From Dehalococcoidia bacterium (GTDB taxonomy: Bacteria; Chloroflexota; Dehalococcoidia; Tepidiformales; Tepidiformaceae): 34,183 nucleotides of DNA. Within the stretch, counting starts at the first letter, position 1. Every line of letters starts with the position of its first letter. Location: the NCBI GenBank assembly GCA_022827945.1, contig JAJEIT010000060.1, positions 1-34,183 of the forward strand. The letters run 5' to 3'. Made by a program: the position numbers and the translations under genes. A model generated the notes under the pieces. It had not been told where the DNA came from, made no database searches, and worked only from the letters and a program-made list of their open reading frames with translations. Positions 1 through 34,183 of the stretch are shown here, piece after piece.

Positions 1-2075
1 AGGGTCATCAGGGCCGAGAATGTTCCGGCCAGGATGAGTCCGGCGGAGGTGATGACCGGGCCGGTACGGGCGAGCGCGTGGCGCGTTGCGTCCTTGAGCG
101 GTGCTCGCCGCGCCTCCTCGCGGATGCGGGACATCAGGTAGATGTTGTAGTCGACGCTGAGGGCGTTGAGGAAGACGAACAGGTAGAACGGGACAGCCGG
201 TCCTATACCGGTGTGATCGAAGACGAGGACGAAGACGAGCACCGCCAGTCCCAGGGTCGCGAAGTAGGTGAAGGCAATGGTCGCCACCAGGTAGAGCGGG
301 GCGATGGCGGAGCGGAGGAGGAGGGCGAGGACGAGCCCGATCGCCAGCAGGATCAGAGGCAGGACGACGAGCGAGTCCCGGTTGCCGGCGGTTCGCGTGT
401 CAGCCGCCTCGGCGGTGTCACCCCCGATCAGCACAGCGTCCGGATCCAGGCCCGCTGCGATCGCGCCCTCGAGGGCAAGTGCGCGCAAGTCGGGCACAAC
501 ATCGAGCGCCGCGTCGGAGAAGGGGTTCTCCACGAGGACGACGTCCAGGCGCGCGGCGCCGCCGTCGGGAGATACGAATCGTTCCGCAGCGCCGGGTGGC
601 CCACCCCGGGGGCCACCCGCGCCAAAGGGCCTGCTTGGCCCGGAAACGTCCGCGACCGCCGGGTGCGCGGCGAGGCTGAGGGTGAGGGCGTCAAACGCCT
701 CGATTCCCTTCGGACTGAGCACCCGCTCGCCGGGCGAAAGCGAGACGTAGACCCGCACCGGCGACAGCTCCCCGGCGGGGAAGCCGCCCCGCAGTAGCTC
801 GAAGCTCCGGACCGACTCGGTGTTGGACGGCAAGCTCGCGAGCTGGTCGTAGGTGGGCCGGAAGGCCAGCAACCCGAGAATGAGGAGCGCGAGGACGCCC
901 GAGGTAGCGGCCAGCGCGATCCGTGGCCGGCGCAGCACCACGCTGCCGATCCGCCCGTAGATGCTGCGCTTCCACGCCTGCTCACCGTCCCCGCCCGTGG
1001 CTCCCCGGGGGTCCAGGCGCGGCTGCCTGGGCCAAAAGGCCCGGCGCCCGGCGATGGCGAGCACCGCCGGCACCAGGGTCAGGGCGGCAAGCATCATGAG
1101 TCCGACCGCGATCGCGATCACGGGACCGAGTGATTGGTAGGAGCGGAGCGTCGCGAACAGGAGGACGGCCGAAGCGATCAGGATGGTCGCGCCGGCGGAG
1201 GCGACCGCCCCGCCCACGCCACGCATCGTGCGCCGCATGGCCTCGTGCTTGTCGGCGTGACGGGTCAGTTCCTCCCGGAAGCGCGCGGATACGAAGAGCA
1301 CGTAGTCGGTACCCGTGCCGAACAGCACGACGGTCATGATGCCGGTGGTCTGCCCGGAGATCGGGAGGTCGAACTGCTGCGCGACAGCAGCGCCAACCGC
1401 TCCGCTGACCTGGAAGACGAGCCCGACCGCCAGCAGCGGTATCAGCGCCACGATGGGCGACCGATAGATAAGGACCAGCAGGACGAGGACCAGAAGCACA
1501 GTGACGATCAAGAGGAGGGAGTCGATGTTGGAGAAGACCTGGACCAGATCCACAACGAGGCCGCCGGGCCCGCCCACGGCGACTTCGGCGCCGGGCAGCT
1601 CAGCCAGGCCGGCGCGCTCCCGGATGGCGGCGACAGCGTCCGCAAACTCAGCCTCGGCGGGTTCGCCGGTTATCTCGACGAGCACGTAGAGGGTCGTGGC
1701 ATCCGGGGACACGAGGCCGGACGCCTGTCCTTCCCCGGGCCGGGGCGCGAGTACCTGCCGGATGTTCTCCGGCGCCCCGGGGCTCCCCAACCAGGCCTCA
1801 AGCTCAGCGACGGCCGTCCATGTGGTGTCGCTCAGCCCGCCCGGCTCGCGGACCACGATCAGGGTCGGGGTGCCGGTGGAGGGGAAGCGTTCGCTGGCCA
1901 ACTCGACAGCGCGCGTCGACTCGGCATCGGCGGGCAGGAAGAGCGCAGCCTCGTTCTCGCTCACGTCCGAGAGCTGCGGCAACTGGGAAATGAGGATTCC
2001 CGCGGCCACAATCCAGAGCACCAGGGTGATCCACTTGCCGCGCGCACTGCTGACGAAGTCGGTGACTGCGCCCAT
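1..2075 (-). CDS. MMPL/RND-family transporter, C-terminus cut by window edge
   Basis: This frame is open from an ATG at 2075 to the left edge, giving 691 codons with the last few dozen residues missing. It reads as a proton-driven MMPL-type inner-membrane exporter of lipids or hydrophobic compounds. The N-terminus (MGAVTDFVSSARGKWITLV) is a first membrane helix, followed by an extracytoplasmic domain with ADAEST and GTPTLIVV segments. A first membrane block includes the family GTDYVLF motif (D257-Y258). A second extracytoplasmic domain and a second membrane block follow, with the matching LSVDYNIYLM motif (D642-Y643). These paired Asp-Tyr motifs and the duplicated layout are typical of MMPL proteins and carry the proton relay in the family. 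The ribosome site is weak (CCAGGT just upstream). The substrate cannot be told from sequence. No partner gene lies within 300 bp upstream. Confidence 0.93.
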   Translation of the reverse strand, partial: MGAVTDFVSSARGKWITLVLWIVAAGILISQLPQLSDVSENEAALFLPADAESTRAVELASERFPSTGTPTLIVVREPGGLSDTTWTAVAELEAWLGSPGAPENIRQVLAPRPGEGQASGLVSPDATTLYVLVEITGEPAEAEFADAVAAIRERAGLAELPGAEVAVGGPGGLVVDLVQVFSNIDSLLLIVTVLLVLVLLVLIYRSPIVALIPLLAVGLVFQVSGAVGAAVAQQFDLPISGQTTGIMTVVLFGTGTDYVLFVSARFREELTRHADKHEAMRRTMRGVGGAVASAGATILIASAVLLFATLRSYQSLGPVIAIAVGLMMLAALTLVPAVLAIAGRRAFWPRQPRLDPRGATGGDGEQAWKRSIYGRIGSVVLRRPRIALAATSGVLALLILGLLAFRPTYDQLASLPSNTESVRSFELLRGGFPAGELSPVRVYVSLSPGERVLSPKGIEAFDALTLSLAAHPAVADVSGPSRPFGAGGPRGGPPGAAERFVSPDGGAARLDVVLVENPFSDAALDVVPDLRALALEGAIAAGLDPDAVLIGGDTAEAADTRTAGNRDSLVVLPLILLAIGLVLALLLRSAIAPLYLVATIAFTYFATLGLAVLVFVLVFDHTGIGPAVPFYLFVFLNALSVDYNIYLMSRIREEARRAPLKDATRHALARTGPVITSAGLILAGTFSALMT

Positions 2076-2374
2076 ACCTGGTCAGCCAGCCCCACCGCTG
2101 CGTGACTCACCCATTCGTCCACTCCCCACCTGCCCAAGCCGACACCCGCCGCCCCGGCATGGCTAGGGGCAGCCCCGACTGCGCCGTTGATGCTGCGCCG
2201 TGCTCGTCTTCGCCCTTGCCAACTCGACCAACCTGATCAGGGCTTCGGCTCCATGGCTTCTCCCCGTTCGCGCCATCGTAAGGCGGGCCGGTATTTGGCG
2301 AGGAACGCGGGCGCCACTTGGAGGGAGCGACGCCCGCGCTCTGGATGTCCCGGCTGGTGACCCAGGAGGCGAGG
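2076..2374. other. gene-poor spacer
   Basis: I see no convincing gene in this 299-bp stretch. Short frames on either strand have arginine/proline-rich, non-protein-like composition. It should hold the promoter of the MMPL gene, but no clear -35/-10 pair is visible. The only structure noted is the hairpin at 2306-2338. Confidence 0.6.
2306..2338. terminator. 8-bp perfect hairpin, possible terminator
   Basis: CGCGGGCG (2306-2313) pairs perfectly with CGCCCGCG (2331-2338) around a 17-nt loop. It lies just downstream, on the minus strand, of the fasciclin remnant stop. No real U-tract follows on either strand, so intrinsic termination is only a weak possibility. Confidence 0.25.
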
Positions 2375-2434
2375 TCACTCCGCCGGGGGCAGGAGGACGG
2401 CGTCGATGACGTGAATCGTGCCGTTCGACGCCTC
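2375..2434 (-). pseudogene. C-terminal remnant of a fasciclin (FAS1) domain protein
   Basis: On the minus strand the last 19 codons before the TGA at 2375-2377 read EASNGTIHVIDAVLLPPAE. The core NG-x-IHVIDAVLLPP is the classic C-terminal strand motif of bacterial FAS1 (fasciclin) domains, which are secreted or cell-surface adhesion modules. Upstream in the same frame the residues (around LREGLFKGGG) no longer look like FAS1. I find no start codon or rest of the domain before the permease gene, so this is a broken gene end, not a functional gene. The frame stays open by chance through the permease gene, where it is an out-of-frame shadow. The match is short but very distinctive. Confidence 0.6.
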
Positions 2435-2562
2435 GCCGCCGCCCTTGAAAAGACCCTCCCGGAGCTGATGGGGCCGGGCTAGGAGACGCCGGCTGGACCT
2501 CGACCCCCAGACCTCGGGCGCGCCTGGGATGGCCGGCCAGGGAGCCCGTCCGGGCCACGAAG

Positions 2563-4302
2563 CTAGCGATGGCCCTCGACGGTCACCGTCACGATGTCGA
2601 CGCCGTGGTACTTCTGGTGGCGGACATCGGAGGCGTAGTGCCAGAGCAGCCGGAACGATACCTCGTGCTCGTCGGGGACGGGGGGCAGCTCCGTGAGGTA
2701 GGAGAGACGGTCCTCCATGTTCTCCCCGTCCAGGACCGTGACGAATTCCATCTCCGCTGCCTTCCCATCCATCCGTGCAGTTACCGCCAGGCGGCGCGAG
2801 GCGTCTTCGGGAGCGTTGGCCTCTTCCTGCTGGAGGATGGACAGCGTCTCCTCGCCCGCCGAGGTCAGGCGCTCCGTCGAAGCGGAGTCCCAGCGGGCCT
2901 TCGCCGCGAAGGCGCGAAGGAACTGTTCGAGGGCCGTCACAGCCTTCGCGTCGAGGGCCAGGTTGAGGCGGCTTCGACGGGAGCCCGTCAGTTCCAGGAA
3001 CGCGACCATGATGACCGCGACGATGGTGCCTGCCGTCATGCCGTTGCCGAGCAACACCTCGAGGAAACCCCCCTCGATCAAGTCGGGGAATATCCACTGG
3101 TTCTGAAAGCCCGTGCCGATCCAGAACGACGCGCCTACGACGAGCGCTTTCCGGTGGTCGACGCCGTCGCGGGTGATGAGCTGCACTCCCTGCACGAACA
3201 GGAGCCCAATCAGCACCGTGATGTAGGCGCCGACGACGGGTCCGGGAATGGCGATCAAGAGCGCCGCGATCTTGGGGAAGAAGGCTACAACCACGAACGT
3301 GACGCCGATGACCACACCCACGCGCCGTGCCGCGACCCCGGTTACCTCGGCGATTGAGATGCTGGACGAGTAGGTGGTGTTCGGAAGGGTGCCGAGGAGC
3401 CCCGAAAGAAAGTTCCCCACCCCGTCGGCGTTGAGGGCTCCCTGGACGACGCGGAAGTCGGTTGCCTGCGCTCTGCGGCGCGAGACCCGCTGGATGGCGA
3501 TGCCGTCGCCGATCGTCTCGACCGCCCCCACGATGGTTACGACCACAAAGGCCGGCAGGAGCGCCCAGAACTCGGTACCGGGCGTGACGTCGAGGCCGGG
3601 CCAGGAACTGGCGGGAACGCCAATCCAGGCCGCATCCGCTACTTGCTCGACCTCGTAGAGGCCGAAGGGCGCTCCGACTGCACACCCAACGGCGATGCCG
3701 ATGATCGGCGACCAGAGGCGCCACGCGGGCGGGGCCCTGAGGACCAGGACCGCTACCGTCACAAGCGTGGCCCCGGCCGCGATCGGGCCGGCGGCCCCTG
3801 ATGTGCCTTCGGGTACGGCAGTCATTGTGTCGAAAACGATCGGCATGACCGTGGCCGCGATCAGCATGATCACGGTCCCCGATACGACGGGCGTAAAGAT
3901 GCGGCGCAAGAGCGAGAGCCGCGCCGCCAGTGCGAACTGAAACAGGGCCGAGATGACGATAAGGGTCGCCATCAGGGAAGGCCCGCCCTCGACCATCGCC
4001 ACGACGCACACGGCGATGAACGCGCCCGATGTCCCCATGATGAGGACGTGGCCCGCCCCCACCCGACCGACACGGATGGCCTGCAGGACGGTCGTCACGC
4101 CGCTGACGACAAGCGCCGCGAAGACGCCCCAGGTGATGTACGAGTCGGGCTGTTCCGCGATGCGGGCCACGATCACGACGGTCAGGACCACGGGGGCGAC
4201 GATGACCATCGCCGCCTGTAACCCCGAACCAACGGTGACGAGCCCTGGAGGACGCTCCTCGGGCTCGTAGCGGACGTTTTCGTTATCAGCTTCGACGGAC
4301 AA
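2563..4302 (-). CDS. NCS2-family (xanthine/uracil-type) permease with C-terminal soluble domain
   Basis: A 579-residue membrane protein. Residues ~20-435 form about a dozen hydrophobic helices with NCS2/SLC23 features: VGAVETIGDG before TM8, then GVGNFLSGLLGTLPNTTYS and the EVTGVAARRVGV segment. These proteins import nucleobases or related compounds using H+ or Na+; the substrate here is unknown. Residues ~440-579 are an extra hydrophilic domain, absent from ordinary permeases, with ERLTSAGEETLSIL and NMEDRLSYL segments and a SFRLLWHYASDVRHQKY stretch. It resembles a decayed histidine-kinase-type ATPase fold. The start is a TTG: an in-frame TAA lies five codons upstream, AAGGGG sits 8 nt before the TTG, and there is no earlier ATG or GTG. 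It is transcribed divergently from the DUF35 gene. Confidence 0.9.
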   Translation of the reverse strand: MSVEADNENVRYEPEERPPGLVTVGSGLQAAMVIVAPVVLTVVIVARIAEQPDSYITWGVFAALVVSGVTTVLQAIRVGRVGAGHVLIMGTSGAFIAVCVVAMVEGGPSLMATLIVISALFQFALAARLSLLRRIFTPVVSGTVIMLIAATVMPIVFDTMTAVPEGTSGAAGPIAAGATLVTVAVLVLRAPPAWRLWSPIIGIAVGCAVGAPFGLYEVEQVADAAWIGVPASSWPGLDVTPGTEFWALLPAFVVVTIVGAVETIGDGIAIQRVSRRRAQATDFRVVQGALNADGVGNFLSGLLGTLPNTTYSSSISIAEVTGVAARRVGVVIGVTFVVVAFFPKIAALLIAIPGPVVGAYITVLIGLLFVQGVQLITRDGVDHRKALVVGASFWIGTGFQNQWIFPDLIEGGFLEVLLGNGMTAGTIVAVIMVAFLELTGSRRSRLNLALDAKAVTALEQFLRAFAAKARWDSASTERLTSAGEETLSILQQEEANAPEDASRRLAVTARMDGKAAEMEFVTVLDGENMEDRLSYLTELPPVPDEHEVSFRLLWHYASDVRHQKYHGVDIVTVTVEGHR

Positions 4303-4373
4303 TGCTCTGGCCCCTTATTCTGCACCAACGCCGCCGGCGGTCGAGGAGCGCTGCCCAGCGGCAGGGGGAACCG

Positions 4374-4787
4374 ATGACCAAGCAGGGCGTCGTACCGGAC
4401 AGCTTCAGCCAGCCGTTCTGGGACGCCGCGAATGAAGAGCGCCTCGTGATCCAGAACTGCCACGCCTGCGATCGGTTGCAGCATCCGCCCGCGGAAACCT
4501 GCCGTGACTGCGGCGCCGGCGATTCACTCGAGTGGAAGCGCGTCAGCGGCCGGGGCACGATCTACAACTACGGCGTCGTGCATGACTGTCCTGTGCGGCT
4601 GCTCCAGCAGGATCAGCCGTTCAATCTGGCCGTGATCATGCTGGACGACGATCCGGGCATCCAGATGTTCTCGCACCTCCCCGGCGTACCGGTAGACGAC
4701 GTGCCTGTCGGCGCGGCCGTCGAGGTGATCTTCGAGCCCACGGCGAACGGTCAGCTCGTGCCCGAGTGGCGCGTGATTGCCGACTGA
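4374..4787 (+). CDS. DUF35 / OB-fold zinc-ribbon acyl-CoA-binding protein
   Basis: A 137-residue protein with an N-terminal helix (SFSQPFWDAANEERLVIQ), a zinc ribbon with C29-x2-C32 and C43-x2-C46, and an OB-fold half (GRGTIYNYGVVH onward). This is the DUF35 (rubredoxin-like zinc ribbon plus OB fold) family. Known members bind acyl-CoA and form complexes with thiolase-fold partners, for example in HMG-CoA formation or steroid side-chain aldolases. The partner here is almost certainly the next gene, 42 bp downstream. The ATG at 4374 is chosen over an earlier in-frame TTG because it follows a purine-rich AGGGGGAA ribosome site and begins where family homology usually starts. Confidence 0.92.
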   Translation: MTKQGVVPDSFSQPFWDAANEERLVIQNCHACDRLQHPPAETCRDCGAGDSLEWKRVSGRGTIYNYGVVHDCPVRLLQQDQPFNLAVIMLDDDPGIQMFSHLPGVPVDDVPVGAAVEVIFEPTANGQLVPEWRVIAD

Positions 4788-4829
4788 TCCCGACCGACCC
4801 GACCGCCCGCAGAGCAAGGAGTGCGCGCC

Positions 4830-6152
4830 ATGACGACACCAACCGCACCGGATGCGATGTACCGCAACGACGAAGGGCTTGGCATCTGGGAGCACCGCGG
4901 CAAGGTCGCCGCCGTCGGCGTCGGCCACGGGCCGACGTCCCGGCGCTGGGACGGCCGCCCCGAGACGTGCGTGGGCGCCATCAGCATCCAGGCGCTGCGG
5001 AAGGCGATCGACGACGCCGGCGTCGCGCCCGAGCAGATCGATGGTCTGGTGGTCGTCCCTGTGACCACGACGGGCGCGTTCTGGGAGGAGGGCAAACCGC
5101 TTCCCATGGACGTAATCGAGAGCTTCAACCAGACGGATGACCCGCTGGACGGGGTGGCGAAGCTCAGTGCCGAGTGGCTGCTGGCGAACATGCCGGAGCT
5201 CACCAACGTCCAGTTCACGATGTACGGGCCCGGCTGCATGTCGAACGCGCTCAACGTGACGGCTCAGGCCATAGGCGACGGCCGGACCCACACCTGCCTC
5301 GTGGTCAAGAGCTGGCACAACTTCGAGGGGCGCTACTACCAGAGTGGAGCCAACGTCGAGGACACCCTGCCGGGGACCGCCGCCATGACCCGGCTCTGGG
5401 GCGGCCCCGCCTCGTACGGCACGGCCCTGCAGTTCGCCGAGTATTGCCGGAAGTATGGCAAGACCCACGAAATGATGGCGCCGTTCATGGAGAATTCGCG
5501 CCGCAACGGGCTGATGTTCCCCGAGGGCTACTGGGCGCAGCACCGGCCCGAGGAGCTGGGACGAGAGGACTACCTGGCGGCGCGCTGGATCGCGAAGCCC
5601 GCCAACCTGTTCGACAACGACATCCCGATCATGATGTCCGGCGCCTACCTCTTCTCCACGGCGGAGCGCGCGGCGGACATGAAGCAGAAGCCGGTCTACA
5701 TCCTCAATCACGCGTCCAGTAACGCCCGGCCCCGCAGCCTGACGCCCACGCTCGATGAGGTGGAAGCCGAGACTGCACGCACCGCCCGCAAGATCTACGA
5801 AGGCGCGGGGATCACGGCCGACGACCTCTCCTTCGAGAACATGTACGACGGCTTCTCGCTCTTCCATCAATTCCACCTGGAAGGGCTGGGCTACCGCGGG
5901 ATCGGGTTCGGGGACGCGCTGGACTTCTACCAGACCGACATCAGCATCGAAGGCCCCAACCCGGTGTCCCCCAGCGGGGGCAACGTCGGCAGCGGCCGCA
6001 GCCGTGTCTGGATGCACACGGATTGCATCCAGCAGCTGCAGGGCCGCGCCGGCCCGCGACAGGTCACCGGCGTCAAGCCGGAGGTGGCGGTCTCGGGCGG
6101 GCCGATGCCCCTCGGGGGGAACTTCACCGTCTGGAGCGCCAGCCCCGACTAG
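4830..6152 (+). CDS. thiolase-fold protein (SCP-x/lipid-transfer-protein type)
   Basis: A 440-residue thiolase-superfamily protein. It has an N-terminal GAISIQALRKAIDDAGV helix, a candidate nucleophile in GPGCMSNALN (C136), the FENMYDGFSLFHQFHLEGLG region, and the C-terminal PSGGNVGSGRSRVW segment. True thiolases carry a GHP histidine in the last motif; here the place is taken by arginine (about R390). Ordinary thiolysis is therefore doubtful, and a retro-aldol or Claisen role with the DUF35 partner is likely, as in Ltp2-like aldolases. The start is ATG 4830, with AAGGAG at 4816-4821 and an 8-nt spacer; the GTG at 4821 overlaps that site. It sits in a probable operon with the DUF35 and HAD genes. 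The substrate is presumably an acyl-CoA thioester. Confidence 0.87.
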   Translation: MTTPTAPDAMYRNDEGLGIWEHRGKVAAVGVGHGPTSRRWDGRPETCVGAISIQALRKAIDDAGVAPEQIDGLVVVPVTTTGAFWEEGKPLPMDVIESFNQTDDPLDGVAKLSAEWLLANMPELTNVQFTMYGPGCMSNALNVTAQAIGDGRTHTCLVVKSWHNFEGRYYQSGANVEDTLPGTAAMTRLWGGPASYGTALQFAEYCRKYGKTHEMMAPFMENSRRNGLMFPEGYWAQHRPEELGREDYLAARWIAKPANLFDNDIPIMMSGAYLFSTAERAADMKQKPVYILNHASSNARPRSLTPTLDEVEAETARTARKIYEGAGITADDLSFENMYDGFSLFHQFHLEGLGYRGIGFGDALDFYQTDISIEGPNPVSPSGGNVGSGRSRVWMHTDCIQQLQGRAGPRQVTGVKPEVAVSGGPMPLGGNFTVWSASPD

Positions 6153-6178
6153 TCGAGGGCGGGAACGAGGAGTAGTCC

Positions 6179-6532
6179 GTGGTGGTTCTGATCAGCTTCG
6201 ACATCGACGGCACGCTGGAAGTCGGCGATCCCCCCGGCGTCCTGACGATGGACATGGTCCGCCTGGTACGCGACAAGGGCTTCCTGATCGGCAGTTGCTC
6301 CGATCGCACGCTGAGCGGTCAACGGGCCATCTGGGCCGCGCACGACATCGAGGTCGACTTCGTCGTGTCGAAGCACATGCTGCCGGACGTCAAGGCCAAG
6401 TTCGAAGCGGACGTGTACGTGCACATCGGTGACCGCGAGGACCTCGACCGCCAGTACGCGCTCGCAGCGGGGTTCGAGTTCCTCTGGCCCGATGAGGCTG
6501 TGGCTCACCCCCACTTCCAGTTGGAGGCCTGA
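6179..6532 (+). CDS. small HAD-superfamily hydrolase
   Basis: A 117-residue capless HAD protein. Motif I is SFDIDGTLE with D8 (nucleophile) and D10 (acid/base). Motif II is in the GSCSDRT segment (S39/S41), motif III is a lysine in DVKAKF, and motif IV is HIGDREDLD (D85). All catalytic positions are present, so it is probably an active phosphatase or phosphonatase-like enzyme. Its small size suggests a large substrate or an oligomer that covers the active site. The start is GTG 6179, with GAGGAG at 6167-6172 and a 6-nt spacer. It lies 26 bp after the thiolase-like gene, probably cotranscribed. The natural substrate is not visible from sequence. Confidence 0.85.
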   Translation: MVVLISFDIDGTLEVGDPPGVLTMDMVRLVRDKGFLIGSCSDRTLSGQRAIWAAHDIEVDFVVSKHMLPDVKAKFEADVYVHIGDREDLDRQYALAAGFEFLWPDEAVAHPHFQLEA

Positions 6533-6571
6533 CCGGTCGGCCGGCGGTGTCGGGGAGCCCGAGCGCGCTAG

Positions 6572-6784
6572 CTACGATCGAGCGCGAATGGGTTCGTCCC
6601 AGTCAATGCCGCACTCCGAGCACCATCGCCGGAGCCAGACGTCTCCGCTCGCACTTTCGTCCCCACGCTCGGCGTGGATCTGCCCGCCGCACCGACAGGG
6701 CCGGGGAAACGCGGTCCAGCAGCCGGCGCAAAGGGCATCGTGCTGATGCGCTTTGCGGAACTGCGGGTGCGTGGACAGGCTCAT
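6572..6784 (-). CDS. small six-cysteine zinc-ribbon protein, unknown function
   Basis: A 70-residue protein with C19-x2-C22, C30-x-C32 and C55-x2-C58, plus an acidic middle (HAERGDESASGDVWL). The spacing suggests one or two structural zinc sites. It has an excellent ribosome site: GGAGGTGATC lies just upstream of the ATG at 6784. The ATG overlaps the stop of the 51-codon ORF upstream (ATGA, 6781-6784), the usual sign of translational coupling. It is convergent with the HAD gene. No enzyme function is apparent. Protein binding or nucleic-acid binding would both fit, and I do not recognise a named family. Confidence 0.7.
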   Translation of the reverse strand: MSLSTHPQFRKAHQHDALCAGCWTAFPRPCRCGGQIHAERGDESASGDVWLRRWCSECGIDWDEPIRARS

Positions 6785-6936
6785 CCGTGATCACCTCCCC
6801 GCCCAGCCACAACGGCGGCTTCTACCTCGCGCTCGAGGTCGGCCATCTGCGCCAGGTGCTCAGCAAGCGGTTCCCGTTCGCAACGGGCCGCTGCGGCCTG
6901 GGCGGGCCCGTTACCGACGTAGTCCAGGGTAGGCAT
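6781..6936 (-). CDS. 51-residue ORF coupled to the zinc-ribbon gene
   Basis: This small frame begins MPTLDYVGNGPAQAAAARCE and continues as a helix (LAEHLAQMADLEREVEAAVV). Its TGA overlaps the ATG of the zinc-ribbon gene as ATGA. That coupling, plus a plausible amphipathic helix with heptad-like spacing, argues for a real microprotein. The ribosome site (AAGGTGAAAG) is only moderate. It is too short for a domain assignment. It could instead be a leader peptide whose translation brings ribosomes to the downstream gene. The coordinates rest on my own translation of the reverse complement. Confidence 0.45.
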   Translation of the reverse strand: MPTLDYVGNGPAQAAAARCEREPLAEHLAQMADLEREVEAAVVAGRGGDHG

Positions 6937-7057
6937 CGCTTTCACCTTCACCACCAGCGCGCCGGACTAGGGTATCGCCACGCCGTTCTTCAGGGCACGC
7001 CAAGGCTTCGGTGGCGGTCGTAAGGAAGGGCATGATGCCGTCGCCCCCGGCTGCGGG

Positions 7058-7070
7058 GTACCCTCGATGC
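7058..7070 (+). promoter_or_regulatory. candidate -10 element (TACCCT) for the aminotransferase gene
   Basis: GTACCCTCGATGC contains TACCCT (7059-7064), a TAnnnT -10 match. A nearly identical 13-mer, with one difference, lies at 8327-8339 before the next gene. Initiation would fall near 7071, leaving a leader of about 30 nt that carries the GGAGG ribosome site. No convincing -35 hexamer is seen. Confidence 0.35.
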
Positions 7071-7101
7071 CGAAGCGAATCGCAGGGTTCGGAGGTTGAC
7101 C

Positions 7102-8274
7102 ATGGTCCTTCCAACTGCCGCCGCGCGAAGCCTCGGCACGGAGACGGCGTTCGAGGTGCTGGCGCGGGCGAACCGGCTCGCCGCCGACGGTCGCTCGATC
7201 ATCAACCTCGGAATCGGCCAGCCCGACTTCGCCACCCCCGACAACATCGTCGAGGCGGGGAAGCGAGCCCTCGCCGAGGGCAAGCACGGGTACACGCCGG
7301 GCGCCGGCATCCCCGAACTGCGCGAGGCCGTGGCCAGGGACCTGAAGCGCCGCCACGGGGCGGAGGTCGACCCGGAGACCGTGCTGATCACGCCGGGGGC
7401 GAAGCCGGTGATGTTCTTCGCCGCCCTGCTTATGGGAGAGCCCGGCGCGGAGATCATGTACCCCAACCCCGGCTTCCCCATCTACGAGTCGGTGATCCGC
7501 TTCTCCGGCGCGACGCCCATCCCGATCGAGCTGCATGAAGCCGACGGCTTCACGTTCGACCCGGACCAGGTGCTCGGGCAGATCAACGAACGCACCCGCC
7601 TGATCATTCTCAACAGCCCGGCGAATCCGACGGGCGGGGTGTACACGCGGGAGCAGGTCGAGCGCCTCGTTGAGGGGCTCGAACGCTGGCCCGACGTGGT
7701 CGTCCTCAGCGACGAGATCTACTCGCGCATCCTCTACGAGGGCCGCTCGCACATCTCCTGGCTCAACTACCCGCAGCTTCGCGACCGGCTGATCGTCCTG
7801 GACGGCTGGAGCAAGACCTATGCGATGACCGGCTGGCGGCTGGGCTACGGCGTCTTCCCGCCCGACCTCTTCCCGTTCGCCGAACGCCTCGCGATTAACA
7901 GCTACAGCTGCCCCAACGCCGCCACGCAGTACGCGGCGGTCGAAGCGCTCGAAGGTCCGCAGGAGGCCGTCGATGTGATGACGGCGGCGTTCGACGAGCG
8001 GCGCAAGGTAATCGTCGAGGAGCTCAACAGCGTGCCGGGGGTTAGTTGCGTGGACCCCGGCGGCGCGTTCTATGCCTTCCCCAATATCTCGGGGACCGGG
8101 ATCGAGGCCCGCACGCTCCAGGAGCGGCTGCTGGAGGAGGCGGGGGTGGCGGTGATCGCCGGGACCAGCTTCGGGCATCTCGGCGAGGGCTACTTGCGCT
8201 TTAGCTATGCCGCCTCGCTCGAGGAGATCGTCGAAGGGGTGGACCGCATGCGCACCCTGCTGGCGAACGGGTAG
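7102..8274 (+). CDS. class I/II pyridoxal-phosphate aminotransferase
   Basis: A 390-residue fold-type I PLP enzyme of the aspartate aminotransferase family. Visible landmarks are the N-terminal INLGIGQPDF, NSPANPTGGVYT (family Asn that contacts PLP), VVLSDEIYSRILYEG (Asp that pairs with the pyridine nitrogen), and DGWSKTYAMTGWRLGYG, in which K238 is the Schiff-base lysine. A C-terminal Arg in YLRFSYA probably holds the substrate carboxylate. It transfers amino groups between an amino acid and a 2-oxo acid; exact specificity is not readable. The start is ATG 7102, with GGAGG at 7091-7095 and a 6-nt spacer, preferred over the TTG at 7096 that abuts the ribosome site. Confidence 0.93.
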   Translation: MVLPTAAARSLGTETAFEVLARANRLAADGRSIINLGIGQPDFATPDNIVEAGKRALAEGKHGYTPGAGIPELREAVARDLKRRHGAEVDPETVLITPGAKPVMFFAALLMGEPGAEIMYPNPGFPIYESVIRFSGATPIPIELHEADGFTFDPDQVLGQINERTRLIILNSPANPTGGVYTREQVERLVEGLERWPDVVVLSDEIYSRILYEGRSHISWLNYPQLRDRLIVLDGWSKTYAMTGWRLGYGVFPPDLFPFAERLAINSYSCPNAATQYAAVEALEGPQEAVDVMTAAFDERRKVIVEELNSVPGVSCVDPGGAFYAFPNISGTGIEARTLQERLLEEAGVAVIAGTSFGHLGEGYLRFSYAASLEEIVEGVDRMRTLLANG

Positions 8275-8326
8275 CGAGGCAGCGGACGCCTTTACCCGCG
8301 GGCGTGCGAGGCGACGGCTTCCTGCC

Positions 8327-8339
8327 GTACCCTCGACGC
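8327..8339 (+). promoter_or_regulatory. candidate -10 element directly before the thioredoxin-fold gene (leaderless transcript?)
   Basis: GTACCCTCGACGC matches the 13-mer at 7058-7070 with one change. TACCCT is at 8328-8333, so a start site 7 nt later coincides with the A of the ATG at 8340. There is no Shine-Dalgarno sequence between them. A leaderless mRNA is the simplest reading, but it is unproven and no clear -35 is seen. Confidence 0.4.
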
Positions 8340-8663
8340 ATGACCGACGCAGCGAGGGCGGCGACCGTCGTGACCGTCTACCCAATGACCGGGCGGCAAC
8401 TCTTTCTCACCGTGCCGCACGCCATCTGCGAGGAGTGCGACCTCACGGTGCGGCTCGTCCAGCGGGTCGCTTCCGACCTGCCGCATGTCGAGGTCCGCAT
8501 CAAGCCCTGGTTCAACAACCTCTTCGACGCGCTGCGGCGCGGAGGCTGGCACCCGCCTGTCGTGACGATCGACGGCAAGGTCTCAACGCAGGGAGTCGTA
8601 CCCGACGAGGCAACGCTGCGGCGCGCCATCGAGGCCGCGCCGGCCCGCGCCGATGCGGGCTGA
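8340..8663 (+). CDS. thioredoxin-fold protein with CxxC motif
   Basis: A 107-residue protein. After a beta-strand (GRQLFLTVPHAI) comes C30-E-E-C33 at the start of a helix, as in thioredoxin and glutaredoxin active sites. Next come a second strand with VEVRIKPW and a probable cis-proline in HPPVVTIDG before the last strand. The fold and CxxC suggest a dithiol/disulfide or metal-binding role in the cytoplasm. The Glu-Glu dipeptide between the cysteines is unlike classical thioredoxin (Gly-Pro). The last 11 nt overlap the start of the acyltransferase gene, implying cotranscription. Upstream there is a candidate -10 element but no ribosome site. An earlier in-frame start at 8304 would cover that promoter and is less likely. 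Confidence 0.75.
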   Translation: MTDAARAATVVTVYPMTGRQLFLTVPHAICEECDLTVRLVQRVASDLPHVEVRIKPWFNNLFDALRRGGWHPPVVTIDGKVSTQGVVPDEATLRRAIEAAPARADAG

Positions 8664-9594
8664 CGCGGCCGTCGCCGTCGCGACCACCGCCGAGCGGGGT
8701 CCCCGAACGCTCCTCGGCAACTACTTCCGGGTCGGCTCCACTCGCGAGTGGCTGGGGGCGTGGGTTGCCGCGCTCATCCTCCTCGGCCCCGCAAGGCTTG
8801 CGCTGCAGCTGGCCGCGCTGCTGCCCGAGCGAGGACCGGCGCGCATCCGCCGGCGGGCGGCCTGCCGGGCTGTGGAGCGCTGGTGGGCGAGGCTGGCCGC
8901 CCGCCTCCTCGGCCTGCGGATCGACATCAACGGCCTCGAACACATCGAACCGGGCGAGCGGTACGTGGTCGCCTCACTGCACGAGGGCTTCGCCGACGGC
9001 CTCGGCCTGCTCCACCTCCCCCTCTCGCTCACGGCCGTCGCCCGGGACGAGCTCGCCACCTTCCCATGCCTGGGCCCGCAGCTCAGGCGGGGGCGACACC
9101 TCTTCATCCGGCCCGAGCACCCGCTCCAGAGCGCCCGCACGCTTTGTCGCGAGGCCCGCGCTGCTATCGACGACAGTGACAGCATCCTCCTCTTCCCGCA
9201 GGGCTCAATCCTCGGCATCGAGCTCGCGTTCCAGCCGGGGGCGTTCCACCTCGCGCGCCGCCTCGGGCGTCCGCTTCTCCCAGTCGTCGTGACTGGCGGC
9301 CACCGCGTGTGGGAGCACCCGTTCACTCCCACGTTGCGGGCCAACCAGTCGATGAGCGTCGCCGTGCTTCCTCCGATTCCCCCGGAGGAAGCCGTCGCCC
9401 AGCAACCGGCTATCGAGCGGGACATGAAGCGGCTCGCCCTGGCGAGCAAGACGCCTCCCCGCCACTTCGACCCGGGTCGCGACGGCTACTGGGACGACTA
9501 CCGCTACGACATCGACCCCAATTTCCCGGACCTCGCCCGCCGCGTAGCGAACCATCGTCGTGACACCGTGGGCGCCCACGCCCACCGGCCCTGA
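8653..9594 (+). CDS. PlsC-like 1-acylglycerol-phosphate acyltransferase family protein
   Basis: A 313-residue protein with a hydrophobic N-terminal segment (LGAWVAALILLGPARLALQL). It carries the acyltransferase motifs: H110-E-G-F-A-D115 (HX4D catalytic dyad), FIRPE (motif II-like), LLFPQGS (motif III, usually FPEG) and LLPVVVTGG (motif IV). Family members move a fatty acyl chain onto lysophospholipids at the inner membrane face. The Glu-to-Gln change in motif III sits at a substrate-binding position and may alter the acceptor. The C-terminus (RDGYWDDYRYDIDPNF) is an acidic aromatic tail I do not recognise. It begins inside the thioredoxin-fold gene and converges on the class III aminotransferase with a 19-bp gap and no visible terminator. 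Confidence 0.85.
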   Translation: MRADAAVAVATTAERGPRTLLGNYFRVGSTREWLGAWVAALILLGPARLALQLAALLPERGPARIRRRAACRAVERWWARLAARLLGLRIDINGLEHIEPGERYVVASLHEGFADGLGLLHLPLSLTAVARDELATFPCLGPQLRRGRHLFIRPEHPLQSARTLCREARAAIDDSDSILLFPQGSILGIELAFQPGAFHLARRLGRPLLPVVVTGGHRVWEHPFTPTLRANQSMSVAVLPPIPPEEAVAQQPAIERDMKRLALASKTPPRHFDPGRDGYWDDYRYDIDPNFPDLARRVANHRRDTVGAHAHRP

Positions 9595-9613
9595 AAGACC
9601 CAGAGACCGAGCG

Positions 9614-10933
9614 CTAGGCAGGCTGCTCCGGATGCGCCGCGGAACGGATGGCCCGGTCGAGCATCGCCAGGCCTTCGGTGACTTCGGCGGGGGTGATGGA
9701 GAGGGGCGGGGCGATGCGGAGCACGTTGCGGTGGAGGCCGCCTTTCCCGACAAGCAGGCCCTCGGCCCTGGCCGCCTGGAGCACACCGTCGGCCAGTTCG
9801 GGAAGGGGGTCGAGCGAGCCGGGAGCGGCGAACTCGACGCCGATCATCAGGCCCTTGCCCCGGACCTCGGCGACCTCGGCGACATCCTCGGCGAGGCGCT
9901 CAATCCCGTCCTGGAGGGCACGGCCCTGCACGCGCGCGTTCTCCTGGAGGTCCTGCTCGAACAGCACTTCCAGGTTCGCCAGGGCCGCCGTCGCGGCAAG
10001 CGGGTTGCCGCCGAACGTGGAGAGGGAGTTGGCCGGCAGGCAGTCGACAACGTCCGCGCGACCGACGACGCCGGCGATGGCGACGCCGTTGCCGAGCCCC
10101 TTCGCGAAGGTGAGGAGGTCGGGGACGATCCCATGCACCTGGTGCCCCCAGAAGTGGTCACCGGTGCGGCCCCAGCCCGTCTGCACCTCGTCGGCGACAA
10201 AGAGGATGCCGTGCTCGTCCAGCACCTGCTTGAGGGCGCCGAAGTAGCCGTCGGGAGGGACGACGAAGCCGCCGACGCCCTGGATGGGCTCGGCGATCAT
10301 CGCGGCGACGTCGCCGGCGGTGGCGACGTCGAGGAGGTCGCGGAGGTCGTCGACACAGGCCTCCACGAACTCGTCCTCAGGGAGGCCGCCGAAGGGTGAA
10401 CGCAGCCGGTAGCCGCTGTGGACGTAGGTGACGTTGAACGGGCTCAGGGCGGTGGCAGACCAGGAGGCGTTGCCGGTGACGGCAACAGTCGAGTGCGACT
10501 TGCCGTGATAGCTGTTCCGCAGGGCGAGGATCTGATCGGATGAGCGGAACTGGGTCGCCATCATCAGGGCGGCGTCGTTGGCCTCGCTGCCCGAGTTCGT
10601 GAAGAACACCTTCGCGTCGGGGATGCCGGAGAGCTCGGCGATGCGCTCGGCCAGCTCGATCTGCGGCTCGATGAGGTAGAGCGTGCTCGTGTGGAGCATG
10701 CGGGCCGCCTGGTCCTGGATGGCCTCGACAACGCGGGGGACGCGGTAGCCGGTCATGGTGGTGAGGATGCCGCCGAAGAAGTCGAGGTAGCGATTCCCCT
10801 CGGCATCGACAACGTGCCGGCCCTCGCCATCGACGAGCGCGATGGGGTCGTCGTAGTAGAGGGTCATCCAGGAGGGCATCACGCCCCGATGTCGCGCCAA
10901 CAGGTCAGCGTGGCGGCCCACGCGCGGCTCCAT
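9614..10933 (-). CDS. class III (omega-type) PLP aminotransferase
   Basis: A 439-residue class III aminotransferase. Landmarks are VDAEGNRYLDFFGGI near the N-terminus, FFTNSGSEANDAALMMA (phosphate-binding cup), NSYHGKSH, MIAEPIQGVGGFVVPP, ILFVADEVQTGWGRTG (Asp for the PLP ring), and TFAKGLGNG with Schiff-base K278. STFGGNPLAAT follows. Relatives act on ornithine, 4-aminobutyrate, beta-alanine:pyruvate or alanine:glyoxylate pairs. The sequence cannot choose among these, although the overall look is close to alanine-glyoxylate or GABA-type enzymes. The start ATG 10933 (MEPRVGRHADLLARHRG) is preferred over the far upstream in-frame start at 11068, which would run into the divergent amidase gene. 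The ribosome site is weak. Confidence 0.9.
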   Translation of the reverse strand: MEPRVGRHADLLARHRGVMPSWMTLYYDDPIALVDGEGRHVVDAEGNRYLDFFGGILTTMTGYRVPRVVEAIQDQAARMLHTSTLYLIEPQIELAERIAELSGIPDAKVFFTNSGSEANDAALMMATQFRSSDQILALRNSYHGKSHSTVAVTGNASWSATALSPFNVTYVHSGYRLRSPFGGLPEDEFVEACVDDLRDLLDVATAGDVAAMIAEPIQGVGGFVVPPDGYFGALKQVLDEHGILFVADEVQTGWGRTGDHFWGHQVHGIVPDLLTFAKGLGNGVAIAGVVGRADVVDCLPANSLSTFGGNPLAATAALANLEVLFEQDLQENARVQGRALQDGIERLAEDVAEVAEVRGKGLMIGVEFAAPGSLDPLPELADGVLQAARAEGLLVGKGGLHRNVLRIAPPLSITPAEVTEGLAMLDRAIRSAAHPEQPA

Positions 10934-11002
10934 CCCGAGGTATCGGCTCGGGGGGAAGATACGCCGCAGGCTCGCCGCGTGTCTTGCCGAGACCAGAGGC
11001 GC

Positions 11003-11031
11003 TTGGCACGTCCGGGCGGCGGGGCTAGGGT
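11003..11031 (+). promoter_or_regulatory. sigma-70-type promoter of the amidase gene
   Basis: TTGGCA (11003-11008) and TAGGGT (11026-11031) are separated by exactly 17 nt. This is the best -35/-10 pair I found in the window. Transcription should begin near 11038, followed by GGAGG at 11041 and the ATG at 11053, so the leader is only about 15 nt. Confidence 0.5.
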
Positions 11032-11052
11032 GCGGGCATCGGAGGGTTCGTG

Positions 11053-12462
11053 ATGACGCAGGCCACAAGCACGAGATACGACCCAGCGACCTACGAACCC
11101 CTGACCTTTCACGACGCGGCCCGCCGGTTCCGGACGGGCGACGACACGCCCCGGGACTACCTCGAACGCTGCCTGGCGACGATCGACGAACGCGAGCCGG
11201 TCGTGCAGGCGTTCGCCCACCTCAACCGGGAACCGGCGCGGGCCGCCGCGGACGCGAGCACCGCTCGGTGGGCGGCAGGCGAGCCGCGCTCGCCGATCGA
11301 CGGTATGCCGGTGGGCATCAAGGACCTGCTCGAGACGAAGGACATGCCCACCGAGTACGGCTGCGAGGCGTTTCGGGGGAACTTTCCCCGGCGCGACAAC
11401 GCGGCCGTCTGGGCACTGCGGCAGGCGGGCGCGGTCATCCTCGGGAAGACGATCACGGCCGAGCTGGGAGGCGCCCATCCCGGACCCACGACCAACCCGT
11501 TCGACCCGCGACGCTCGCCCGGGGGCTCGTCCTCCGGCTCGGCGGCAGGGGTGGCGGCGCACATGTTCCCGGCGGCGCTCGGCACGCAGGTCGGCGGTTC
11601 GATCATCCGGCCGGCCGGGTACTGCGGGAACGTCGCGCTCAAGCCGACGCAGGGCGGCATCAACCGCGGCGAGCGCCAGGTGACCAGCATGAGCACCCAC
11701 GGCGTCCATGCAGGCTGCATCGAGGACATGTGGCAGGTCGCGATCGAGATTGCGCGGCGGGCGGGCGGCGACCGGGGGGCGCGGGGGCTGGAGGGACCCT
11801 CGACCACGCCGGAACCGGTCAGGCCCGAGCGGCTGATCGTGCTGGAGACGCAGGGCTGGGCGGAGCTGCACGACGCCAGCAAGGGGGGCTTCGCGGCCGT
11901 GCTCGACCAGCTTCGCGGGCTGGGCGTCGAGCTCCTGAACCGCCGGCACGACCCCTTTGTCGAGTCGCTCGAAGGCGCCATCGGCAACGCCCGCGAAGTG
12001 TGCAACGCGATCACGGGCTGGGAGAACCGCTGGGCGACGCGGAACCTCGTCGACCAGCAACCGGACGGGGTGAGCGAGCGGGCGAAGGAGGTGCTCGATG
12101 CGGCGGAGGCCATGACGGTGGATGACTACCGGGCGTTGCTGTTCGCGCGGGACGTTGCGCAGGAAGCACACGCGGCTCTCGCCGGGTCCGCCGACGCGGT
12201 CATCACGCTCTCGTGCCCGGGACCGGCGCACGTCTGGCTGGGCGACGAGCCGGGGGTTCCGCTTGCCCCGCGCCCGACCGGCGACCCGGTGTTCAACTTC
12301 CCGAGCTCGATGTTGTTCGCGCCGGCGGTGAGCATGCCGCTGATGAGCGTCGGTGGGATGCCCGTCGGGGTGCAGATCTTCGGCCAGCAGCACGACGACG
12401 CGGCGATGACCTCGATCGCGCGCTGGCTGCTCGGGGCCGTGACGCCGGTCGTCGTGGACTAA
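11053..12462 (+). CDS. amidase-signature family hydrolase
   Basis: A 469-residue amidase-signature enzyme with a complete Ser-cisSer-Lys triad: K90 in GIKDLLE, cis-Ser S159 in RSPGGSSSGSAAG, and nucleophile S183 in GTQVGGSIIRPAGYCG. The family hydrolyses amides, including GatA-like and xenobiotic amidases. There are no GatB/C neighbours, so this is a stand-alone catabolic amidase, probably cytoplasmic (no signal peptide). In many relatives the segment before GGS reads DTGGS; here it is TQVGGS, which may affect specificity. The start is ATG 11053 with GGAGG at 11041-11045; a GTG immediately before it is also possible. The final 4 nt overlap the end of the epoxide hydrolase gene on the other strand. 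Confidence 0.92.
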   Translation: MTQATSTRYDPATYEPLTFHDAARRFRTGDDTPRDYLERCLATIDEREPVVQAFAHLNREPARAAADASTARWAAGEPRSPIDGMPVGIKDLLETKDMPTEYGCEAFRGNFPRRDNAAVWALRQAGAVILGKTITAELGGAHPGPTTNPFDPRRSPGGSSSGSAAGVAAHMFPAALGTQVGGSIIRPAGYCGNVALKPTQGGINRGERQVTSMSTHGVHAGCIEDMWQVAIEIARRAGGDRGARGLEGPSTTPEPVRPERLIVLETQGWAELHDASKGGFAAVLDQLRGLGVELLNRRHDPFVESLEGAIGNAREVCNAITGWENRWATRNLVDQQPDGVSERAKEVLDAAEAMTVDDYRALLFARDVAQEAHAALAGSADAVITLSCPGPAHVWLGDEPGVPLAPRPTGDPVFNFPSSMLFAPAVSMPLMSVGGMPVGVQIFGQQHDDAAMTSIARWLLGAVTPVVVD

Positions 12463-13685
12463 CGCAGGGGCCTGAAGAACTCGACGACGTCCTTCACGAA
12501 GAGGTCGGGCTCCTCGGCGGCGGGGAAGTGGCCGCCGCGCTCCTGCTTGCGCCAGTGCGTGAGGTTGTTGTTCGCCTCGACCATCTTGCGGGGGGCGAAC
12601 ACCATCTCGCGCGGGAAGCCGGGGACGCCGACCGGCACCTCGATGGCGGGCGTGCGCTCATGGGCGCGGTCCCAGGGCGTGCGGAAGACGTGCCAGTACC
12701 AGCGGGCGGACGTGACGTAGCTCTCGGTGAGCCAGTAGATGCTGACGAGATCGAGCAGGAACTTCCGCGAGGGCACCTGGTCGGGACCGCCGCGGTTGTC
12801 GCTCCAGTTGTAGCGCTTCTCGATGAGCCAGGCGGCGAGCCCGACGGGCGAGTCGTGGAGGGCGTAGGCGAAGGTCTGCGGATCGGTGGTGTGGACGGCA
12901 ACATGGGCGAGGGCGGTGGTCCAGCGGTCGTCCATCATGTCCCAGGACCACTGCTCATCGGGCTCGAAGTCATCACGGCTGAGCCGCGACGTAGGGCCGT
13001 CCAGGGTCCGGCGCAGGCCGAGGAGGCTACCCGGCTTCTGGTTGCCGGTTCCGGACCCTCCCGCCCCGCCCAGCATCGGGGCGATGCTGACGTGGATACC
13101 GACGACGCGGTCGCCGTACTTGTGGCCGAGCTGGGCGCTGATGCCGGCGCCGAAGTCGCCGCCCGCCGCTGCGAAACGGTCGTAGCCAAGCACGTCAGAC
13201 ATAAGCGTGGCCCAGAGGTCGGCGGTCCACTGGGTCTGGACGCCGTCGACGGTAAGGGGCGTGGAGAAGCCGAAGCCGGGCAGGGAGGGCGCGACCACAT
13301 CGAAGGAATCGGCCGGGTCCCCGCCAAAGGCAGCGGGGTCGGTGAGCCTGCGCGTGGCCTCCTTCCAGTCCCAGAAGCTCCAGGGCCAGCCGTGGGTAAG
13401 GATGATGGGGAGCGGATTCGGCCCCTTTCCCCGCTCGTACATGAAGTGGATGGGGATGCCATCAAGGGTGACGCGGTAGTTGCCGAAGCTGTTGATCTCG
13501 GCCTCGGTCTCGCGCCAGTCGTACTCCTGCCACGACTCGACGAACGACTCGAGGTACGTGCGCGGCACACCGTAGCGCCAGTCCTCGTTGTTGAAGTCGG
13601 CAGGCCAGCGGATACGTCGCAGGCGGGCCTGGAGGTCCTCCAGCGCCTCATCCGGGATAGCGACGTTGAACGGCTCGGGCGGCAT
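12459..13685 (-). CDS. epoxide hydrolase (EHN plus alpha/beta-hydrolase)
   Basis: A 408-residue protein of the microsomal-type epoxide hydrolase family. The N-terminal EHN domain (PFNVAIPDEALEDLQARLRR) is followed by ILTHGWPWSFWDW (HGWP oxyanion motif). SLPGFGFSTPL and the nucleophile D177 in GGDFGAGIS come next. A cap region with paired tyrosines follows, and the catalytic His386 is in GGHFPAAEEPDLF. It opens epoxides to diols through an Asp ester intermediate, and could detoxify or process P450 products made by the nearby gene. It lies 12 bp downstream of the dehydrogenase gene on the same strand with a GAGGGGAGGA ribosome site, so the two are probably cotranscribed. Confidence 0.93.
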   Translation of the reverse strand: MPPEPFNVAIPDEALEDLQARLRRIRWPADFNNEDWRYGVPRTYLESFVESWQEYDWRETEAEINSFGNYRVTLDGIPIHFMYERGKGPNPLPIILTHGWPWSFWDWKEATRRLTDPAAFGGDPADSFDVVAPSLPGFGFSTPLTVDGVQTQWTADLWATLMSDVLGYDRFAAAGGDFGAGISAQLGHKYGDRVVGIHVSIAPMLGGAGGSGTGNQKPGSLLGLRRTLDGPTSRLSRDDFEPDEQWSWDMMDDRWTTALAHVAVHTTDPQTFAYALHDSPVGLAAWLIEKRYNWSDNRGGPDQVPSRKFLLDLVSIYWLTESYVTSARWYWHVFRTPWDRAHERTPAIEVPVGVPGFPREMVFAPRKMVEANNNLTHWRKQERGGHFPAAEEPDLFVKDVVEFFRPLR

Positions 13686-13697
13686 TTCGTCCTCCCC

Positions 13698-14741
13698 TCA
13701 GGCGCTACCACCGGTGTCGACGAGCACCTTGCAGTTGAGCTGGTCGCCGGCGGTGATGCGGGCGATCTCCTCGGGCAGTTCCCCCAGGTCCACGGTCCGG
13801 GTGACGAGCGGGGTCGTGTCGATGGAGCCGCTTCCGAAGGCGTCGAGCGTCTCCTGGAAGTCCTCGCGGGTGTAGGCCACCGAGAACTTGATGGTGAGGG
13901 CCTTGTTGATCCCGACGACGGGCATGAAGCGGTCCTCTTCCATGCAGACGCCGACGACGATGATCCTCCCGCGGGGCTTCACGGCGTCCATCGCCTGACG
14001 GATGATGCCGGGGATCCCCACGCAGTCGATGACAACGTCCGGTCCTCCGTCGAGCCCGGCTTCGAGGTCGGAGTCGAATCCGTCCGCGGCCGGATCGAGG
14101 ACGACGTCGGCGCCGAGCGAGGCCGCGAGATCACGGCGGAGGGCCACGGGATCGCTGACCGCGACGAGCTCCACACCGTCGTGCTTCAGCCACATCAGGG
14201 CCATGAGTCCGATCGGGCCGGCGCCCATGATGAGGACGCGATCGCCCGCTTCCGCCTCGGCCTCGTGGGTCGCGTGGCGAGCAACGGAGCAGGGCTCGGT
14301 GGTAGCCCCTACCTCGACGCTGACGTTGTCGGGGACGGGGAGGAGGGTCGGCTCCCAGAGCACCATGTAGTCGGCGAAGGCGCCGTTCAGCTCGGAGCTG
14401 TAGGCGCTGGCCATCCGTGGCGGAAGCGGGCGGTCGGTCTCTCCGGCGGGAGCTTTCACGACGCGGTCGCCGGGGGACCACTCGGAGACATCCGGGCCAA
14501 CCTCAACAACCTCGGCGACGAACTCGTGGCCCATCACCATGCCGTCGTTCAGGTCGGCCTTCTCGTACCAGGAGGTGTGGCCGGTCTCCTCGATGATGGA
14601 TTCGAGGTGGGCGGCGGCGTGAACGTCGGAGGCGCATATCCCGGCTGCCAGGACGCGAACGAGCACCTCGCCCGAGCCGGGGGTGGGCCGGGGCCACTCC
14701 TCCACGGTGAGCGTGGTTCCCCTCAATACCATTGCCTGCAT
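13698..14741 (-). CDS. zinc-binding medium-chain alcohol dehydrogenase
   Basis: A 347-residue MDR-family NAD(P)-dependent dehydrogenase. Catalytic zinc ligands are present: C36 in AGICASD (with D39) and H72-E73 in MGHEF, with a TEPCSVA segment (E149/C151) for the last ligand. The nucleotide site is GAGPIGLMAL, followed by an Asp (VSDP) that favours NAD over NADP. The four-cysteine structural zinc lobe of classical alcohol dehydrogenases is missing, and an extended region (ESIIEETGHTSWYEKADLND) sits before GHE. It oxidises an alcohol or diol; a product of the cotranscribed epoxide hydrolase is an obvious but unproven candidate. It is divergent from the P450 gene across 191 bp, where a TAGGCT (14783-14788, minus) may be its -10. 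Confidence 0.9.
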   Translation of the reverse strand: MQAMVLRGTTLTVEEWPRPTPGSGEVLVRVLAAGICASDVHAAAHLESIIEETGHTSWYEKADLNDGMVMGHEFVAEVVEVGPDVSEWSPGDRVVKAPAGETDRPLPPRMASAYSSELNGAFADYMVLWEPTLLPVPDNVSVEVGATTEPCSVARHATHEAEAEAGDRVLIMGAGPIGLMALMWLKHDGVELVAVSDPVALRRDLAASLGADVVLDPAADGFDSDLEAGLDGGPDVVIDCVGIPGIIRQAMDAVKPRGRIIVVGVCMEEDRFMPVVGINKALTIKFSVAYTREDFQETLDAFGSGSIDTTPLVTRTVDLGELPEEIARITAGDQLNCKVLVDTGGSA

Positions 14742-14855
14742 GTCGGGACCTCCTCCGGTCGCGCCCGCTGGGGATGGCGGTAAGCCTAGTCCTTTGCGCG
14801 GGCCTCGTGATCGGGGAGGCGCGCATCAGGGAACCAACGGGGGTGGCTCAGCCAG

Positions 14856-14861
14856 TAGACT
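14856..14861 (+). promoter_or_regulatory. candidate -10 (TAGACT) of the P450 operon
   Basis: TAGACT lies about 70 nt before the P450 start within the divergent 191-bp spacer. The TAnnnT match is fair, but no -35 hexamer is evident, so an activator may be needed. It is listed because the long operon downstream must start in this spacer. Confidence 0.25.
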
Positions 14862-14932
14862 GCGCGCACTCTGGACAATCTGGGCCGGCGTCCGCCGGTC
14901 ACGAAGATCCGCCGACCGGGCAAGGAGGGCGT

Positions 14933-16165
14933 GTGACGACCGACCTGTTCACCAACCCGAAGCGGTTCGGCGACATGGCCTCGTGGCGCGAGGAAGCGCT
15001 GGCGCTTCACGCCAAGGGTGTGGTTCACCCGATCGAAGCGGAAGGGTTCGGCCCCTTCCGGGCCGTTATCGGCCGGGACGAGATCCTGGAGATCGAGGCG
15101 CAGCACGAGCTCTTCACGAACGGACCGGAGCCGATCCTGACCAGGGACGCGTACATCGCGCTGCGGGCGCAGGGCGGACCGCGGGCGAAGACGCTCATCC
15201 ACATGGACGAGCCCGACCACCGGCAATACCGGATGCTCACGAACGACTGGTTCAAGCCCGGCAGCGTGCAGCGGCTTCAGCCGCGGCTGGATGAGCTGAG
15301 CCGGAAGGCTCTCGCGACACTGGAGAGAGGCGGCGGGGAGATCGACTTCAACACGGAAGTCGCGCTGCCGTTCCCCCTCGAGACGATCCTGACGATTCTC
15401 GGGCTGCCGGTTGAGGACTACCCGCGGATGCTCCAGCTCACGCAGGAGATGTTTGGCGCCGGCGATCCGGACTTCATCCCGAAGGATCGCGACCCGGAGG
15501 ATGTCCTGGCCGTGCTGCGGGACTTCTTCCAGTACTTCGCGAAGCTGAGCGCGGACCGCCGCGCGAATCCGACCGACGACCTGGCCACGTGCATCGCCAA
15601 CGGGCTCATCGACGGCGCGCCCATGCCGGACCTGGAGACGATGGGCTACTACCTGATCGTGGCCACGGCCGGCCACGACACGACCTCGGCGGCGATGTCA
15701 GAGGGGATGCGTCTGCTGGCGGAGAACCCGGACCAGCTCGCGCTGCTCAAACGCAAGCCGGAGCTTATTCCGAATGCGGTCGAGGAGCTGGTCCGCATCT
15801 CCTCGCCGGTCCGGCACTTCATGCGCACCGCGCAGGAAGACACCGAGGTCGCGGGCGAGCCGATCGCGAAGGGCGAGTGGCTGATGCTGTCGTATGCGGC
15901 GGCGAACCTCGACCCACGCACGTTCGAGGACCCGCTCCGCTTCGATGTCACGCGGGAGGCGGCCGACCAGCAGATCGCGTACGGCTACGGCGTGCACTTC
16001 TGCCTCGGCGCGCACCTTGCGCGGCTGGAGATGACGACGCTGTTCGGCCATCTGCTGCCGAGGCTCGAGTCGGTCGAGATCGCAGGCGAAGTCACGACCT
16101 CGACGGCCATCTTCGTGAGCGGCATCAAGAGCCTGCCGATCCGCTACACATTGACCGCGGCATAA
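14933..16165 (+). CDS. cytochrome P450 monooxygenase
   Basis: A 410-residue soluble bacterial P450. The I-helix oxygen-activation motif is AGHDTTSAAMSEG. The K-helix ExxR is in VEELVRISSPV, and the heme loop is YGYGVHFCLGAHLAR with the thiolate C357. The first loop residue is Tyr instead of the usual Phe. It hydroxylates or epoxidises a hydrophobic substrate and needs a ferredoxin and reductase, neither of which is encoded next door. The start is GTG 14933: AAGGAGG is at 14922-14928 and the protein from VTTDLFTNPKRFGD has the usual bacterial P450 length. Upstream in-frame codons are not P450-like. It is the first gene of a seven-gene plus-strand run. Confidence 0.93.
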   Translation: MTTDLFTNPKRFGDMASWREEALALHAKGVVHPIEAEGFGPFRAVIGRDEILEIEAQHELFTNGPEPILTRDAYIALRAQGGPRAKTLIHMDEPDHRQYRMLTNDWFKPGSVQRLQPRLDELSRKALATLERGGGEIDFNTEVALPFPLETILTILGLPVEDYPRMLQLTQEMFGAGDPDFIPKDRDPEDVLAVLRDFFQYFAKLSADRRANPTDDLATCIANGLIDGAPMPDLETMGYYLIVATAGHDTTSAAMSEGMRLLAENPDQLALLKRKPELIPNAVEELVRISSPVRHFMRTAQEDTEVAGEPIAKGEWLMLSYAAANLDPRTFEDPLRFDVTREAADQQIAYGYGVHFCLGAHLARLEMTTLFGHLLPRLESVEIAGEVTTSTAIFVSGIKSLPIRYTLTAA

Positions 16166-16184
16166 CGCTCCGAGGGAGGGCGAC

Positions 16185-18140
16185 ATGTACGACAAGCTGT
16201 TCGAGCCGATCGACGTCGGCGGGGTCACCATCAAGAACCGGGTCGTGCGGTCGCCCCACGGGACGGGGCTCTTCGGCGACGACTTCATCGCTTACCACGT
16301 GGCGCGGGCGAAGGGCGGCGTGGGGATGTCCACGGTGTCGGCGACGAGCGTCCATCCGAACGCTCCCGGGGCGATCCCGGTGTGGTCCGACGACTGCAAG
16401 CCGTACCTGTCGAAGCTGGCGAACGCCGTGCACGAACACGGCATGAAGATGTTCCACCAGATCTACCACCCGGGCGCATCGCAGGCGGAGATGGTGGGCG
16501 GGGCGGAGGCGTGGTCGGCGAGCGAAATCCCGAACTTCCTCGGAGGCGCCGTGGTACCGGTCGCGATCAGCAAGGGGCAGATCGCCGACCTCGTGGAGCA
16601 TTTCGCGGGCGCCGCCCGGCGCATCCGGGACGCCGGCCTCGACGGCGTCGACATCCACGCATCCAGCGGCTACCTGCTGCACGAGTTCCTCTCCCCGGCG
16701 CTCAACCAGCGCGACGACGAGTACGGCGGTTCGCCGGAAAACCGGATGCGGATCGTCCTCGAGGTGATCGACGCGATTCGCGGGGAAGTGGGCGACAGCG
16801 ACTTCGCCGTCGGGGTGCGCCTTCCGAACGAGGACTACGTTCCGGGCGGCCTCACGGCCGAGCTGAACCGCCAGATCGCCGAGACGGTCGACCCGCTTGT
16901 CGACTACGTCTCCCTGCACATGGGGTCGTACTGGCGCTTCCACAAGCTGATCGCGCCGACGGACGACCCGCTGGGGGTCGAGATGGCCCCGAACGCCACG
17001 ATTCGCCCCGTGATCACGAAGCCGACCATCGTGGTCGGACGGATCCTGACAATCGATCACGCCCACGCCCTGGTGGAATCGGGTCAGGCGGACATGGTCT
17101 CGATGGTGCGGGCGTTGATCGCCGACCCGGAGCTGGTGAACAAGGCCCAGCAAGGCAACGAGGATCTGATCCGGCCCTGCATCGGCACGAACATGGGCTG
17201 CGTGGGGCGACTGATGAGCGGCCAGGGGCTGAGCTGTGTCGTGAACGTTGCCGCCGGCCAGGAGGCGACGGTGACGCAGGAGCCCGAGATTCCAGCAGAA
17301 GAGCCGAGGCGGGTGCTCGTGGTCGGGGGCGGCCCGGCGGGCATGGAAGCAGCCCGGACGGCTGCGATCCGGGGGCATCACGTCCAGCTTCACGAGGCGA
17401 CGCCGAAGCTGGGCGGCCAGGTGAACATCGCGGCGAGCGCTCCGAAGCGGGGCGACGTCGGCGCGATCACGCACTGGCTGGGGGAGGAGCTCAAGCGCCT
17501 GCAGGTGGACGTGCGCCTGAACTCGCTCGTCGACATCGAGACCGTCATGGAGGCGGACGCAGACGTCGTCGTGCTGGCGGCCGGGGCCAGTCCCCGCGCG
17601 GATGGGTTCCAGGTGGCGACGCCGGCGGTGACGCTTCCCGGCCACGATCTACCGCACGTGTACAACGCGCAGGACCTCATGGGGTACGGCGAGCCCGTCA
17701 ACATCCAGGGGCCGGCGCTCGTCTTCGACGACACTGGCTCGTTCGAGGCGATCTCGGCAGCCGACGTGCTCCTCGAGGCGGGGGTTCATGTGACGCTCGT
17801 CTCGCGGCTCAAGGACCTGGGCGAGAACCTGCCGTACCCGCCGGTGACGGTGGGGGCAGCGCGCGAACGGCTGATGTCCGGCGACTTCGACCTGATCGGG
17901 GGGCACTACCTCCAGGAGATACGCCCGGGCGAGGTCGACATCGGCGTGCTGCACACCGATCGCGTGCGAACGATTCCGGCAGAGACGGTAATCATGGTGA
18001 CCCACCACGAACCGAACCGGTACCTCGCGACCGAGCTTGAAGCGGAAGGCATCGAGGTCCACCAGGTCGGGGACGCGCAGGGCCGCAACAGCATCCGGAA
18101 CGCGATTCACACGGGCGCGTTCCTGGGACGGGAGCTGTAG
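16185..18140 (+). CDS. FMN/Fe-S/FAD oxidoreductase of the 2,4-dienoyl-CoA reductase type
   Basis: A 651-residue two-part enzyme. Residues ~1-330 form an OYE-type FMN barrel (KLFEPIDVGGVTIKNRVVRSP, then DIHASSGYLLHEFLSP and YGGSPENRMR). Residues ~365-651 are an NAD(P)H/FAD module with RRVLVVGGGPAGMEAARTA and HEATPKLGGQ. Between them lies the iron-sulfur cysteine cluster. Relatives are dienoyl-CoA reductase, trimethylamine dehydrogenase and N-methylproline or stachydrine demethylases. Only three of the four usual cluster ligands are present (C332, C339, C351), with T335 at the second position. The OYE HGAHG motif is HASSG. Reduction of a double bond or oxidative demethylation are both possible. 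The gene starts 19 bp after the P450 gene with a GAGGGAGGG ribosome site. Confidence 0.9.
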   Translation: MYDKLFEPIDVGGVTIKNRVVRSPHGTGLFGDDFIAYHVARAKGGVGMSTVSATSVHPNAPGAIPVWSDDCKPYLSKLANAVHEHGMKMFHQIYHPGASQAEMVGGAEAWSASEIPNFLGGAVVPVAISKGQIADLVEHFAGAARRIRDAGLDGVDIHASSGYLLHEFLSPALNQRDDEYGGSPENRMRIVLEVIDAIRGEVGDSDFAVGVRLPNEDYVPGGLTAELNRQIAETVDPLVDYVSLHMGSYWRFHKLIAPTDDPLGVEMAPNATIRPVITKPTIVVGRILTIDHAHALVESGQADMVSMVRALIADPELVNKAQQGNEDLIRPCIGTNMGCVGRLMSGQGLSCVVNVAAGQEATVTQEPEIPAEEPRRVLVVGGGPAGMEAARTAAIRGHHVQLHEATPKLGGQVNIAASAPKRGDVGAITHWLGEELKRLQVDVRLNSLVDIETVMEADADVVVLAAGASPRADGFQVATPAVTLPGHDLPHVYNAQDLMGYGEPVNIQGPALVFDDTGSFEAISAADVLLEAGVHVTLVSRLKDLGENLPYPPVTVGAARERLMSGDFDLIGGHYLQEIRPGEVDIGVLHTDRVRTIPAETVIMVTHHEPNRYLATELEAEGIEVHQVGDAQGRNSIRNAIHTGAFLGREL

Positions 18141-18175
18141 TCTGCCGCCGTCAGCAGCAGCGGAGGGTTAGCCGG

Positions 18176-19114
18176 ATGCGCGTCGCAGTGCTGGGAGGGA
18201 GCGGGTTCATCGGGCCGCGCGTGATGCGGCGGCTAGTCGAGCACGGACATGAGGTCCACTGCATGGACATCGCGCCCAACGCTCCGGCGCTCGACCCACT
18301 GCGCGACCGGATCCAGATCATGCGCGGCGACATCACGCTCATGGACGACGTGGTGGAGGCGCTGACGCTGAGCAAGCCGGACCGCGTCCTGAACCTCGCC
18401 TACGCGCTGGGCGCGGGCCAGGACGACCCGCATCCGCAGGTGCGGCTGAACATTCTCGGGATGGACAACTGCTTTGAGGCGGCTCGCCTCCTCGGAATCC
18501 GGCGCGTGATCTACGCGAGCTCCCTGGCCGTGTACGGCCCGCAGCGGCTGCACGGCGAGCGCGCGGTGACGGAGGACGACCTGTGCCTGGGGACCGGCAT
18601 CTACGCGGTCTCGAAGATCTTCAACGAGCACCAGGCGGATTGGTACAACTCCGCCTTCGATATGGCGATCACGGGCGTGCGCCCGGCGAACATCACGGGG
18701 CCGGACAAGGAGCGTGGCTCGATGAACCATGTGCAGTGCCAGGTGCTGCCCGCGCGCGGCGAGCGCGTGACCTTCTCTTATCGGGACACGATGACGCTGC
18801 CGCTGCACGTCGAGGACATCGCGGAGGTGTTCCTGCGGGTGACGCTCGCGGAGGAGACGGCCTACCCCATCTACAACTCGGGCGGGAACTCGACGAGCCT
18901 GGGGGCACTCGCAGACATCGTGCGGGAGTTCCTGCCGGAGGCCGAGATCGTGTTCGACGAGGAGGAGGGCGGGCGCGAGTCGTCGGGGCTGTTCCTGATG
19001 GACAATTCGCGTCTCGTGGAGGAGTTCGAGGTCGAGTACGCGCCGTTCCGGCAGCGCGTGCTGGAGACCCTGAACGACGTCCGGCGAGGGGAAGGGCTGC
19101 CGCCGCTCGGCTAG
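18176..19114 (+). CDS. NAD-dependent epimerase/dehydratase (extended SDR)
   Basis: A 312-residue extended short-chain dehydrogenase. The N-terminal nucleotide loop is VAVLGGSGFIG (residues 4-13), with HCMDIAP giving an Asp that favours NAD(H). The catalytic Ser/Thr region is VIYASSLAVYG, and YAVSK holds Y143 and K147. Family members act on nucleotide sugars, but many in catabolic operons reduce or oxidise other carbonyls. Sitting between an OYE-type reductase and a CrtC-like protein, a 3-hydroxysteroid- or terpenoid-type dehydrogenase role is possible. This is inference from context. It starts 36 bp after the oxidoreductase gene with a GGAGGG ribosome site. Confidence 0.88.
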   Translation: MRVAVLGGSGFIGPRVMRRLVEHGHEVHCMDIAPNAPALDPLRDRIQIMRGDITLMDDVVEALTLSKPDRVLNLAYALGAGQDDPHPQVRLNILGMDNCFEAARLLGIRRVIYASSLAVYGPQRLHGERAVTEDDLCLGTGIYAVSKIFNEHQADWYNSAFDMAITGVRPANITGPDKERGSMNHVQCQVLPARGERVTFSYRDTMTLPLHVEDIAEVFLRVTLAEETAYPIYNSGGNSTSLGALADIVREFLPEAEIVFDEEEGGRESSGLFLMDNSRLVEEFEVEYAPFRQRVLETLNDVRRGEGLPPLG

Positions 19115-19166
19115 AGCGCCACGGCTCTGGTAGAACCGCGGAGGCAAGCGCCAGCAGGAGCGTCCC

Positions 19167-20282
19167 GTGCTGACCGACCTCGACGACACCCTCATCCACC
19201 AGGCCCCGCTTCCGTTCGCGTTCGTGGGAACGAGCGACCACCGGTTCTACGACCGTTACTGGTTCGAGTCGTTCGCGCCGGATGGGTCGGCGGGCGTCCT
19301 CGTGAGCATGGGGCGCTACCCCAACATGAACGTGCTCGATGGGTTCGTGACCGCACAGACGGAGCGCAAGCAGTACAACGTCCGCTTCTCGCGGGAGCTG
19401 CGGCCGGCGTTCGCGGAAACGAGGGTCGGTGGGCTCAGCGTCTCGCTGGTCGAGCCACTGAAGATCCTGCACCTCCGGCTGGAGGAGGGCGACCACCCCC
19501 TAGGTTGCGACCTGACGTGGACGGGCAGCCTGCCGGCGCGGCTGGAGGACCACAGCTTCTCCCGTGCGCAAGGGCGCGTCGTGTCCGACATGTACCGTTT
19601 CGCGCAGGTGGGGACGGTGAGCGGGTCGCTGAGCATCGACGGTCGCGACTTCGCGGCGGCGGACTGGTTCGGGGCGTGGGACCACTCGTGGGGCGTACGG
19701 CCGGGCGTCGGGGGTTTCGAACCGGTTACGGGTAGCGCTGTAGGCGGGGCCGGGGGACGCCTGTTCATCTGGCTCGCGTTTCGGGTCGATGGGTTCGGCG
19801 GTTATGTTCAGCTTCACGAAGACCACCTGGGGCGGAGACAGTCGCTCGACGGCGCGCTGGTCTGGCCCGCGGAGGCGGGGCGGCCGGAGCTTCGAGTCGT
19901 CGATATGGAGCACGACCTGACCTTCCACGAGGGAACGCGCGCGTTCAGCCATGCGCGGCTGGTCCTGACGACCGAGGACGAGCAGCGCTGGGAGATCGAG
20001 GCGGAGCCGGTGTTCACCGCTTGGGCCTACAAGGGGACCGGCTACGGCACGGGCTACCACGACGAGAAGGGGCTGGGCGCATACCGCGGCGAGTACCTCG
20101 AGGAGACGGACGTGTACGACGTCTCCCACCCGGAGATCGTGCGGAATCTCGACGGTAACCAGATCCCGTCCGGGCACCGGGAGCAGCCGGTGCGGCTCAC
20201 CGTGAACGGCAAGCCCGGGTTCGGGCACCTCCCCATCATGGTGATGGGGGCGAACCAGCGGTACGGGCTCCAGGCGCAGTAA
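19167..20282 (+). CDS. DUF7065/DUF7064-like, CrtC/AttH-type lipocalin-fold protein
   Basis: A 371-residue protein rich in beta strands and aromatics, with no signal peptide. The motif FGAWDHSWGVRPG (D172-H173-S174-W175) and the later LTFHEGTRAFSHARLVL strand resemble the CrtC (carotenoid 1,2-hydratase)/AttH superfamily. Within that group it looks like the DUF7064/DUF7065 proteins common in catabolic clusters. Biochemical function is unknown. Binding or hydrating a hydrophobic, isoprenoid-like compound would fit the fold and the P450/OYE neighbours. The start is GTG 19167 with AGGAG at 19156-19160 and a 6-nt spacer. It is followed 2 bp later by the APH-fold gene, so the two are strongly linked. 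Confidence 0.75.
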   Translation: MLTDLDDTLIHQAPLPFAFVGTSDHRFYDRYWFESFAPDGSAGVLVSMGRYPNMNVLDGFVTAQTERKQYNVRFSRELRPAFAETRVGGLSVSLVEPLKILHLRLEEGDHPLGCDLTWTGSLPARLEDHSFSRAQGRVVSDMYRFAQVGTVSGSLSIDGRDFAAADWFGAWDHSWGVRPGVGGFEPVTGSAVGGAGGRLFIWLAFRVDGFGGYVQLHEDHLGRRQSLDGALVWPAEAGRPELRVVDMEHDLTFHEGTRAFSHARLVLTTEDEQRWEIEAEPVFTAWAYKGTGYGTGYHDEKGLGAYRGEYLEETDVYDVSHPEIVRNLDGNQIPSGHREQPVRLTVNGKPGFGHLPIMVMGANQRYGLQAQ

Positions 20283-20284
20283 CG

Positions 20285-21352
20285 ATGGTCGACGCAGAGG
20301 CGGTGGCGGGCTACTTCGCCGAACGGTTCGACGAAGCGGTCACGATCAGCTCGCTCAGGCAGACGTTTCCGGGCATGTCGCGGGAGACGTGGATCGTGGG
20401 CGCGGAGGTAGGGGAGGGGTCCGCGAAGCGCCACCGGGACCTCGTGCTGCGCATCGACCTTCCGAGCGGGGGGATCGTGCCGCTGCCGTTGAAGACGGAG
20501 TGGGAGGTGTACGTGCGTCTGTGGCCGTCGCCGGTGCCAGTAGCCGAGCCGCTCTGGTACGACGAGGGGCTCGCTTTCGCCGAGGGGCGACCGCACATGG
20601 TCCGCGAGCTTGTCGAGGGGGCCACGAGTATTCCGGACCTGATGGAGCCAGGGCCGGAGGGGGACGCCCTGCGCCGCAGCGTGGCGTTCGAACACGCCGA
20701 GAAGCTGGCGCTCGTGCACTCGCTCGACTGGAAACAGTACGGGCTCGACGAGGTTCTGGCCGCGCCCGAGTCACCGGCGGACGCCATCCGGAAGGATTTC
20801 GAGATGTGGAAGGCGATCTGGTTCGAGTGCCGTTCCGCGCCGTACCCGGAGATCACCGACGCCCTCTACTGGCTTGAGGAGCAGATCCCGACGGAGAGCC
20901 CTCGCATCTCGCTGATCAAGGGAAACAACGGGATCGGCGAGGAGATCTGGCGGGACGGGAAGATCGTTGCAATGAGCGACTGGGAACTGGCGGCGCTCGG
21001 GGACGCCGCGCAGGACTGGGCCTTCTCGCAGGGCATGCTCGGCCTCTGGGATCCCGACGAAACCCTGGCTCACTACGAGGAGGCAGCCGGCTTCAAGCTC
21101 TCGCCACGGACGATGGCGTTCAGCCAGCTCTTCATTGCCTTCAAGTCGACCGTCTGCCTGAACAGCGCGCTGCGGGGGTTCATGGACGGCCGCGACCGAC
21201 GGCCCGGGGTCGCGGTGATGGGCATCTCGAGCCCGCGGAACGCCGCGGGCCGGCTCGCATCCGTCGTGGGGATGGAGCTCGAGGAGGCGGCCCGCGCCCT
21301 CGCGCCTCGCGGGCCAGACGGCAGCCCGTACATCAGGGGGGAACGAACGTGA
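20285..21352 (+). CDS. APH-fold phosphotransferase-family protein with altered catalytic motif
   Basis: A 355-residue protein of the aminoglycoside/choline-kinase-like (APH) fold. It has an N-lobe with DLVLRIDLP, a helix ending PHMVRELVEGA, the HSLDWKQYGLDE linker seen in this subfamily, and the C-lobe metal motif MSDWELAALGD (D232-W233-E234). The catalytic loop, normally HGDxxxxN, reads K212-G-N214-NGIG-E219. The catalytic Asp is Asn and the metal-binding Asn is Glu. It may be an inactive pseudokinase, a binding protein, or an enzyme with changed chemistry. It starts 2 bp after the DUF7065-like gene, and its TGA overlaps the GTG of the next gene, so it is tightly coupled on both sides. Confidence 0.82.
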   Translation: MVDAEAVAGYFAERFDEAVTISSLRQTFPGMSRETWIVGAEVGEGSAKRHRDLVLRIDLPSGGIVPLPLKTEWEVYVRLWPSPVPVAEPLWYDEGLAFAEGRPHMVRELVEGATSIPDLMEPGPEGDALRRSVAFEHAEKLALVHSLDWKQYGLDEVLAAPESPADAIRKDFEMWKAIWFECRSAPYPEITDALYWLEEQIPTESPRISLIKGNNGIGEEIWRDGKIVAMSDWELAALGDAAQDWAFSQGMLGLWDPDETLAHYEEAAGFKLSPRTMAFSQLFIAFKSTVCLNSALRGFMDGRDRRPGVAVMGISSPRNAAGRLASVVGMELEEAARALAPRGPDGSPYIRGERT

Positions 21353-21855
21353 GACCCAGCACGAAGGAATTGCTCGACTCGATTGCGGAGGCGCTGGACA
21401 CGCGCGTGGCTCCTACGGTGACCGACCCGTGGGCGGCGAGCTCGCTGCGGAGCATCGGCACGCTGCTCAATCATCTCTCCGTCCGCGTCGAGCACGAGCT
21501 GACGATCCTCGCGGAGGGGAACACCGACCTTCGCGAGGTGCTGGCGGACGCCTGCGACCGGCTGGAAGGCCAGGAGACGCCGAGCCGGCCTTCGATGCGG
21601 GCGGACATCGAGGCGCTGCTCCTGGAGCTGGACTCTCGGGGCACTGCGGGCGTAGCGACGGTGGCGCTACTGGAAGAAGCGAGCAGGGCCCTCAACGAGC
21701 AACTCGAGCGGCTCGTGCGCGTGGTCCATGAAGACCGGGATTCCCTCGGCGATGGGGTTCACGAGGAACTGCTTGGGTCGATCCGCCGTTACTTCGCACG
21801 ACAACGGGAACGGGAGGCGCCCCTGTATGAGGCGCTCACGGGGCCGATGTTCTGA
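21349..21855 (+). CDS. conserved-looking helical protein, unknown function
   Basis: A 168-residue protein starting at GTG 21349, which overlaps the TGA of the APH-fold gene (GTGA). It is predicted to be almost all helix: SLRSIGTLLNHLSVRVEHEL, LREVLADACDRLEGQ, a middle loop with TPSRPSM, then LLEEASRALNEQLERLVRVV and SIRRYFARQREREAPLYEAL. There are no membrane segments, cysteines in pairs or known catalytic motifs. Placed between the APH-fold and phosphohistidine proteins, it could be a small subunit or adaptor of the same activity. I do not recognise the family. Confidence 0.72.
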   Translation: MRPSTKELLDSIAEALDTRVAPTVTDPWAASSLRSIGTLLNHLSVRVEHELTILAEGNTDLREVLADACDRLEGQETPSRPSMRADIEALLLELDSRGTAGVATVALLEEASRALNEQLERLVRVVHEDRDSLGDGVHEELLGSIRRYFARQREREAPLYEALTGPMF

Positions 21856-21882
21856 GCCGGGCAGCCGGAGCATGATGACCAG

Positions 21883-23388
21883 ATGACCGAGATCGAATTC
21901 GTCCTGCCAGATCCGGAGCTCGAGCAGTACACCTGGATATACGAGAACGAGCATGGGCCCGCATCGCAGCCGCCGCTGACGCGGGAGGCGGGCTTCGGTC
22001 CGCCTCCTGAGCCGGGCGCTCCACCCTCGCGGCTAATCATCAACGGCTACAGCTACTTCCGCTCGGGTCCGACGGGAGAGATGCCGAGCTCTTTCGACCT
22101 GCCGGACCTCGGGAAAGCGACCGCGCTCGAAACCTGGAACGAGAAGTGGTTGCCGCAGGTGGACGCGCTCTTCGACGAGCTGTGCGGGTTCGACGCCGCC
22201 ACAGTCGAGGAGGGGGAGTGGGGGGAGGTTCTTGACCGCCAGGCGGCCGAGTTCCGGCGGGTGTTCGCGGGAGTTCACGGCGAGTGCGTCCTGACCTCCG
22301 GGCAGCTCGCGAGGGAGTTCGTCGATGCGTACTGCGACGTCTTCGGCGAGACCCGACGCGGGGACGGCCACGCCATCCTGCAGGGCTTCCCCAACCAGAC
22401 CCTCGACCGCGCGAACGCGCTCTGGGAGCTCGGGCGCGAGGTCCGCGCCGCGCGAGCGCTCCGGGCTGCCGTCGAGGAGGCAATCGAGAGCGGGGCGGCC
22501 GTGGGGGTTTCCACGTTCGAGCGCCGCATGGAGCGCTTCCTCGAGGAGTTCGGGCACACGATCGACGCACAGGTTCCGGACGCGCCCACATGGCGGGAGA
22601 ACCCGCGTCCGGCGCTCGACCTGATCCTTCGCTACGCCGACAAGCCCGAGGACGCGTCACCCTCGCTGGCTGCGGAGGCACAGGTCGCGCGGCGGCGGGA
22701 GCTGGAGGCAGAGCTGGATGTGCTGGCGGAGGGGGACCAGCGGGCACGAGATCTGCGGGAGACGCTCCCGCCGGCACAGGAGTTGCTGCCGGTTCGCGAG
22801 GACCACAACACGCTCTGCGACCAGCGGCTGGGGGCGGCCTCGCGCTACCGCTGGATGAATGTTGGCCAGCTGCTGGTGGATCGCGGGCTCGCGGAGGAAG
22901 CCGGGGATGTCTTCTACTTCACGCTGGAGGAACTGCGGGGGGCGCTGGAGAGCGGGAGCGCTCCCGGGAGCCGGGCCATCAACGAGCGCCGGCGAGAGCA
23001 GGCGGCCTTCCGGGCAGTACAGCCGCCGCCGGTCCTCGGGCAGCCTCTCGCCACCGAGTCGAGCGAGGCGGGGACGCTGCGGGGAACGGGGGCGTCGCCG
23101 GGGGTTTATCGAGGACAAGCGCGGGTGATTCGATCGCTGGCGGAGGCGGGGCGGCTCGGCGACGGCGAGGTTCTGGTCTGCGGCGTGACCGCCCCGACCT
23201 GGACGCCGTACTTCGCGGTTGCCGGGGCGGTGGTGACGGATGCGGGCGGGGCGCTCTCGCACACGGCCGTGGTCGCCCGGGAATACGGCATCCCGGCGGT
23301 GGTGGGGACACGGACGGGCACGCGCGCCATCGCCGACGGCGCGCTGATCGAGGTCGACGGCTCCGAGGGGCTGGTCCGGCTCCTCTAG
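21883..23388 (+). CDS. PEP-utilizing-enzyme protein: substrate domain plus phosphohistidine domain, no ATP-grasp
   Basis: A 501-residue protein. Residues ~390-501 form the swivelling phosphohistidine domain of PEP synthase/PPDK/rifampin phosphotransferase, with GTGASPGVYRGQARVI, then GGALSHTAVVAREYGIPAVVG holding H460. Residues 1-390 resemble the helical substrate-binding region of rifampin phosphotransferase-like proteins (start EFVLPDPELEQYTWIYENEH; later DHNTLCDQRLGAASRYRW). The ATP-grasp domain that charges the histidine in one-chain enzymes is absent, as is a PEP-binding barrel. It must either accept phosphate from a separate subunit, as in phenylphosphate synthase, or work differently. 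It lies 27 bp after the helical-protein gene and its end shares CTAG with the convergent DinB gene. Confidence 0.85.
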   Translation: MTEIEFVLPDPELEQYTWIYENEHGPASQPPLTREAGFGPPPEPGAPPSRLIINGYSYFRSGPTGEMPSSFDLPDLGKATALETWNEKWLPQVDALFDELCGFDAATVEEGEWGEVLDRQAAEFRRVFAGVHGECVLTSGQLAREFVDAYCDVFGETRRGDGHAILQGFPNQTLDRANALWELGREVRAARALRAAVEEAIESGAAVGVSTFERRMERFLEEFGHTIDAQVPDAPTWRENPRPALDLILRYADKPEDASPSLAAEAQVARRRELEAELDVLAEGDQRARDLRETLPPAQELLPVREDHNTLCDQRLGAASRYRWMNVGQLLVDRGLAEEAGDVFYFTLEELRGALESGSAPGSRAINERRREQAAFRAVQPPPVLGQPLATESSEAGTLRGTGASPGVYRGQARVIRSLAEAGRLGDGEVLVCGVTAPTWTPYFAVAGAVVTDAGGALSHTAVVAREYGIPAVVGTRTGTRAIADGALIEVDGSEGLVRLL

Positions 23389-23909
23389 TGGGTGCCCTGG
23401 GCGGCCATTACGGTGGGCATGCCCTGCATGCCCCGGAGGGTGTTGATTTCGCCGCGGTGGCCGTTGAAGTGACCCATCATGTGGAGGGAGATGGCCTCGC
23501 CGACACTCTCGGTGCCGTTGCGAGCGGGGATCTCGCGTTCGAGGTCTTCGTCGGTGGCGCCGGCGAGGAACCGCGCGGTGCGCTCGAAGACGGCGTCCTG
23601 ATAGCCGGCGAGGGCGTCGATGTCGGCAACGCGAACCTGCCGGGCATCCTCGTCGGACATGCCGGTTCCGAAGCCGTCGAACGGCAGGCCGGTGCGACCG
23701 GCCCACTCCTCGCTCCAGACCTGCGGCTGGTCGCTCACGCGACTGACGATGAGGTCTTCGACACGAGAGGTGTGCCAGAGGCACCAGGCGATGGAGTGGC
23801 TGCCCTGCTCGGGGACGAAGTGGAGTTGCTCGTCGGTGCCGTTGCGGGCGTCGATCAGAGCGGCGTGCGTGAACTCAAGGCTGTGCTGGATAAATTCGAC
23901 GGTGCTCAT
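23385..23909 (-). CDS. DinB-family four-helix protein
   Basis: A 174-residue DinB/YfiT-fold protein. The start (MSTVEFIQHSLEFTHAALID) forms the first helix. The metal triad looks complete: H46 in WCLWHTSRVED, and H147 and H151 in LHMMGHFNGHRGEI. Family members are metal-binding proteins, some being thiol-dependent transferases (bacillithiol or mycothiol). The actual substrate is unknown. ATG 23909 is chosen because AGGGGGATG lies just upstream and the residues before it (from 23954) are not DinB-like. It follows the CDF gene by 71 bp on the same strand, so cotranscription is possible. Confidence 0.87.
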   Translation of the reverse strand: MSTVEFIQHSLEFTHAALIDARNGTDEQLHFVPEQGSHSIAWCLWHTSRVEDLIVSRVSDQPQVWSEEWAGRTGLPFDGFGTGMSDEDARQVRVADIDALAGYQDAVFERTARFLAGATDEDLEREIPARNGTESVGEAISLHMMGHFNGHRGEINTLRGMQGMPTVMAAQGTH

Positions 23910-23980
23910 GACATCCCCCTGGGGGCACGATCCTACCGGCGCGAGCCATCGCACGTGCGGGCGAGGAGGGGAGCGCCGGG

Positions 23981-25150
23981 CTAGGAGCCCGGCAACAGGT
24001 ACCGCAGCGATCCCCAGGTGTTCCGCTGTCCGACGATGCGGGACCGCTGGAGGAGGTGGTCGACGTGGTGGTCTTCATCGCACCCGTCGACGGACTCCTC
24101 CATCTGGATGGTGACGTGGGCGATGCCGAATTCCTCGTGCGCAATGCGCTTCATGGAGGTAAGCAAGCCGTCCTTATCGCCGCCATACGAGGGATCGATG
24201 AGGACGTGAGCGGTGAACGCGTCGCTCTGAGAGGTGATGGTCCAGGCGTGGACATCGTGGACGAGGGTGACGCCTTCGAGCTCCTCGATGTCGTTGCAGA
24301 GCTTGTAGACGTCGATGTGCTCGGGGGTCCCTTCGAGCAGCACGTGAACGACGCTGGTCATCAGGCCCCAGGAGCTGACGAGGATGAGCAGGCCGATGAC
24401 GATGCTGATGATGGGGTCGGCGATGTGCCAGCCAAGGGCGATGATGAGGACGGAGGAGACCACGACGCCGACCGAACCGAGCAGGTCGGCCATGACGTGC
24501 TGGAAAGCGCCCTCGGCGTTGAGGCTGTGCTCGGAGGAGCGGTGGAGGATGAAGGCGGCGGCGATGTTGACCGCGAGTCCGCCAAGGCCCACGAACAGTA
24601 CGGGCCAACCATCAACGTGGGCGCCTTCGGCGCCGAAGCGGTGATAGGCCTCGAAGCATATCCAGGCGACGATGATCCAGAGGGCGATAGCGTTGAGGAG
24701 GGCGGCGAGAATCTCGGTGCGGTAGAAGCCGAAGGTGCGCTCGGCGGAAGCGGCGCGCTCAGCGATCCACATCGCGAGCAGCGCGAGGCCGATGGCGGCG
24801 GCGTCAGTCGCCATGTGGCCGGCGTCGGCGAGGAGGGCAAGGCTGCCTGAGAGGATGCCGCCGACGATCTCGGCGACCATGTAGCCAGCGATCAGGACAA
24901 GGGCGAAGGTCAGGCTGCGGCGGCTGAGGCCTCGGAGATCGTGGGCGTGATCGTGATGGTCATGGCCGTGGTGGTCATGACCTTCGTGTCCGTGCTCGTC
25001 ATGTCCGTGCTCGGCGTGGTCGTGGGCATCATGGTCATGACCGTCATGGTCGTGTTCATCGTGGTCGTGGGCGTCGTGGTCGTGCTCGGCGTGGGCCTCA
25101 TGGTCGTGGTGATCGTGCCCTTCAGCTGCGGAACCTGATGCAGAAGACAT
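23981..25150 (-). CDS. cation diffusion facilitator (CzcD/ZitB-type) with very long His-rich N-terminus
   Basis: A 389-residue metal/proton antiporter. Residues ~12-71 hold about 27 histidines in HDHDxH-type repeats. Six membrane helices follow (LTFALVLIAGYMVAEIVGGI onward). The transport site shows two HxxxD pairs, LLADAGHMATD in TM2 and FQHVMADLLGS in TM5, the pattern of Zn-selective CDF proteins. The cytoplasmic C-terminal domain (VHDVHAWTITSQSDAFTAH) is the usual dimer and sensor domain, ending with a second His/Asp cluster (CDEDHHVDH). It exports Zn, or perhaps Co, Ni or Cd. A GAGGTGA ribosome site precedes ATG 25150. It lies downstream of the His/Cys repeat peptide on the same strand. 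Confidence 0.94.
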   Translation of the reverse strand: MSSASGSAAEGHDHHDHEAHAEHDHDAHDHDEHDHDGHDHDAHDHAEHGHDEHGHEGHDHHGHDHHDHAHDLRGLSRRSLTFALVLIAGYMVAEIVGGILSGSLALLADAGHMATDAAAIGLALLAMWIAERAASAERTFGFYRTEILAALLNAIALWIIVAWICFEAYHRFGAEGAHVDGWPVLFVGLGGLAVNIAAAFILHRSSEHSLNAEGAFQHVMADLLGSVGVVVSSVLIIALGWHIADPIISIVIGLLILVSSWGLMTSVVHVLLEGTPEHIDVYKLCNDIEELEGVTLVHDVHAWTITSQSDAFTAHVLIDPSYGGDKDGLLTSMKRIAHEEFGIAHVTIQMEESVDGCDEDHHVDHLLQRSRIVGQRNTWGSLRYLLPGS

Positions 25151-25226
25151 ACCCGCTCACCTCACAGACGACTGCTCCGGGATTCCTCGGGACGATACCG
25201 ACTTCCCACCGCCAATGATCACGGCA

Positions 25227-25255
25227 GGGGGCGCCCCCCAAAGAGGGGCGCCTCC
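25227..25255 (-). terminator. 11-bp G+C hairpin between His/Cys peptide and CDF genes
   Basis: GGCGCCCC (25230-25237) and GGGGCGCC (25245-25252) pair perfectly around a 7-nt loop. Three further outer pairs, including one G-U, bring the stem to 11 bp. There is no U-tract after it on the minus strand. It may be a partial terminator, an attenuator or an RNA-stability element, giving more peptide mRNA than CDF mRNA. Confidence 0.45.
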
Positions 25256-25304
25256 CTAACCGCACACTGTGGCGACTCTCTACCCCCGGAGCGGGGGCAA
25301 AGCG

Positions 25305-25532
25305 CTAGGCAGCGTGGTGCTCGTGCTCGTCACACTCATGCGGGTCGTGCACATGGCCGGGCTCGCCGTGGTGCTCGTGCTCATCGCACTCATGTGGGTC
25401 GTGCACATGGCCGACGTCACCGCCACCTTCGTGGTTGTGGTGCTCGTGGTCGTCGCACTCGTGGGGATCGTGCACGTGACCAGGGCCGCCGTGATGCTCG
25501 TGCTCGTCGCACTCATGGGTGTCGTGTGCCAT
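25305..25532 (-). CDS. 75-residue His/Cys repeat peptide, candidate metal-binding protein
   Basis: This short protein is four copies of a 14-residue unit, HVHDPHECDEHEHH with small changes (residues 1-14, 19-32, 42-55 and 60-73). The copies are separated by GGPG, NHEGGGDVG and GEPG linkers. Each copy has one Cys, and there are 24 His in total, so it can hardly be anything but a metal chelator (Zn, Ni or Co) or a buffer for the CDF exporter encoded next. It has no signal peptide or membrane helix, so it is probably cytoplasmic. Support for a real gene: a TAGGAG ribosome site just before ATG 25532, a TATAAC -10 about 35 nt upstream, and a composition that matches the CDF tail. The DNA repeats allow copy-number changes by slippage or recombination. 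Confidence 0.8.
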   Translation of the reverse strand: MAHDTHECDEHEHHGGPGHVHDPHECDDHEHHNHEGGGDVGHVHDPHECDEHEHHGEPGHVHDPHECDEHEHHAA

Positions 25533-25565
25533 ACAGGAACTCCTATCGTTTAGTGGCTATGTTTT

Positions 25566-25608
25566 GTTATACACGAGCACACCAGGACGACTTGAGAGAT
25601 AGTCTCTC
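25566..25608 (-). promoter_or_regulatory. promoter and possible metal-responsive operator of the His/Cys peptide gene
   Basis: On the minus strand TATAAC occupies 25571-25566, ending 33 nt before the ATG at 25532. About 22 nt further upstream, at the -35 position, lies an inverted repeat GAGAGA-TAG-TCTCTC (25594-25608) instead of a -35 hexamer. A poor -35 overlapped by a dyad is typical of promoters that need or are blocked by a regulator. A metal sensor is plausible from context but is not shown. Confidence 0.4.
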
Positions 25609-25756
25609 TCCGAGTTCCGGGCCCGGTCGAAGTCGTCCGCGCTCCACAGGCCGGGGCTGGAAACGCTCGCGAAAAGCGAACGGACGGAGGAGCCGGGGAC
25701 CAGCGCGAACCGGCAGACGCAGCGATAACATGAAAGTGGCATCGCGCGGGGTGGTG

Positions 25757-25762
25757 TATACT
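25757..25762 (+). promoter_or_regulatory. -10 element (TATACT) of the STAS/phosphatase/kinase operon
   Basis: TATACT matches the -10 consensus at five of six positions and stands out in this G+C-rich DNA. No good -35 lies 16-18 nt upstream, so an alternative sigma factor or activator may be used. It predicts a leader of about 240 nt before the STAS gene. Confidence 0.4.
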
Positions 25763-25943
25763 CCGCCGCCGCGGACCGCAGGTAACTCGTTCTCCCGGCG
25801 AGGAGCGCGAGGGGCCAACCGGACCACATAGAGAGTCGACACACTGAAGGCTGCGCCGAGCGCCGCCGGGGTGCATGGCTCGGTTTGGGTCGGGTGCGGA
25901 GAGTTGCAGATTCGCTCCGCGGAGCTCGAGAGAGGGAGACGCC

Positions 25944-25959
25944 ACGACCTACAGGTCGT
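25944..25959. repeat. 7-bp-arm palindrome in the leader of the signalling operon
   Basis: ACGACCT-AC-AGGTCGT is a perfect inverted repeat about 50 nt upstream of the STAS start. A 2-nt loop suits a protein-binding operator better than an RNA hairpin. A second weaker pair, GACTC (25961-25965) and GAGTC (25975-25979), follows directly. Confidence 0.4.
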
Positions 25960-26006
25960 AGACTCCACGATTACGAGTCGAAAGCACGGTTGAGGAGACG
26001 GACCAC

Positions 26007-26345
26007 ATGGCAATCAGCGCCGAACGGGAAGGCGGCACCGTCGTAGCCAAGGCCGATGGGCGAATCGATGGCTCCAATGCCAGCGAGTTCCAGGCGGACC
26101 TGCAAGCGGTGATCGAGGACAGCGACCAGGCGCTCATCCTGGACTTCGAAAGCGTCTCCTACATCAGCAGCGCCGGCCTGCGGGTCTTGCTGCTCACGGC
26201 GAAGACCCTGGAAGGGAACGGGGCGAAACTTGCGCTGTGCTCCCTCTCGGAGCCGATCCGCGAGGTGTTCCGCATCAGCGGGTTCGACAACATCATCCCG
26301 ATCCACGATTCCCAGGCCGAGGCGGCCGCAGCCATTAGCGGCTAG
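26007..26345 (+). CDS. STAS-domain anti-sigma factor antagonist
   Basis: A 112-residue single-domain STAS protein (RsbV/SpoIIAA/BtrV-like). It has LILDFESVSYISSAGLRVLL in the conserved helix, with S55 aligned to the phospho-serine of RsbV (two residues before the Gly). In partner switching the unphosphorylated form binds the kinase (here the RsbW-like gene) and frees its target, often a sigma factor. The PP2C protein encoded next should reactivate it by dephosphorylation. The start is ATG 26007 with GAGGAG and a 9-nt spacer. It is the first gene of a five-gene cassette and is preceded by a long leader. Confidence 0.93.
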   Translation: MAISAEREGGTVVAKADGRIDGSNASEFQADLQAVIEDSDQALILDFESVSYISSAGLRVLLLTAKTLEGNGAKLALCSLSEPIREVFRISGFDNIIPIHDSQAEAAAAISG

Positions 26346-26393
26346 CTCGCACCGACAACCGGAAGTGAGGGCTCGCCGAGGCGCACGCTGTCG

Positions 26394-27542
26394 ATGACGT
26401 ACAAAATTCTCGTAGTCGACGACGAACCCGATCTTGAGCCGCTGGTCTTGCAGCGGATGCGCCGGCATATCCGCCGCGGGCGCTACGAGTTTGTCTTTGC
26501 GCACAACGGCATTGAGGCCCTCGAGGAGCTCCAGGCCGACCCGGGGATCGACATGGTCGTCTCGGACATCAACATGCCCCGCATGGACGGCCTGACGCTG
26601 CTGGAGCAGATTCCGAACGTAAGTCCCGACATCCGCGCGATCATCGTCTCCGCCTACGGCGACATGGAGAACATCCGCACGGCCATGAACCGGGGCGCGT
26701 TCGACTTCGTCACGAAGCCCGTGGACTTCGACGACCTGCAGTTCACGATCGACCGCACGCTGGAGCACATCGAGCAGTGGCGGGAGGCGCTCAGCACCCG
26801 CGACAAGCTGGTGGCGCTGCAGAACGAGCTGGACGTCGCCAGCAAGATGCAGCAGTCAATCCTGCCGACAGCGTTCCCCAGCGGACCTTCCTACAAGATC
26901 TTCGGCACGATGCACCCGGCGAAGGATGTGGGTGGGGACTTCTTCGACGTCGTCCGGCTGGCAGACGAAAAGGTCGGGCTAGCGATCGCCGACGTTTCGG
27001 ACAAGGGCGTGCCGGCGGCCCTCTTCATGATGTCGAGCCGCACGCTGCTGAAGGGTTCGGCAATCGGAACCGAAGCGCCGGGCGATGTCCTGACGGAGGT
27101 CAACAACCTCCTGAACGAGGACGAAACCACCGGCATGTTCGTGACCATGCTGTACGCGGTGTACGACCCGGCGACGGGCGTGTTTACGTATGCGAGTGGT
27201 GGTCACGATCCGCCCCTCGTGGTTCGCGCCGACGGCAGTTCGGAGCTGAAGCCGCTGACGGGCGGCATTGCCCTGGGAGTGCTGGGAGGCTTCGAATACC
27301 GGCAGGACTCGTTCCAGCTAGAGCCCGGAGACACCGTCTGCCTCTACACGGACGGCGTGACCGAGGCGACGAATCAGCAGGGTGAGCTCATGGGGATTGA
27401 GGGGATCCAGGAGTTGTTTGCCTCCGCACCTCCCAAGGGTGCGGAGCAGTCCTGCATGGGCATGCTGAACAGGGTGTTGGAGTACACGGGCGAAGCCCCC
27501 CAACACGACGACATTACCTGCCTGACACTCCACCGGGATTGA
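26394..27542 (+). CDS. response-regulator receiver fused to PP2C/SpoIIE phosphatase
   Basis: A 382-residue protein. Residues 1-120 are a CheY-like receiver: acidic D9/D10, phospho-acceptor D58 in VVSDINMPRMDG, IIVSAYG and a lysine in FVTKPVDF. A coiled linker (STRDKLVALQNELDVASKMQQSIL) leads to a SpoIIE/RsbU-type PP2C domain. Its metal Asp residues are in DVGGDFFDVV, ADVSDKGVPAALFM and the C-terminal QHDDITCL. It should dephosphorylate the STAS protein when its receiver is phosphorylated by the histidine kinase at the end of the operon. It starts 48 bp after the STAS gene; the ribosome site is weak (GCCGAGGCG, far upstream). The RsbW-like gene begins 3 bp after its stop. Confidence 0.94.
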   Translation: MTYKILVVDDEPDLEPLVLQRMRRHIRRGRYEFVFAHNGIEALEELQADPGIDMVVSDINMPRMDGLTLLEQIPNVSPDIRAIIVSAYGDMENIRTAMNRGAFDFVTKPVDFDDLQFTIDRTLEHIEQWREALSTRDKLVALQNELDVASKMQQSILPTAFPSGPSYKIFGTMHPAKDVGGDFFDVVRLADEKVGLAIADVSDKGVPAALFMMSSRTLLKGSAIGTEAPGDVLTEVNNLLNEDETTGMFVTMLYAVYDPATGVFTYASGGHDPPLVVRADGSSELKPLTGGIALGVLGGFEYRQDSFQLEPGDTVCLYTDGVTEATNQQGELMGIEGIQELFASAPPKGAEQSCMGMLNRVLEYTGEAPQHDDITCLTLHRD

Positions 27543-27545
27543 GCA

Positions 27546-27965
27546 ATGGGCGCCACGCTCTCCATGGCGATCACGACAACCCGCGATGAGCTTGAGCGCA
27601 TCGCGGGGGCGATCGAGGACCTGGGACAGCAGGACGACTGGCCGGACGACCTCGTCTTCCGGGTGAACCTCGTGCTGGAGGAGCTGATCCTCAACATCAT
27701 GGATTACGGGGCGGAGGGCGGCGACCCGGACATCTCCCTCGTGATCGAGTCGGAGAGTGACTCGATCACGATCGACCTCAGCGACAGCGGCCGGCCCTTC
27801 GACCCCTTGACCGAGGCGCCCGAGCCGGACCTGACGGCGGCGGTGGAGGAGAGGCGCGTGGGGGGGCTGGGCGTCCATCTGACGAAGACGTTGATGGACG
27901 ACGTGCGCTACTCACACGAGAACGGCAGGAACCGCCTGAGCATCGTCACCCGCAAGGTGCGATGA
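27546..27965 (+). CDS. RsbW-like anti-sigma serine kinase (HATPase)
   Basis: A 139-residue GHKL ATPase. The N-box is LVLEELILNIMDYG (E46, N50), the G1 box is LSDSGRPFDP, and RRVGGLGVHLTKTL is the lid and G2 region. It lacks a His phospho-acceptor, so it is a stand-alone Ser/Thr kinase of the RsbW/SpoIIAB/BtrW type. It phosphorylates the STAS protein and otherwise sequesters a target. No sigma factor gene is in the window, so the target is encoded elsewhere or is not a sigma factor. Its TGA overlaps the ATG of the binding-protein gene (27962-27965), so the two are translated together. Confidence 0.92.
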   Translation: MGATLSMAITTTRDELERIAGAIEDLGQQDDWPDDLVFRVNLVLEELILNIMDYGAEGGDPDISLVIESESDSITIDLSDSGRPFDPLTEAPEPDLTAAVEERRVGGLGVHLTKTLMDDVRYSHENGRNRLSIVTRKVR

Positions 27966-29242
27966 GGCGACCGCGGTTCGGACGCGTCGCCTGGCTGGCA
28001 GGCGCCTGTTCTCTTCTCATCGCGTCTCTCCTGGCGCTCGGCTGCTCGGGAGGGGGCGGCAGCGGCGGGGCGACCGCGACGGCGACGGCCACGGCACCGG
28101 AAGCGGTCGACACGGGCCCCCCGGGCGTGTTCGACGACCGGGTGTTGTTCGGGCAATCGGCGGCGTTCAGCGGGCCCGCGCAGGAGCTCGGCAAGAACAT
28201 GCGGCTCGGGATCGAAGCGGCCTTCCACGAAGCCAACGAGAACGGCGGCGTCCACGGCCGGCGGCTCGAGCTCACGTCCATGGACGACGCCTACGAGCCG
28301 GAGGCGGCAATCGCCAACACACAGAACTTGATCGGGGAGGGGGTCTTCGCCCTGATCGGGGCGGTAGGCACGCCGACGTCCCGCTCCGCCACGCCAATCG
28401 CGGCGGCGGCAGGCGTGCCCTACATCGCGCCCTTTACGGGCGCAGGGTTCCTGCGCGACCCGGAGTGGGAGAACATCATCAACCTGCGGGCCTCCTACGC
28501 GCAGGAGACCGAGGAGATGGTGGAGCGATTGACGGTGGACCTGGGCGTCGAGCGGATCGCGATCCTGTACCAGGATGACTCGTACGGGCGCAGCGGCTAC
28601 AACGGCGTCCAGCAGGCGCTGGAGCGACGCGGCAGCGAAGCGGTGGCGGTGGGGCGGTACACGCGCAACACCTCGGCGGTGAAGGCGGCAGTGCTGGACA
28701 TCCAGGAAGGGAACCCCGAGGCGGTCATCATGATCGGCGCGTACCAGCCGATGGCGGAGTTCATCAAGTGGTCCCGCATCCTCGGGGTCGACTCCCTGTT
28801 CCTGAACGTCTCGTTCGTCGGCAGCACGGCGCTGGCGCAGGAGCTGGGAGCCGACGGCGTGGGCGTGCTGGTCACACAGGTCGTGCCCTTCCCGGAGGAC
28901 GACTCGCTGGCCGTGGTGGCGGCCTACCACCGCGCACTGGCGGCCTATGCGCCGGACGCCTCACCCGGCTTCGTCTCGCTTGAGGGCTACCTGGCGGGGC
29001 GCCTGGCGATTGCAGGACTGGAGAAATGCGGCCGCGATCTGGACCAGGCATGCTTCCTCTCCGCGCTGCGCGGGTCGGCGGCGCTGGACATCGAAGGATT
29101 CGCGCTGCAGTACGGGGCAGATGACAACCAGGGGTCGGACAAGGTATTCCTGACAGTCATCGGGCCCGGCGAGCAGTACCATGCCATTGAATCACTGCGC
29201 GAGATCGAGGCGCTGCGAGAGACAGAGTGGTTGAACGACTAA
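27962..29242 (+). CDS. lipoprotein periplasmic binding protein (Leu/Ile/Val, PBP type 1)
   Basis: A 426-residue secreted lipoprotein. Residues 1-28 are a lipoprotein signal with lipobox LALGC (lipidated C28), then a Gly/Ser/Thr-rich linker. The mature part is a type 1 periplasmic-binding fold: VLFGQSAAFSGPAQELGKNM, GIEAAFHEANENGGVHGRRL, DDAYEPEAAIANTQNLI, VPYIAPFTGAGFL and VSLEGYLAGRLAIAGLE. Such proteins bind amino acids, amides or small aromatics. No ABC permease or ATPase gene is nearby. It sits between an anti-sigma kinase and a histidine kinase gene, so it probably serves as the ligand sensor for the kinase, as TorT does for TorS. It overlaps the kinase gene by 16 nt. Confidence 0.9.
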   Translation: MRRPRFGRVAWLAGACSLLIASLLALGCSGGGGSGGATATATATAPEAVDTGPPGVFDDRVLFGQSAAFSGPAQELGKNMRLGIEAAFHEANENGGVHGRRLELTSMDDAYEPEAAIANTQNLIGEGVFALIGAVGTPTSRSATPIAAAAGVPYIAPFTGAGFLRDPEWENIINLRASYAQETEEMVERLTVDLGVERIAILYQDDSYGRSGYNGVQQALERRGSEAVAVGRYTRNTSAVKAAVLDIQEGNPEAVIMIGAYQPMAEFIKWSRILGVDSLFLNVSFVGSTALAQELGADGVGVLVTQVVPFPEDDSLAVVAAYHRALAAYAPDASPGFVSLEGYLAGRLAIAGLEKCGRDLDQACFLSALRGSAALDIEGFALQYGADDNQGSDKVFLTVIGPGEQYHAIESLREIEALRETEWLND

Positions 29243-31413
29243 AGCGCATACTGGACAGCAGGTTCCGTATCTCGACACAGCTCTACCTGGCTGTCGGGGG
29301 AGCGGTGGTGCTCACGCTGGCAGCGAGTTTCGTGGGCTGGTTCTCCTTCGACCGGATGGGGACCGTGCAGAACCGCGTGAACGAGGGCAGCGTGCCCGAG
29401 CTCGCAGCATCGTCGGGCGTGCTGCAGTACAGCGGGGTGCTGGTGGCGGCGGCGCCCAACCTGACGGCGGCGGGAACACCGGAAGAATTCTCGCAAGTCG
29501 TGGCGAACATCGACGAGGCCTACGCGGGGTTCGAGGAGCAGCTTGCGACCCTCGAGGCGCAGAAGGGGACTGACCAGGAGCGGGTGGGACGCATCCGGAT
29601 GCTGGCCGACACGCTCATCTCGAACATCGAGGCGCTCAGGAGCGAGACGTCGGGGGTGTTCGAGCTGCGCGCTCGGCTGGAGGGACTCCAGGAAGAGCTG
29701 ACCCAGGTGCGTTTCGAGCTGGATGACCTGCTGGCGCCGGCACTCGACGACCAGCTCTTCTTCATCCTGACCGGATACCCCGACATCAACGAGGCGGCGG
29801 CGCCGCGCTCGCAGCACTTCACGGAGCAGGAAATCGTCCGCTACCGGCGGCTGAGCGAGCTGCAGGGGGACGTGAACATCGCGACGGAACTCCTGGCGAA
29901 CGCCTTCACCCTGTCGGACGCCTCCCTGATCGAGCCGCTGCGGGAACGGTTCGAGGCGGCGAACAACCGCATCGAGCGGAACCTGGGGACGCTGGCGGGG
30001 ACGGACTTCCACGAGGCGGCGAGCCCGACGTTCGACCGGCTCTTCGCGCTGGGGCAGGGAGAGGACAGCGTCTTCGGCCTCTTCGAGCAGGAGCTGCGCA
30101 TCGAAGCGCGCCAGTCGGAGCTGCTCGCGAGCAACCGCGACCTCTCGATCAATACGGTGGCCGAGGTGGACGGACTGGTGATGGCGGCGCAGGCCAGCGC
30201 GGAAGAGGCCACGGAAGCCTCCGCCTCGGCGCTCTTCACGGGGCGGACCCTGCTGCTGGTCATTAGCGCCGTAAGCGTCGCCGGCGCGGTGCTCATCATC
30301 TGGCTGTACCTTGGCAGGATCCTGCTGCGGCGACTGAATGTCCTCTCGGACTGGATGCGACGGATGGCCGGCGGGGACATCGAGACCGGCATCGAGATGG
30401 AGGGGCGGGACGAGGTCGCCGACATGGCGGCTGCGCTCGAAGTGTTCCGGCGGCACGCCCTGGAGGTCCAGCGGCTGAACCTGGTGGAGGAGCTCGCAAA
30501 CGAGCTGCAGGAGAAGAACGTGGAGCTGGAGAGCACCCTGGGAGAGCTGAACAAGGCCCAGGACCAGATCGTGATGCGGGAGAAGCTGGCGGCCCTGGGT
30601 GAGCTGACCGCGGGCGTGGCCCACGAGATCCGGAACCCGCTCAACTTCGTCAACAACTTCTCCGAGGTCTCGGGCGAGCTCCTGACGGAGCTGCAGGAAG
30701 CGCTGGAGGAGGATGGCGTGGAGCTGAGCGAGGAGACGCAGTCCTATATCGAGGAGATCACGGGAGACCTGACGGACAACCTCGAGCGGATCCAGTCGCA
30801 CGGACAGCGGGCGAACCGCATCGTCGAGAACATGTTGCGCATGGGGCGGGGTTCCGGGGAGTGGCAGATGGCCGACATCAACGGGCTGCTCGATGAGCAC
30901 GCGCGGCTGGCCTACCACAGTGCGCGGGCAACCGATTCGGACTTCCAGCTGGACCTCAAGGACGAGTACGACCCGAATACGGGCGAGATGGAAGTCATCC
31001 CCCAGGATCTGGGCCGCGTCTTCCTCAACATGGTGAGCAACGCGTGCTACGCGACGAACGAGCGGCGCGCGGCGACGCCGGGAGCTGATGTGGTCGGCGG
31101 TCCCTACACGCCGACGATCTGGCTGAGCACGAAGCGCATGGAGGACCACGTCGAGGTTCGGATCAAGGACAACGGCACGGGCATGCCGCCGGAAGTCGTC
31201 GAGAAGATCTTCAACCCGTTCTTCACGACGAAGCCGACGGATCAGGGCACGGGACTGGGGCTGTCGCTCTCAAGCGACATCGTGCGGCGCCACGGCGGCA
31301 CGATCCGGGTCGACTCGGTGCCGGGTGAGCACACGGAGATGATCATCGAACTGCCGCTGGAGCGGCCAGCGGAGACCACAGCCACCGCGGAAGAGGTTCC
31401 GGCCCAGGGTTAG
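29227..31413 (+). CDS. membrane sensor histidine kinase with large extracytoplasmic domain
   Basis: A 728-residue kinase. TM1 is about residues 18-42 (LYLAVGGAVVLTLAASFVGW). A helical extracytoplasmic domain of about 295 residues follows, then TM2 at ~339-362, HAMP at ~363-415 and a coiled coil (VEELANELQEKNVELESTL). HisKA has H466 in GVAHEIRNPLNF, and the ATPase domain has NMVSNA (N), DNGTGM (G1), FNPFFTTKP (F) and GTGLGLS (G2). The dimerisation hairpin is lengthened by an acidic insert (EALEEDGVELSEETQ). The helical sensor resembles those that read a binding protein rather than a ligand directly. Its likely phospho-target is the receiver of the PP2C protein. The start GTG 29227 lies inside the binding-protein gene. 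Confidence 0.93.
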   Translation: MVERLKRILDSRFRISTQLYLAVGGAVVLTLAASFVGWFSFDRMGTVQNRVNEGSVPELAASSGVLQYSGVLVAAAPNLTAAGTPEEFSQVVANIDEAYAGFEEQLATLEAQKGTDQERVGRIRMLADTLISNIEALRSETSGVFELRARLEGLQEELTQVRFELDDLLAPALDDQLFFILTGYPDINEAAAPRSQHFTEQEIVRYRRLSELQGDVNIATELLANAFTLSDASLIEPLRERFEAANNRIERNLGTLAGTDFHEAASPTFDRLFALGQGEDSVFGLFEQELRIEARQSELLASNRDLSINTVAEVDGLVMAAQASAEEATEASASALFTGRTLLLVISAVSVAGAVLIIWLYLGRILLRRLNVLSDWMRRMAGGDIETGIEMEGRDEVADMAAALEVFRRHALEVQRLNLVEELANELQEKNVELESTLGELNKAQDQIVMREKLAALGELTAGVAHEIRNPLNFVNNFSEVSGELLTELQEALEEDGVELSEETQSYIEEITGDLTDNLERIQSHGQRANRIVENMLRMGRGSGEWQMADINGLLDEHARLAYHSARATDSDFQLDLKDEYDPNTGEMEVIPQDLGRVFLNMVSNACYATNERRAATPGADVVGGPYTPTIWLSTKRMEDHVEVRIKDNGTGMPPEVVEKIFNPFFTTKPTDQGTGLGLSLSSDIVRRHGGTIRVDSVPGEHTEMIIELPLERPAETTATAEEVPAQG

Positions 31414-31423
31414 CCGTTCACGA

Positions 31424-31861
31424 CTACCCGGCCTCGAATTCACCTTCGAGCGCGGCCAGGGTGACAACCGCGCCTCCGTGCTCAGAGCCGGCGAGGGCGT
31501 TTGCGAAGCGCTCGTCGGCAGTGACGAGCCGACCGTCAACGCGGTGTGCGAGGGCCAGGTACATGCATTCGTACACCGGGTGATCAAGTCCGACCGCCAG
31601 TCGGGCTGCTTCGCCGCAGACCTGCTCATCGTCAGTCCAGGCAACGGGCATCTGCGCGACCGAGGCGGCGAGGACCCCTGCATCGCCACTTTCAATCTCG
31701 CGCAGCCGGGCCTTGCGCCAGAGCGCGTTCGCGACCTCGGAGGCGAGCAAGCGAGGGGCGTGGAGCTCGGCGGCAAGCTCCAGGATGCCATCGGCGGCCT
31801 CGGAACCGTCCTCATCCACCAGCCACTTGACCGCGACGCTTGCGTCGACCACCAGCCGCAT
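31424..31861 (-). CDS. PIN-domain toxin (VapC/FitB-type ribonuclease)
   Basis: A 145-residue PIN-domain protein. Acidic metal-binding residues are D6 in LVVDASVAVKW, E42 in LLASEVANALW, E97 in HPVYECMYLALA (often Asp in relatives) and D116 in LVTADERFANAL. VapC/FitB toxins cut tRNA or other RNA when freed from their antitoxin. Its ATG overlaps the TGA of the antitoxin gene by 1 nt (TGATG, 31859-31863), the usual coupled order. It is convergent with the histidine kinase gene. Confidence 0.94.
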   Translation of the reverse strand: MRLVVDASVAVKWLVDEDGSEAADGILELAAELHAPRLLASEVANALWRKARLREIESGDAGVLAASVAQMPVAWTDDEQVCGEAARLAVGLDHPVYECMYLALAHRVDGRLVTADERFANALAGSEHGGAVVTLAALEGEFEAG

Positions 31862-32115
31862 CAGTCACGGTGCCCGCTACTGCGATCTTCCCTGATGAGC
31901 ACTTCGGAGGGTGTCTGACGCGTTCCGGCCGTACGGGCACGCAAACGCGATGCCAGCAGGCGGAATGCGTCCCGCCTCGCCTCCGGCTCATCCGCCGCGG
32001 CCCCTTCGAGGATGTGCCTGATCTCGCTCTCAAGCGAGCGGTTGTTCGAAGAGGCACGGCGCTTGAGGCGCGAAACGACCTCGTCGTCCAGCCTGCGCAC
32101 GTTGACGGTCGCCAC
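31861..32115 (-). CDS. VapB/FitA-type ribbon-helix-helix antitoxin
   Basis: An 84-residue protein. The start MATVNVRRLDDEVVSRLKRR forms a ribbon-helix-helix (strand VNVRRL), followed by NNRSLESEIRHILEGA, which completes the DNA-binding dimer. The C-terminal part (RLRARTAGTRQTPSEVLIRE) should wrap the toxin active site. The start is taken as GTG 32115, because GAGG lies 5 nt before it and FitA-like proteins often begin MATxNVR. The GTG at 32121 overlaps that ribosome site but cannot be excluded. Autorepression is expected through the inverted repeat at 32132-32152. Confidence 0.88.
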   Translation of the reverse strand: MATVNVRRLDDEVVSRLKRRASSNNRSLESEIRHILEGAAADEPEARRDAFRLLASRLRARTAGTRQTPSEVLIREDRSSGHRD

Positions 32116-32131
32116 GGTCACCTCGATCAGA

Positions 32132-32152
32132 GTGCTATCAGAATGATAGCAC
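32132..32152. promoter_or_regulatory. perfect inverted-repeat operator of the toxin-antitoxin operon
   Basis: GTGCTATCA (32132-32140) and TGATAGCAC (32144-32152) are perfect 9-nt arms around GAA. The dyad overlaps a TATCAT -10 on the minus strand (32148-32143). As I recall, the Neisseria FitAB operator uses TGCTATCA/TGATAGCA half-sites with a wider spacer, so the half-site here looks identical. Confidence 0.7.
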
Positions 32153-32178
32153 CCTCTGCCAGTCGCGGGAATCAGAAA

Positions 32179-32212
32179 CGGGGCGCTGGGTCTTCCGTGA
32201 CCCAGCGCCCCG
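32179..32212 (-). terminator. strong intrinsic terminator after the flotillin gene
   Basis: A 14-bp perfect stem, CGGGGCGCTGGGTC (32179-32192) with GACCCAGCGCCCCG (32199-32212), and a 6-nt loop. It lies 17 nt after the flotillin stop. On the minus strand it is followed by GTTTCTGATT, a fair U-rich tail. It insulates the toxin-antitoxin promoter from flotillin transcription. Confidence 0.8.
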
Positions 32213-32229
32213 CGTGCTGTGCCTGACAG

Positions 32230-33696
32230 CTAGGCGGGTGACTCTTCGCCCGAGTCACCCTCGTCGGAGGCTTCCGCCTCTGCCGGCGCCGCGGCTTCGA
32301 CGGCCTGAGCAGCCTGGGCCGCGCCGGCGGCGCCATCGGTCGTGGCGACGCGCGGCAGGTTCTTGAGCGTCCCGAGGATGTCGATGCCGGTGAGGCTCTC
32401 GACAAGATCGGGGAGCTGCGAAACCACCTTGGTCACGTCGTTGGTGAGCTTGCTGGCCCCCATGGAGCCGTTATCGCCACCGCTGATCATGACGATGCGA
32501 TCGGTCTGCGCGAGCGGCTGTGCGACGGACGACGCGACATCGGGCAGGGACTCCAGCAGCGTGTCGATCATCGCCGCCTGGCCGTACTCCTTCCAGGCGT
32601 CGGCCTTCATGCGCATGGCCTCGGCCTCGGCGAGGCCCTGGGCGCGGATGGCGTCGGCCTCGGCCTCGCCACGGGCGCGAATGGCGTTGGCTTCGCCCGA
32701 ACCGTTGAGGGTGAGCGACTCAGCCTCCGCTTCGGCGCCGGCCACGACCTGCGCCTTCTCGCCGGCAGCGATGGTCTCCAGGCGGTAGCGCTCGGCTTCC
32801 GCGGGGCGCTTGACGTTGGCCTCGAGCTCGCGCTCGCGGCGCAGGATCTCCTGCTGCTCGATCTCGATCTGCTTGGTGCGCTCGACGACCTCGATCTGGA
32901 CTTCCTGCTCGCGGATCTCCTGGCGGGTGGTCGCCTCCTGGAGGGCATAAGCGAGCTCAGCCTCGGCCTGTCGGGCGTTGGTCTCCTGCTGATACCTGGC
33001 CTGCTCGACCTTGAAGTCGCGCTCTGCCTCGGCGATGCGGGTGTCGGCTTCGTACCTGGCGGTTTCCTGGTCGCGGTTCGCCTGCGCCTCCACGACCTTG
33101 GCATCACGTTCGGCCTCCGCGCGCCTGATGGCGGCGTCGCGCTGGGCTTCCGCCTCGCCGATCTCGGCGTCGCGGGTAACCTCGGCGGTGCGCTTCCTGC
33201 CGAGGGCATCGAGGTAGCCCTGGTCGTCGCGGATGTCGCGGATGGTGAAGCTGATGATCTCCAGGCCCATGTTGGCCATGTGGGGCTCGGCGACTTCGCT
33301 CACGCTCGCCGCGAAGGATTCCCGGTCCTGATAGATCTCCTCGACGGTCATGGTGCCGAGGATGGCGCGCTGGGCGCCCTCAAGGGTCTGGAGGGCGACC
33401 TCGGCGATCTCGCGCTCGGGCTTGCCCACGAACTGCTGGGCGGCGGTGCGGATGGCTTCCTCGGCGCGCGCGACCTTGACCTGGGCGACGCCATCGACGG
33501 TCACGGCGACACCCTCCTTGGTGTAGACCTTGGCCGTCTCGATGGCGAGGGTCATGACCTCGAGGGAGAGCATCTGAGCCCTGAAGAAGATGGGGATGAC
33601 TATGACCCTACCGCCGACGGTGATCTTCGGCCGGGATCCGCCACCTGACCTGATCAACGCCTCGTTCGGGCCTGCTACTCGGATGATTGGCGCCAT
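32230..33696 (-). CDS. flotillin / SPFH-domain membrane scaffold protein
   Basis: A 488-residue flotillin (FloT/YuaG-like). Residues ~1-185 are the SPFH domain: RVAGPNEALIRSGG, GGRVIVIPIFFRAQMLSLEV, GTMTVEEIYQDRESF, MGLEIISFTIRDIRD and GYLDALGRKR. Residues ~190-385 are a coiled coil rich in AEA/ERDA repeats. An Ala/Glu-rich tail ends the protein. Flotillins organise membrane microdomains. The N-terminal hydrophobic hairpin of B. subtilis FloT is missing, so attachment may rely on the SPFH domain and on NfeD, whose gene is directly upstream. AGGAGGT gives an excellent ribosome site and contains the NfeD stop (3-bp gap), so the two are translationally coupled. Confidence 0.95.
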   Translation of the reverse strand: MAPIIRVAGPNEALIRSGGGSRPKITVGGRVIVIPIFFRAQMLSLEVMTLAIETAKVYTKEGVAVTVDGVAQVKVARAEEAIRTAAQQFVGKPEREIAEVALQTLEGAQRAILGTMTVEEIYQDRESFAASVSEVAEPHMANMGLEIISFTIRDIRDDQGYLDALGRKRTAEVTRDAEIGEAEAQRDAAIRRAEAERDAKVVEAQANRDQETARYEADTRIAEAERDFKVEQARYQQETNARQAEAELAYALQEATTRQEIREQEVQIEVVERTKQIEIEQQEILRRERELEANVKRPAEAERYRLETIAAGEKAQVVAGAEAEAESLTLNGSGEANAIRARGEAEADAIRAQGLAEAEAMRMKADAWKEYGQAAMIDTLLESLPDVASSVAQPLAQTDRIVMISGGDNGSMGASKLTNDVTKVVSQLPDLVESLTGIDILGTLKNLPRVATTDGAAGAAQAAQAVEAAAPAEAEASDEGDSGEESPA

Positions 33697-33699
33697 GAA

Positions 33700-34183
33700 C
33701 TACCTCCTAAACGCCCTTCTAAGTCGTCCGGCGAACGCGGCGAAGGGTCGACGCGCCCGCTGGCCGATCGGCGCGGGCCCGCTGGACACCTTGAGCGTCC
33801 TGCCACTGTAGACGGCAACGACGTGAACGTTCGCACCGGCGCGAACTCGTTGCCCCTCTTCCATAGTAGCGAACCACTCACGGTCCTTGGCAAGTACCCT
33901 GCCGGTCGGGTTGAGGTCGGAGATGGCGACGGCGGGTGTTCCGACGAGGTCGCCGTCGAGGGAACCGAAGGCATCGGAGCTCCCGCCGCCACGCACAAGG
34001 AAGTAGAACGCGAGCACCGTACTGCCCACGAACACGCCCATCACAACAACGAGCCAGAGGCTGATGTCGACGGTCAGGTCGAGGGGGTTCGACGACCCGA
34101 AGAAGCCTCCGAAGAGCAGGAGCGCGCCCACCAGGAAGCTCACAAGCCCGCCCGCACCGAAGACGCCGATTCCGGGAGCCTCC
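33700..34183 (-). CDS. NfeD-family membrane protein, N-terminus beyond window
   Basis: This frame is open from the right edge to a TAG at 33700-33702, giving 160 residues. It is the C-terminal part of an NfeD protein. A membrane block starts with APGIGVFGAGGLVSFLVGAL at the edge, a second helix has LWLVVVMGVFVGSTVLAFYF, and an OB-fold domain follows with SDLNPTGRVLAKDREWFATM and VRAGANVHVVAV. The GTG at 34143 is not the start, because NfeD homology continues upstream of it. Full-length members may also carry a ClpP-like protease domain, which would lie outside. NfeD partners flotillin/SPFH proteins, matching the next gene. The end is unusually basic (RLRRAFRR). Confidence 0.88.
   Translation of the reverse strand, partial: EAPGIGVFGAGGLVSFLVGALLLFGGFFGSSNPLDLTVDISLWLVVVMGVFVGSTVLAFYFLVRGGGSSDAFGSLDGDLVGTPAVAISDLNPTGRVLAKDREWFATMEEGQRVRAGANVHVVAVYSGRTLKVSSGPAPIGQRARRPFAAFAGRLRRAFRR

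Follow-up and report, generated by a model that had tools for sequence, protein, structure and literature searches.

Gene order at the locus

The window analysed here is a stretch of 34,183 nucleotides (contig JAJEIT010000060.1) from a Dehalococcoidia bacterium whose genome assembly is a draft of 99 contigs, 2.85 Mb in size and 95% complete. Its plus strand carries, at positions 20285-23388, three genes that we refer to as APH, MID and HIS. APH (20285..21352) encodes a 355-aa protein assigned by Pfam, an AF2 model and loop conservation to what we call the K-type APH-fold proteins; MID (21349..21855) encodes a helical partner of 168 aa, recognised by its adjacency to K-type APHs and by its AF2 model; and HIS (21883..23388) encodes a protein in which Pfam and an alignment to rifampin phosphotransferase (RPH) delineate an RPH-like substrate domain and a phosphohistidine swivel domain. 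The ends of APH and MID overlap by 4 bases and a 27-base gap separates MID from HIS, confirming the coordinates of the three coupled same-strand genes that a preliminary description had reported. Left out of that description was a fourth gene, RV (19167..20282, plus strand), which ends 2 bases before APH and belongs to the same unit; its product is a member of the Rv3169 family (NF053593, 327 bits) and a homologue of 25-phosphosteroid lyase (25-PSL), with matches to PDB entries 9fzn, 9g2i and 9g4c.

Further upstream on the same strand, and probably in the same operon, lie genes for an SDR/epimerase-like oxidoreductase (18176..19114; Pfam match), a FadH/OYE-type flavoprotein (16185..18140; domain match) and a cytochrome P450 (14933..16165, in a frame that opens at 14732; domain match and congener comparison), the first two of which are syntenic in congeners. 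Here and below, operon structure and co-transcription are read from gene spacing. The P450, OYE and SDR genes adjoining the cassette are not steroid-specific, no 3-ketosteroid-delta-1-dehydrogenase-like gene was seen among the window genes scanned, and the window genes adjoining APH include no acyl-CoA dehydrogenase of the LvaC type. Genes resembling 3-ketosteroid-delta-1-dehydrogenase are present at 6 of the 44 loci with a K-type APH, which serves as a pointer to steroid or similar substrates.

A kinase fold with an altered catalytic loop

The window APH matches the Pfam APH family above its cut-off (29.3 bits), and its AF2 model (pLDDT 92.4) aligns with APH and choline kinase structures at Z 18-27, the nearest folds being Rv3168 (Z 27.2), the operon partner of Rv3169, and then 25-hydroxysteroid kinase (Z 26.0). 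The loop had been described as non-canonical with D232-W-E kept, and the residues concerned (K212, G213, N214, E219 and D232) are as reported: codons 212-220 (20918..20944, plus strand) read K212-G-N-N-G-I-G-E219-E220, or KGNNGIGEE, so that the base and the Asn of the HGDxxxxN motif of canonical APH kinases are absent. All 46 K-type proteins that we collected have Asn or Thr at position 214, never Asp, and Glu at 219. They were gathered by scanning genome contigs with two peptide patterns as seeds, the loop itself being covered by one of them; 15 of the 46 read KGTNG and were reachable via the non-loop pattern only.

The loop consensus K[GE][NT]NGx[GNT]EE is found in all 46 proteins, which come from 44 loci in at least five phyla (Chloroflexota, Pseudomonadota, Actinomycetota, Myxococcota and Thermodesulfobacteriota). 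Within the same order, relatives with as little as 36-44% identity still read KGNNG..EE, and across 42 aligned proteins the loop is invariant or near-invariant down to 30% identity. In that alignment K212, N215, G216, E219, E220, W233 and E234 are all invariant, as are the metal-binding Asp of D-W-E (D232) and the N-lobe/helix-C residues R56 and E72. The altered loop is thus conserved to an extent beyond chance, and it is not decayed. The missing catalytic Asp and Asn could in themselves be taken as the mark of a decaying pseudoenzyme without function, a reading that we consider scarcely credible and reject on the dN/dS and conservation data: against a congener, dN/dS is 0.043 for APH (0.091 for MID and 0.181 for HIS), the K-type APHs form one clade spanning at least five phyla with an SH-aLRT support of 100 (99 when the loop columns are excluded), and the new residues are invariant. 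Judged by its residues, the K-type APH therefore keeps its nucleotide and metal site, while the base position is taken by Asn or Thr and further charged residues have become fixed. In ACAD10/11, an Asp to Ala change at the corresponding position abolishes kinase activity (PMC12440821). A naturally occurring Asn at this position may nevertheless leave some activity, and for this reason a rewired but active kinase has to be weighed below.

The MID model (pLDDT 94.5) consists of six helices. Pfam gave no match for the window MID and no convincing family across the 46 members, 12 of which have weak Hemerythrin matches. Assignment to a known fold was rejected, since Foldseek returned no match below E=0.34 and the best VIA-align match, apolipophorin at Z 8.0, is uninformative for helical bundles.

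The lyase homologue, the predicted dikinase half and their neighbours

RV matches the solved 25-PSL with E=1.3e-37 as a single sequence and with E=1.7e-71 by profile, over positions 2-372. The sequences of 9fzn and 9g4c differ by a D-to-N change in RDRSWGVRP; 9g4c has Asn where 9fzn has Asp, and this Asp aligns with RV D172, which is invariant in 30 RV sequences and is a candidate catalytic residue. By homology, RV is a predicted phosphate-eliminating lyase of the 25-PSL family. Because the papers that we found still call the 25-PSL gene unknown or putative (PMC8449060; PMC11061730), it is the PDB entries that stand as evidence for the identity of 25-PSL. Since the APH model is nearest to Rv3168 and 25-hydroxysteroid kinase and RV matches 25-PSL, a single cassette brings together the kinase fold and the lyase of a known ATP-dependent dehydration. 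The arrangement RV-APH-MID with a canonical HGD loop is found in Actinomadura and Nocardia (L113, L127, L130). Another RV gene lies near a canonical APH on contig C69 of the source genome.

The constant core of the cassette is RV, the K-type APH and MID, and HIS joins it in some lineages only. RV lies within 4 kb of 36 of the 46 K-type APHs, usually directly upstream with ends that overlap or nearly so, and MID adjoins 45 of them (as well as some canonical APHs). A HIS or fused dikinase gene lies within 10 kb of nine (five Dehalococcoidia loci, two in Actinomadura, one in Nocardia and one in a gammaproteobacterium), while genomes G034, G018 and G011 have the cassette with no HIS alongside. The expectation that the three genes would co-occur across genomes therefore holds for the APH-MID pair and fails for HIS; equally, the grouping of APH, helical protein and HIS proposed in the preliminary description was right about its first two members, took a variable one for the third and missed RV.

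At nine alphaproteobacterial loci a canonical HGD APH sits directly downstream, overlapping or abutting the end of MID, and at L120 an EcKL kinase lies near the K-type APH. In all, a putatively active kinase (HIS or fused dikinase, canonical APH or EcKL) is found within 10 kb of 25 of the 46 K-type APHs, many of them at related loci, such that the independent events are fewer, in roughly seven lineages. No recognised second kinase was found within 10 kb of the other 21, several of which are on short contigs; the neighbours were counted with simple ORF calls and HMMs built here, which may fail to pick up remote kinases. This distribution fits a cassette in which the K-type APH no longer transfers phosphoryl groups and another enzyme has to, but none lies near 21 of the 46. 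The five sphingomonad genomes G042-G046, all of which have a K-type APH, contain no clear standalone HIS: their HIS-type matches fall in PPDK-length, PtsP-length or other long frames, and in three of the five PPDK is the sole PPDK_N match. The HIS proteins of the Actinomadura cassettes and of the window are not sisters, and other paralogues are at least as close to each of them; this rules against one co-inherited partner and makes it probable that HIS was recruited separately in Actinomadura.

HIS itself matches the Pfam PEP-utilizers family (75.2 bits), and its residues 205-501 align with RPH 561-866, the rifampin-binding and swivel domains, with E=3.7e-36. As had been described, it has H460 (codon 23260..23262, plus strand, in GGALSHTAVV) and no match to PPDK_N or any ATP-grasp domain. 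In its GGALSH motif, Leu stands at the place of the regulatory Thr of PEP synthase, which RPH and the phenolic dikinases likewise lack, having Met there (PMC12167813). One standalone ATP-grasp gene exists in the source genome, on contig C27; its 317-aa product (PPDK_N, 286.5 bits) aligns over its length to the ATP-grasp domains of RPH and PEP synthase. Four standalone HIS genes are present besides PPDK, and the three other than the window HIS have no adjoining APH. Standalone ATP-grasp genes occur in nine of nine genomes of the genus, as do standalone HIS genes. The ATP-grasp gene and the window-type HIS gene are on different contigs in the source genome (G000), G032 and G033; in other genera of the family the two kinds of gene share one short contig (G017:C65, G019:C95), and in G047 they are adjacent. 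Contig C57 carries both a HIS gene and a canonical APH-MID pair, but we rejected the two as partners, since they are 17 kb apart with housekeeping-type genes between.

In HpeHI, CreHI and PpsAB, an ATP-grasp protein phosphorylates a His protein, which then phosphorylates the substrate (PMC12167813), and the halves of HpeHI function jointly without requiring a stable complex (PMC12167813). The window HIS resembles these in having RPH-like substrate and swivel His domains with ATP-grasp as a separate protein, and it is predicted to be the acceptor half of a two-component dikinase of the HpeHI/PpsAB type, phosphorylated at H460. It differs in that the ATP-grasp gene is unlinked and apparently common to four HIS paralogues, and in that HIS is linked to a lyase cassette, not to phenol catabolism. 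The preliminary description had offered two ways to charge HIS, mutual complementation with APH or an ATP-grasp subunit encoded elsewhere, as in phenylphosphate synthase. The orphan PPDK_N gene on C27, with its counterparts throughout the nine genus genomes, bears out the second, and the shared layout with HpeHI, CreHI and PpsAB makes it the likelier of the two; the idea that each protein supplies what the other lacks fares badly, given that an orphan ATP-grasp is at hand and that HIS lies near no more than 9 of the 46 K-type APHs.

Candidate roles for the cassette

With homology, architecture, conservation, synteny and the presence of the orphan ATP-grasp gene as its observed basis, we tentatively favour a reading in which the cassette serves the ATP-dependent activation and dehydration of an alcohol, in the catabolism of a steroid- or terpenoid-like hydrophobic compound. 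The genes would be co-transcribed, and the upstream P450, OYE and SDR would make or expose a hydroxyl. The C27 ATP-grasp protein would phosphorylate H460 of HIS, HIS would hand the phosphate to the substrate hydroxyl (elsewhere another kinase would be its point of entry), and RV would eliminate the phosphate from the resulting ester. The K-type APH, with MID, would hold ATP and/or the substrate or product, or act on an already anionic oxygen; on this reading it would not be an ordinary alcohol kinase, its Asp base having been replaced by Asn or Thr. The RV match to 25-PSL with its invariant D172, the nearest folds of the APH model, the absence of Asp at position 214, the second kinase near 25 of the 46 K-type APHs and the ATP-grasp gene in nine congeners all speak for this scheme. 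Against it, the strict conservation of K212, N215, E219 and E220 resembles an active site more than a passive one, for 21 of the 46 K-type APHs no other kinase was recognised within 10 kb, the ATP-grasp gene lies away from the window HIS and would have to serve several HIS paralogues, and the P450, OYE and SDR neighbours are not steroid-specific. That HIS, APH and RV act on one molecule is something that we infer.

That same conservation, which extends to G216 and D232, is what one would expect if the K-type APH with MID were the cassette's own hydroxyl kinase, with K212 and E219/E220 in place of His, Asp and Asn, RV as the eliminating enzyme and HIS serving another step. We regard this as possible, if somewhat doubtful. 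Canonical HGD kinases occupy the identical RV-APH-MID arrangement, some K-type loci have no other kinase nearby, and LvaA works with a 12-kDa partner, LvaB (PMC6692424), which MID resembles in position only; on the other side, the base used by characterised relatives is gone, its loss kills the kinase activity of ACAD10/11, and in the alphaproteobacterial cassettes the overlapping operon retains a canonical APH as well. HIS may alternatively have nothing to do with RV-APH-MID beyond a common catabolic neighbourhood, which would fit its lineage-restricted adjacency (9 of 46) and the different subfamilies from which the adjacent HIS genes come. We think this unlikely, because HIS-type genes are few (four in 2.85 Mb), making repeated independent placement by chance improbable, and because sphingomonads place another kinase in the HIS slot. 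More improbable still is the original proposal of an obligate phosphotransfer machine in which the APH-fold protein forms one half and HIS the other: synteny of the two is tight in six congeners and Actinomadura has independent HIS neighbours, but the half said to be missing is already provided by the orphan ATP-grasp, the sphingomonad genomes have K-type APHs yet no clear standalone HIS, and there are HIS paralogues with no APH beside them. This distribution leads us to reject the obligate unit.

A more speculative thought, to which we give little weight, is that the K-type APH represents a catalytic class new to the kinase fold, one that can do without a general base since its nucleophile is already anionic. 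It would convert the phosphoester made by a companion kinase (the HIS dikinase here, the canonical APH in sphingomonads) into a diphosphate, or else phosphorylate an enolate or carboxylate, and the product would offer a better leaving group to the adjacent lyase. This would explain the change of Asp to a neutral Asn or Thr and of His to Lys, the kept ATP and metal site, and the frequent second kinase.

The closest comparison for the favoured dehydration scheme is the 25-hydroxysteroid kinase and 25-PSL of Sterolibacterium denitrificans (PMC8449060; PDB 9fsg, 9ft5, 9fzn, 9g4c), which likewise pairs an APH-fold protein with a lyase whose Asp is conserved in RV and whose ATP-dependent dehydration logic the cassette, as proposed, would share. 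The kinase-fold protein of the cassette differs in lacking the catalytic Asp and Asn, and whereas no lyase candidate lies near the kinase gene in S. denitrificans (PMC8449060), here the genes are adjacent and accompanied by MID. LvaA/LvaB/LvaC and ACAD10/ACAD11 (PMC6692424, PMC12440821, PMC11342911) are alike in using an APH-fold kinase, with a small partner in the case of Lva, to phosphorylate a hydroxyl before phosphate elimination. The loops of LvaA and ACAD10/ACAD11 are canonical, in contrast to the K-type loop, and elimination is by an acyl-CoA dehydrogenase where here it would presumably be by RV. Mycobacterium tuberculosis has the same pair of an APH-fold gene and an Rv3169-family gene in an operon described as Rv3168 and Rv3169 only (PMC5340868); Rv3168, the top fold match, keeps WGD..N, which the K-type APH does not. 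We found no paper in which steroid degradation is connected with both phosphotransferase-family and PEP-utilizing proteins.

Overall, the K-type APHs constitute a widespread and apparently uncharacterised branch of the kinase fold, with ties both to two-component dikinases and to a family of phosphate-eliminating lyases, and they show in nature a kinase fold that has lost its base and is yet under strong selection. For the Rv3169 family, and with it the Rv3168-Rv3169 operon of M. tuberculosis, a testable function emerges, and the cassette suggests a general bacterial strategy for the ATP-driven dehydration of unreactive alcohols.

Neighbours of the operon in the window and elsewhere

The operon is flanked in the window by an epoxide hydrolase gene with an EHN domain (12459-13685, minus strand), and the cluster to which this gene belongs is also found near the K-type cassette at two other loci of the contig scan, L095 and L099. 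At its other side, HIS overlaps at its end with an oppositely oriented DinB/mycothiol-S-transferase-like gene (23385-23909, minus strand), which keeps this position in congeners.

A second altered loop and fused ATP-grasp/His proteins

A second type of changed APH loop, GQGQVGPGQ, occurs in a paralogous APH-MID pair found at 7388-8868 of L069 (G000:C9, in the window's own genome) and at 9481-11024 of L080 (G034:C63); in four congeners, a standalone ATP-grasp gene lies about 8 kb away from such a pair.

Four actinomycete contigs (G038:C34, G039:C21, G040:C3 and G041:C222) each carry standalone HIS genes together with a gene for a fused ATP-grasp/His protein of 494–527 aa, which resembles VadK (Rv1127c) and is possibly a charger that they share. 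One K-type cassette is followed, some 3.4 kb downstream, by the gene for a longer fusion, an ATP-grasp/RPH-like/His protein of 858 aa (L115:11458-14034).

The Rv3168-Rv3169 operon

In Mycobacterium tuberculosis, an APH-fold protein and a 25-phosphosteroid lyase homologue are encoded together in the Rv3168-Rv3169 operon (PDB 3ats; literature), and because of this pairing Rv3168-Rv3169 is a candidate alcohol kinase/phospholyase pair.
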